This document shows positions 1 through 64,000 of a stretch of DNA of 64,000 nucleotides, in pieces; positions within the stretch are counted from its first letter, which is position 1, and the number at the start of each line of letters is the position of its first letter. A program made the translations under genes and the position numbers. The notes under the pieces were generated by a model. The model saw only the letters and a program-made list of their open reading frames with translations. It had not been told where the DNA came from and made no database searches. The stretch is from Branchiostoma floridae. Its lineage: Eukaryota; Chordata; Leptocardii; Amphioxiformes; Branchiostomatidae. The DNA is taken from the NCBI RefSeq assembly GCF_000003815.2, contig NC_049991.1:15704202-15768201 (forward strand), in the 5' to 3' direction.

Positions 1-190
1 AGTAATTTTCTATGATTCCATTTGCTTGTAACGTTAGATTCCAGTACCAAGGTGTTGGCTTTTTTTTTTAACTGCGGACGTGTGGACACAATCAGTATTG
101 GCACTTAGGATATGATATTGGCATTATCTAGAATTAATTTCATTTAAGAAAAAGAATAATAAGTAAACAAAACTTTATCTCTTGTTTCAG

Positions 191-652
191 ATCATCCTTG
201 CCTTCACTGACTCTATCTGTAAGTATGTCTCCAACCATGCCACCTTCTCTTCTGACATTTTGTTTTCCCTTAATGCGCACCCTGGAGCTTCCGTATATGA
301 TTTGACTTCTGACATCTCTCGTCACCCTTTTGTTGAGCCTGACCTGGTGTTCTTGCATGCGGGGACTAACTGTCTTCCCATGCACCGTCCACTCAGCCGG
401 ACTCTTGATGATTTCAGTTACCTTATTTCTGTTACCAAGTCTCGCTTCCCGTCAGCCTCTGTTGTCATCTCTAGCATCCTGCCTAGGTTTGACTCTGAGG
501 TCTATGACAGGAGGCGCTCTGAGTTGAACTTTCATTTGCTTCGCCTATGTTCTCGCCAGGGTGTGTTTTTCCTTGACAATGGTAGCCGGGCTCACCGGGC
601 CATGTTTTCTGTTGATGGTTTACATTTGAGTAGAGCACGGTACTCTCCTATG
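191..652 (+). CDS. SGNH/GDSL esterase-like exon of the mobile element (runs into gap)
   Basis: A pyrimidine-rich acceptor ending in CAG at 188-190 opens a frame that runs to the assembly gap at 653. The translation has the blocks of an SGNH hydrolase-like fold: an FTDSI start in place of GDSI, a PGASVYDL segment, LHAGTN in place of the GxND block, an ISSILPRF strand, and a terminal DGLHLSR matching the catalytic DxxH block. Esterase-like domains of this kind are known accessory parts of several transposable elements, including some LINE ORF1 proteins. The first-block Gly is replaced and the usual third-block Asn is followed by Cys, so catalysis is uncertain. There is no initiator Met at the acceptor, which fits an internal exon. 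Continuity with the downstream repeat ORF cannot be judged because the gap length is nominal. Confidence 0.6.
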
Positions 653-1034
653 NNNNNNNNNNNNNNNNNNNNNNNNNNNNNNNNNNNNNNNNNNNNNNNN
701 NNNNNNNNNNNNNNNNNNNNNNNNNNNNNNNNNNNNNNNNNNNNNNNNNNNNNNNNNNNNNNNNNNNNNNNNNNNNNNNNNNNNNNNNNNNNNNNNNNNN
801 NNNNNNNNNNNNNNNNNNNNNNNNNNNNNNNNNNNNNNNNNNNNNNNNNNNNNNNNNNNNNNNNNNNNNNNNNNNNNNNNNNNNNNNNNNNNNNNNNNNN
901 NNNNNNNNNNNNNNNNNNNNNNNNNNNNNNNNNNNNNNNNNNNNNNNNNNNNNNNNNNNNNNNNNNNNNNNNNNNNNNNNNNNNNNNNNNNNNNNNNNNN
1001 NNNNNNNNNNNNNNNNNNNNNNNNNNNNNNNNNN
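653..1034. other. Assembly gap (run of N)
   Basis: This 382-base run of N separates the esterase-like exon from the GC-rich repeat ORF. The left edge of the sequence after the gap starts inside a minisatellite, so the gap probably results from collapse of that array. Confidence 0.99.
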
Positions 1035-1460
1035 GGGTAGTGCAGGGAAGGGTCCTTCCCAGCCGAGGGGGGTACCTGTAGCTAGACCGGCCCCAGGGAA
1101 GGTAGAGGGGGGTAGTGTGGGGAAGGGACCTTCCCGGCCAAGGGGGGTACCTGTAGCTAGACCGGCCCCAGGGAAGGTAGAGGGGGGTAGTGTGGGGAAG
1201 GGACCTTCCCGGCCAAGGGGGGTACCTGTTCCTGAGCCTAGACCGGCCCCAGGGAAGGTAGAGGGGGGTAGTGCAGGGAAGGGTCCTCCCCGGCCAAGGG
1301 GGGTACCTGTAGCTAGACCGGCCCCAGGGAAGGTAGAGGGGGGTAGTGTGGGGAAGGGTCCTTCCCGGCCAAGGAGGGGACCTGTTCCTGAGCCTAGACT
1401 GGCCCCAGGGAAGGTAGAGGGGGGTAGTGTGGGGAAGGGTCCTTCCCGGCCAAGGAGCAC
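1035..1460 (+). repeat. GC-rich coding minisatellite, 75-81 bp unit
   Basis: About five tandem units share the core gggaagggaccttcccggcc. Units alternate between 75 bp and 81 bp; the longer form adds a Pro-Glu pair. All length changes are multiples of three, so the plus-strand frame is kept. The minus strand is also open here, which is a by-product of the repeat and not evidence of a gene. Confidence 0.9.
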
Positions 1461-2403
1461 ACGTACATTGAGTAAGAGTGAGTGGAAGAATATGATGAAT
1501 AAAAGGCTTAGTCAGTTTAAAGAAGCACAAGATAAAGGTGAGGTTGTGTGTGGTATTGGTTGTGAAGGGGAAGATGTGCAGTATGTAATATGTCCTACAG
1601 GGTGGAGTAGTTGTAAGCTTAGGAAGGGCAAGGAGAGTACAGGTGTATTAGGAGGGTTTAGCAGGGGAAAGACTAGGTGTAGGAGGGTTAGTGGTAAAGC
1701 TAAGAGGGAGAAGTTGTCAGTACCAACTAGGCTAGAGGTTAGAATGTTGTATAGTGGGCCCCTTAATCCCTCAGGGTGGGTGGAAAAGGTTAAACAGGTA
1801 GGTACTAGTACCTGTAAGAGTAGTGAGGAGGGGGTAGGAGATGTTAGTGATAATGTGACCTGTAAGAGTAGTGAGGAGGGGGGAAATGAGTGTAATATTG
1901 TTGCCTGTGAGTCTAGTAAGTCTAGTAAAGATGGGGTAGAAGATGTGACTGATAGTGATGTCTGTGAGTCTAGTAAGGATGGGGTAGAAGATGTGAGTGA
2001 TAGTGATGTATGTGAGTCTAGTAAGGATGGGGTAGAACTAGAAGATGTGAGTGATAGTGATGTCTGTGAGTCTAGTAAGGATGGGGTAGAAGATGTGAGT
2101 GATAGTGATGTCTGTGAGTCTAGTAAGGATGGAGTAGAAGATGTGAGTGATAGTGATGTCTGTGAGTCTAGTAAGGATGGGGTAGAAGATGTGACTGATA
2201 GTGATGTCTGTGAGTCTAGTAAGGATGGGGTAGAAGATGTGAGTGATAGTGATGTCTGTGAGTCTAGTAAGGATGGGGTAGAAGATGTGAGTGATAGTGA
2301 TGTCTGTGAGTCTAGTAAGGATGGGGTAGAAGATGTGAGTGATAGTGATGTCTGTGAGTCTAGTACTGATAGCGATTCCTGTAAAACTTCTTGTCAGTTT
2401 TGA
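1035..2403 (+). CDS. Repeat-rich basic/acidic protein of the mobile element
   Basis: An open plus-strand frame (clear from 1117, probably from the gap edge) ends at TGA 2401-2403. It has three parts. The first is about five basic Pro/Gly/Arg-rich repeats of 25-27 residues (core GKGPSRPRGVPV, about 1035-1455). The second is a unique segment of about 120 residues with Lys/Arg-rich stretches (about 1456-1800). The third is an acidic array of a 16-residue unit, CESSKDGVEDVSDSDV, about nine times (about 1915-2375). The acidic repeats are Ser/Asp-rich and look like phosphorylation or charge-spacer sequence; no function is recognised. The basic and acidic arrays could form one polyampholyte with the esterase upstream, but the gap prevents proof. 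Confidence 0.5.
1915..2375 (+). repeat. 48-bp coding minisatellite (16-residue acidic unit)
   Basis: Nine near-identical 48-bp units follow one another, differing by single substitutions such as serine/threonine in DVS/DVT. One unit has a 6-bp in-frame insertion (Leu-Glu). High identity points to recent expansion or homogenisation. A second gap (2404-2503) begins right after the stop codon that ends the array. Confidence 0.95.
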
Positions 2404-2503
2404 NNNNNNNNNNNNNNNNNNNNNNNNNNNNNNNNNNNNNNNNNNNNNNNNNNNNNNNNNNNNNNNNNNNNNNNNNNNNNNNNNNNNNNNNNNNNNNNNN
2501 NNN
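2404..2503. other. Assembly gap (100 N)
   Basis: A nominal 100-base gap lies between the acidic repeat ORF and the transposase-like ORF. Its true size is unknown. Confidence 0.99.
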
Positions 2504-2522
2504 ACTCTTGGGACACTAGCAA

Positions 2523-4988
2523 ATGTATCAGGTGTGTGAGTTACAAAAAATGGTAAGTAATGTATGTGGATTCAACATTTCATGTAGAAACCTTAGCTTG
2601 GGGGGCAGTATTCTCTATGATGACAATGATATTGTAGAAATACATGATAAGACTGTGATAGTGACACTTTTTGGTTGTGGGGGAGGTAAACCTATTAATT
2701 TCCATCCAGACAGGCCATGTTCCTCAGCATGTGCCCATTGTAAGAAGCCACCTGTTTTTCAATTTGATAAGTATACACATCCACAGGGATGGAATGAATC
2801 ACTTAGAACTTGGGTAATCGATAATACAGGACTTTCTAGTACAGACTGTGTGTGTCGTTCATGTGAGCGTAACTTTCGACGGCTGGCCAAAGATTCAGTT
2901 TCAGAAATACCAAATTCTTCCACTGACACTCCTGATGCAACATTGCCACAAAAACCATGTTTCATGTCTGAGTTTCATTTATGCCACGAATTGGCCAACC
3001 ATGAGCGTAAAAATTTCTCAGTTGATGACATGATGTCTTACATTCTCTCCATTTCTGAAGCAGCTACAGGATGTAGTTCCTTGCCAAATTCTATTCATAT
3101 GTGCACATTTCATTATCATCAGTTTTGTAGATTTAATGAACAAGATAAATGTACCCATTGCTGCAAGGTAATAAAGTCACATAAAAGGAAACGGTTCTGT
3201 CCAAAATTGAATATTCCACAATCAGCTTTAAAATTGGTTGACTCAAATTTGTTAGAAGGGTCTATTTTGTGCAACTATTGTTATCAATGTTTATATAGAT
3301 CAGGGAATCTTGTCAAGGGTGAGGAAAGTCTAGAAAAACGCTTAGAAATGTTGAGGAATTTTGAAGTAGAACATAGCCTAGAAAACATACCACAATTGGC
3401 TTTGCACCAGGTTTCTTGTAAGGTAGGTGAATTGTTTCTGGAGAATAAATCTTTATTACTTGTTGATGCTTATGATTGTTATGTAGAGAGTATTCAGACA
3501 CTTATTAAGGAATTTGACAGGAAGGAACAAATTGATGAAGCTGATGCTTTCTATTTTCAAGCCAGATGGCTATTAGTTGGGTTATTGAGTGATCTGGGAA
3601 ACTTTCTTTTAATCCACAAAAGTTCAAGCAAAAGTAACAAACTAAGTTTTTTGTTATACTATAAAGATGCTGATTTGATTGAATCCCTTCATTTAGCTTT
3701 ATATTCTGCACGGTTAAACACTTACAAGCGGGATCTTGAGTTAAAGTCTATTCAGTCCAACATCGCTTCTATGTTCACGGATGTAAATCAAGACACAATC
3801 AATTCTTCGCTTTTATCTTCTTTGATGTACATGAATAGTCTAGTTCATCAAGAATCTTCCAAATTCATTGATAAGTTTGTTCAGTGTCCAAGTTCCCTCC
3901 ATGAAATTGACATGTTGCAAATTTCAAAAGAAATAAACCCTATTGTTTGGAACTTTATTGTTGTATTAACTATGCAAAAGTCTGAAATTCTTATGTCTGA
4001 TTTTGAAACATTTGATATGAATAAACATTATTTAACGTTTCTTAAGAATAATTCTAGCCATAGTTCTTCCAAGTTTTTGAGACGTCTTTTTGCTACTTTC
4101 CTTATCTTATTTATTGTCTCTGACGGTCAGTGTAGTTATCCTTTTCACATGATTAATTCAGAATTAATTCATTCTTATAGCCAGTCTACTGATCTTATGC
4201 AATTGTTAAATCGCCTTGGTGTATGTTGTTCCAATGATTCTCATAAAAGATTTATTTCTGGAATGTTAGATCAATTGAGATTAGAAGATAATCATTATAA
4301 TTTGACAGAAGGTTCTTTTACTGTAGCTTCTATAGATAACATCAATAGTGGTAGTCCCCATGCAGCTGTGACAGGTAGTCCCCGAGGGTGGAACGGCACA
4401 TCTATTCAAGCCGTCCAACCAAAACCTAAATCCCTTCTTATTCCCAAGCCAAATTCATCTGTACATAGTAGTGAAGATATCTCTGTAGGTATAGGTAATG
4501 TTACTGAAACTGATGAGCCAGTATCAAAGAAAATCAAATTAGTTTCAAAGTTTAGGCAAAGAAAAAGGTCACCAAAGGAAATTGATCATAGTACTTTATC
4601 CCTTACACCCCCATCTTGTGTTCAGTCTATAGTCCCTTCCACTCCAATATCCCTGACCTTCGAACAGTTTGGAATATCTGAAGAAGAAATGAAAGAGTCT
4701 CATAAATTTAATTCTGAAGTATTACTTTATCAACTTGAAAGATGTATATCAGATTTGACAGATTCTTCTCATAAATTACCCAGTTTGAAATGTAAACTAT
4801 TTTTAGAAAGGGACCCTGTCACAGAAAAGTCTAATATTGCATATTTATCTATAATGAATGAAAATGCTGACTGTAAGGAGACAATGTTAAAAGCCCTTAA
4901 TTTCCTTCACACTTCATTTAATGTTGGCGTTGATATTGAATATTTAGTTGTTGTTGGGGATGCAAATTCATATGACCACCTAGCTTAG
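2523..4988 (+). CDS. Transposase-like protein, Cys-rich N-terminal half (821 aa)
   Basis: Long intron-free frame from ATG 2523 to TAG 4986-4988. The first ~260 residues hold several Cys pairs that look like zinc-binding knuckles: CSSACAHC near residue 66, CVCRSC near 105, CTHCC near 212 and CNYCYQC near 249. A helical, Leu-rich middle follows, then a basic stretch (KKIKLVSKFRQRKRSPK, about 668-684) that could be a nuclear localisation signal. The end, LVVVGDANSYDHL (about 806-818), resembles a strand plus catalytic Asp of an RNase-H-like transposase. I infer it is the first acidic residue of a DDE triad, because the reading resumes in the same frame 226 bp later with a compatible C-terminal half. 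The start is uncertain because the gap and a possible acceptor lie just upstream. Confidence 0.6.
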   Translation: MYQVCELQKMVSNVCGFNISCRNLSLGGSILYDDNDIVEIHDKTVIVTLFGCGGGKPINFHPDRPCSSACAHCKKPPVFQFDKYTHPQGWNESLRTWVIDNTGLSSTDCVCRSCERNFRRLAKDSVSEIPNSSTDTPDATLPQKPCFMSEFHLCHELANHERKNFSVDDMMSYILSISEAATGCSSLPNSIHMCTFHYHQFCRFNEQDKCTHCCKVIKSHKRKRFCPKLNIPQSALKLVDSNLLEGSILCNYCYQCLYRSGNLVKGEESLEKRLEMLRNFEVEHSLENIPQLALHQVSCKVGELFLENKSLLLVDAYDCYVESIQTLIKEFDRKEQIDEADAFYFQARWLLVGLLSDLGNFLLIHKSSSKSNKLSFLLYYKDADLIESLHLALYSARLNTYKRDLELKSIQSNIASMFTDVNQDTINSSLLSSLMYMNSLVHQESSKFIDKFVQCPSSLHEIDMLQISKEINPIVWNFIVVLTMQKSEILMSDFETFDMNKHYLTFLKNNSSHSSSKFLRRLFATFLILFIVSDGQCSYPFHMINSELIHSYSQSTDLMQLLNRLGVCCSNDSHKRFISGMLDQLRLEDNHYNLTEGSFTVASIDNINSGSPHAAVTGSPRGWNGTSIQAVQPKPKSLLIPKPNSSVHSSEDISVGIGNVTETDEPVSKKIKLVSKFRQRKRSPKEIDHSTLSLTPPSCVQSIVPSTPISLTFEQFGISEEEMKESHKFNSEVLLYQLERCISDLTDSSHKLPSLKCKLFLERDPVTEKSNIAYLSIMNENADCKETMLKALNFLHTSFNVGVDIEYLVVVGDANSYDHLA

Positions 4989-5213
4989 ATACTGACCACA
5001 GTTGAAATTGTTAAGCACATGTTCGTTCTTATCACTCACAAAAAAAAGGAAAAGAAGAGTAAATCACGCCATAGTTATGTTATGTTAATGTTATGTTATG
5101 ACGTCAGCGGTGTCCCGGATGTTCTCCGCCATATTGTTGAAGAGTATCCAGAAGTTATTAAACCGTGCTGCGTTCATCCCTTGCACTCGCGTCGTCCTTT
5201 GCGATCCTGGTAG
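4989..5213 (+). other. Foreign filler interrupting the transposase frame
   Basis: Between the two halves lie about 225 bp that do not continue the protein. The first part is A-rich with a short ATGTT repeat. The second part (about 5095-5210) is GC-richer and contains the perfect CRE-like octamer TGACGTCA at 5098-5105. The segment is open in the same frame from 5019 but ends at TAG 5211-5213, and its translation looks unlike either half. I read it as replacement of the internal catalytic segment by unrelated DNA. A retained intron is less likely because the expected middle of the domain is not found on either side. Confidence 0.5.
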
Positions 5214-8027
5214 TTCACTACTGACGAAGCTTTTCTAGAGTATAGAAGGAATAGTACTGACACTACTGATCAATGTTCATCAAGTTGTTCTTTTTCAGCC
5301 CAGACTATTGTTGATAAGGTAAGGGTATTTTTAGAATCAGTACCGCACTTTAGTGACCCAGGTTTTGATAGAGACAACTTTGTAAGAAGACAGGAATTAT
5401 TGAGAATGGAATTAGAAGGTATAGAAGATGACTTCAAGGAGTTTTGTTCCACAGCATGTGCCCGGGATGAAGTATTTTTGTTTTGGCACAGATTTGTTCA
5501 TGATGACTTTATGGCATATATTTCTCTTTTCATAGCAATTAGATCAGGGAATTGGAATTTGCGTTTGTATTCATACAAAATGATGGCACCCCTTTTCCAT
5601 GCCTTTGACCATGTAATATATTCTAGAATCATTCCCTTGCATCTTTGTGATATATTGTCTTGTCCTGACCATATTCTCAGATATTTCCAAGAGGGGGGAT
5701 TTGTTACCAGTATTAATTCTGTTAATTATTCTAATGTAGCTTTAGATGAGAGTCATGAAATGTTGATAAATAGGGACACAAAAGAAGTTATTACAGGGCC
5801 TAACAAATTTGTAATTGAAGATCTTGTTCTGTTTTTACCATATCGAGCTAAATTGATTAAACAAGTTAAAAAACAAATTCTTGTCAAAACAAATTGTAGA
5901 ACTCAAACTGATCTTAGTCCGACTATCATTGAACAAGAAAGGCTGAATATTGTTTATTATGCAAAAAAAGTTGTAGATGCCGGCATTTTTTCTGCCCTTG
6001 TACATGATAGATGTCTGTCCCAACCATTTACAGGAGCTTCTATTTCAGATATTCAAAGAGAAGACTTGCTTAAGTTTAGGGAAATAGGTAAGGCATCATT
6101 AGACACATTCATTAGGTTCAGGATACTTAACAATCCAAGTAATAAAGCACCCCAAAGACGAAAGTCTTTAAGAACTTTTTCTCAAATTAAAATGACAAAG
6201 TCTAGGGTTTCCAAAAGTGAAAAAGACAAAAAGTTAGTTTTAGAATGTTATCGTAGAGTTGTTTCCTGGTCCCAAAATCAAAATAAGCCCCTATCTGAAA
6301 TTGCCCACCTGTTAGATTTGCCCCAGCTAGGTCAGTTTCTGGAGCTGCCTCGTGCTTTATGTAATGCTGATGGAGTCCCTCACAAGGGGGCTAAATCAGC
6401 AACCACTTCTTTTTTCCAGTCTAGATACCCTAGTTCTTTCACCAAAATGTACCCTACCAATTTCTCTCCCCAGTGCTCTGTTTTAGAAGGAATGTTTTTG
6501 ATCAATACATCTCCATTAGGTCAGCATAGAACTTTTCTTGAGTATTCACATTTTCTGTTTCTAAAATGGGTTTTGCCTTTTCTTCAGTCAGGTTGTTATG
6601 AAGTCCATATTGTTTTTGATGACCCCCACCGAAATGGCCCTAGTCCTAAAGATGTTGAAAGAAATAGAAGAGATTCTGTTTTGGAAAATGACAATTTAAC
6701 ACTACTTGATTCAATTTCTGATGATACATGCACCCCAAAAGACTGGAGAAAATTCATTTCCTTGCGTCCAAACAAACGTTTGTTATGTTCTTACTTATGT
6801 ACTTCTTTACTTACAATTTGTACACCTTATTTGAGGCAGCAACAGAAAGTGTTCACAGCTGGGGCATTTACTGATGATAAGAGAGATATGTGTTTTGTTT
6901 CTTCAGTAGATGGCATCTCTCCATATCCAGACTGTAGGTCCAATCACGAGGAAAGTGACACTCGTGTTTGGCTGCATGCTGCTTCAAGCAGTTACAAAAA
7001 CATAATGATTTATTCACCTGATACGGACACGTATCACGTGGGCCTTCCTTTTGTGAGGCATACAGATAAAAGAATTGTCATTTTACAAAAAGCTGAACCA
7101 GGAAATTGGCAATGTCTGGATGTGAACGAGTTGCTATCTTGTTTTGACAAGGACCCTGATCTTTCCTCCCTTTCTAGATATCTACTACCCCATATAATTC
7201 AGTCACTGTTTATCTGTACAGGTTGTGATTATGTTTCCTTTTTTGTTGGCCTTGGTAAGGTATCATTTATGAAAACTTTCTTTCAGTTTTCAGAATTCAT
7301 TTCTAGTGGAAACTCTGACCAAACTAGTGGTTCTCTTTCTTGTGCAGATAAAGATACAGGGTTCTTGGCTTTTGTTCGTTTAGTTGGTAGTGTTTACTTT
7401 CAAAAACACCGTTCTGCTTTTCTTAAGTACTCATCTCCAGCCCAACTTTTCAGAGAAACGAGGGGGGATAATATTTCAAAGATTCATGAAAACTGGTTAC
7501 AAGTTATTAGGGGTGCCATCTTTGAAAGAATAGAGTTTGAAGATAATAGTTTACCTTCCTTTCAGTCCCTTTGGTTCCATTGGTTACGTTCTTGTTGGGT
7601 TTACCTCACTTGGGCTCAGGCTTTAGAGCAGGATTTTTCATCTGTATTGTTAGATAGGTACGGTTGGGAAATAGATAATCATGGTAATTTAATGATTACT
7701 TGGGATTCTAAAGAAAATATTGAAAAGGTGCAGAAGACTGTGGAGTTTTTAACCAGGGGGTGTAAATGTAAAAGTGGGTGCTCTAGTAAAAGATGTAAGT
7801 GTCTCAAGAAAGGTCAAGCATGTGGTCCAGGATGTAGGTGTTTAGATTGTTCTAATTCTATTTGTATTGAGCAAAATGAGGTAAGTCAGGACAATGCTGA
7901 AACAGATTCAGATAGTAGTAGCAGTAGTGATGATCAAGACTATGTAAATCTTATAGATGACTTTTATTGTGGTAGTCTGTCTTTATTAGATCATATTTCT
8001 GATTCAGAATTTTCTGAGGTAGAGTAA
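5214..8027 (+). CDS. Transposase-like C-terminal half: XPG/FEN-like nuclease plus CXC domain
   Basis: The frame is open from 5214 to TAA 8025-8027; the first ATG is at 5406, so as it stands it lacks the N-terminal part. Residue numbers here count from 5400. A conserved AIRSGNWNLR block is followed by VALDESHE (about 117), which I infer carries the final acid of a DDE-type fold. Further on, NHEESDTRVW (about 514), SPDTD (about 539) and TGCDYVSFFVGLGK (about 607) match the acidic clusters and helix-turn-helix GCDY..GxG motif of XPG/FEN1-type nucleases. Near 785-820 a Cys array (CKCKSGCSSKRCKC then CGPGCRCLDC) matches a Tesmin/TSO1-like CXC DNA-binding domain. A Ser/Asp-rich acidic tail ends the protein. 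Confidence 0.65.
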   Translation, partial: FTTDEAFLEYRRNSTDTTDQCSSSCSFSAQTIVDKVRVFLESVPHFSDPGFDRDNFVRRQELLRMELEGIEDDFKEFCSTACARDEVFLFWHRFVHDDFMAYISLFIAIRSGNWNLRLYSYKMMAPLFHAFDHVIYSRIIPLHLCDILSCPDHILRYFQEGGFVTSINSVNYSNVALDESHEMLINRDTKEVITGPNKFVIEDLVLFLPYRAKLIKQVKKQILVKTNCRTQTDLSPTIIEQERLNIVYYAKKVVDAGIFSALVHDRCLSQPFTGASISDIQREDLLKFREIGKASLDTFIRFRILNNPSNKAPQRRKSLRTFSQIKMTKSRVSKSEKDKKLVLECYRRVVSWSQNQNKPLSEIAHLLDLPQLGQFLELPRALCNADGVPHKGAKSATTSFFQSRYPSSFTKMYPTNFSPQCSVLEGMFLINTSPLGQHRTFLEYSHFLFLKWVLPFLQSGCYEVHIVFDDPHRNGPSPKDVERNRRDSVLENDNLTLLDSISDDTCTPKDWRKFISLRPNKRLLCSYLCTSLLTICTPYLRQQQKVFTAGAFTDDKRDMCFVSSVDGISPYPDCRSNHEESDTRVWLHAASSSYKNIMIYSPDTDTYHVGLPFVRHTDKRIVILQKAEPGNWQCLDVNELLSCFDKDPDLSSLSRYLLPHIIQSLFICTGCDYVSFFVGLGKVSFMKTFFQFSEFISSGNSDQTSGSLSCADKDTGFLAFVRLVGSVYFQKHRSAFLKYSSPAQLFRETRGDNISKIHENWLQVIRGAIFERIEFEDNSLPSFQSLWFHWLRSCWVYLTWAQALEQDFSSVLLDRYGWEIDNHGNLMITWDSKENIEKVQKTVEFLTRGCKCKSGCSSKRCKCLKKGQACGPGCRCLDCSNSICIEQNEVSQDNAETDSDSSSSSDDQDYVNLIDDFYCGSLSLLDHISDSEFSEVE

Positions 8028-9060
8028 GGGTAATAATGAGTGAAATAGGACTGTCTATTTTTGTATAGCCTAAGGTATAGGTGAGGGGAAGCTGGTCTTT
8101 TCTGTACTCCTTCACCCACTTTCTCTCCCTCTCTCCTTTTTCCAAAGAACCCCTTCCTGCTAGGTTTAGACATCTGCCCCCGTAGGTAGGTTAGAGGCGC
8201 CTGACCCCTGTAAAGGTCGTACTTAACGACGTCAACATGGGGTACATCACACAGATCCCCGAGTTGACGGGAAAGGCGTAACCCCGCACTTTGGTACGGG
8301 TGCAGGTTGGAGGTTCTGACTTTGTTTCCTTACTCCAGCTGTCCCTCACCTATGGGTTTGGTAGTATAGGGTCATTGCTAAACATATGATCTTAAAATTT
8401 AGATATAACGTTAATATATTCTTAGTCTAAGAAATATCTTGATAAAGTTGATAATATATTTAACATATATCTAAATAAAGATACTAATAGGAGTAAGTGA
8501 ATGAGTGTGAGTGCCTGACTGAGTGTATGATATCTGTAATTGATGAGTAAGTAAGTACCTGATGTATGACGAATGGATATTTACCTTTTTTGTTTGTTTT
8601 TGCATTAGATGGAGTTCTACCCCAGATCAGCTGAGGATGTGCCTCTTGCAGCTCAACTGTCTGTAACTTTAATTTCTTTGATTGACATTGTATCATTGCA
8701 GATACACATGTAATAAGTGAAGTATAAATTCAGAATGATATATCTACTATTAATCATAATGATTGTAAATTCTTAAAGAATATGTACTTTTCCTAACATT
8801 CTTTGAAATATGTTTTATACAGGTGATGTTCTGCTGTGAATCTGAGGAGGGTGACAGCTTTGTTGGTTATGCATATCATTTGGCGTGAATTCAATCATAT
8901 CATTTCACATTATTGGAATTATCATTCTGGCCCAAAGAATCGCCAGATGTTTGGCAGTAAATTGTTTGATTCCAAGTATTGTTTCCAATTGGGCATCAAT
9001 ATTTAGGCATGACTTGTTTGTTTAATAAAGTTTGGCTGGTATTTAACATATATGGCTCAT
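8028..9060 (+). other. 3' flank of the element; possible terminal exon and poly(A) signal
   Basis: No gene is recognised here. Two acceptor-like sites (before 8611 and before 8822) and an AATAAA at 9024-9029 give the look of a plus-strand 3' end. It could be the 3' untranslated exons of the element's transcript or of a host gene in which the element sits. The longest readable stretch from 8611 is only about 34 codons. Confidence 0.25.
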
Positions 9061-11022
9061 TGTTTTGTTTTTTACAGTACAATAGTAAGGGTTATATACT
9101 TTAGGTGAATCTAGGTCAATGAGAGAAGAAAAAGTTGAACCTTTTGGTTTCTTATTGGGCACAATGTTAACTGACAATGCATCATTCCATGCACCTTAGG
9201 TATAATTTAGGTACATGGTAATTAAATGTGTCAAACCAATATGATATGAACTGTTGACAATTATGAATGAAATGTTACCAGTAACCATACTGTAAACCTT
9301 GGTTAGGTTTATAGCAAAGAGGCTATATGAGCCCATGCCGTGAATGGCATGAAAAACTCTGATTCTCTTATTATTTGATACATCATGTAATAGTTTTCTT
9401 TAATAATATATATAATATATATATAATATATATAATCTTTAATAAAACAGACTCTGAGGTATTACAAAAATGTAGTTTCGTAGGTGCGCTTTGGTAAGAT
9501 TGGGATTGCCATCTTGGTTAAATGGGCAGAACTTTCTCTTTGGCTCGGTGACCCTTCCACCTGCAAGCTTAAACAATTACTAGATCTTACCAAGGTTTTT
9601 TTTTAACCATGGATGTTTTTTTTAACCTCCTTGATGTTGCCAATTTTTTTAGTATCAATGGAACGAGACATAAAAAGACGTCTTGGAATCGACCAGTAAA
9701 TTAGATGCAAAAGTAATGGACTCTAGTAATTATTCTACAAGAAGAGATTTCGGTCGGGAGACGACTAAATCGCGGCCGCTACCAGCCCACGGACCAGAAC
9801 GTCTGCTTCCGCTCCAGGCGGCGCGCGCGTTCTATTCTGGAATCAAAAATGACCGCTCCTGATGACATCGCCTCGCGCGGATTGGCGGCAAATGCTTTAC
9901 GCCCTTGAAATGTGTAATAAGTCATATACCAACAAAAAATAGAGAGTTTGCCCTTTCTTACACACTTAATTTCCTGTTGGTTTGAAGTCTACAACACGTT
10001 AAAAACAAGAGGTGAAATCACGCGAAAATAAGCTAATTTCGGGTCGTATTATTGACAGGAAAGCGATAAATCATCGGTACAAAAAACTATAGGAGTACGA
10101 AACAAAGCTGGTAGATTGTAAATAACTTGAAATCAAAAAGATACGTGGTAAAATATTCAAGCAACAGGCTTTTTTGTTGGGGGTGTTAACGCCCGGAATC
10201 ATAGAAAGGACTACTTTCTCTCGCGGAAGGAAAATAAAATTCCATAGAACTCTCGACGTGGCGTGGCGGCTGTCCTTCACCAACTCTAACGGTTTGTTTT
10301 ACCGTTCGAAAAATGCGTTACCATCGCAACCAAAGAACAACTGTTCCAAAGAATGTTCATAGCAGATTACGTAACAAAAGGACACAGTGATCTATGACGT
10401 AAGGTGTGCCAAACGTCACAGATAAATGTGGTTCCTTGCCAGTGCCAAATGTTTGTGGCCACTCTGAACAAAAATCTCTCTCTTTCTCATGTAATTGTGT
10501 CTGGCTTACATCATGATGATCGATCGCAGATACCAAAGGAATGTAGCGCTGTTAGAAGACGCCCCAAATCTTGCGGCTGCTCCACGATGAAATGTTGCAT
10601 TTCAGCACCAAGGACGTCTCCAACAGAGAACACGCCCGTAGTTCACTCTGGGTGACGAAGGTGAAACGCTGCGTTAGTCTTTCTTTATGATCGTGAATGC
10701 TACCAAACTAAAACATGGATGATGAAAGTTTTGAAAATGAAGTCTTTGTTTCTTACACTTGGCTGATGAGAATAATTAACAGTTACAGACTGCCCATCTA
10801 GTCATCATAAACGCGCGGCATCGAACAATGTTCTACAAGACTAGTCGTTACCAAGGACACGTAAACAAACATGGTGTTCGAAAATAAACACGTGCAGAAC
10901 AAATGGTAGCTACATACTGGCATGGCTTCTTTCTATCGCCTCACTGACATCCACACACGCAAGAGAAAGATGCTATATGGCCGTGTTTATAGCGTCGTGT
11001 TCGTTACTGTATCTACACTGCC
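9061..11022. other. Intergenic, no gene seen
   Basis: AT-rich sequence with a TA-repeat cluster near 9400-9432 and a GC-rich patch near 9765-9880 (NotI-like GCGGCCGC at 9772). Only short, unconvincing open frames occur. The 3' part (about 10.4-11.0 kb) precedes the first exon of the next gene and probably holds its promoter, but no TATA box or other element stands out. Confidence 0.5.
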
Positions 11023-14000
11023 ATGATGTTACATAGAAACCTGATTATTCTGTACTTGAGCATCGTCTGGTTAGTCCTTGCTGCGTCAGGTGAGTGACAT
11101 GGAGTAAAACACACTCACTCACTCACAGCCGCAAATGACTCAAAATCTTTCGAATAGCCATGAGTTTAGTATGGGGTTTTTACTGGAATGAGTTGTACAG
11201 TTGCACTATTTTCTTAGGATTTGATGTTCATCTGACTTTCACAAATGCGTGATCCGTCGTCTTAATGTCCCAAATCTTCAAGAATAGTCGAGTCAAGGTC
11301 AAACACAGATTTTGGCTTTAAAAGTAGACTCAAACAACAGACGATGTGGCATAGATTGCTCTTATTTGTTTAGAAAATGCTGAAAGAATGCAGGCGGAGT
11401 GGGTAGAGATAGCGAATGACCTGACGCCCACGGAGTGCGGATGGTTCCTGACAGCGCTTCGGGTCGTCAGTTACGAGCTGCCCAAGGATATGTTTGAATC
11501 GTCCGCCGACATGACTCGTATCGAGTCGCCGGGAGACTGTTTATCCCTGCTACGAGCGTGGCGACGTGAGGACGGCCAGCGGATGGACTGGCCTCACATA
11601 CTCCTGAGACTACGGCAGATCAACCGGCCAGATGTGGCGGACAGTAAGTCAACCCCTCTCCTAACCCTTTGTATATATAGCAGTCACGTTCAATTTGTTT
11701 CTTTTCCCTTGTTTAGCTTTCTATGAACTACCCTGAGTGTCATCCTGGCTAGTGTTTCGGGTGGTTGGTGGGGCGAGAGTAAGGATAGTAACTAGGATGA
11801 CCATCAGGCTAGTTCATTGAAAGCTATCCACCACCTACCATTCCTTAGCCTGGGTACCATCTGGAAAGTAGTTCGCTCCGGCGTTTATTATACACTATAT
11901 ACAGTCACTCCTCGTTCTGACATTTATCATACACAATATACAGTCACTCTGTTGTTCCGTCGGGTAGCAGAAGTGAACATATGATAAGAGCGATCTATTA
12001 CAAGGATGGTACCCATGCTAACCATTCCTAGGATTGAGGTTAGAACGAAACATTATGCAACATGCTGATGTTCTTTTAAGTGAAAGGGTTACCATATTTA
12101 TGTATCATTGCATGTGACGTTTCCCTGTGACGTATGATAACGTTAGCCTGATAGCGTCATCATCTGTGTCGCACCAGATAACACTTCCCTACGTGTTTTC
12201 TTTTAAGAAATATCCGATGAGGTAGCAGAAGTCCAAAAACACGATGTCAACAAGTTGTTCCTTAGCAACCCTTTCCACGACATGATTAAACACCACAGGT
12301 CGACATTCCTTGTGGAACACGCGGACGACAGGACTGCACCTAACGGGCAGCGGGACGCCATGGGAGCCAGGAGTAAAAGACATCTACATTGTAAGCCCTA
12401 TATATCCTTACATGTAGAATGGACCGATACCACATGCCCGTAGCCAGGATTTTGCCTGGGGGGGTTCGTTTTACTCTTTGGCGGACCAACGAGCGCCAAA
12501 GGCGCGAGTTTCCTAGGGGGGTCCGGGGGCATGCTCCCCCGGAAAATTTTGAAAATTGAACTCTCTGAAATGGCATTTCCTGCGTTTTTGAGAGATTTTC
12601 ACACAACTGCTTCAGACATTATTTTATTCGACGAAAACGAAAGATTGGGTACATCAGTTATGGAATGGCACGTCATCACTTCTCCGAACTTTTAACTGGC
12701 TCTGATACCCCATTCAATTTGTATACGACAACCGACACGTAACTTCGAAAACTGGATGATTTACAACGCTCTTGTACTTGAAATGTTTTCCTCTTAGAAA
12801 ATGGCTGAAACTACATCGTGCCAATCAGCTGGCTCTCTCACTGTGTATACCTTTGTTGCACAACAATTGTGCAAGATAAAAAGTATGGCATCTGCATTTA
12901 TTAATCAACTACAGTTCTATAGCTTATCTTAACTTGTGTCGGCGCTGTCATCCACACTCCGCCAAATAAGACTTCCGGGCGACTTTTACCATAGCAACAG
13001 CCAGGCTTGACTTTTTTGACTGCGGTCAGCCACTTTCATTGCCACTCCCGTTAAACTCCAGCTCCGGCCCGCACGGTCCAACTCTTGCCAGCACGGTCCA
13101 GCTCCGGCCCGCTTTGATTCCAGCTCAGGCCCGCACGTTCCAGCTCCGAACTGGAATCAGTGCGGGCCGGAGCTGGACCGTGCGGGCAAGAGCTGGACCG
13201 TGCGGGCTGGAGCTGGAGTTCAACGAGGGTGATGGCGTGAAAGTTGTCTTTCTAACGCATGCCGTGCCCCGCCTCGCACGGGCCGGGTCTTTTACAAAAC
13301 AGTAGCACGCCCCGGACTCAGGAAGAACTAACTGTAAACCGCAGGGTTCATTTTTACTCTATGACAATGTCTCGGAGCAATTTTTCTAGGATTCTAGATC
13401 CGTTGGAAATACAAATTAGTCCGCCCTTTAAAGGTATTGTGCATTCAAAAAACGGACCTTCGAGAAAAAAGCGGACCTTCGAGCCCGCGTGGGGGGTGCG
13501 TCCGCACCCCCCGAACCCCCCTGTCGAACAAATAGAACCCCTTATTCTATTTCGAACACCTCCGTCAAAAACTGCCCCAGCGGGACAGAATGGCTATTTT
13601 TGCCCATCTGTTACCTTGTAGCCTCGCTCCATGGACGCCAAATTCGAATCTTGAAGAATTGTGCTTTGTTTCCACTCGTTTGCAGGGAGAGCCAAACCCT
13701 TGCATATCGGACAACATGCAGTACAAATTTCACCGCAGGAGGAAAACGAGAAAAGTCAGAGAAAGGAGGATGGCGAGTCAGCCTGGCTGGTGGCCATGGT
13801 GGTGGTGCCGTGTGCAGTGGTCGCCATGACAACCGTGCTCCTGGGCATCCTCTGGGCCTACATGTACTATAAACATGGGTGAGAACATCACAGATACAGG
13901 GAACAGACATGAAAAATCTGTTAGAGTTTCTGATATCGTTTTAGTGAGATTCAGGCACAGCTTTGTTCTTGTAACAAGTGGTTATGCAGGCGTACGCACG

Positions 14001-15285
14001 GTTTGGATATAACGTTAGGCAACCATCACAATTTGCCTCTGATTCTGTGTCTTCTGTAGGAAACATTTTCGTCTGAGATGGCTATTCAGGCTGACGAAAA
14101 ACGACATGAAGTTGTATCGTCAGGAAAGACGTTTGAGAAGAAAAGTCTCAGGAAAGACGAGTCGTAACGAACTCTTCAGGACGAAACAAGACCCGATCTC
14201 TGAGCCACTGGGTCTGGGGGCGTGGCGGGAAAATCAGGTCTACCCAGGATGCATCACGGTGCAGGCGGAATTAGACAAGACTTCAGACGGTTCTGTAGAC
14301 GTTGGTATCATCCAGCCAGTTACCATGGCAACCGACACACTGACCTTATTTAGAGAAAACGACAATGTGACCAGACCGAAAAGAAAAAGGGGCAAGGTCC
14401 CTATCATACGGTATGTTGTTTGCGTTAGTAACGCTGAACGTTACCTGTCAAGGAGGATTCTAATAATGGAGCATATCACTGTACAAATATTAGCTCATAT
14501 AACAACAATGGTCCTTTTCATCATCTCTGCTACTACGTGTTGTTGTCTACAAACTCTACTTTTATGCAAAACCTCAGTAAGTTGAAGTTACTTTTGGATG
14601 ATGATCACAAATGACGTTGTAACAAAACATGTATTTCCGTCGCGTTTAGGAAGACTGTTGTTACGGGAAACAACATATATAACAATATGCATGTATTTCT
14701 GATACCTTAATCTTTGAAATCTTTATTAAGATACCATGTTGCAGACTTTTAGTCAAGTCTGAATTGTGTTGGCATTTACATGTCCTCTTCCAAGGATTCT
14801 TGTACTAAAAGTTAAGTACAGGAATTTAAAAACATACCATATTTCAAAATCTTAATCGCTAACATTACGATTTTTATCAAATATCAAGGACCTTTGGTCT
14901 TAGACTACATATTACGAGAATCAAGACAGGTGTTCAGTTATTATGTACTGACATTCACAATGACAGGTGTTCAGTTATCATGTAAAGACATTCACAATAG
15001 TCGACATAGTTTGAAGGATTGTCTTCAAATGTTTTCTCTTCTTACAGTGACGAAACCAGACCGACAGAGAGGCCCGTCATTCCCGCCCTACACCTGCCAC
15101 CTGAGGACGCTGGGAACGAGACTGGGCCGTGGACCTGTCCCACACATGACGTCATGGACGAGTGTCCGATCTGTCATTACCTGGTGACCTCTGTCAATGT
15201 CACGGACAGCCTAAGTTCGCTCAGCCCGTCCCCCAGTGAGTCAAGCCTTACCAGTTTGACCAACACACACCCGGTAGCTGTGTAG
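11023..15285 (+). CDS. Type I membrane protein with N-terminal death-domain-like fold (433 aa, 6 exons)
   Basis: Exons 11023-11089, 11374-11643, 12208-12390, 13686-13878, 14060-14410 and 15048-15285 join in phase with GT-AG borders (1302 nt including stop). Residues 1-22 form a signal peptide (hydrophobic LIILYLSIVWLVLAAS). Residues ~27-113 look like a death-fold domain: a WVEIANDLT first helix, then the family-like SPGDCLSLLRAW helix and ILLRLRQINRPDVAD ending. A single membrane helix follows (about 208-237, WLVAMVVVPCAVVAMTTVLL). The tail of ~195 residues is basic near the membrane and has a CPIC motif close to the Ser-rich C terminus. Poly(A) signal AATAAA at 15624. I know no named ortholog. 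A death fold on the exported side would be odd; if residues 1-22 are instead uncleaved, topology changes. Exon joins are firm, the domain call moderate. Confidence 0.6.
11847..12020. mobile_element. Foldback MITE with 9-bp target duplication
   Basis: The ends are inverted copies of AGCCTGGGTACCATC and GATGGTACCCATGCT. The interior has two copies of a TATACAnTATACAGTCACTC motif. The element is flanked by the direct repeat accattcct at 11837-11845 and 12021-12029, a length typical of hAT-like insertions. A second copy is at 22474-22655. It lies inside intron 2 of the death-fold gene. Confidence 0.75.
12433..13545. mobile_element. Split copy of the CCCGTAGC-type MITE
   Basis: The left part (about 12433-12600) starts catgcccgtagccaggattt and continues through gcgccaaaggcgcgag and a ggggggtccgg stretch. 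The right part (about 13430-13545) has the paired gcggaccttcgag motifs. Both match the full-length copy at 54957-55530. About 800 bp of other DNA, including the hairpin at 13050-13224, separates the two parts, and the right terminal repeat is not seen. It lies in intron 3 of the death-fold gene. Confidence 0.65.
13050..13224. repeat. GC-rich 74-bp-arm inverted repeat (hairpin)
   Basis: Two arms of about 74 bp (13050-13123 and 13151-13224) are reverse complements with only a handful of mismatches, around a spacer of about 27 bp. The arms are built from the short repeated motif cacggtccagctccggcccg. The DNA or transcript could form a very stable hairpin. No flanking target duplication was found. 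Confidence 0.9.
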
Positions 15286-16909
15286 GGGTCACAAAAGTTA
15301 AAAGAACCATTCTCCAAGCAGATGTTTCGCTTCAAGGACGGCATCCGTACGAAACCCCGGCCACTACCTTCCTCCACTCCAGACCTAAACCTCTGCTTGG
15401 ACATAGAAAGAACAAGAATGCGAATATGGACATATGTGACATGACTAATGGCGGGAGAAGAGAGGGAGAACGTGATAAAGACATGTGTTCAATAAGCAAC
15501 GATATCAGTAAGCACCTTAGTTAGCCTTAGAATGCCTACATTTCATTTCACGCCGATGATGTTCTCTTAGTGCCCCGATGTAATGATCTTGCTAGTCAAC
15601 AGCTACCGATTGCCGATCGATACAATAAAAACCTGATTAATAAGCAAGAGATCTGACGTCGTCATATTGTTATGTGTTTGTGTTCAATTCTCTGTAGCAA
15701 GACCTTGACATTGATAGTGTTTCAGGCAATCACAGAAAAGAAGAAAATTCACGACCTGCTTGTTTAATCTCTTATATGTAATGTGTACAGGCATGTGTAC
15801 ATGAACATAGGCGGCGCTTCAACAGGAGACCAAGGTGTTACACGGGCTCCTCGCGCGGCCTGTAAACAGAACATTTTAAGTAGTGTTTTCAAAAGTCTTT
15901 TTAAAAAAAAAGAAGTCTGGACCTGTTTGGGAAAGTACACGTTCTCTTTAAGCAAATTTTCACATTTTTACATGATGATACAACATACCCTTTGAGAGCC
16001 TTCTCTGCAGTACCGCTCCCGACCGCGATCTAAAAATTATTCAAACCGACCGTCAAATTGACAAATTTCGGTCTTTTCGTGAATGGGGAAATGGCGAAAG
16101 GCTCGCAAAGGGGTTTCATTTTTTAAGCTTTTCTAACATTAATTTCGACAATGCGACCATTTTTAGGCCATACTGACAATAATTAAGCCATTTCACAAAT
16201 AAAACAATGGGATATGATATGTTTTCTTCACATTTTACCAACAGAAGTGGTCTAGTATATATTTCCTGTAAACTGTCACGGTCTAAAGGACATTAAAATT
16301 CCTATCGTATTTGTATTGTAGTGAAACAACGCTGTTGAACAAATGCAATGGTGCTTTTGCTTTTTGTCTCTGAATAGATTCAATTTGCTGTACGGTGTAT
16401 GGTTTACTCGTGAATGAAATATAAAATTAGGCGCCGGGAGGAGCAGCTTGATAGAGTCAAGTGATATTTGATAGGATATTACCCATGTATAGACTCCAGT
16501 GTGAAATTCTGAACTCAAATTTAGATTTCATTCTATGTAACCACTTGCTTTTGCTTACGCACAAAACTGATAAGTACTGATCAGGCAACTTCGTTTTGTC
16601 ATTGATAGAATTCTTTGTCAGTCCTCCACAAAGTTGATAGTTTCTGTTCCATCATAATAGTATCGTACATTTTGTGCGTTTGTGTGTAATGTCTATGTAA
16701 AGTTTCCTATTGAAAGCTGGATGACGACGCCTGCCGAAACAACGGGCCCATCTGTTGTCCGTGTATTTGTCTACCTGATGTCTGCCCCAGGCTAGAGAGT
16801 GGATCGAAGATATAACGCTATTTTAACACATCCACTGGCCCACGCCATTTTACTTGCTCTGCGTAAAGTGCGATGGTTCACCTTTGCTAAATACTATTAG
16901 AACTTTGCC
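15286..16909. other. Intergenic, no gene seen
   Basis: This holds the presumed 3' UTR of the death-fold gene up to the AATAAA at 15624 and then unremarkable AT-rich sequence. The promoter of the four-jointed gene must lie in the 3' part, but I recognise no motif. Confidence 0.5.
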
Positions 16910-19900
16910 ATGAAATTATATCAGCAAGGAAACTACAGAGAGGCTGGAGGGAGAAACTCTATAGGGCCTCAACTGGGCCTACTCCTGATCTGTGTGTATG
17001 TGTTGGTAACTGTGCCAGCGGTCTATCTTATAGCACAAACGTTTGAGCAGGTAAGACTGCATCGATGTACCGGTTACGTAATTAGCTGGAATCTTAGCTG
17101 AGTGGGCCAGCTGTTAGATATCACATGTCCTTCATGACCACTTACACAATCCTGACTTCATATCCCCTCCTGTTCTGCCGACCTCTGCATCCATTTGAAC
17201 GTTAGACATTACAACTGACAAGGGGTAGGATAAGGTAGTCTTTTCTGAAAAGACTTGATACCTGTCTGGTAATGTTCAAATTAATCATTTAAATGCGAAC
17301 GAACAACAACGTGAAAAAGACTGGATTCTCACCAATGCAATACTCCCGTGATATGATATTCATTTATGTACAGGATCAGAGGTACAGGATGGAAGCTTCA
17401 CATTTGTTTATTTGAAATTCAGCTCAAGTTAGATAAATATTTGATAATATTGGGGGTCAAAATATCAATATTTAATCTACGGACTAGTCGCTCTTGCCTT
17501 GTCTTTTCCTCCATGGCTACCCCATGTCCTACACTACAGACTGATACTGGCGAGACCAAACGGGAAAGATCCAACATCCTGGAGTCATCGTCGGTCTCCA
17601 TCGAGAACTTATCACACCAGACACCCGGCCCCGTCACACCCACCACTGCCAAACCAATCCGCGCTACCATAGGAACAACAGGAGGACTGGAGTCCGTGAT
17701 GGAGCGGAGGGTCACACTGGAGAACAGGCACGGCTTTCCTATCGTGGAGGACGACATCTTCTGGTCCAGGGAACTAGAGAACGCCCTTCCCAAAGGTTTT
17801 CCAGCCAGATGCTGTAGATTTAGCGCTAGCGTTTAGAAACCATTTTGCTAACAGAACTTGAAAGGCCCTCGCGACTAACGTAAATGTAAATCGAACACCA
17901 GTAAGAAATGTATTTTGAAGTCACATATATACGCGAAAAGTGTTTTGGCATTGAGCCCATCTCAGAAAGGAGTTAGAGTGATTCTAAAACCAGATAGTGC
18001 AAAATAACATGCATACAATGCCACCTTTCCACTTCTCGACGGTCACTAAAACTTTATTTGTGTGACTCTTGATTTTATAATAGGAATATTCCGGGAATAT
18101 GATTCACGCTACAAAAGTATGATACAAAAGACACAAGAAAAAATACATAAAATGTCACAAATTCGTAACGTTACAACGATCCGTCAGATTTTTGGCTGCT
18201 CGCTCATCGGACGCAGCCTTTTGTGCAAAGGGGGTATAACGAAGTCAGCCTACTATACACTCCTGTACTTCACAGGGTTCAGTGAGGTCGAAGCTGACGC
18301 CTGGATGGACAGGACGCGGAAGTCTCGAGTCACGTCCATCCACAGGGCGACCTGGCGCACGTGCGGACAGGGCAAGAACAAACACGTGCGTCTGGCGGAC
18401 GGGACCGCGGCCTGCGCGCGGTACAGGCACCCGTTCATACTGCAGGTCCAGGGTAGGCAGGTATTTCTAGAAGTGGCGAGATAGTAAACACTGTAGAACA
18501 AGGGGAATTTTAAAACCTTACAGAAAACCTTACAAAACTAACAGGCGATGCAGATAGCTCACTGTTTTTTTTTTCAATCTAAACAACCTATGCTATGTTA
18601 GATGTGCTGTGCTCTACTATGTCCAATTTTTTTGCCATGTATAGGCCTCTCATGTACTGTTACAGAAGTGTATGTAAACACTCAAATACATTGACGACAA
18701 CGCGGCCGTATCATAGCCTCTAGTTCTAGTCCTGTAGTTCTAGTTCTAGTTCTAGTCCATAATCTGCAAACTTCCTGGTAGGAAACACTTACAGAAACAC
18801 GTTTCTCGTGAGTAGTGAGGAATAAACTACAATTAAACAAGAGTAAGTGACCACCTCTGCATAAGGACTATCTGCAGTGTGGCCACTTTTTGGTGGTTCA
18901 TTTGATAGTTGTTCCCATTGATACCCTGTTTAAAGTGATCACCTGGCCAGATAGGCCATGTTCTGTCGGACCCGTGAGTGATCGTATTGGGCAACTTTGA
19001 CTGTACTGTACATAGAGATCGTACTGAACATTGAAACATTGTTTTCAAAGTAAAATCTTACATATGTAACGTTAGGTCACTTTCTTTGCCCTTTCTTAGG
19101 CGAGCTGTACTCGTACTACCTGGGCCGTCTGCTGGGCATAGATCACGTACCACCTGTTGTCCTGGCGGTTGTGAACGGTACTGCACCGCTGTGGTCACCT
19201 GTTGCACCCCTTCTGTCCCACATGCAGTGGGAACAGGGCGTGCTGGTGGCGCTCATCCGCTGGATAGACTATTTGAAGAGGTATCAACTTCTTTTTTGCT
19301 TTTTTAAAATCAAAAATCCAAGACGAGTAAGTCTGACTTTGAAGGAAATCTTTTGGCACTTTTACCACTTGCGAAATGTGGCAAAGCAAAGTATGGTGCA
19401 TCGATACAGGTTAGACATCCAACAATAACCACAAATTAATCTCTACAATTGAATATAAACCCATTCTACTGGCATGCCAGTGATCTACCAGTTCCGCCAG
19501 TTTCATAATTTGCCACTGACGAAGAGATTGAGATTGTATCTTAAGATATAGAAAGCAATTATGGATGGTGTGGTATATTTTTGATAGACGACATGACATG
19601 TTTCGCCATAGCTGCACTTTCAAGTCCATTGATACATGTATCGTGTAATACCCAGAGGGAAGATGCCTGTTACGCTACTGGAGGGGGAAGTGTCAGGACA
19701 GGACCGCCGCCTGCTGGCCATGGGAGAACTGCAGCTCCTGGAGCTGATGCAGTGGAGCGACCTGATCATCCTGGATTACATCACTGCCAACTCAGACAGG
19801 TTTGTCATGTCTGTGATCACACAGAATTTGGTTACAAACTATGGTTCACGCGAGACAACATGGTTTCACGCAAGACTATTGTCCACACGAGGCTTTACAA

Positions 19901-22417
19901 AAAAGAGTATGGTGGCAGGACTGACCCAAAAATGACCACTTAAAGAATGAGTCACGTTTAAGCCCGACAGACCGATATACAGACTAGCTTGCAGACCGAC
20001 TGATAAACAGACAACAGACAGACAGACAGATAAGACAGACACATAGACAGATAGAAGGACAGGCGGATAGATGGACAGACAGGCAGACCACTTGTGCATA
20101 AAGGTTACAAAAAACTTGCATTATACATCATGTAACACATATCTTGCGTATCTGCTTGACTTGTCCCTGACAGTGTACCACAAAATTCATTCATATAGAA
20201 AGGCGCCAACAGCACGCCTCATGGCAGATACAGTACGCTCCATTGAGTGTGAATATTCCTGTCTATAAAACAGATAACTGTCAGGAGTCTGGTTAAGCTA
20301 GGTGCCAAACACCGTGGATATCCTTTATTAAACTCATTTATCATTTTGTGGTCTGTGACGATATACACTTAGAATCAATGGCCTTTCCAGACTGCATTCT
20401 TCGGTACGGCTGCTAGCTTGAATTGTCAATGGATAAAATGTAGTACAATAAAATGCGCTTAACTGCTACCAACTGATTTATGTACCAGAAATAATCGTCT
20501 TGTAGTATCGTATCTCCGATATGTGTTGCACTATTGTCAGAGTGGCGTCAAACCAGGACGCAGCCGACCTCAACAACGACCCGGTCCAGATGAGGAACTA
20601 CATCCACAACCTGCAGAAGTCCCAACGCGTTGGCGCTATCTGGCTGATCGGTGAGGAACTGCAAGCCACAGTATTATCAATGATCGTTCAGCAATAATTT
20701 CAAGGGTCGACTACGGGCCATCTAAAGGAGCGTTTCATGATGTGCTGTGCTTGTATATGTCGAAGGCTTGGTACCATGGTCAGATGAATTAAGAGACTAC
20801 ATTTGTACAGTTAGCATGCAAGTCAAATCTACTGTGATACAACAAATCCTATTTCATATCACGCTCGCGGTGTTAACAAAATGTTATGCCAGATTCGGAC
20901 GGGAAGGATTTTGTGTGAGGATATGTCTGAAAACTACATAGTCTTGATTTAAAAAAATAAATTACACAGCAGCCCTGCAGAATCTAGGGGGGGGGGGATG
21001 CCAAATAACCGACGAAAAACACGTACGACACAACGTATAAAACGACACAATACACCACGACACGACAACACAAAAAGCACAGTAAACTGCTACGAAATAA
21101 ACCGTTGTTCTCTTTCTAAATCTCTAGACAATGAAAGCGGACTTATTGACGGATATATGTTACTTCAGGACAAGAGAAACGGTGACAGGTTCACCCGCTT
21201 CCACAGGTAAGGAACCAGAATCCTCATGTTCATTCTATAGAAAGCGGTCCGTCAAGTGTTGTGAATAGTGATAAATGTATTCGCATTAAGGAACAGACTT
21301 CAGCACTTCGGTAGACTGCGAAGGATGCTAGAAGTCAGCTACCATTTGTCACAGCATGCTGAGTCGTTCACTGCGGGGCGGTCGGGTTAAAACCACTTGT
21401 CCACAGCTGACCACGTAGCTTTTGTAAATCGTTAGCCACTTATTGGATTCCCCTTAATGGTACTTACTCACGGTCAAGATCGATTTCCCGCGCGTACTGC
21501 CGGTTCGATCGGCGTGGGTTTGCGGGCACTCCGGCTCAGTGGGGTTCAAAAGAGTCCAGGAAAATTGGTCCACTATGGTGGTCGTCAGAACGACTCCCAG
21601 CTTGAGTGATGTGTGAAAATCAGGCGTGCACATGGGTGGGGTAACCACTGTTGTCTGTATATCTGTTCCGAAGAAGACTTTAGGCTATTGTTGTTAAACA
21701 ATTGTTGTCTGACAGTGTGCTTCAAGTTATAGAAAATTGGCAGGGTTAGTAAATACAACGAATGGTTGCACTTTGCACTCAAAAAGCTATTAAGGAAAGC
21801 CAATTTGTAGAAAAAAACTGAATTGACAAAGAGGAACTTTGTACCATCTGTAGACCAAAGTAGAACGTAGCAACATTTACACTTCATAGTCTTTTTCGTC
21901 ATTGAGGGACTTGGGCATGCGTTTTGTAGACCAGTAGTCTATATGTTTTTGCGTTTGATAATTTCTTGACACCATCGTATTCATTTGAGCTTATTTTATG
22001 TTTTACATGTATGCTGTTGTACATATGATCAATGGCGGCGCTAAAACAAATTTCGTGTCCTAAAACTTGAATGTGTAATCACTGTCTGCAATTATCTTTA
22101 TTAAGAAGATGCAGAATTGTCTCTACATTTAATTAAAAGAAAACAAACTTCTCTTTGTCCAAATGTACAGATTTATGTTGGAGCGGATGTGTTTGTTCCG
22201 GAGATCGACCGTGAAGCGAGTGGAGGAGTTACACAGTCTCGGTACCGGAGCCGCGGAGTTCCTTCTGCGGACCGTGGCTCACCACGAGCCGCTAACCGGG
22301 CTGCTGCCCCCCGTACCGTCCAAGATTCACCTGGACAGGACCCTGGCGGACAGGATAGCTCACGTGTACAACAGGATACGGCACTGCATGCTCGCTAACA
22401 TGTCACCGATGTACTAA
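16910..22417 (+). CDS. FJX1: Four-jointed box kinase (Golgi cadherin kinase), 444 aa, 8 exons
   Basis: Exons 16910-17050, 17540-17795, 18276-18452, 19100-19280, 19656-19799, 20541-20650, 21128-21206 and 22171-22417 join in phase (1335 nt including TAA); human FJX1 is about 437 aa. Residues ~24-44 are an uncleaved type II signal anchor, as expected for a Golgi enzyme. Conserved family blocks follow in order: VEDDIFWSRELE, LPKGFSE, HVRLADGTAACARYRHPF, LYSYYLGRLLGIDHVPPVVLA, MQWSDLIILDYITANSDR, then DNESGLIDGY and a C-terminal HHEPLTGLLPP. D337-N338-E339 is the DNE motif known to be required for Drosophila Four-jointed kinase activity. In that family the protein phosphorylates cadherin repeats of Fat and Dachsous to tune planar polarity and Hippo signalling. 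Vertebrate FJX1 is intronless; this copy has seven introns. Confidence 0.93.
18718..18757. repeat. AGTTCT short tandem repeat
   Basis: About five or six hexamer units of agttct with interruptions, inside intron 3 of the four-jointed gene. Confidence 0.8.
19990..20090. repeat. GACA-rich microsatellite
   Basis: A degenerate array of gaca/gata tetramers lies in intron 5 of the four-jointed gene. Confidence 0.8.
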
Positions 22418-22473
22418 AATGTGGACATACATGTAGTAAATTTTAGTAATTACAGATTATCGATAAACCATTA

Positions 22474-22655
22474 AGCCTGGTTACCACCCGGATAGTAGTT
22501 CACTCGGACATTTATTATACACTATATACAGTCGCTTCTCGCTCCGACGTTTATATACACTATATACATGTATATACACAGTCACTTCTCTTCTATTCTA
22601 GTAGGTAGCAGAAGCAAACATAGAAGCGAACGACTACCCGGATGGTACCCAAGCT
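22474..22655. mobile_element. Foldback MITE, second copy of the 11847 family
   Basis: Starts agcctggttaccacccggat and ends with the inverse, atccgggtggtaccc-like sequence (gatggtacccaagct on plus). The tatatacagtc motif recurs inside. Length and layout match the copy at 11847-12020. It lies just past the four-jointed stop codon and may sit in its 3' UTR. Confidence 0.75.
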
Positions 22656-22961
22656 ATGGATCACTGAAAACGGTGTATTTTTTCTCGTGGTTTAGAACTT
22701 TGATGTGTCTTTGATTTGCTAATTTTATTCTAATTTATCTGTAAAGGAAACATAAACAAACCAAGACAACCAATCAAGCATTATTTGACATACACAAAGA
22801 GTGACAAATAGATAGATAGATGAAAAATCCCCTTGCATTTTGTGAATCAAACATCAAATGGGCCACAGCGCAAGTATTGACTCGAAGAAATCGTTGTACA
22901 ACGTTAGGCCAAGCTGATTCTATTATATTGATGACATCCTCTGGGAACCCCAAAACTGATG

Positions 22962-23066
22962 CATAAGCATATATAGCACATACATAAGCATATATAGCAC
23001 GTACATAAGCATATATAGCACATACATAAGCATATATAGCACATACATAAGCATATATAGCACGTA
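22962..23066. repeat. 21-bp tandem repeat, five units
   Basis: Five head-to-tail copies of cataagcatatatagcacata; units alternate only at one position (a or g before the final ta). No spacers separate the units, so it is a minisatellite. Confidence 0.95.
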
Positions 23067-23879
23067 CCTTTAGATTTGCTCATTTTGCAGCCGTTCTGTA
23101 CGATTTACAGTAAGGTCAAAACCCTTTTTTGTGGAAATGGGCAAAAACCGACGCGCACACGAATGTCATCCATATAGACTAGTCAACATAGATAAGTTGT
23201 GTAGGTATGGAGTCGGGCCTCGACATCCACCAGAGGGACTAACTTAGAACTAGACCACCACATAAGAGGTATACTTGGCCGTAAACAGTGATGTATAGTA
23301 CTTGTTGCATGTTGCATGATGAAATCAACAATATCCGGTCCATACGTCCACTTTCCCTGCTATGCCTTGTGGGGTTTTGTGTCGTTTTCCACGATGCAGA
23401 CTGGCTGTTAACGCTAAAGTTGTCTCCCAACATTGAACTGGAGACATCTCCATCAACGTACCATCGTAAAGTAGCGGCAAACATACATCAAGCTGTCTTC
23501 TATTATCCTGTGCGAAAACGCAGTTTGTCCATAAAATTACGATCGCAGCTTGGGTAGGTTTTAGCCGTGCGCGGATTGTTGATGGTCGGCGGTTCAGCAC
23601 CAAGGACAGTGGAACATTTAATAGCGGAGATGTGAATCATAACATAACGTACTAAGTCATAACGGGATGTGCTGTGGGCCGAGGTACATCGATCAAACTG
23701 TTCTTTATCATTATGGCAATGCGATGTCTATTGGCAACTTTTTTATTCAGGTCTAAAGATATCAGGATTTGTGGAAAATAATAATTACGACATAATGTTT
23801 GTCACAAACTGTTGATAACAGTTGATACAAGCCTACGTAGGGCTATTGAGCGGTGATAGATATTTTGGTTGCTCTACCT

Positions 23880-24000
23880 TTGGCCGACAGTCTGAATAAA
23901 AGTTCAAACTTGAACTATGCGGCTCTATGATGTCTTTCTGAGGGACGACTGCAGTATGCAAGATGTAGGTAGCTTGAGGGATGAATCTACTCTACTATAT
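23880..24000. repeat. Dispersed repeat, copy 1 (second copy at 63118)
   Basis: About 120 bp beginning near tctgaataaaagttcaaa and ending near gaatctactctactatat matches 63131-63247 closely. It includes a conserved gacgactgcagt segment. No inverted ends are evident; the family is not recognised. Confidence 0.8.
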
Positions 24001-25210
24001 ACTGTCTCTAGAAGAAGAAGAAGGAAAAAATGAAGAAGAATTGTCGGTAAATTTGAAGAAAAGAAAAAAATTCTTTGTACAAATGTGCAGATTTATTTTG
24101 TATTAATAGTACTATATATTGGTTGCTCTACCTTTGTAAGTTTCACATGGAATGCTGCATCCCAGGCGTTGTTTTGAATTTTAATATGATTGTATCTGTA
24201 GACAGAATATTTCCCATTCAAAGTACCAGAAACAACACATTAAGTACGCGATGGTATAATAAATAACAGTCAGTGGTGCAGTAGGTACATTCTTCAATAG
24301 TGTAGCCAGTAATGACTTTTAGATCCGTAAAGCCGTTTTCCTCTGCTATGAGTTACCTTAGATAACTCAGACTTGACGTGTGACTTAATCTCCCATCTGT
24401 GCCGTGATGCGTACGGACTCCTGAGTTGTGGCTACAGTTCTGAGACAGTCGCCTAAGTACCCGGCACGGCGTTCAGAATATAAACGGCGCGTTTGTGCCT
24501 TACAGAGGGGATGTCGTGAGAGATGTAATGGGAAAAAGATCCCCGTTAGACAGTTAATCCGGGTAGATCCTTCCTGGCGGGAGCGCGGGGACGGAGTGGT
24601 CGCCGTTAGACTGATGGAAGGGGCCATCACCTCCTGACCCCTGACCTCGCGGCCATTATGTCGTCCGTACGTACTTACTCAGCGTTCCCCGCGCGGACCA
24701 TTAAACTTCTGACCCTTCCTTCATCAACTTTCTCCAACATCCTCCTGGTCCAAACTTGTGGGGAGGTGATTTCGGCAGGCTGTGTGACAGCCGGGTCATT
24801 TGGTGCGTTCTTTACAACGCTGTATCCGGACCAGTAAAACAGATCATCTGCTTTTCTATTTCAACCTTAATTACGCACGCAGCCTCCCAAAGGCGTCGGC
24901 TAGTTTCAGACGATGTTTCCTTTTGTTATGGGCTGTGTTTCTTGCGGAAACAATTTACCACCCATTGCGCTACTCAAGAAACCCGTTCAAGGCAGCATTA
25001 AAGCTTAAAGCATCAAATTACATGTCGAAATAAAGCTATAAATATGCAGATTGCGCCATAGATCACACGTCAGCATAAGTGATCTCTCAGAGGGCCATTC
25101 CTGATGAGTATGACCGTACGATGACGTCTTTAATTTGATCACTGGACCGTTTCCAGGTGATTCACTTTCCCTTTCCGGGTTCCATTCCATCTATCTTCCG
25201 TTTTCGAGAC

Positions 25211-25575
25211 ATGTACAGGTGCAGGCATATAACGGCCACTTTCGAAACTTCCACACCTGTATTAGATGCAGATTTGGGAAGCTGACGTTTTTTTAAGACA
25301 GGTGTACGTATATAACGGCCACTAGTTTTGAAACTTCCACACCTTTATTACATATGGATTTGGGAAGCTGGCGTTTAAACGTCGTTATTTTCGAATTTAT
25401 CAAAGACTTAAGTCTCGTTTCCTGAAAATACATCCGCAAACTGGTTTCTTCAGTATCGCAATGGGAGGAGAATAGTTTTCATAAGACGCAACAACACATA
25501 CTATGGTGAAACGCCGACGGTCCTAACTTCTAAAACGTTCACACCTGTACTAAATAAGGGTCTGCAAAGCCGGTA
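25211..25575. repeat. Degenerate tandem duplication (about 90-bp unit)
   Basis: Two similar blocks near 25211-25295 and 25298-25375 share tataacggccact, aaacttccacacct and tttgggaagctg. A weaker third block lies near 25500-25575. Confidence 0.7.
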
Positions 25576-27331
25576 TTTCCCCCTGCACCTTACGTCTCCT
25601 GTGCTTTGATCGCGAGGCATACGCTTCACCATAATCACCATCTTTAGCAGATTATCGGAACCACCGTGCACTTAGAGTCGTTCTGCGAGCAAAGCCGGCA
25701 GCCTGAGATAAGGGAGCGCGCATCCTCCCGGCCCAGGGTAATCATTCTTTACCGCTTTACCGCACCGGAGCGGCGCGATACGTCACGCCAGCACGGGCGG
25801 AGGGACCTTTTCATAAACGAAGAGCTTTTCGCCTGGAAAAAAAATGAGAAATCTCCGAAGTGAATCCCCGAAGGGTTTGTGTAAAATCGATGGTGAGCTG
25901 GGAGCATGTTATCGTGTGATGGGGATTATTGATCGGTGGGTTGGACGGGGAAATTGGGGCGGCAGTTGGACACTTACACCGTGATTGAAAAGGTACTGTT
26001 ATGGGGACAGTCAGACAATTGCAATAACTGGCATTTAACAAAGTGCGTTCACTTGGTTATGAGGGAGACGCTTTGATATCCGTAAGGCTGACGGTTTTTT
26101 TGGCCACGGTCCAACCTTTTGATGCGCTCTGCTTGCAGAGTTGAACACAAGGAAACGACGCTACGAGCGGAGATCGTCGATAACTGTTCTGCTTTAAGCG
26201 TCTGAAGGAGTGTTCCGAGGAAGGAAATTGGAGATTTAGAGATAGTGGAAGGAACAAGTCAGACGTTAGCGTGAAGCCGTCTTTACTCATGACGAGATTA
26301 CAGGGGGAATATATATCACAGGAGGATCTAGGAGCGACGGGGGCATGGATCTTTTCATATCGGGGTTTTGATAGGAAACAGCCATACCGTTTTGTAACAA
26401 TTATGAGAAAACAATCATGTTTAAACATTCGGGACACATATCGCTCGACTTTAAAGTTTGCAAACAGGCCCTATAGACTATATATCACCGTTAGCGTGAA
26501 CGCCCTGGGACAGCGGTGAGTCTATTGATGCCTGTATCGTTCAATTCTGCGTCATTTAATCCAGGCCCTAAAGGTAACTAAGCGCACAAAGTACCCAATA
26601 GTTTACTGCGGATAAACTTGTAGTCACTTCTTTCTACATCCTTAAGCGTCGCAAGGTTCGCGAGAGGTTAGTGATCTCTTCAGGCCTTTGTGTTTTGCTA
26701 ATTGGAGAGGTTTTGGCATTATTACCTCCCATCCCACGAGACGATTTCATCAATACATAATTTTCTAAACGTCCTGATGGAACGAAAGAGTGCACAGCGC
26801 GCAGGAATCCCCAGTAATAGATGATCACCTTTTCATCCGCCCCGCGAACCTCCAGTGAAAACTGGAGCACAGGGGACGCGTATACATAGCATACTCTGCC
26901 CGCGAGGAGCACACGTGAAGTGTACAACGGTGCAGCGACTAAGCAGCTGTAAACACAGAGGAGTAGAGGATCAGTGAAGGGACCGACGGGCCATGACGGG
27001 ACGTCAGCGACAATCGTGTGGGCAACAAGGTGTCATCAGTAGCGGGAGTTGCGTTTCTGGGACACTCCGGAATTGGAGCAGTTCCGATGTCATCTGACCC
27101 GTACCCCGCCTGACGAGCCCGGTTATTACTGGGGGACCTGATGTCGGCGATAGGTGTACGTCAGCTTGGTGCAGGTGGTGGACCGGGCGGACCTGTCGGA
27201 TTTACCGTCGTTTAAGGGTTAAGACGTCGGTGCAACGATGTTGTTTCTTTGGGAGGAGTTTGAGTCGTGCTAAACAAGAAGTCTCAAGGACAAACATTCT
27301 ACTGGAACCCTTGAAGTTGACGAGCGCAAGA

Positions 27332-29218
27332 ATGAAGAGTTATATGCTACGAGACTTGTCAGCGGTTATCGTACAACTGCAGTTCTTCCTCAGCGCGATT
27401 GTGCCCATTCTCGGAGCGGAGGCCGACGTGACCGGGCTCACAGAACCGATGCCCACGGAGCCCGCCGGACTGCGCTACTGCAGCCTCTTCGGCAACCGCG
27501 CGCCCAAGCCCGAGCACAAGCTGGTGTCCTGTCCCTGGTTCCGCCTCGACTCCTGCTGCTACCAAGAGGAGGTCGACAGGTCAGTTCACGATTAATCCAG
27601 ATGCTTTTAGAAAATATAAAAGGGTGATGTTCTATCAGGCATAGTCGTAAATACGTCCGGTTGAAGGAGAGTTATTGGGGCTGTGGCGTTCTCCGGAGTA
27701 CGCTGTGACAACACGAGGGCAGGGGCGGTTCGACTTTTATTATCAATCAGCAAAAAATCACACGGCTGTGCAGGTTACAGAGTAACACGGCGTATAAATT
27801 GTACAGAATTATTCTAGAAAACCTTCTGAGGGTGCGAAACCGTTAATAGCTTTAAAATTCCGATACATAGACCTTAACGGAGCTGCCTCTCAATTTTCGG
27901 CTAGAGATTCATCTTAATGAATATCCTATCAAGCCGATCAGCTGCTGTCTTTGTTCTTCGTTGTTCGATCATCGATTTTTTGGGGGTGATCTTCCGCATG
28001 AGGCCATCAATACCAAACGACGTGAAACGATCCACGCATGGAAAATGTTATCAAACGGTGAGCAACTGCTCTGCGTTAAACAGCTCAGCTGATGATGAGA
28101 TAAACTCTCTTAGAGAAGAAGATCGATCGCCGCAGTACGTTGTCAGATAACGTCTTAAGTTATGCCCATAATTTAGATGGTGAAATGTTCATTTAAAGGA
28201 GATGTAACGCAAAGGACGCGGTAGATACTGGGTATGCCGTACATCTTGTGTACAGACATGAACATTTAACCACTGCAGTGTTTATCATGGGACCCGAAGG
28301 TCATGGTCGGTAGTTAAACTTCTACATGCACGTCTGATTTACCAGAGGAGAGCGACATTGGAAAACCTCAGATACCTAACTTTTTCTCTTGACTTAAGAT
28401 TGATCCTTTACAAAGAAGCAATCTTTCAAAACTTCTTTTTAGATTTAATTTGACTAGAAATTAGACATTCCGCCGTACGTGCAAATACGTGCTGTCTACG
28501 TGCTAAAACGTGGGCAATCTTTTGGGATCTGTAACTGGTAAGTATCACGTCCGTACGAACTCGTAGGAAATCCGACGTATTTGGGAGCACGCAGACACGC
28601 CGTAGAACTTAACTTGCAGGCAAAACTTTGTGTGCACCTTGCGCAACCGTGCGAGTGACGTGCGTTGACGTCCTCCCTGCGTTTGCCAGTCGCCAAGTTC
28701 CCAACGTTTTCAGAAATACGTGGCGGACATGGCCTTCCAGAAAAAGGTACGGACAAATCACACGTACGGCGGGTTGTGCCCTTAGCTTAACGGAATCTAT
28801 TGTGTGATTTTGCAGGCTGTTTCCGATCGTGACCCCGCCCCGAGGCGCTGACCAGGTGTGCCGGGACCACCTGTACTACCTGAAGTGTTACATCTGTTCC
28901 CCCCACCAGCACCTGTTCTACCACGAGGAGACCGTCACCATGTGCGAGGAGTTCTGCAACAGCATCTTCTGGGCCTGCGCCAACGCCACGCTGGAAGGGG
29001 AGCGCATCAGCGACCTGTACTCCAACGGGAGGGAGTACTGTCTGGACCGCAAGTTCCGCGTGGAGAAGGAGAGTAGCGGGACCTGTTATACTGTACCGAT
29101 TGTCATAGAGCAGGCAGTCAGCTCCGCGAACAGTCGTGATCATCTCACAGCGGTTAGAATTACTCCACTGATTACATCATGGGCACTTTTCATTACCGCG
29201 AAGTTAACGTTACTGTGA
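27332..29218 (+). CDS. Folate-receptor-like secreted/GPI protein (216 aa, 2 exons)
   Basis: Exons 27332-27579 and 28816-29218 join in phase (651 nt including TGA). The N terminus is a signal peptide ending near ILGAEA. The body resembles the folate-receptor/riboflavin-binding fold: a first-Cys segment YCSLFG, a SCPWFRLDSCC motif like the family's CxPWxxNACC, then CRDHLYYLKCYICSP like the CxxHF...CxYECSP block, and MCEEFCNSIFWAC like the CxxDCExWWxxC block. The last ~22 residues are hydrophobic (LITSWALFITAKLTLL) with no charged tail, which suggests GPI attachment. The match is to the Cys framework; the ligand-binding Trp/Asp positions are not clearly conserved, so folate binding is not asserted. 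ATG 27332 is chosen because it gives the signal peptide. Confidence 0.7.
28470..28772. mobile_element. ACGT-rich MITE with CCGCCGTACGTG ends
   Basis: About 300 bp bounded by ccgccgtacgtg and its inverse cacgtacggcgg. The interior has many ACGT/ACGTG tetramers. It lies in the single intron of the folate-receptor-like gene, ending only about 40 bp before the acceptor. No target duplication is obvious. Confidence 0.7.
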
Positions 29219-32200
29219 TGATTCAGCCGGATTGCCATCTCAAGCGACGCGCATTAACACAGGCGGTTCAAAAACGCTCTGGTAAAATCGGATACTCGAG
29301 GCGAGGGGTGGATTGCATTCGAGGAGGCAATAGTTGGAGGAGGCAAATTAAGCAAACGTCACCGGAAAAGGACATAAAAGTGGAGATGCGGTAATCTTTC
29401 AAATGATTCCTTGAAGTTGAAGGAGGGGACTGGAATACGTAGAAAAAGTTCAAAGTTTTATACAAACCGTTGAATGGGATACCTTTGACTTTTGGTAAAT
29501 ACCACGTAACGTATTGTTGCCATTATCGTGAGTTCATGACAGTATAACGAAAATGGCAAAATACCTGAGCATAGCTGAATCATCGGGACATATATGTCTT
29601 TGACAGGACCCTTGTCGCTTTCATGATATGGGTGACTTCGATTTTTCACTGGCAGTTTTACACTTCTGTGATGTGGACATTACAGACACATGGGCTCGAA
29701 TAAACAACATAGTCTTGTATTTTTTTCTCTCTCGGTACTCTTCAGAAGACTAGATCTACAATGGTCTCCACTCTTACACTGAATGATAAGTGGGTGAAAG
29801 GGTTTTCGTGTTCTCTTCAGAAGACTGTAGATTTACTTCTAGAGAAGAAATCGCCTCAACAGATAGTCATTCAGTCATTGATTGGACTGCGTCTCATATT
29901 TGGTCTATACAGAAAATACGATCAAGGAATGGATATAGACTAGACTTAAAAGTAGTTTGTATGTTATCCATCCACGGGAAGGTATATTTCAAGCCTTTAT
30001 CATCATAAGTAGAAGAGATATGGCGAGCTTGCTTTACCGAGATAAATCGTATCAAAGAAACCACAGGTCAAAGAGACGTCTGCCCATCATCTGCCGCTCC
30101 ATAACTAGCCGCCGGGTATAACATGTCATGAAGGAGATAAAAGCTATCGTCTAAATCTGATAAAATGTTGTTCATTCGTCTGTCACAGATGAGTCCATTC
30201 CAAGGGAATTTAACCGTTAGGAGGTCAGTGACTATGTAAGCCCCCCTTAAGAACTATAAGGTCTGTTGCTCAGAGAAATCATTCATCATGAATACAGATT
30301 CTAAAAGCGCCCCAAGCAAGGATAACAACATGAAAGATGCTTGTGTAAACATGCACTTCAGTTTGCGCAAAGGGATTGGAACATTCTTTTGAAAGCTGAG
30401 TCCATAAAATCAACGTTATGAGCACGATGGCAGCGCGTCCGCTGACTGCGCAATTTGCAGCGTAAGCCGCCAGCAATCAGCCAGCGCAAAGCAGTAGCGC
30501 TTTTACAGACCCCATCATTGAAAACGGCAGCGTGACGGTCAGTAAAAGTGCGGTAATGACCAGCCAAGATGAATGGGAAGCGCAAACCAATCCCACCGGG
30601 ACGCCAGGGTGAGCTTTATGAAGCCGTAGCCAGGGATGTCTTTTTCAAGCAGAACGGTGTTTAAGCAGCTGACTTAAAGCCGTGGCATTTCGGTCCAACA
30701 GGGCCTAACCCGCGGCAGGAATAAACATGCATACAGTCCTGAGCTTTAAGGTGGGCTCGGTAGAAGCTATGAATAAAAGATGCTTTTAGGCTACATGTAT
30801 GTAGGTGATGGGTCCCACGGAGGTCACTTAAGACCTCCTTATCGTCTGGTGTATCTTTTGGAGGTGTGTTTTTAGAGTCCAGTCACACAGCAAGGTAGAT
30901 AAAATCTCCTTTATAAAGCAGAGGAGGTTCCGTGGACTAGCAGATAAGGATCAAGATAAACTGTTGACAAAATCTTCACATCTGGAAACACTGTGATGGC
31001 ATTTAAAACAACTCTCTGACCTTTATTTGAATGGCAAAATGGTACATAGACTTGCTAACTATGTCACAAGGCTTGAAAGGCAGCTATTTGACTGCTCTAC
31101 TCTTAATGGGAAGTATGTATTATTCACAAGAAGTAATGTTTACTGTATACATCAAAGCGCAAGGGTGTAGAGAACAAACGCTAAAGGACACATAAAAACA
31201 GAAAGAAAACAAAAATTGTGTTGTATGTTTGATACATATTGGCTTTATTTCATAAAATTTCTCCTTCGAAATGCAGGGGAATATGCATAGTGTTTCTAAC
31301 AGTAGTGGCCAAGAATTGGACATAAAAAACAGGCCCATTTTAGAATCTTCTGACTCAATCTAAGGGTTGTAAGTTTTCAGGGAAAGATGCCCACAGACTC
31401 TTCTACAATGCTCATGCATGGTGCCACTTGCCAGGTGGCTTCGCCTCTTTAAGATGCCCTCAATGCTGTGAAAAAATCTGGGCAAGAACCCTTTGTATCC
31501 ATCTATCAACACACCACAATTTTTTCGTAAATATACGTTCAACAGCTTCCTGTTTTTACACATTTACATGCTAGTCTTTCCTACCGTGACTGCACCGTCT
31601 GAAAAACAACAGCAGACATTGATGAACTGCACATCGAATTCTCCTTTACTGTGATAATGTGCTAATTCATGAGTCCTGACCAGCAGGTGTACAAGGTGAA
31701 CTAGTCCATCAATCACAGACTGCCTCTCATAAGCAGCTGGGTCTCCCATCTAATAGCTGTGACGATTGGTTCCTGACTGACCTTTCACCCATAATGTTCC
31801 AGTGGGGCATCTGGCTTTCCACATGGGTGACCTGTGTCTTTTACCTGTCAAACTAAGTCAAAAATTAGTTTTGAGGCAAATAACTCGGATCTCGTTTCCC
31901 TTCTCTTCAAAATGAATTAACTGTCCAAAAGTACCATACTTTAAGGCAAAGAGCTTGCCAAAGAAGTTAACGAAGCTTGCAGGGCCAACTAGATTGCTAA
32001 CTTCCCTGGAAACAGTTTTATTTGTCAAATTTTGGCTACTGTGTACCTGCATCCATCCAACTGTGTTGCTCTGCCTCAAAGCATAACCATGGAATATTAG
32101 GATTTGAGCTTCGTTCCATCTCCCAAATGTTAGGAAGATGCTTGAATGGGCAGGAGACACTTGTTAATTGCCTAAAGCCTTTTGGCAGTGCTGATATCTT

Positions 32201-32780
32201 GTTGAGCAGTGATACAAATCATGCTCTAGCATTCTGAGAGAAGAATCAGTTAATAATGGTTTTCATATAAAATAAGGAATCTGCCAAAGACTAAGTGCAC
32301 TCAGTTCTAATTATCACACATCTGGTTTGGAGTAAGACACTTTGGCACATGACAGGGGGCATTATATACAGAAGGAGATTTCAGAAAAGTAATGAGAAGT
32401 TTTCAAACGTGGTCACACAATTGAAATCAAAAACAATTTCTATCTATCTCATACCATTATAATTGCACTAATGGTAAACTATGGCACACCCAGTGAATTC
32501 TTTAATGTTGCAGCTCATTTGTATTTTAGATTGAATTTTTCAAAAATCACAAAACGGCACTTGAAGTACATGGGAAAGGCAACGTGTGATGTTCACAAGG
32601 AAAATGTATATCCATGACCACGCCAGGTACTTTCTCCTGAGGGTACATTTTCTCCATTGTATGATTTCATCAATGTAAAGTTTGCTTTATGTCTAAGTTG
32701 ATAACAGATAGGAAGAAGATGACAGATTGATTTCCTTTGTACGCTAGTCCTCAAAGATGCAAAACTAGCTGGGGCTGGTG
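29219..32780. other. Intergenic / possible EEF2KMT 3' UTR, no gene seen
   Basis: Short minus-strand frames between 31360 and 32160 are the only ones of note. They could be 3' UTR of the neighbouring minus-strand EEF2KMT gene or remains of a repeat. I recognise no domain in them. The block near 30420-30730 is GC-richer than its surroundings but has no long ORF. Confidence 0.4.
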
Positions 32781-35700
32781 CTATCTTATCTCGTCGGATA
32801 TCCATAGCTTGTGTATCTTCATAGTCTGCTGCCTGTCATAGAAGAATACTGCCGTCGATCCCAGACTCAGGTCCTCCGAGCAGATTCCGGCTTCCTCTGA
32901 GGGCGAGACAGAAAACTGTCATTTTAGCCGCACAGTGATGCATGATGGGATTACTGCGGATCTAGGTCTGCGAGATTGTATTGTTCAGGGCTGATGAGGC
33001 TGAGATGAGGAACATTTCTCATGATCTACTAGTACTAAAGGTGTCTGTGTGGTGCAACGGCTAGAGCATTGGAATCAGAATCAGTAGGTCCTGAGTTCTA
33101 TACTCGCCATTCCCCTGCCCCCATGAGATGGAGTGACACCCACCGAGTCTCACGGCTAATCTGTCAAAAAGGGTGCCAAAAATACCAACGGATTTGGTGA
33201 GCCAGTGTGTCATCATCTGCACATTTGCCACTAAAACCCATAGATTTTTTTTTTACTTGGTACTGCAGAAATGACTGACAGCTTTGGCAATCCTATAGAC
33301 AAAGTTGAAGAAGTACATCATAGGATGTACTTACCCTCCTTTGCAGACTTTGAGTGGCAGCATTTATTTTGGCAAAATTTTCAACATGGGCTAAGTTCTT
33401 GTATGCTGGGAAAGAGAGTTGTCCCATGGTTAGCCAATGTTAGAAATTGTGACTCAGCACTCCCCCAAAATAAAAAATAAATGCCGCTGCTCTGCGAAGG
33501 AGGCTGTACCCCCTTTGCTAGCCTCCTTAGCAGCTGTACAGGCTGAGGTTTTTTGCTTAATTGCCTTCATCAAGAAGGCTATGTATTTGGTGCTGTCATA
33601 TACAGTCTTGTGACCACTCCCTTAAGGGAAGAGGTCAATGAACTCAAGTTAAATACTGTTTTCCCATTTCAGTTTCTTCTAGTCAGTCTCCTGTATGGAA
33701 TAAGATTAAAACTGACATACAATCAGAAAACAGCATACATAATAAGTCACAGGATAAGCCAAACCCATAAGCCTGGTATGAAGGCTACCCTTTTGCATCC
33801 AATCACTGACATTAATGGTTGATCTATCCGTGGTGAAAGTCATGCATCTCTTGGCATCTGGGACAACTCGGTGATACCCATCTCTCATATTGATTTGCAG
33901 GGGTTATTGTGTACAGGGCAGCACGAGAGTTGTTCTCATCTATTCAGGGTTTGAAATACCACCTGCATGTGCAGGTTAGTGCAGGTAAAATTGGAGCTGT
34001 GTAGGTATTTCTGATGTCTACCTGCACCTAATATAACCTGCACTGGTCCATGTACTGGGTTTTATACATAAATGTCCTATGATGTAGGTGTATGTGGATT
34101 GTTATTAGCTGCATTGACTGTTAATGTATAAAAGAAAAAATAGCAATGGTTCCTCATCCATTTTAGTCTGATCCATACTTAAGAAATTCAGTGTGGTGCA
34201 GGTAAAATTTGTCTGGTACAGGTTATTTTCAATGCTACCTGCATCAGTGCAGGTTAAAGCAGAAAAATACTATTTCGAGCCCTGAGGGGTATTGTGTACA
34301 GGGCAGCATGAGAGTTATTCTCATCTATGCAGCAATTTATGGTAAACTGTACAGCTATGGATCAATACAAGGTGGTCTTTTTTCTAGGACCACACGGAGA
34401 TGGAATGCAGAAAATTCTGAAACTCATCCCTTCTGAAGTCATGCCATCATCATTTATGAGTAAACACATCATGTTGATATACGCATGACAACAGGAGGGC
34501 TGATTCTTTCACAGACAACCTGTCAGGCTTGACTCATAAAATGGTCTGCTGTCATCTTTGATGGATAGCAAAATATTACATGTAAACTTCTAGGGCAGAA
34601 AAATCAATTTCCATGCTTAGAATATCCTTCAAAGAGGGGGCACTTTAATGAGAAAATTCCAAAGGATATTGACATATAAGGGCATTGCACATCACTCACT
34701 TCTACACATGGACAAAATGAACCCTTTATATGCTATTACTCCATTGATTTGCCATGAAACCTAGAAACATACTTTTGGGAACTCACCTAACTTTCTCACA
34801 TAGAAGTCATAGGTGTCCTGGTTTCTTATGGTGGATGCAACGTAGGCAACAGGGCCACTCCTACCGCCAGGGGGAGGGTGCATCGCCTTCAGGAGTAACG
34901 ACACAAAGTACTCCACCAACTCGTTGTCAAACACAACATCTGTGTGGGGAAAATGGATAGATCAGAGTCAGACAATGCAGTGCTTATGCCAACCACTTGT
35001 CAAGCAGAACATTATGGATCAATTGCAGTTCTTGTTACAGTGTACATCTCAGTCAATACATGTACAACTCAATGGAAATCAATGAAAAGTTGGGTTTTTA
35101 TGAAGTCGCTGCTTTCATGTGGAACATCTGCACTGAATAGAATGTCTTTTGACGAAAAGCTCCAGAAATAGACATTGTTATCACCTCGAAGAGCCCAAGA
35201 ACATAACTGAAGTGTGTATGACTTGCTAGAGCAAGCTGCATACTGATTGAAGTCAAAGTAATCAATACCGTGACCCATTTTCCCCCATGGCAACTGTATA
35301 AAGTACCCATTCTTGAAATTTTGTTCAATGTACTGAAACCTTGCGTAGGGATATAGCACAACATTATAGCACCATTTCAAACAAATCCTGCGCTCCTTCA
35401 TCTCAGGTCTTTTGTTCCTATATGCTAGTACAACATGATGTACTGAAACATGGGGAATTAAGGGATAAGGCCCAGCAGGAAAACATATCAAACAAATCCT
35501 GTGTTCCCTCTTCTCCGGTTCATTGTTCTGATACTTACATGTATACCTAATGTTCAAATGCACTTCACGCACACTGACAGGTTAAGTGTGCTTTTAGTTT
35601 AAGAGGAAAGTATGATAGCCTGGCCTGTAACTCTACTCCACATCTTTGCCGCACCAGGGCACAATAAGCTAAGCTTTAAAGTCTGCATAGAGGAAAGACT

Positions 35701-38700
35701 GCCATCCTATGTACATTATACCTTTATCATACTAGCACAGCATGCTGGCCTTTGGCATGGTTTAAGCGATCAGCCACTCAGAAACTGTGCAGTAAACCTT
35801 TTTTTATTGCTTCTTCAGTAGCTTAGACATTACCTTCTCAGAGAGTGGTGTACGGGCACTTAACTAAAACCTTACCTGACGCTATAATGACATCCGGAGC
35901 CAGGGACTGGAGCTCCTCTTGTGTGACTGAGGCCCAGTCCAGACACATTACAGACATTTTGGAACCTGTGCAACACCAAAGGAGACAGGGAGAGACAAAA
36001 TGTCACTGATACAGCCTTAGCTGATGTAAGTCTGGAGTCTCAAGCCTGTCTGGATGACCACAGAAGCATTGAAGTTACATCAACAAAAATGAAATGCTGG
36101 AGCAAACTTCTCTGTAAAAAATTCTAGAGCTACAGTTGTTGCAATTCTGATAACAACTTTAAACCAAATGATACTAGTACTCCAGAATGCATTTGGGCAG
36201 ACAAATGCTATCATTAGGCTGTCATGTCATAGAAAGTGTTTTTTCAGGAGCAGAACTTGCAGTGCCAAAATGAAAATGATGCTCTGCAAGGCAAGTAATA
36301 ATATTTCCAATAGAGAATACAAGGAAAAATCATACTTTATACTTAGTATTGGTGAGTCGGGGTTAAGCAATTAAGCAAGACTCATGCAAAAACATTGTTC
36401 TAATAAAAGACATAGAAGAAAAGAAAGCATACCTTGAACAAGTCTGGTTTCCCATGGGTGATTCCCTGTGTACCAACTCACATTCTCCATGTTAGCATCG
36501 GACTTTCCAAACCTAAACACTGCGGTATTAGTACAACTTTGCAGCTCTGTCTCAGGTAAAACCTCACTGGCATTCTCCTGGCAAGACAGATTAGTGTCTG
36601 AATTATGCTGACACCTGTTACAAGTTTGCTCCCTTTCATCACCCTTATCTTCCACAGGGTCTGTGCTGTAATTTACCACAACAGCTTCTGTGTTGTTTCT
36701 GGCATGCTCGCTGTGATAAGCACCGCCATGCGTGCTCTTCTGTTTAACTGCCGTGCACCCCTGCTTGCCGTTTACAGAGCCTCCCCCCTCCTCTCGGAGC
36801 TTGCAGTTGAGGACCAGGTTTTCCCAGAGGTTGGCGAGCACGTTGGGATGGCAGTCACTGTAGATGTAGTGGGCGGGGCTGCAACAGGAGCTGATCACCA
36901 GTCCTGTCAGGCCCATTCCACTGCCGAGTTCAAGAACTGTTCTGAGGGAAGAAGAAAATTTTAAAGGATTATTGTTAGTGAAAGTAGTCATCTTGAACTA
37001 GTTTGAACTGGAACAGGAGCTGATGACCAATTCTGTCAGGTCCATCCCACTGCCTAGTTCAAGAACTGTTCTGAGGGGAAAAGAAAATTTTAAAGGATTA
37101 TTGTTACTCAATGTTAGTGAAAGTAGTGATCTTGAACTAGTTTGAACTGCAGCAGGAGCTGATCACCAATCCTGTCAGGCCCATCTCACTGTCTAGTTCA
37201 AGAACTGTTCTGAGGGAAAAAGAAAATTTCAAAGGATTATTGTTAGTGAAAGCAGTGATCTTGAAACTAGTTTGAACTTCCACTATATGTGCCAGACAGT
37301 CAATATATACAGCATATACAGGATTGTTGTACCAGGGAAGTTACCATTTATCTCTTTGCAATGTACAATGTACAATGAACAGTGTGTAATGGGTTAACGT
37401 TATGCTCTAAAGACTGTGGCCCTTTTCAGTAGTGTGTGAGTCGGGTGAACAACAGAAGCAGGTCCACTAACCACTGGACTATGCATGCTACCACCAAGGA
37501 GGTTATATACACATGTAACCTCCTTGCTACCACAAAGGAATATTCTAGAGTTACAGCCCTGAAAGTTTTAAAGGTGCCCAACAGCACTAACTTAAGGCTT
37601 TAAACAACCATCAGACTTTTTATATGAAAATGAAAGAAATCTGAGTTTGCTTAACACATGAAAAACACAAATCAGGATATTGTTCATATTGTTCTTATTG
37701 GCAAATGATAGACAAAGGTTTATTGAGAACACTTTTCTATGGAAACGGTCTGTACATGTATAACAATAGCACACATTTGTGGATACAACTTTAATCCACT
37801 AAGATACATGACGATGTCCTTCAGTTGCCACACTTGAAAGAAAAGCCAATCAAGCCTAGATCCCAAGATACATGTAGCTGTAATAAGTCACTTTTAAACT
37901 GCCAATTTCTCTTTTAGGCCATTGTCATGAAGTTTGCTGCAATCATTAATAACAGCGCAGCAAAGTGCAAAGGTAGCAATAATTGCTACACAACAGGCAC
38001 AATGGCCGGTCCCTCTGCACCTGCAACTGACAATTACCGGCACAAACAGCATTCATTTGTAATTATATTAATAGCTGCTCTTATATCTTGCTCAGCTCGA
38101 GCTTTGATAATAAGCATCCTGACACTCTCAACTCCTGTAAGTGCTGAAGGTAATTTCTCTCACAGGGAAAAAGCTTTATTTTGTAAAGACAAGTAGTAAT
38201 TAACTACACTTAGCAGAACAGGACTAGCATGAACTCTCATAATTCTGCCTAAGGTACCCTAAAACCACCATATTAAAAAAACATGGCACTATGAAGGTTT
38301 CTGTAAATAATTTCATCAGGTTGGTAATTACTCATATAGTAAAGTTCTTTTAAACACAACCATGGTAGTACTCACATCCAACATTTCGATGTCAGACACC
38401 ATCATCAGGGTTAGAGAGAGCGGATACAACACAGCCACGTTTGGGACGACATTCTCGCTACTGCAGCGCCACCTACATTGGCTATAAGTAGCAGTGAGAA
38501 GCAAATCCAGTCATTCTAACCCTGATGATGGTATCTGACAGACATCGAAACGTTGGATGTGAGTACTACCCTGGTTGTGTTTAAAAGCACTTAACTATAT
38601 GACTACAGTCTACTTCGTGCAACCCGCCTGTCTACATCTCAACACTGCAACGCCTTGGAGCCTGTGAAATCAGCTACCACATTCCACCGCCGCACCTTCC

Positions 38701-41507
38701 TCCCGGCCACAAAAAAACTCTGGAACTCACTGCCTCAGCACATAGTGACACTTAGGGACAGATAGAAGTTTAAGACAAGTATCAACAACCACTTCAGCGA
38801 CCTACTTCAGCACCCTTAAGGACAGCTGCTAATGCTGAAGATTGGAGTATGACTACATAGATAAAAAAAAACTATCAAGGCTTTCTCAGGAATGTCTTCA
38901 ACACCTGGATACCTGAAGTGTTCATACGGGATTACTAGTACTGATGCTACTTTAGTAGGTCTCTTTAAATTCACTATCTTTTGTGGTCACTTTTGAGTAG
39001 CTGGCAGAGTTATGAGAGTTGATAATGTATACAGAATTTTCTATACTCACTTCTGTTCAAAAAGTGCAGAGTGTTCCACTGCCCATTCAGCAAGGCATAG
39101 TCCAGCCTGAGAACAGGAAAGAGAGAAGAAATATGAGCATCTTCACAAGCTGTTTGAGGGGATTTGATTCCTCTGGGCAGATATGGAAGTCAGCTTTACT
39201 TCTCATATGTCACCCATCAATTTGGCTCAAAGGCATGTCTTTTATCAGAAAAGGGCTTACCCTTACAAATGATACCGTATAAACAATGAAACTTCAATCA
39301 TGAAGAAGATTGTTACATCAATTTTACAACCTTTATAATAACAATGACAATGAACTTTACTGCATATTCATGCCCCAATGGGGTTACTTTAATGCAGTAA
39401 GTAAGCAGAAATATCTTTGCTCTAACTTATACCTACCTACCATAAAATTTATACAAAGGGATATCTCAAGGGCAAAAAAATATCATCAACTGAAATGATG
39501 AAGAAAGTTTCTGTTCACATTAGTTTTTGTTTCATTTCAATCACGAATACTAGTATTCAACACAATATTATCATTCCACCATTGCTACCAACCCAACTTA
39601 CACCTGTTGGAGAAAGGAAGAAGTCTTCTTTCTTATTGGCACAGGTAAATGACCTTGGCAAAGATTCTGCACAGATCTGGAGACGGAATGTCAAGGTTGC
39701 ATTTACAGATCAAGATAAGGCTAGCTTGCTGACAGGCAATCCTTTTCCAGGAACTGCCCCAGGGCATCAACTTCCCATAACTGGACCCATTGGAGCTTGA
39801 AAAGGGACATCATCCAGGATAAAGATGAGCACACCAACCTCCCAAGTTCTTAATCCGGTTGTTCCATGTGAGATGATTTGTGTGGCCTCTCTTAACACCA
39901 CAGTTTTCCCACAGGGCTAGATGGAAAGTATAAAAAGAAAAAAGAATAATCTTGGCAAGTTTCCGATCTCAAAATATCTCAAACACCAGTCTTTAATAGT
40001 GGATGCAATAAAAACTACATCATGGATCGATACTGACTTAACCCTAAGGGTCTTGTTACCTCACATAACCCACAAATTGATTTTATATATATAAGACCGA
40101 TGTTTGAGCAAAGACAACAGAAAGATTATTTTTCTTTCCATGCCTTGTACTGTTGGTGCAGATGAACTGGTTGAGCGAGAGACGAAAGGAAAAAAAAATG
40201 CTTGGTGATTGTGAGTCTGAAATCAAGGCAACGTTTACATGTACATCAGACTATGCAGTGGCATATACATGTGTATGTACTGTATATCATAAGGGAAAAC
40301 TAAGCCCCCATCCCTAGTTGATTTGTGGCACCTGTATATATATATATACTCTGACTGAGATGGCTGTTATAAAATAGTAGAGTCTGCCCAGGCCTCAGGC
40401 AAGTCACAGGACTTCAAACGATTTCTGCACGCAATTTTTCAGCCGCCCTCCGACAGTCCTTGGCTAGCTATAAATTAGCAGATTACTCACTTTCTCCCTC
40501 AAACCCAGGTTGAAGGCAACTTTCAAACCTGAAAGATGTTAGCCCTGTGCACCGACTACCAACAACCACTGCCAGGAATGAGGCCTATTTCTTTAGTCAG
40601 AGTTTTTGAAAGCCCTTTAATCAATCATGATGACAAAGGGCAAATTTCTGCAGTCAAGGTGAAATGGAAACTCTGTTTTGTACTGTGCAAAACCCCAGCA
40701 AGCAAGAAATAAACTAATTACTATAGAGTCATTAAAAAGAGAATGGAAGAATAACCTAGATTGACATTTATCTGTTAGGCTTTATATAGCTGCCACTTTG
40801 TAAAACAGTGTGTTTTAGAGATCTTTAATGTGTAAACTACCTGTAGTTCTTCTTTCTTAGGCTTTTGTTTTGAAACCTTTTTTGTATATACCAGTACAAT
40901 GTACTGGGGGACATTTTGCATTGGAGGTGCATGGGAGATTTCCTAAGGTACATTTTTCAAAGTGACAGGTATACATGCATGTGTCCTGGCAGACAAATGG
41001 TAAATTACAGGTTTAAATTTTTCTCTGCTACATAACCCTATAGCAAATACATATTTGGTGCCAAATGGATACTTCAGCTGGAAGATGGTTAAGAGGAGGC
41101 AAAAGAAGCTGATATTCCATCTATTCATGACCTATCATTTTAGCTCTCATCCTCATTCAGTTGTTCCAATTGTTAGTTGTTACTCATTCATTTGTTTTAT
41201 CATCTTTTGCTATTGTCGTACATTTGATAATCAGTAGATTGACAGGAGAAGTCCAGGTACAGACCAGAATGGTCTCTCTCTGTCTAAAGCCATCACTTTC
41301 TATTTCTTGAAATTGTACTTCATCATTTTTTTTCAATCTAGAAATCTTTACCCATGTCTAAAAATAGAAATAATAAGTAAAAAAACCTACCAGTGTGTAA
41401 GTCTTGTAGCAGCAGGGTGAGGTGGGTTCCAGAGTACTGACCAGCAGACTGGTGTACACCTCATACAGCTCATCACACACTTCCTGTCCTGCATCCTCAC
41501 ACTGGAA

Positions 41508-41540
<33 letters not shown>

Positions 41541-44500
41541 ACAGCTCATCACATACTTCCTGACCAGCATCCTCACACTAGAAAAGCAACATACTCTTCC
41601 TCAACCAAGACAAACGACACACAAACAGAATAGCTGTAACAGTCTTTGGTTCCAAAGAACCATTCTCTACATTCACTGAGGAATAAAACAAGACATAGAC
41701 CGATTACGATACTCTGTCCATGGAGGTCACCCTCCAGTCACAGTGTAAAAAGTATCATCAGTTATCTAAATAATCAATATATATAAGAATTATAAATCTA
41801 TACAACAACAAGGCACAATTACAAGTCCTACAGCAACATAAAAAGATTAGGATAGTGAAATATTGATGAATGCAGCAGTTTTACAGACTGTACATGTACA
41901 GCAATTTGATACCATGCTAAGACAAGAATTCACACCTGACCTGTTGAATGATGTGCTTGAGGAAGGCTTGTCTATAAGACAGGGAGGTGGGGTACCTCAT
42001 GATGAGGGGGTGATGAACAGTCTGTAAAAACAAGTGGATGTTGTAAACACGTACAACAGTCATAAAACATAAGCAGAAACATATGTACAAATGGAAAACT
42101 AGAGAGAACTTTAACCTTTAGCATGTTAAGTTCACATTTTACATCTTGGGATTTTTACTAGTACTCCGTTTTTGAATCTCTTACTTGATCATGAGTTGAA
42201 TGACTGCTTCCGAAAATAATTTCATCAGGTTGGTAGAATATAGGATATATGAGAATTCTTTTGCACAACCAAAATTTGACTTACTTGCTGACGTTTCGAT
42301 GTCTGTCAGACATCTTCCTCAGAGCTTCTAACTGGAGTTCTGCTTCTCGCCGCTATATGTAGCCGATGTAGGTGGCGCTTTTGCGGCGAGAAGAACACTA
42401 TCCCAAACGTGGCTCAGCTTGTACCCCCCCCTCGTCCCGGTTCATCACTGGGGCGGACTTCCTTATCCAGACTGCTTCTTTAATCCAACGTATTCGTCTG
42501 TTGTCTTCTCGATCTATAACCTTGGCCCCCTCCCAGTCAATATAGCGGCGAGAAGCAGAACTCCAGTTAGAAGCTCTGATGAAGATGTCTGACAGACATC
42601 GAAACGTCAGCAAGTAAGTCAAATTTTGGTTGTGCAAAAGAATTCTCATATATCCTGAATGACTGCTTATTTCAAAATACTCCAATATACCAAAATTGAG
42701 GCACTCTCAACAGAATCATAATGATACACATAGTATCCATAGTCAAACCAACTCACCATTTGTAGCAGCTCCTGCTGATCCTCAAGTTCAAAGACAGCCT
42801 TTCCCTTGTCCTCCCCATCAAGCTGCAATAGATTGAATACGAACTTGTAAACTTTGTAATGCACTGCACTCATTGTAAGAGAATTTTGACTGCAGACTTT
42901 TCAATAAAAATTCTCTTATAATGATAAAACTTCTCCCAAGTGAAGTTTATAACTGTTTTATGAAAATCAAAAGGGACTGTGTACTCCGAAAAGCAAGCAC
43001 ACCAAGGACTTAAACTTCAGAATGCACAACTTTTTATTGTCAACCCTTTCTAAAACCAAACTATTTCACAACCTAAGGGCCTCACTTTATGGTGAGTTGG
43101 AGTAGAGTGCCATCCAATTACTTTTGAAAATTTGTTGACCAATAAAATGTGAAACATCTGGGTAATAAAGGGCTTGCTAAGTAAAAGAGTAATACTAAAA
43201 GCCAATAGAAATAATGACCTTTAACTGTAGTTTCAGACTTTATAATAAAGCCGCTATGTACGTGTAACCTGGCATGTAAATGCCAGAAAAAAAATTGAAA
43301 TAACCAAACAAAGGTTATGGTTATTTTGTTAGCTGCATGCTGGGTACAGGCAAGGTTTTTACACCTTGAACAACACAGCAAACTTCAACCACTCCTAGCA
43401 ACACAACAATTCTGCAAACAGAACGGGTGATTTCAAACCAGGAACACAGATTATGAACAAGAAGCCTTCTTGAAAAAGTAGGTATGACACCAACTATTAT
43501 GGTACATGCGTTTCTTTGACAAATGTATCTTATCATGGCAAATCTTTGATCCCAATAACGTTATAAACTACTACACTGTATGCTAAGCCGCACAGTCTTT
43601 TCTGAAGCGATTGTCATTGCATCAATTTTTTATATCAAAACTAGACAGTCTAAAAGAACAGGCAATGGCATTGATCTATGATTCCAGCTTTATATAACGT
43701 CCTTGGCAGCACTGAATGCATTGCTTTTATCTTCATGATCACATAGTGAATTATATTCTCCAGAGACTATGATCCGTTACTTACGCTATTGTGGGACAGA
43801 CTGCTCATTAGTTGAGCTTTATTGATTACCCAACTGGGCTGAATCAGTATGGAGGGATCAGGCTTTGGCTGTCAGGGGGATGACAAATCTGCAATACGTG
43901 GGACTGCAAGGTGTTCTATATTTATGACGCACCATTTGTAAATGTTTTATGATGCACGGCTTTCAATAAAAGAGTACAAGCTTTTTTATATGCCAGGAAA
44001 AGGCAGGAGGGACATTTACACATGGATGTACTTAGTACTCATTCAAACTTTCAGAGTAAGCTATTTTTACTTGATAGTAGGTTGGTTTCTGATCTATGTT
44101 GTTGAAGGTTTGACAGTCAGGTAGTATGATATGTAAGGTTACAGTTATTCAAGCACCTGGATAAATTTTGGAAACGGTTTCTGATTAACATCTGACTTTT
44201 CAAACATGAAAGATATAATAGGCAATGGCATTGATCTATGATTTGTGTTAAATTGATCTACCAACCTGATGAAACTATTTACGGATGAAAGATATATCTT
44301 CAGGTTAAGTGCATATTATTGATTTACCCCTGCAGTATACATCTAAAATCAGGCCATGCAGGTTACAACTTTGGGACTTTCTACCTTCTGGCTGATTAGC
44401 ATTTGGGATCTGCAAGCTAATCAAGATCCTAAGGTAGCAAGTAGTACAAGAATCACCACATTTGCAATACTCTGATTCATTCTTCTAGATCAAGTCAATC

Positions 44501-45457
44501 ACAACAACAAGCTGAGATGAGAAGGCTGTGGATTAGGGTTGATTTATTGAAGGAACAGACAGAACACTGCACTGGTTCATCAGGACACCAGCAGCACAAG
44601 CAGACTCGCTTGTACTTACGACCGACGTTCGGACACCCCAACAATTGGGGAGGCTCACATGGTGGAGCAACGTCCGAGCCTGACTCGGGGTCGGGGGCTG
44701 TACCTGTTCTATAGGGAGCTACACAATATAGAGGAGAGAACAAGAAGGGTGATGTGAGACATATCAATGCATGTCTACAGACAGTCATATGTGGAGTCTT
44801 GTTCATGTGATAACAGTTTCATCAACGTGTTTATGATATTGAAAGTTGTGTCTGGCAGATGAAGGATAAATAAGAGAAAGGAGAAGCAAAAGACAACATA
44901 GATAGGATTATTCTTCAATTTTATGACAAGATTTTTTATGCATAAATCTGGTCCAGGTGACTGTAGTGTAACTGTAAGTGCTGTATGTTGTAGAGAATTA
45001 ATGCTGCAACTTGCAAGTTCAAACAAGGAGCTTTTATCAGATAAAAGCTCCTTGGTTCAAATTAAGTTTTTTTGTGAAAATAAAATGTAATCCAGCAAAT
45101 ATTATAACTCATGTATGAGTAAGATATCAACGGTGTGTCCAAAACAGGACCATAGGACAAGGAACATCAGTTCATTCCCTCAAAGATTGAATAATTCTGA
45201 GCATCCCAAACATCTGCAAACTATTATGGCCATAGGAAACTCGATCACATTTCATGTGCCCCCCCTCCCCATCTTTTCAAAATTGCATACGACAACCTCT
45301 ATACCGAGGGGCCTCCTCAGTCAGCTGTACAATATAGACGTCCTACCTTCCATCTGAAGAACCTGAGCGGCACCATGGCCATGAACTGCGCCTGTACGAG
45401 CCGTAAAGTCGGCCGTTCCTCACGACCGTCGTCTGCAACAGCAGGAGTGGCCGCCAT
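32781..45457 (-). CDS. EEF2KMT: eEF2-lysine methyltransferase (FAM86 family), 456 aa, 10 exons
   Basis: Minus-strand exons, in gene order: 45457-45347, 42822-42757, 42021-41941, 41501-41391, 39916-39839, 39106-39051, 36941-36433, 35965-35876, 34939-34787, 32896-32781; all join in phase (1371 nt with stop). Family blocks in order: FMAMVPLRFFRW, DELYEVYTSLL, ISHGTTGLRTWE, LAEWAVEHSALF, then SAM motif I VLELGSGMGLTGL (about 170-182), YIYSDCHPNVL, LDWASVTQEEL, DVIIASDVVFD and YVASTIRNQDTYDF. The human enzyme, about 330 aa, trimethylates a lysine of elongation factor 2. The excess is mostly a polar insert of ~85-90 residues (about 217-305) after VLNCKL inside the methyltransferase domain, all within exon 7. 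It shares a 271-bp start region with DNAL4. Confidence 0.92.
33041..33240 (+). mobile_element. tRNA-derived SINE-like element
   Basis: A tRNA-like head (about 33047-33118) has an A-box-like TGGTGCAACGG and a B-box-like GGTCCTGAGTTC at the expected separation. A tRNA-unrelated body follows (gagatggagtgacaccc onward) up to a T-rich run. The head does not fold as a functional tRNA by eye, so a SINE is favoured over a tRNA gene. It lies in the last intron of EEF2KMT, in opposite orientation. Confidence 0.6.
33945..34284. mobile_element. CAGGG-ended MITE between 45-bp direct repeats
   Basis: Ends cagggtttgaaata and tatttcgagccctg are inverted copies, a hAT-like terminus. The interior repeats cctgcacc/gtgcaggt motifs in both orientations. 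About 45 bp directly outside each end is duplicated (33900-33943 and 34286-34331, sharing ttgtgtacagggcagca), far longer than a normal target duplication. Confidence 0.75.
36885..37276 (-). repeat. Triplicated EEF2KMT exon-7 splice acceptor segment
   Basis: Three tandem copies (starting near 36885, 37014 and 37153; spacing 129 and 139 bp) each hold the acceptor, about 57 nt of the start of exon 7 and about 70 bp of upstream intron. Only the copy at 36885-36941 continues into the rest of exon 7. The other two keep the acceptor and a readable SAM-motif-I start, with substitutions (GMDLTEL and LDSEMG in place of GMGLTGL and LGSGMG). Confidence 0.9.
38301..38606 (-). mobile_element. Retroposon with hammerhead-like core (inverted arms)
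   Basis: Long inverted arms (about 38340-38402 and 38514-38602) surround a ~110-bp centre. The right arm has the plus-strand string CTGATGA (38522-38528), a hairpin closing on gacagacatc, then GAAAC (38547-38551) and GTT, resembling a hammerhead ribozyme core. The left end carries the tail tttcatcaggttggta shared with copies at 42210, 51482, 44253 and 61900. The arrangement fits a Penelope-type or similar non-LTR retroposon. Confidence 0.55.
38607..38825 (+). mobile_element. LINE remnant (C-terminal RT tail)
   Basis: Plus-strand translation shows the pattern FHRRTFLPATKKLWNSLPQ followed by FKTSINNHF, the usual extreme C-terminal signature of CR1/L2/RTE-type LINE ORF2 proteins. A stop interrupts it near 38764. 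It is a short fragment directly abutting the retroposon at 38301-38606. Confidence 0.6.
41502..41577 (-). repeat. Duplicated 5' end of EEF2KMT exon 4 plus ATC/GAT microsatellite
   Basis: A ~38-bp copy of the start of exon 4 (41540-41577) lies upstream of the real exon in gene order, separated by about ten GAT repeats (41508-41539). The copy keeps a good polypyrimidine tract and CTAG acceptor. Using that distal acceptor gives 187 nt and shifts the frame; the proximal acceptor at 41502-41503 (CAG) gives 111 nt and keeps it. Confidence 0.9.
42210..42655 (-). mobile_element. Retroposon with hammerhead-like core and 13-bp target duplication
   Basis: Inverted arms of about 80-110 bp (about 42241-42350 and 42545-42655) enclose a ~190-bp centre. 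Direct repeats tgaatgactgctt at 42197-42209 and 42656-42668 flank it. The right arm reads CTGATGA (42576-42582), a perfect 7-bp hairpin GATGTCT-gac-AGACATC, then GAAAC (42601-42605) and GTC. The left end is the family tail (ttcatcaggttggta on plus). Direct repeats of this length suit target-primed reverse transcription. Confidence 0.65.
44253..44285 (+). mobile_element. Tail-only fragment of the hammerhead-like retroposon
   Basis: Contains taccaacctgatgaaactat and tttacgg, the terminal tail of the family, without arms. A tail-only copy is what 5' truncation during retroposition gives. Confidence 0.6.
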
Positions 45458-45728
45458 TGTTGTTGTACCAAGCACGCATGCGCGGCGCGGGGCATGCTGG
45501 GTAGTGTCCGTAGCTTGGTGGTCGCCACAACAACAGACAGGTGAGAAACTTTCACGTCTTGGCGGGGTTTTCTCACGATTCTAACTCCTTCTGAGGAATC
45601 AGACGCGCCCTGTCGCCACAGAATCGTCCTACAAACATCCAGGATTCAGAGAAGACCATCTGACAGCGCTTGTTGTCGTGTTTACTGTTAGTGTTTACGC
45701 CGAATTCTGGTTGTGGTGGTGAGGAAAG
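45458..45728. promoter_or_regulatory. Bidirectional start region, EEF2KMT / DNAL4
   Basis: Only 271 bp separate the two start codons, which point away from each other. The segment near 45475-45490 is GC-rich with CpG-containing gcatgcgcggcgcgg, including the NRF1-like core GCATGCGC. There is no TATA box at a plausible distance for either gene. A shared CpG-type promoter is inferred. Confidence 0.7.
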
Positions 45729-47261
45729 ATGACTGAAGCAGCAGGTGAACCCAAGAAGGAGGAGGCGCACGACTTCAGACGTCTTCACAGCTATCCGCTC
45801 ATCAGGGTAAGGCGGTTCTTCATGTTTAGGTGTTCTTGTAGACTTTAAATTTGGATTTGCTATAATTGTTGAGTAGGTCACCTTTCTTGTTTTCTCAGCA
45901 GAAGTTGAACTGAGGAGTTGTGGAACTTTTGTGTTGAAGGTCACCCCTCCCCTCATTAAACTTGCTAAATTATTTTGCCGTCAGCTTTGCGATTTAATTC
46001 TGTATTGCATCTATCTTGGCTTGAAATGATCTATGTCTTTAAAGACTGGGTTTACAGCCATCTGATTTTATGCAACAGTGGAACTAGAAGTGACTGGCAA
46101 CAACCATAAGTAAAAAATCACCGTATTGGTGTTTCGTCTGCTACCTGAACAATCAACTTCAATTTGCAATGCAGTGAAAATCTCCAACAATGGACAAATT
46201 ATGATATAACAGTACTATACAATCACATTGATAAAAGTGATTTTGTTCTTCCCTTTGTTTAATCAAAGCATTGCATTTGTTGTCATTGTTGCTTTAATGA
46301 AACACTGTTGTTGTGTTGTTGTTTGTGCAAAAACAAATTCGTTAATTAGCTATTTTGCATGAAAGAAGTTTTGTAGAGATTGTGATTTCAATTTCTCATT
46401 ATTTCATTCCAGCACTCAGACATGAATGAGGAGATGAGAACAGAAGCCATGGAGTTGTGTGTGACGGCCTGCGAGAAGTTTGCTACAAATAACGAGGTCA
46501 GAATGCTTTTCTATCATATCCAGCCTAGGGTAGAGCTAGAATTGTTTGTTCCACCAAGGAGCTTGATGAAAGCTCCTTGGTTACACTTTATTACCTTGTT
46601 CTGTATGCATGCTGACATTCTGAAACACCCTTTTCTGATTTTTAAAAGCATTACAGATGTGTACATATCAAGGCTAGAAAAGTTGGTACGATGTATTCCG
46701 GAACATGGTCAATTGTTACAGAATAGTAATTTTCAGTATTGAGCTGCTATTATGCCTACCTTGCCATTGTCAAATTTTCTTATTGTGAATACAGTAGCTG
46801 TTCTAGAACAAAGCTTGTCACCATCAAATGTTTTTTGTGCTTGGTGTTTAACTGTTTGCTTTCTTACAAACATTTCAACACGTTTTTGACCTATAAATAT
46901 GTACAAAGATACAATTTTATGAGACAATTTTTTGTCTTTATGATGAATCTATGTCAAATCCTTGACTTTCACTTTGCTAAGTGCTATATACATGCACTAG
47001 TATATTCCTCACTCACTCTCTCTCATGGCAGGGTAATGTCGCTCTCTCCATGTACATGTAATTGTAAGTCCATGACATGTGTGCTTTGTTCCACAGACTG
47101 CTGCCCGTATGGTGAAGGAGAGCATGGATAAGAAGTTTGGGTCCTCCTGGCATGCTGTGGTGGGGGAGGGCTTCGGCTTTGAGATCACACATGAAGTCAA
47201 GAACCTTCTCTACATGTTCTTTGGTGGGGAGAAGGCTATCATTGTATGGAAGTGTTCGTAG
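45729..47261 (+). CDS. DNAL4: Axonemal dynein light chain 4 (108 aa, 3 exons)
   Basis: Exons 45729-45806, 46413-46496 and 47097-47261 all join in phase 0. The protein is nearly colinear with human DNAL4 (105 aa), including RLHSYPLIRHSDMNEEM, AMELCVTACEKFATNNE, MDKKFGSSWHAVVGEGFGFE and ITHEVKNLLYMFFGGEKA, ending VWKCS. The DLC8/LC8-type fold is a dimeric hub that binds dynein intermediate chains and other partners; DNAL4 is its ciliary/axonemal member. The N-terminal ~18 residues are Glu/Lys-rich and variable, as in other species. It shares its start region with EEF2KMT and is convergent with UQCRC2, 1.25 kb downstream. Confidence 0.97.
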
Positions 47262-48513
47262 AGTGAGAACCATCTTCTGTATAGTTTATTAGATCTAAAT
47301 TAAGTGCCTACAGCAACATTCTTCAGTCCCCAGTGTACATATGCTGCCATTTGGCATCTCGCAAGTGCTAATGGTTAGTTGCCTTGACCAAGCTGTCTTT
47401 TGAGCAAGGTTGGCAGTACATAGACTTTCCATGAATGTATGGAAATGTGTTACCAGGCAATGTTTTCCTACAGATACAATAAGCCCTTCAGTTTTGTTTG
47501 ATAAACTTAAACTTGGTTCTTTGAAATCTACAATGTTGCCAATTCTATCTTTAACTGCATGTAGCTTGGTTTCAAGTTGATTCGAAGATGTACAGTGAGA
47601 TGGCACAGTGGTATTCTGATATTGCCACCATTCAGGTGAAGATAAATTTTATATCTGTGAAGCACCTCAAAATTGCTGTGAAATTTTGGATTTACAAAAT
47701 GTAGTCTTAGAGTGATACCTTGACACCCCAGATGTAAATATTTATTTCACACCCAAGTTAATATGAATTCTGAAAAACTTGTATTGTTTGTAGCAAATGA
47801 CATTGTATGTTATAATAGGTGAAGGAAAATTAAAGAAAAAAACTTTTCAATCTATTCATTGTTGTTTCCTTTATAGAGTAAGGTTAATTTTTGTAATATT
47901 GTTATCTATGGTAAAACTAGAATAGTTTTCATTAACATATCAATCAACACTGATGAAAGACATGTATTCAGATGTTCAGACTTTTTGTCTCTCTTCATGA
48001 TATTTACACTCAGACTTTGAGATCAAACAATCAAAAAGATAACTAAGGTAGTAAAGAAAAAACAAATTCTTAGATATAGACTCAGATATAATACTTTATT
48101 TGAAACATTCTGAACATGGGGAATTCAAATGCAACCTGTATTTTCTTTTGAGGTTCATCACATATACTGTTCTTAAAATTTGGACATCAGAACTACATGC
48201 TACACCATACAACACACACTTTGATGACATAGCATCTGTCTGTAAAAATCACTACCGGTGTTGACAAATACTGAAAGTCATCACTGTAAACCAGTCTTTC
48301 TATGGGAATATATTTTGAAAAGGTTATGTCATTCGTCTTTGCCAATGACATTGAAGAATACAACTGAATTTAACTGAAGTTCAGGGGACAGTTGAGTCTG
48401 GACTACTATTAATGTACAGAAATAGCCTCTGAAAAGGGTACATGTATATATGCCATGTTCAGTTTAACACAATCTGCTAGAGTACGGTCATCAGTTCTAT
48501 AAGAGTATTTGGG

Positions 48514-51500
48514 TTAGACTAGTTGGTCTAGGTGTGGGGTGTTGGATAGATCTCCCAGAGCGGCCATCGTTGGCTTGCCGTTGAACACGCGCTTTGCAAC
48601 CTGCAACAAAATCAACAGAGTGTTAAATGACAAACTTTCTTGCTAACACTATCAGCGCATAGATCAGGGCTATCTCAACTTTACCTTTTTTTCTGTCCAA
48701 CTCTTTGTTTACGAGCCCACGTTGTTGATTTTCCTCATTAGGTATGTAATGCAAACTATTTTGCCATGACCAATGTAATAGTCCTTTTCTATGAGCTCTG
48801 CAGGTGAATGTGGAAATGAAACAGAAACAGCAAGGTGACATAGTGGTCTGGTGGTAAGCAGTGTTAACTTGGAATGTATAAAAAGGTACTGAGTTCAAAT
48901 CCCTGGTAGGACCCAATGTTGTTGTGCACTATTTCCTCACTAGACTCGGAAGTATATGTATCTATGTGTGTCCTTTTGTGAGCTCTATGGGTTTTTCAGA
49001 CCTAAAATAAATAAAAAATAAATCGGCTGACCTTGACTATTTGGTCAGTGGTGATGGAGTCCACCTGTGCTGCCACCTGGTCAGGGCTGACATAAGCTGC
49101 CGTCTCCACGGCCTGGAGTGCCAGGTCCTCCAGCATGTTAGCCGAGTCCTCCATGGACATCAGCACTGCAGCCTTCAGCTGGCTCCTGCACAGGTAATGG
49201 ATATGTAACACATCACATGGCATCTATAGACATGCTATATAACTGCAGCCTTCAGCTAGCTTCTACACAGCCAATCAAAAGATTTGTCAAACATCACATG
49301 GCATCTATAGACATGCTATATAACTGCAGCCTTCAGCTAGCTTCTACACAGCCAATCAAAAGATTTGTCAAACATCACATGGCATCTATAGACATGCTAT
49401 ATAACTGCAGCCTTCAGCTAGCTTCTACACAGCCAATCAAAAGATTTGTCAAACATCACATGGCATCTATAGACATGCTATATAACTGCAGCCTTCAGCT
49501 AGCTTCTACACAGCCAATCAAAAGATTTGTCAAACATCACATGGCATCTAAAGACATGCTCCACAACTACAGACTTCAGCTGGCTCCTGCACAGACAATC
49601 AATGGATATATAAAACATCACATGGCATCTAGAGACATGCTCTATAACTGCAGCCTTCAGCTGGCTCCTCTGTTTGCCCATACTAATACTTCCAAACTTC
49701 TCCAAGAGTCTATATTTCATTATGTTGGTAATATTTTCTCAAATCAAATGACCTACAAAACATTATAAGATGTATAGAAATGCTCTATGACTGCAGTCTT
49801 AATTGTATCTGTGTTTTTCTCTCTTATACAGACAAATCTTTGGTCTCCATGAAACAGTTTTAAAAAGCCATACAAAAAATACATAGTCAGGAAATGGCCA
49901 AATGGGAACAATAATTTGTTAGTTAGCCAGAAGAATTTACCTTGCAGATATCCCGCCCCCTTTTCTTAGCCCACAAATGTGTCAGGCAGGGGCAAGGTGT
50001 TTTTCATAACTCAATTCTACATGGATGGATACTATAAAATACACACTACATTGGAAGCTAGTTACTCACTTGGCCCTCTGTACGTCAGCATCCTTCACGT
50101 CACCTTTAGTGATGGCTCCATACTGACTCACAGCAGCCTTCAGAACCTGGGGGGAAAAGCAAAACGATGTCAGGAGGCGGAGTGTTGAAGTATTTTGCCA
50201 ACTCTTTATGATCAACCAAAGCTTCTACTAACACAGGACATGGACCTTCCTCTGTCCTGGACTCCCCACGAGCCAGGCTCTTCTCTGTATCTAGGTCACT
50301 CGTGGGCACTTCTAAACCCTTATAAGTGATTCAGTCACAGTTGAACACACTTTAGCCACTAGAAGAGTCAGCAGAACTTACTCACCATCATGTACAACAT
50401 GACGAACAGATATTTGCAACCCAGATTGTCCTCTCCCATTTCAGACTCACAACCACTCAAGAAGACTACAGGATACTGATAAAATCTGTTCTATGCAGAC
50501 AGGTGGTCACTACAAACAGGATTCTTAATGCTTATGTCAATTACAAAAACTATCTAAAGGACCACCGAAAAGCAGTCGTGCTGGCCAGGTGGTCACTCAC
50601 ACAGATTTGACTGTATAAGGCAGTTACAATTTGAGAAACAAGTTGACTCACTGTTCCGATCTGCTCAGCTGGTGCTGCTGCCAGGAGTCCAAAAAGCCCA
50701 GAGTCTGTGTAGTTGGCATTGAAGCATGTAGTCTAGATATCACAGGGAAGAACGAAAACCATGTCAATTGAAATCCAAATTCTGTTGTGTAGAATTAAAA
50801 AGTGTTTAAAGATGATGTCAGAGTCTGACAGTTTCTTATCATGGCTCACACCGTTCACAATTACTTTCTAAATCATACTGCACACACAACAGATTTATGA
50901 TTAAGATGAGCCTAGAACACAACAAAAACATTGTTTAACATGGTCTTGAAGAGAACTCTCCAGTAGCATTATTCATGTAGTTGAAGAAATTTTGACATGT
51001 CATCTTCAAATGAAACTTCAGTTATGTTTTTGTTGTCTTGATGTACAGACCTAACACATCATCATCGGTGGTCTTATTCTTCTGGCTGGTCTTATTGTAA
51101 CACAGGTAGGCATAAATAAGTGTCTTGAGCCCTGAAGTGGGGCAAAATGTACAACTTGTACAACTTTACTCACTGAGAAAGGCATTTGTGTGGCCTGAGC
51201 CACGCCCCTGTTCAGACGGGAGGAGGCTGTGTCGCTGCCCCACTTGATGTACGGTCCAGCTCCCAGCAGTCTCTGCAGCACCGCGAGGGACAGCAGGTCT
51301 GTGCTGTTCAGCGACGACCCTTCCGTCACGATGGCTGCTGTACTGATGGGGCTGAGGATGTGTCTCCTGGAGTCAACTAAGGTCACATGGACAAAAGGTT
51401 CATGGAGATTACTCAATCATTGTTCTTGAGCACCCCCTAGCTATTAGTATAAAAACTGCACAAAACCAGCAAAATCCAGGAACAGTTTCTTCAGGTTGGT

Positions 51501-54500
51501 ACGTCACTTGTTTTACACAACCATTTCTTTATTTCTACCGACATTTTGGTGACTGTCCATCACCTTCCTCACGGCAATTCTGGCTGGTTCACATTGTACT
51601 GCAGCGATAGGTTTTGTGGCCACATCTGTAAAGCAACAACACTTATATTGCTGCAGAACAAGGTAATCCAGTCTGGTGCGGCAATTTTAACAACCTTGCC
51701 TTCCCATGTTTCTTCATGAAGTAGGCAATAAAATGATTAGATTTTGCCCCAGGCAATGTTAGATAACTCCTTGATGTCCGGACATAGCTCACAGTTCACA
51801 GTTAACCAAACAGAGAGTACAACAGATCCTCACCTCCTCCTACATACTTGGCAGGTGTTTTGACAGCAGGTGGACCGGTGCTGATGGAGAACAGGTCCTC
51901 CCCCAGCTGTACCAAGGTGTCGTGGTCGGTACCTGGGGAACACAAGAAACAAAAACTTCTGAGACAAACTTTCACCAACTCTTAATTACATTACACTAGT
52001 GAGAGTTATGTCACAGTTATGCAGGACTGTAGAGTAGTATTGTACAAGACAAAGGATGATTATACTTAATATAAGGGTCAGAAAAGAGATGCGTTAGAAA
52101 AGTGTAATAAGAACTTAATCCTTTTAAGAAGGCTGTCTGACCTATAGTCTGTCATATTTGACTGAAACTGTCAGCAAAATGATCTTCCCAGCACATTATT
52201 TGTTGTTAACCATTTGCATAGTTTCCCAATGGTTCATTTTGGTACACCGATAAGCACAAAACATGAAAGCATCTCCTACAGTTGATGTATGGTTCAGGTT
52301 CTCTGTAATTCCATCTCTCCTAGCTCATTTTACCCTGCATCATAGTCTGAAATGGGGGTGCTGTATATCAAGGTATCGGGATGAATATAAAGCAGACTTA
52401 CCAAGTCCGACAAGTGCCATGCTTTGGGAGGTGTAGCACTTCTGCATGAACTCAGTCAGCTGAAATTGTTTTTCATATTGTTAATGACACACATGTAATT
52501 CTAAATGTTTATATACCAACAGGACAACAAGGAAAACACTTGAAATGCAATAATTTTTGTGGGTTGATCATTTCATCATGGTTAGTTACTACTTGAGACA
52601 GAATATCTGGACAAATGGTACATATACAGCTACGGCCGCGTTGGTACACCCAATCCCTCGATCTCGGAAGTTAAGCAAAGCGCGGTCCAGTCAGTTCTTG
52701 GATGGGAGACCCCCAACCAAGGACGACTGGATTGCTATAGCCTCATGAAGTTTTCCACGAAATCGTCTTCCGGGAGGGACGTAAAACAGGGGTCCCATGC
52801 TCGAGGAGGTCGACCACGTTAAACAGCCTCATTACTCATAATTTGGGCAAAATACACCTGGTGATTATCATTATTATATAAGATCTGCAATGTATCCTCC
52901 TCACCATGGCAGGAGTGTGCTTGCCCATCATGACTTCTGGTGCATACAGGCTGTTCCCCAGTGAGTCCCTGTAGGCTGCTGCATGGACCATTTCACTCAC
53001 AGCTGCAGATCAAAATTGAAGTCATCAGTAGTAAGACAATGTCACAGGAATATTACAGTAACTGTACAAACTGACTGTTTACATATAGTAAATATAGTTT
53101 AGTTTATTGTTAGAGTACATATAGTTTTCCTCAATGACAAATATACGTTCCCCTCTATGGTTACCAAATAACAAGACATGAACGCAACCTCAAGGTTACA
53201 TGCTGCACGAATATGCCTGGATTAGATGTTGGAAACATCATGAGACAAGCTTGGCTCTGACTGACCCAAACTGAGAAGCAGGGGTAATTGAAGACTACTC
53301 AGGAAATTCCCTATCCCATTGATGAGTATTCCAATACTGGCAATAGGTCATACCTATGCATAGAGTCTTCATGCAACTTGTGTTGAAGAGAGAACTAATT
53401 CTTACCTATTCCTGGTTGCGTTTCCAAACAAGCCATCTCCACTGCCATCCTGGCCTCATTGCTGGACACCTCCCATGGTTTGAAGACTGGAGCTGAGACA
53501 ATGCTGGCCAGGTAGCCCAGGGTGGACTGCCTGTGATGGGGAAGACAAATGGAGTGTACAATTTGAATGCTTCCTGCAATGTTCAGGTAAACTTCTTTTC
53601 AAACTTTATACAAGAAACAATCATCAAAAGTAACCATGACATAGTAAGCACTAATAGTAACATATTTGTATTCGTAACTTTGTTAAAAGTAAAAAAATTC
53701 ATCAACTTTTCATTGTTTCAAACAATCATGCTTACATTTCATCTCTGAGGCAGTCCACTTTGTACACCATGTGTTCTCTTGATCCAGAAGCCCTTTAGAT
53801 GGGAGAAACAACAAATTAGTTTCATGTTTTTCTTCAGCACAGAGATACATCCTGAGCTTCTTAATAAAAACACTTCTTTAACTTAAGACATTTGTTGATC
53901 TGGATACACACAGTTTGATAGAAATACAGAATAATGATGAACATTCATTAAACTTCATTAGACTTTAATTATAATACTGGTATGTATCTAATACTTTGTG
54001 TCTCTCATGGCCTCCATAAAAACCGTCCTACAGCCAGAGCTTTGACGATTTGAGCTTTTCATAGATAAACAAAGGTTTAAATAAACAAACAAAAATGATA
54101 TTTCCTTAGAAACTTACTCTAAGCTGCCTCCAAGCACTTCCACACCTCGGGTGAGACGAAAGGCAGAAAATTCTTTTGTGCTCTGGAATTCACAAAGTCA
54201 GTGTTATGTTGTGGCTTCAAACAAAAAAATTGAAATGCTTGACAGAATCTAGTCTAGTACATCTTGAATCTACCAACATAGCTACAATAGCGAGATTTAG
54301 TGTTAACACTTAAAAGTGTATCATAAAGTGAGGAATAGGATGTTTTCCTCTTTATCCTTAAACCTTAAATCCTCTTAATCTTTATCTCTCTGACTGAATG
54401 GTTTGAAAGAAATCTAATTCTGGAATACTGGATATCAGTACACACGAAAGAAATTGAGTCCTTACTAAGTTAGCAGACAGCCTGAGAGCATGGCTAACTC

Positions 54501-56467
54501 CCAGGTTGTTCATGGTCTCATAGCGACTGCCGGCCTTGACGTACAGGGCCACTCTGGACACAGGGGAGTTGTTCTCCAGGGAGGCAACCACCATGCCATT
54601 ACTCAGCTTACTGATCTGTGGGAACAAGACAGGTTTATTCTGTATCTGTATCTGTATCTGTATCTATATAGCCAGTATAACTGCCGTTCGGCGTAACACA
54701 CCAGCTTATTATCATTCAGTGTCAATCAGATAAAGTACGAAGAACGGAAGCAGACTTTTTATACTGGATTCCATCAAGTGTGAAGTTGTAACCATATGGT
54801 GCTCAATACCAATATTGAGACTATGAGAGGCAAGCCAAGATAGCATAAGACCAGTCTACTTTTCTGAAGGTTGATGTTGCAATTCAAAAACTTTTCTTAA
54901 ATGTTATACTTAACGTAAGACACTTCAAGATTTGTATGACACTAGTTTTTAAACCATGCCCGTAGCTAGGATTTTGGTTGGGGGGGTTCTTTTTGGTACT
55001 TGTGGGACCATCGAGCGCCGCAGGCGCGAGACTCACGCCGAAGGCGTGAGCTGCCTAGGGGGGTCCGGCATGCTCCCCCGGGAAAAATTGAAATTGAAAC
55101 CCTCTGAAACGCCATTTCCTGCATTTTGACGGGCAAAATTCGCTGGCTAAGTTTAATGGAATTTCTCATAAAATACACAAGGTTTTTGGCATAAGTCTTT
55201 GAGGCCGACTCCCCCGACATATTTTCACCATGTCCGATACCAAAGGCGGGAGGCGTTGCAATGGTGGTTCGGGGAAATTTTGAAATCTGGACCCTCTGAA
55301 AAGCCATTTCCTGCACTTTCTGGGGGCAAATTTTGCTGATAGACTCACTAGGATTGAATGAAATGTCTATCGGTGAATAATGCAAATCAGTCATGCCTTT
55401 GGAAAAAAATCTTGGACATGAAAAAGTGGACCTTTGAGCATGAAAAAGTGGACCTTTGAGTGTGAAAAAGCGGACCTTGAGCATGTGGGGGGGTCTTCCA
55501 ACCCCCCAACCCCGGATGGCTACGGGCATGTGAGCTGAGGAGAATGTACCCTTCTTCTACAGCATATTAGCAGGACAATTTACACCTCAGCTATAAGTAA
55601 CAGGACAGTTTAAAAGTAAATCTCTACACTCTTGTTACCTTAACAGCCTCCTTAGGCAGGGGGGCCGGAGGGGCGGCAGTGTGGGCCTCTTTGACTGCAG
55701 CCTGGGTCGACTGCAGTCGTCGCTGTCAGAAGAAGGAAACGTCAACATGTTAAACACATTTCTTTTGTTTTTATTATATACTGTACAGAGGAACCAGTTT
55801 CCTCTATGAAGATTTCTATTCCGAGAACTACTATACTGTACAACTTTGTCACTGGAATAATGTCATTGTACACAGTGCATTCCACACAAGCATACACGTC
55901 TTCTCATATTACATCAACTAATATGAGCTCTTTACCTTGACCTGAAATGACCCCAAATGGTGACTTATTCGTGACGCATCCTACACATCACAGCTTTCAT
56001 AATCTTCTCACTACTTAATACACTTTAATAGAATGTTCAATATAATATAATTTGTGCCATATCTGACAGAGAACGTCCATGATTTTGGGATTGAAAGTTA
56101 CCACTGACTTTAGCAGCTAAGTATGTTACTTGTGACATAGAAAGTCCAGTATATTAGTATTGTTGGTTGGATATTTTGTTGCGTACCTCTAATATATAAA
56201 AACGTTATCAACTGTATGAGAAAACGTTACGATCTCCTTTCCAATAAAATTTTATGGATGTACTTCTGGCAGATGCCTCATGACATGACCTTCGAATCTG
56301 CGCCCGAAATGAGCTCTTTTCCACGACATCGCTATAAAGAAAAGTATTCTGACGAGCTTTTAACACTCTCATCTGTGCAGCGTACCTGTATAAAGAGAAA
56401 AGAATGATTATATCTGGTCTGGAAGGACATAACTTACGGAAAGTGGCCGCAACAACCTCGATGCCAT
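48514..56467 (-). CDS. UQCRC2: Cytochrome b-c1 complex subunit 2, mitochondrial (455 aa, 14 exons)
   Basis: Minus exons in gene order: 56467-56438, 55722-55639, 54615-54466, 54182-54118, 53792-53736, 53530-53406, 53002-52905, 52459-52402, 51932-51834, 51376-51174, 50732-50652, 50146-50070, 49185-49032, 48600-48514. They sum to 1368 nt; the human protein has 453 aa. It starts [15 protein letters not shown], an Arg-rich mitochondrial presequence. [18 protein letters not shown] and [17 protein letters not shown] mark the first M16 peptidase-like domain. [17 protein letters not shown] and [15 protein letters not shown] mark the second. The end is [16 protein letters not shown]. The HxxEH zinc motif of active peptidases is absent, as in other core-2 proteins. 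It is a structural core subunit of respiratory complex III. A TTTATT (AATAAA on minus) at 48095-48100 may be its poly(A) signal. Confidence 0.97.
48830..49020 (+). mobile_element. tRNA-derived SINE-like element with A-rich tail
   Basis: The head has A-box-like TAGTGGTCTGGTGG and B-box-like GGTACTGAGTTCAAATCCC, followed by a unique body and an AAATAAATAAAAAATAAAT tail ending just before UQCRC2 exon 13. The B-box is close to tRNA consensus. It differs in sequence from the element at 33041, so it is a separate family or a strongly diverged copy. Confidence 0.6.
49165..49670 (-). repeat. 81-bp tandem array seeded by the UQCRC2 exon-13 acceptor
   Basis: Seven units start at 49165, 49242, 49323, 49404, 49485, 49566 and 49647; from the second on, spacing is exactly 81 bp. 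The first is the real exon-13 start with its acceptor at 49186-49187. Each further unit repeats about 21 nt of exon start, an AG acceptor-like site and intron. Four middle units are almost identical; the outer two are diverged. Because 81 is a multiple of three, an artefactual plus-strand ORF of 183 codons crosses the array. Confidence 0.95.
51482..51640 (-). mobile_element. Partial copy of the hammerhead-like retroposon
   Basis: The family tail (ttcttcaggttggtacg on plus) and one arm are present; the minus strand reads a ggtgatggacagtcacc hairpin before a degenerate core. The second arm is not seen. It lies in intron 9 of UQCRC2. Confidence 0.5.
52629..52830 (+). mobile_element. 5S rRNA-derived SINE (SINE3-like) or 5S pseudogene
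   Basis: Positions 52629-52743 align by eye with a metazoan 5S rRNA: tacggccgcgttggtac start, atctcggaagttaagcaaag (box A region) and cttggatgggagacc (box C). A ~90-bp 3' body unrelated to 5S follows (gggagggacgtaaaacaggg to cacgttaaacagcc). The 5S part lacks the proper closing stem. The extra body indicates a SINE3-type retroposon. It lies in intron 7 of UQCRC2, opposite strand. Confidence 0.75.
54957..55530. mobile_element. CCCGTAGC-type MITE, full-length copy
   Basis: About 574 bp bounded by catgcccgtagctaggattt and, inverted, ggatggctacgggcatg, each followed inward by a G-run/C-run (ttgggggggtt and accccccaaccc). Inside are gccgcaggcgcgag and gccgaaggcgtgag hairpins and three aaaaagtggacctttgag repeats. 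A split copy is at 12433-13545. It lies in intron 2 of UQCRC2. Confidence 0.85.
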
Positions 56468-56849
56468 GGCTTTGCCGGGACAAAATGGCGGACACTTGCG
56501 GAAAGTCCCAGGATGCAATGTAATCCGCAGGTCAAAGACTTAACAGACTATCCCATTAAATGACAGGTTTGTAATGTTAATAAGTCGCTAAAAAGAAATA
56601 AATAAACATATATTATAGAGATTAAAAGTTACATTAGATATTTTATTAATAAATATTTAGTATATTTTATTTATATTTTTCATCGTATTTGACTTTTTTG
56701 GGTAACAGAACTCTTATCGAAATTTGGTAGTCTCCTAAAATATTAGTGGTACATCCTTAAAGACCCAAAGGACTTGCAGGACGTCTGTTTGCGTAACTGG
56801 CGTTGTCTCCCTTCGCAAAGGTCACCGACAGGTGTTCTCACGTTTAGCC
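56468..56849. promoter_or_regulatory. Bidirectional start region, UQCRC2 / RETSAT
   Basis: The divergent start codons are 382 bp apart. The centre (about 56580-56690) is extremely AT-rich with runs of tattta/aatata; the flanks are GC-balanced. No clear shared motif is recognised. Co-regulation is only an inference from the spacing. Confidence 0.6.
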
Positions 56850-59800
56850 ATGGCGTTCGTCGCAAACGTCGCCGCCTCCCTCATGTCCAGCCCGGGCCTG
56901 TTGGTCCTGGTGGTGGCTCTGATCGCCTTGGTCCTCATGGTAACGTCGAACAGAAAGCCTCGCGGGAAGAACCCGTTCGCCACCGACTGCAGGAGGCCGG
57001 CCGCTCCGCTGGTCACGGACCAGTCCGCCAGAGACCGAGTCATTAAAAATGGTGGGTATGGGTACAGAGTTCACTCAAAGTTCTGTCGGAATGGCGCAGT
57101 AAAAGGACAATGTAAAAGGACAACTCTTACCTGTGTAGCTAGTGTATCTTGTTTTATCATATGTTACAGCAAGGTATCATGATGTCTCAGATGTGTGAGA
57201 AGAAATTGCTTATAAATTTGATAACTGTATAGTTTGTGTTTCTCAGCAATCATCTTTTAACCTCCTAATATTTGACCTTGTTATAATATCACCAGTCATG
57301 TAGAACTATAGATCATGACAAATTGACTAAGATCTAGAACAATAACAATCTAGAGCAGATGGTGTGAAATCCTTGTGGGAAGTAACAACAGAACAATACA
57401 ACAGAGCGTATCTCATCTACAGCACAGGGCAATGCTTGATGTAAACAGAAAAATGATAAGTATCTGCTGCATGTTGATATGAAGTGATTCACAGTTCACT
57501 GTGGGTCACACGCGCGGCACAATGGAATCCTGCGCTGCAGGTGTCCTGTAATAATTCCTGACCATCGCTTACAATGATAGCCACATGACCATATACTAGT
57601 AGTATTGTCCTTAATCTAAAGCAGGCCTTAGTTAAGACTTAACAATTATTACCATCTAGGTTTCGCCATCAAGAAAGTGCCAGAGACCCTGGATGCCGTA
57701 GTTGTTGGCAGCGGAATCGGGGGGCTCGGCGTGGCGGCCATGATGGCGAAGGCTGGGAAGCGAGTGCTGGTGCTGGAACAACACGACCAGGCAGGGGGCT
57801 GCTGCCACACCTTCATCGAGAAGAGCTTCGAGTTTGATGTTGGTGAGTTGGGTTGTCATGGCGATGATGAATACTGTGATAATTGCCATGACAACAACTT
57901 TTTAGGGTTTCTCAAAATGACAATCAAAATGATTAGCCTGGTATCCAGCCGTATTATAGCTCCCGAGTCTCTTTTGTCCTCTTTGCAAATAAGAGGACAG
58001 AAGAGACTTGGGAGCTATAATACCGGCTGGATACCAGACAACAAAATGATCCGAAGGGGTAGAAACAAATTGTGACTTTCCTTTTATTTCAACTGCTTAC
58101 TTATTTGTTTAGACAAAAACTATCTCATATTTATGTCTCACTACTATATTGGTCCTGCCTGTGAGGCTGTGATATTCTATTCAACATTTCAACTTCAATA
58201 GTACATTTATTCATTTTTTTATCTTCCTAATTTCATGATCATGTGTTGTCTCCTGCATTTAGGTCTATCAACAGATGTTTACTACAGTACACATTAGTGT
58301 TGTTTTTGTTGCCATGAACCATTACATTTTTTCAAAGGTAAAAGACTGAAGTAGCCTAGGTTCCAGCCTCTTCTTTAGAGCATATCAACTTAAAAAGGCC
58401 AGCACCCAGGCCAAGATAGAAGAATATGATTTTGTGTTGACAGGTGTCCACTACATAGGTGAAATGTGTGGGTCCACTCTGAACAAGGTTCTGTTTGACC
58501 AGCTGACAGAAGGCCAGCTTCAGTGGGAGAAGCTGGATGATGAATTGGATGTCGTCTCACTTGGGGCTGAAAATGTAAGAAAATAAAGAAAGAAAGAGAA
58601 TGCAATGTACTATGTATTTGTTTGGAAACATATAGGGATATCTGCAACATATGGGGTGTCAAGGGATTCAGCAACTTCTGTTCAGTCTTCAATTAAAGGA
58701 TACAGTTTCCTTGAATTGTGAGTTTTTTTGTGAATATGCTTGTATGCTTACATTAGGTTTCAAGTGTCTTTCTGCCCTGTGTATGATTATCTATGCCTGA
58801 AAATATGTGGGACATACTTGTCTATTTTTTCAAAAAAGCATAGTTGTGTAACAATGTATTCATGTTTTCCATGAATAGAGTTTCTCATACTTGTTTGTTA
58901 TAGTAGCAATGAGTAGGATGGATGATTCTGTAACCATGTCTCTTGTTTCTAAACAGCCAAGGAAATTTCCCATTGTCCAAGGAAATGAAGCATTTAAGAA
59001 GGCTCTTCTGGAGAAGTTTCCTGATGAAGAGAAAGCCATCGACGGCTTCTTGCTGTTGCTGAAGGTTGGACATTATTTTTGCACTGTCCTACATACTGTA
59101 AATGCATTTAAGTTCGCGGGGATTTAATTTCGCGGTAGCGGGAAAATGGACTTTTCGCGGTGGTTTTAATTTCGCGGTAGCACCATGCACTGTAGTCTCT
59201 TACTGTTATGGAAAAATGTTCGCAGTGGTTTTAAATTCGCGGTGAAGATGCTGCCGCGAAAACCGCGAACATTAATCCACCGCGAACATTTCTGCATTTA
59301 CAGTAGTCTTTATCCTATCTAAAGTGTCTCATTGCTGGTTGTAGTACACTTACCGGTACAAAAGAATAACTTATTCCATAACATCATGTCAAAGGTCACA
59401 GTAATTAAATCACTTCTAAGTTGTTGCTGTTCTACCTGTGTATTAAAAAAAATACATGATGTACAGTTATCTTTGAGATCATGGACATTTCTATGTGTTG
59501 CTGAGCTTCAAGTTTCTAGTAACCTATGTCGTCTGTGAACAAGTATGGATATCAAAATGTGGATTTCTTTATTTCTTTTATTTGGGTTTTTCACATAGTG
59601 AAAGGGAGGACAAAACAGGTGCAAAATGCGCCTTTGAAGGCTGCCCTCCCGTACAAATACTGGATAACGATGCTGAAGGTACTGTATGTCCTCTCTTAAC
59701 TGTTTTTCTCTTAAATCCACAGAAAGTAAGAAAGAGCATGATGGGCTATGTTGGGCTGAGGTCCATGCCCCAGTGGCTCGCTAAGCTGCTGGTGAAGACG

Positions 59801-62800
59801 GGCCTGGTTAACTACATGACTGACTACTTCAAGTACGCTGGCAAATCTGTCAAGCAGACGCTCGATGAACTCACAGACAACCAGGACCTGAAGGCAGTTC
59901 TGTCTTACAGCTTTGGGGACTACGGTAAGTAGGGTTAAATGTGCCATTCAGGTGGATTGCCAAATTATTGTCATTTTCTGTATAGAGGGGGTAATCAGTA
60001 GGAAAATCACATATAGCCTGACATTGAGGTCCGTCTGACAGGTAGTATCACTAGCATGTACTAACCTTTTAATATGTTCTTTTGTGTTTGATCAATGCAC
60101 CTCATCGTATTTGTGTAACTTCCAGACTCATAGGTAGGAGGACTAACTTTTTTTATTTTCTGAATTTTTCTTTTCTATTTTCTGAATTTTTTTTCCTCTG
60201 ATGAAAGATATCATCTTAAGGAAAAAAAGATTAATCTAAACTTAAGAGTTTTTCATGTTGGGCACTGGTATCTGAAAAAAAGTAAGTAAACTCTTCCTGT
60301 CCCTGTATCTAGTGAGGGCTTTGTGTGGACATACATGACTGTATTATCATACCGCATGTTTAATTTCTTCCTACAGGTACTCCTCCCAAGGACGCCCCCT
60401 TCACCATGCATGCCACCCTGATCAGTCACTACTACTACAACGGAGGGTACTACCCCATCGGCGGGGCCAGCGAGATCGCCTTCCACATGATCCCTGTTAT
60501 CGAGAAGGCGGGCGGGGCCGTGCTGGTCAGGGCACCTGTCAATCAAATCTTGATTGATGACAGCGGGGTTGCATGTGGTATGAATAAATTTTCATGTAAC
60601 TGTAACCTCATACATGTACAACTGCTAATTGTTCAGCGCTTTGTAATGTTTCATGTCTCATCTTTTTCAGTACAGTTGTGTTGTGTTGTTGGGGGGAAAA
60701 ATCACAAATCACGAGGCCTAAAAATAAGACTGACAGGCTGCTAAGCAGGTCTGTACATGTATAATGTGTACCAGAATCCAGCACAGGTGCTCAAGGAATG
60801 GTACTGCACTGTTTTGATAGCAGTCAGCTCTACTACAAGGAATGTTGAGTAAAAGTCTGAATGCTGTTTTGTATAGTTAACCATGTATGTTTTAGTAAAG
60901 AGATGTATAAATTTTCCCCGCAGGTGTGCGTGTCCACAAGTCCAGTGGAGACATTGACATCCATGCGCCCATAGTCATCTCTGATGCTGGCCTGTACAAC
61001 ACATACCAGTCACTGCTGCCAAAGAAAGTTGCCCTGAAACATGGTATACATGTAGAACATTTCTTCATGAAAGCTCATCTTTTTCAGTATATAATTTTAA
61101 CTGTAATAAAGTTTCAACTGTTGGAAAGGAAAACCTTATTTTTTGCCCAGTAACAATAATTACATCATTTAATTTGCCATCCAATCCATCCACTTGAAAG
61201 TACTGACTGAACTGAACTGAAAGTTAATATAATCAAGGTATTTTCCACACTGATATGCCTCATTCGCAATTCATTGAATAACCAGGAAAAAGAAATTAAA
61301 GATATAACCAAAGATTTTAAACATACAATTTCAGGAGGAAATCATTACTCTCAGGAAGCATCCACTTGTCTTTTAATGAAAATTGCCTCTTGATGTCTTC
61401 ATATGATAGCATCATGTCTTACCCAGTAAGATTAGTATTACAGACTAGACTAGTGGTACTATTGAACAAAGTTCCTGAGTTGAAACTGTGTCTATCTGTA
61501 TTGAAGGTCTGGACAATGTGCTGAGCAAGGTTCGCCATGGAGTGGGCGCCGTGAGTCTGTTTGTGGGACTGCGTGGCACCAAGGAGGAGCTGGGACTCAA
61601 GGCACAGAACTGCTGGGCATTCACCAGTGAGTAGTACTAGTAGATGTCACGAACGTTTCGGTGACCGTCTGTCCCATTGGTCCCACATTGTAAATGTTAT
61701 AATTTTACATAAAGCTGTCTTTTCATATGTAAATATTTTACGTTTTGTGACCGCATCTGAACTGTGAGCAGTGACACCCGTCTTGCAGTACAATGTGAAC
61801 CAGTCAGAATTACCCTGAATTGATAGACGGTCCCCGAAATGTTGCTGAGAATAAAGCAATGGTTGGGTAAAAAAGAGTCTATTCATTCAGTGACATACCA
61901 ACCTGATGAAACCATTTACGGACCATCAGTTGTTACCAGAACAACTTATGGCTTTACCATGTAATTTAGGCTGCAATATACTTTTTCATTCATTCATTCA
62001 TTCATTCATTCAAGTATAGTCTATTTCATACATTCTGCTGGCAACATTTTATCCATATCATTGCCTTAATTACTGATGCACATTTTAATTTTGTTTGACT
62101 TTCAGACAACGACCTTGATGCAGGCTTCGAGGAATATGCCAGTAGGAGTGCAGAGGATGCTGGGAAGTCTGACGTTCCTCTCCTCTTCATTTCCTTCCCA
62201 TCATCCAAGGATCCCACCCACGATCAGAGATACCCAGGTAACCAGGCAATGTGTACATCATGTAACCATGATAAACCTGAAAATATGTTCATAAAGACAT
62301 ACTAGTAATCTGTTTCAAGAATGTACTAGAAACAATGATTCAACGTGTATTAACTTTTATGCAAAGTTAAGAGTCTTGTTTGATTAACATTAATTGTTCC
62401 CATGGAACACAGGTCAGTTATGAGACAGTGAGTAACATGAAACTTGAGTGAGGAAAGCCCTCTTCTTGATGCAGAGTCTAATTTCTGAAAAGTGGTCAAC
62501 TGGTATGACCACCCAACAGCTTTGCAAGCACATGGCAGTAATTGGTTAAAGGGCCTATCTCACCAAGCAGGCACCCTGGAGGCACTGTGGGGTACATTGG
62601 AGTTTGTTCACGGAGGCCCCTTTGCACTATTTTAGCCAATTTTCTCTTGCACTTACTGTGCCTCCAGAGTGCCTCCAGTCAGTGAGATACCACCTTAAGT
62701 CACACTGAACAACTTCTGACCCCCTGCCTTCCCCCCAGGCAAGTCCACCTGCACGGTGATCACCCTGTGCCCGTACGAGTGGTTTGAGCAGTGGGAGGAC

Positions 62801-63661
62801 GAGCGGGTGATGAAGAGAGGACAGGAGTACAAGGACCTGAAGATGGCCGTGGCCGCCAGGATCTGGGACCAGACCTGCAGGCTCTACCCGCAGATAAAGG
62901 ACAAGGTTGGTGTCTGATTCCCCCTTGTGGTTTAGAACTGCAGTTCATAACTGTACAAGGACCTGAAGATGGCCGTGGCCGCCAGGATCTGGGACCAGAC
63001 CTGCAGGCTCTACCCACAGATAAAGGACAAAGTTGGTAGCCGGCTCCCCCTTATGGTTTTGAGAAGAACTGCAGTTAACAACCTTTCAAGTACAATATTT
63101 ATAAAAACAAATGCAGGCTATGACAGGCAGGCCGGCAGGCTGAATAAAAGTTCAAAACTTGAACTATGCGGCACCAGATGTCTTTCTGAAGGACGACTGC
63201 AGTGTGCAAGATGTTGGTAGCTTGAGTGATGAATCTACTCTACTATAGAAATGCAGGCTTTGACATATGAAGTGACAGTATACACATGTAAATTCACAGG
63301 TCTGGTCTGGCTCTTGCAGGTTCAACCATCACTGCATGAAATTTTGTCTTTGAAAACAGTCCTTCCAGAAAAATGACATGAAATAGATGAAGGTGTATGA
63401 AGTGACAGGACAAAGATCAACAACAACTGTCAACTAGTGGGACTGGAAAAATCTTAAGATGGAGATGACCTGCTTGAGAGTCTTCTTTTTTCCCCTCCCA
63501 GGTGGAGTACTTTGAGATGGGCACTCCTGTCACCAACAAGTACTACATCGGGGCTCCCCGTGGTGAAATCTATGGGATCGACCACAACATGGCCCGCTTC
63601 AGCGCAGACACAGCCATCCAGCTGAATGCTGAGACACCTGTCCCCAACCTGTACCTGACTG
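56850..63661 (+). CDS. RETSAT: All-trans-retinol 13,14-reductase, partial (575 aa seen, 11 exons; last exon outside)
   Basis: Exons 56850-57051, 57660-57842, 58444-58574, 58957-59064, 59723-59924, 60377-60577, 60924-61043, 61507-61626, 62106-62237, 62739-62905 and 63502-63661 join in phase. Human RETSAT is 610 aa, so about 35-40 residues remain to be read. An N-terminal membrane anchor (about 13-32, [15 protein letters not shown]) precedes the FAD-binding Rossmann motif [15 protein letters not shown] with [17 protein letters not shown]. Family blocks follow: [60 protein letters not shown], and [17 protein letters not shown] with NLYLTG at the end. It is an ER-membrane flavoprotein that saturates the 13-14 double bond of all-trans-retinol. 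The ATG at 56850 is preferred over an in-frame upstream GTG. Confidence 0.95.
57936..58037. mobile_element. 102-bp near-perfect foldback MITE
   Basis: Two 48-bp arms around a 6-bp loop (gcaaat) are reverse complements with only about three differences. Ends are cctggtatccagccg and cggctggataccag. The start resembles the 11847/22474 family. It lies in RETSAT intron 2. Confidence 0.9.
59094..59305. mobile_element. TTCGCGG-type MITE
   Basis: Ends tactgtaaatgcatttaa and tgcatttacagta are inverted repeats about 17 bp long; inside, ttcgcgg(t/g)gg blocks occur in both orientations. It lies in RETSAT intron 4. Confidence 0.85.
61640..61925 (+). mobile_element. Copy of the hammerhead-like retroposon
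   Basis: Two arms (about 61645-61700 and 61785-61860; inverted gtacaatgtgaacc/cccacattgta blocks) and the 3' tail taccaacctgatgaaacc at about 61900 place it in the 38301/42210 family, in plus orientation. On the minus strand the left arm reads GGTCACC then GAAAC and GTT. It lies in RETSAT intron 8. Confidence 0.55.
62828..63079 (+). repeat. Tandem duplication of the RETSAT exon-10 3' end and donor
   Basis: Two units of about 126 bp (62828-62953 and 62954-63079) each contain the last 78 nt of exon 10, the GT donor and about 48 bp of intron. The exon parts differ at only two positions. Using the second donor would read through a TGA immediately after the first (GTTGGTGTCTGA), so only the first donor at 62906 keeps the frame. 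Confidence 0.92.
63118..63250. repeat. Dispersed repeat, copy 2
   Basis: Matches 23880-24000 in the same orientation (tgaataaaagttcaaaa to gaatctactctactata). It lies in RETSAT intron 10, just after the duplicated exon end, and is flanked on both sides by aaatgcaggct, an 11-bp possible target duplication (about 63110 and 63248). Confidence 0.75.
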
Positions 63662-63724
63662 GTAAGGCTTGGGGTACCTTATTGTTTTCTGTTGTTGTGT
63701 TGGACAAAGACATGTCATGTTAAG

Positions 63725-63954
63725 TAGCCTCCTTCACAGACTTCGAGCAGGGTTGGCTTTGGGGGGTGGGGGTGACTAAGGTTTTCTAATGCCAGAAAAG
63801 GCAGCTTGCGGGAAATGGCAGTTTTCAGTGAAAGGGAGTTTGCCGTGGAAGGAAATTTCAATAGAAAACCATAGTCAACAGTTAAAATCGGGAAACAGTG
63901 CCCACCCCCCATAAAATAAAAGCCAACCCTGCTTGAAGTCTGCGAAGGAAGCTA
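63725..63954. mobile_element. Foldback MITE with TAGCCTCCTTC ends
   Basis: About 37-bp inverted ends (tagcctccttcacagacttc and its inverse gaagtctgcgaaggaagcta, each continuing into agccaaccctgc) surround a G-rich/C-rich centre. It lies directly after the RETSAT exon-11 donor. Confidence 0.85.
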
Positions 63955-64000
63955 GATGCAAAGGCTGTGGGCATTAGACTTAGACACTCTCCTAAAAAAA

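Follow-up and report, generated by a model that had tools for sequence, protein, structure and literature searches.

A transposon of 11.4 kb in the genome of the lancelet Branchiostoma floridae is very probably an AcademX-type mobile DNA element that has acquired an SGNH esterase at the N-terminus of its transposase. Most of this copy falls within the window, the 64,000-nucleotide stretch of DNA that was analyzed. A first-pass annotation of the window had proposed a multi-domain mobile element at positions 1..8300, with an esterase, Cys knuckles, an XPG-like acidic set and CXC blocks on one strand. The element and all of these blocks are present, each on the plus strand, although the unit extends farther on both sides, from 1,133 bp before base 1 to position 10272, and the parts that had been assigned to separate frames read as one fused protein. 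This protein opens with an SGNH esterase and continues through two repeat-coded linkers and a Cys/His region into a DUF6589-type core, which is followed by an XPG/FEN-like nuclease and then a CXC domain. The features are given below in window positions, except for the first line.

C13:15703069-15714473, 11,405 bp: whole transposon copy, with boundaries from copy-to-copy comparison and terminal inverted repeats (TIRs)
1..10272, plus strand: window part of the transposon copy, the remaining left 1,133 bp preceding base 1
1..190, plus strand: 3' part of a predicted intron, with the acceptor TTGTTTCAG ending at 190
191..652, plus strand: esterase domain of SGNH/GDSL type, in which the catalytic S, G, N, D and H are all present (Pfam, PDB, copy alignment)
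653..1034: assembly gap (N)
1035..1455, plus strand: 25-residue Pro/Arg/Gly repeats, 5.5 units of 75 bp
1456..1812, plus strand: non-repeat linker, conserved across copies
1813..2365, plus strand: 16-residue acidic Ser/Asp/Glu repeats in 48-bp units (TRF array 1907-2365, 9.4 units)
2404..2503: assembly gap (100 N)
2520..2693, plus strand: remainder of a possible ubiquitin-like segment (unconfirmed), ending GGG
2694..3300, plus strand: Cys/His knuckle region
3301..4980, plus strand: N-terminal portion of the core, ending with VVVGD (frame, copy comparison)
4981..5213, plus strand: foreign interruption of the core, with another dispersed repeat at 4988-5213
5214..6479, plus strand: remainder of the core, with the invariant DxxxE (DESHE)
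6480..7256, plus strand: XPG/FEN-like nuclease with LEG, IVFDD, HEESD, PDTD and GCDY..GLG (motifs, profile)
7755..7859, plus strand: CXC (Tesmin/TSO1-like) domain (Pfam TCR)
to the stop at 8027, plus strand: acidic tail after the CXC domain
8077..8353, plus strand: internal inverted repeat of the 3' region, arms 8077-8095 and 8335-8353
10256..10272, minus strand: right TIR, reading ACGTGGCGTGGCGGCTG on the plus strand
10273..10276: target-site duplication TCCT, 4 bp

The ends of the element came from copies in the genome; a terminal-repeat search restricted to the window sequence gave nothing usable. The inverted repeat at the termini is 17 bp long and was found as 30 pairs, and the genome search returned 98 terminal-repeat sites compared with 2 for a reversed control. 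Target duplications accompanied all 20 of the pairs whose flanks were read, with lengths of 4 bp (14 pairs), 5 bp (five pairs) and 6 bp (one pair). Six long copies were inspected by eye: the duplication is 4 bp in the window copy, C6a and C9a, it is 5 bp in C3a and C6b, and C1 has none. The left repeat of C7 is missing its first two bases. Short derivatives form 13 paired-end units of ~1.7 kb each at dispersed loci. The element is a mobile TIR DNA transposon, and its mobility is well supported.

Because the window contains two assembly gaps, the linkage of the parts is unprovable from the window alone, and it was established by gap-free copies elsewhere in the genome (C3a, C7 and C9b). Overlapping gap-free frames from two copies unite all of the parts into a protein of ~2.6-2.9 thousand residues after exon 1. 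An end-to-end open frame is absent from every gap-free copy, and the single 2,762-residue frame of C6a depends on its gap of 383 N being correctly sized. The sequence suggests that exon 1 consists of ATGGCG before GTAAGT, upstream of the window.

The esterase was recognized by a match to Pfam Lipase_GDSL_2 that was above the cutoff (E=5.5e-9, within 167-640) and by a match (E=1.7e-7) to PDB 4c1b, an esterase from the ORF1 protein of a non-LTR element, with which the domain shares 29-35% identity. Its motif blocks are TDSI, HPGA, GTN and DGLH, the first being the block initially described as "GDSI-like". The catalytic Ser, Gly, Asn and Asp-His that define SGNH/GDSL enzymes all lie within the domain, align with those of 4c1b and are kept in 7/7 copies examined. 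Comparison of C9b with six other copies gave a dN/dS of 0.166-0.203 for the SGNH domain (dS 0.67-0.77), while the nuclease half gave 0.159-0.174 (C9b with five others, dS 0.58-0.64). Among close copies, in which changes are few, the SGNH values ranged from 0.15 to 0.47. These comparisons used seven of the nine fetched copies with an esterase and omitted C1, in which the esterase is incomplete, and C6b, in which it is split. Selection holds the esterase about as strictly as the nuclease half.

The core, which the first-pass annotation described as DDE-like, is interrupted in the window copy. The interruption, 226 bp of another repeat, occupies the position of a GDWH block that is present in 7/7 other copies compared. 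DUF6589 scored above the cutoff in two of six proteins scanned, both of them element copies, the match covering the first part of the post-interruption core; the other four, relatives from the same genome as the element, had no match, and L003, a relative discussed below, matched below the cutoff. Like these DUF6589 matches, the invariant D, D and DxxxE of the core alignment are compatible with an Academ-type DDE core. A point against this type is the D of GDWH, a possible second catalytic residue, which relatives replace with A, G, M or S. In the segment between the linkers and the core, no Pfam match to ubiquitin was obtained. A profile of this candidate segment reached the DSK2 ubiquitin domain at E=1 only, third behind two unrelated matches, and its hhalign score of 13.45 was exceeded by at least five of 200 column shuffles.

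The nuclease was assigned to the XPG type because a nine-row profile matched Exonuclease 1, with E=8e-4 for the whole sequence and 0.018-0.026 for the best stretch alone. Searches with the single sequence gave no Pfam match to XPG, nor any credible match in PDB or NCBIfam. The acidic motif set lies at 6612-7256, and two forms of its pattern, modeled on the motifs of FEN1, each matched 0/20,000 shuffles, the motifs having been picked after the sequence was seen. At the positions presumed to correspond to FEN1 D86, E158, E160 (here D), D179, D181 and D233, the same acid occurs in all of the rows that reach them (7-9). The D34-like position is E in the element family and D in five relatives. AlphaFold2 applied to window positions 6312-7739 without relatives gave a mean pLDDT of 37, and the model was not used. 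The match of Pfam TCR to the CXC domain (E=2.7e-4, 21.6 bits) is slightly below the cutoff of 23.5.

No relatives were found in viral contigs or prokaryote genomes by peptide-pattern scans, or in phages by a tblastn search. A motif pattern matched five loci, and L003 alone among them is a relative; a second codon form of the pattern identified no loci. L003, on a MAG contig, and L034 and L035, both from the genome that holds the element, contain the core, XPG motifs and CXC cysteines in the order of the element, with 23-24% identity to it in alignment A2. These core-XPG-CXC relatives have open frames of 1466-1583 residues, and no esterase was found with them; L003 is truncated at its 5' end and may have had one there.

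Academ nucleases are of the XPG type. The element resembles AcademX in having inverted repeats, a transposase together with a nuclease, and short target duplications, and it differs by having an SGNH esterase at the N-terminus, a pair of repeat-coded linkers and a protein of ~2.6-2.9 thousand residues. AcademX is reported to have a nuclease with the transposase and target duplications of 3 or 4 bp (PMC10045372), as against 4-6 bp, mostly 4, in the element. Two AcademX features, terminal inverted repeats and an XPG-type nuclease, are found in the element, which from its resemblance may be a member of Academ. The ORF1 esterases of CR1/L2-like elements (ZfL2-1, PDB 4c1b; L039 here) are also SGNH enzymes, and the catalytic residues of 4c1b are the same as those of the element. 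However, they belong to retroelements, whereas the SGNH domain described here precedes a DNA transposase. In CR1-like elements an esterase ORF precedes one for an endonuclease/reverse transcriptase; here the esterase frame instead enters the core, XPG and CXC regions, and no reverse transcriptase match occurred among the ORFs scanned. SGNH or GDSL hydrolases reported from other mobile elements include the SGNH ORF of Ngaro-like elements and the GDSL ORFs of bdelloid LTR elements and Terminons; all three are retroelements, in which the hydrolase is described as an additional ORF.

The chance that the window holds two unrelated neighbors, the esterase ORF of a CR1-like retroelement beside an Academ-type transposon, is very slight. 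The assembly gaps between the parts would permit it, weak SGNH matches are common in the genome (L039, the one examined, looks CR1-like), and GC3 is 0.51 in SGNH versus 0.28 in the core frames. Nevertheless, of 12 close copies 10 have SGNH upstream of the core on the same strand, the parts are connected by gap-free frames, one TIR pair encloses them both and their dS values are similar; this reading was rejected as contradicted by gap-free C3a, C7 and C9b. Not included in the linkage count are C4, where 10.6 kb of N covers the expected esterase site, other fragments in which no single stretch reaches 482 of the 937 residues, and the five relatives that show 26-28% identity. The initial annotation had considered both that copies elsewhere might always lack the esterase, which is not the case, and that the esterase might always travel with the nuclease, which holds for these ten copies; a clear upstream SGNH is missing from the other two, and no esterase was found near the five distant relatives. 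It is also very improbable that the esterase is a passenger, i.e., a captured fragment without function. Helitron capture of an SGNH gene has been reported (PMC4021074), but a dN/dS of ~0.2 at a dS of ~0.7, the intact catalytic residues and the N-terminal esterase common to two diverged subfamilies argue against a passenger role.

Long open frames under purifying selection might also be expected of a domesticated host gene family, a reading with next to no probability. It is contradicted by the duplications in 20/20 pairs, the 13 paired-end units and the dispersed loci, which likewise dispose of the single-copy host gene that the annotation had named as an alternative. A realistic, if somewhat doubtful, possibility is that the element has already been catalogued, e.g., under Academ among the lancelet entries of Repbase, and that only its description here is new. 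The Academ superfamily exists in Repbase (PMC9587614), and lancelet transposons have been studied previously. Against this, none of the literature matches listed links an SGNH or GDSL domain with Academ or with any other TIR transposon.

If the element is an AcademX-type transposon with an acquired esterase, its two-residue exon 1 would be spliced onto the long exon, the core would perform DDE-type cuts and joins, and the CXC and Cys/His regions would bind DNA. The XPG-like nuclease may trim or cut flap-like intermediates at the ends, leading to duplications of mostly 4 bp, and the protein could also mobilize the shorter derivatives in trans. As a guess, the esterase might deacylate a host lipid or protein, helping the complex to get to chromatin or membranes or to remain there. 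An unlikely extension would have this class II element require its own esterase to move, the acyl-hydrolase being essential, with host ubiquitin-type proteases perhaps splitting off the nuclease half after GGG and with membrane or lipid use as proposed for retroelements. SGNH esterases recur across kinds of retroelements, where published accounts describe their role as unsettled and tie it to membranes or ribonucleoprotein handling. An SGNH fold before a cut-and-paste transposase, under similar selection, implies that an explanation confined to RNA intermediates or reverse transcription is too narrow. With one protein and short inverted-repeat substrates, the element offers a simple system for a direct test of the need for an esterase. 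The internal inverted repeat of its 3' region was matched by string search in three of ten fetched copies.

The coding part of the window copy (positions 1–8300, forward strand) runs in the order SGNH exon, gap, Pro/Arg/Gly repeat, linker, acidic repeat, second gap and two open frames:

191–652, forward strand, SGNH exon (Pfam Lipase_GDSL_2)
2520–4988, forward strand, 822-residue open frame, same register as the 937-residue frame
5214–8027, forward strand, 937-residue open frame, same register as the 822-residue frame

The esterase blocks noticed here by the first-pass annotation are borne out by a Lipase_GDSL_2 match to the SGNH exon (Pfam, E=5.5e-9) and by the closest solved structure, that of a non-LTR ORF1 esterase (4c1b, E=1.7e-7), with which S, G, N and a D-H pair align at matching positions; the catalytic residues are named in PMC3905857. 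The CXC array claimed at the same time corresponds to a TCR/CXC match at the end of the coding region, but at E=2.7e-4 it lies slightly under its Pfam cutoff, and the Pfam scan of the remaining coding parts of 1–8300 gave nothing above cutoff. The XPG-like acidic set with GCDY..GxG, also proposed from the sequence, is supported by a profile of nine rows, built from the window copy, three more copies, four relatives from its own genome and the fetched locus L003. Compared with the PDB, this profile gave five matches to Exonuclease 1, with E values between 8e-4 and 0.018, and no other entry below 1; the best stretch alone gave E=0.018–0.026 in the three alignments shown. The match falls on the VFD..S.K..ER.RR and GCD..G.G blocks, and every row that extends to the acids of FD, E, D, PDTD and GCD has the same residue there; the first XPG acid is E in the window's element family and D in five relatives.

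DUF6589 exceeds its cutoff in two copies of the window's element family (2.2e-7 and 1.2e-6), reaches 0.003, below cutoff, in L003, and gives no match at E up to 5 in the four own-genome relatives; no mention of this domain was found in the literature searched. Candidates for a DDE triad are a DxxxE, the D at column 231 and an invariant D that follows VV, but the D of GDWH is not conserved in relatives. The relative of the core-XPG-CXC protein that L003 encodes is 1466 residues long; the contig (JAJRVU010000273.1) is catalogued under a Planctomycetota MAG, where it is probably eukaryotic contamination. A segment of ~75 residues before the Cys/His region, present at the fetched locus L016:9479–9778 and in other copies, with a remnant at window 2520–2693, ends in GGG and looks by eye like a ubiquitin fold; profile tests of this likeness were not significant.

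A GD..GDWHTLKNYQ block stands at the position between the window's two frames in 7/7 other copies compared, with a frame change in copy C9a and cut by N in C1, and in the window it is replaced by 226 bp of unrelated sequence (4988–5213). This 226-bp repeat occurs at 24 places in the genome including the window, six of them full length at 98–100%, and at four loci further matches to its last ~147 bases lie ~5.3–5.6 kb away, a spacing such as an LTR-type repeat would show. The window's junction is found again at C10, identical over 1,062 bp; the interruption is therefore a nested insertion accompanied by loss, or else a chimera of the assembly.

The continuity of the protein can be read from other copies. 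In the assembly of 513,431,437 bases and 431 contigs, where the window occupies C13:15704202–15768201, the 937-residue frame has at least 53 matches, a lower bound because 49/71 candidates were scored. Ten copies were taken for reading (20 kb each): nine have an SGNH domain upstream of the core (tblastn), and in the tenth (C4) a run of N, 10.6 kb long, fills the expected esterase position. No N occurs from the esterase to CXC in C3a, C7 and C9b. C3a holds a single 1,153-residue frame, with no stop or N, from the esterase through both repeats to the first 55 residues of the 822-residue frame; C7 stays open and gap-free over 2,147 residues, starting at the last 25-residue repeat and closing with the CXC frame, and in C6a the gap-free tail, 2,154 residues long, starts at the linker and reaches the same end, so that together these frames cover every junction in frame. 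No end-to-end open frame was found among the gap-free copies, and C6a forms a single 2,762-residue frame only across a 383-N gap. Because the frame changes in C3a, C7, C9b and C9a fall at differing places in each, they look like unconnected indels, not like a programmed shift. The distance from esterase start to stop is 7,819 to 8,776 nt in four copies. About 0.2 kb inside the element, ATGGCG followed by GTAAGT is present in 4/5 copies examined, with GTAGGT in C9b (by eye); the GTAAGT donor and the acceptor of the esterase exon share phase 0, and we infer a short first exon spliced to the esterase exon. Diverged subfamily units at C9:923635–938385 (14.8 kb) and C6:13790475–13807760 (17.3 kb), with an esterase 76% identical to that of the window, carry several kb of additional 3' sequence. 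In the 3' region of the element (window 8077–8353) lies a 19-bp inverted repeat, which a string search found in three of the ten fetched copies.

Among the matches listed, similarity between copies ends on the left at a CAGCCGCCAAGCCACGT-like sequence and on the right at its inverse. The 17-mer terminal repeat, with at most one mismatch, occurs at 49 genome sites per strand, vs. 1 and 1 for a reversed control, and these sites form 30 pairs within 20 kb. Seven of the pairs, at 11.3–17.3 kb, are long copies, and 13 measure 1,716–1,775 bp (eight exactly 1,755 bp) and are, judged by length, too short to encode the protein. Flanks were fetched for 20 pairs, and every one has a target duplication (4 bp in 14, 5 bp in five, 6 bp in one); the genome search for further copies, ends and target duplications that the first-pass annotation had proposed yielded all three. 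By eye, a 4-bp duplication flanks the window copy, C6a and C9a, and a 5-bp duplication C3a and C6b; C1 is without one and has a left flank in common with C9a, and the left repeat of C7 is without its first two bases.

The further question of whether the esterase always travels with the nuclease was addressed at 12 close core sites including the window, each with one stretch of at least 482/937 residues at 76% identity or more. A same-strand SGNH match lies within 10 kb upstream at ten sites; of the other two, C6:21567293 has no SGNH match listed within 10 kb upstream, and at C11:12688602 a match occurs on the opposite strand only, within a different TIR pair. The genome SGNH search gave at least 102 matches (150/172 candidates scored), and those listed include close matches without a nearby core, e.g., C6:19946396 and C1:31889126. 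The former sits within a 3,253-bp TIR pair and is therefore probably an internal deletion. Five distant core relatives of 26–28% identity (C4:29.0M, C8:2.68M, C4:20.95M, C19:2.09M, and C13:18.88M) have no SGNH nearby among the matches listed, and 8 kb from each of four of them, extending no more than 1.5 to 3.0 kb above the long frames, held no credible SGNH (best E=0.19).

For the esterase (149 codons), the diverged copy C9b compared with six copies gave dN/dS values of 0.203, 0.199, 0.198, 0.166, 0.184, and 0.174 at dS 0.67–0.77, and for the nuclease half, C9b compared with five copies gave 0.159–0.174 at dS 0.58–0.64. Together with the esterase catalytic residues, kept in 7/7 copies, these values argue that the two ends are of similar age within the element and about equally held. 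Between close pairs, esterase dN/dS ranges from 0.15 to 0.47, with few changes. GC3 is 0.51 in the esterase and 0.28 in each core frame, a difference that would fit an esterase joined to an older core.

The nearest kin found for the esterase, at 44–48% identity, are stand-alone ORFs of 225–228 residues at two fetched loci that are 92.5% alike over 1.29 kb:

L038:1642–2316, stand-alone SGNH ORF
L040:472–1155, stand-alone SGNH ORF

Next come CR1-like esterases, e.g., the fetched locus L039 (3–3500), by eye CR1-like, with a PHD-type finger before SGNH in ORF1 and then an endonuclease-like ORF2; such units may lie behind many of the weak genome SGNH matches. In the literature, SGNH/GDSL hydrolases are described from non-LTR elements, namely ZfL2, CR1 and their relatives (PMC3905857, PMC5408684), from Ngaro-like elements (PMC9210276), and from Terminons and LTR elements of bdelloids (PMC5408684, PMC6431247); capture of such a hydrolase by a Helitron has also been reported (PMC4021074). 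By sequence kinship, the element's esterase was likely drawn from a pool of element-borne esterases. No paper joining Academ or DNA transposons with SGNH, GDSL, XPG or esterase was among the literature matches listed, Repbase aside; PMC10045372 divides Academ into AcademH and AcademX, each with its own duplication length.

Elsewhere in the window, Folate_rec is an example of animal-type exons. An inverted repeat whose two 117-bp arms are 99% alike and spaced by 181 bp (42242–42358 / 42540–42656) may be another short element, and units of 139 bp and 81 bp are repeated in tandem at 36879–37278 and 49165–49669, respectively.
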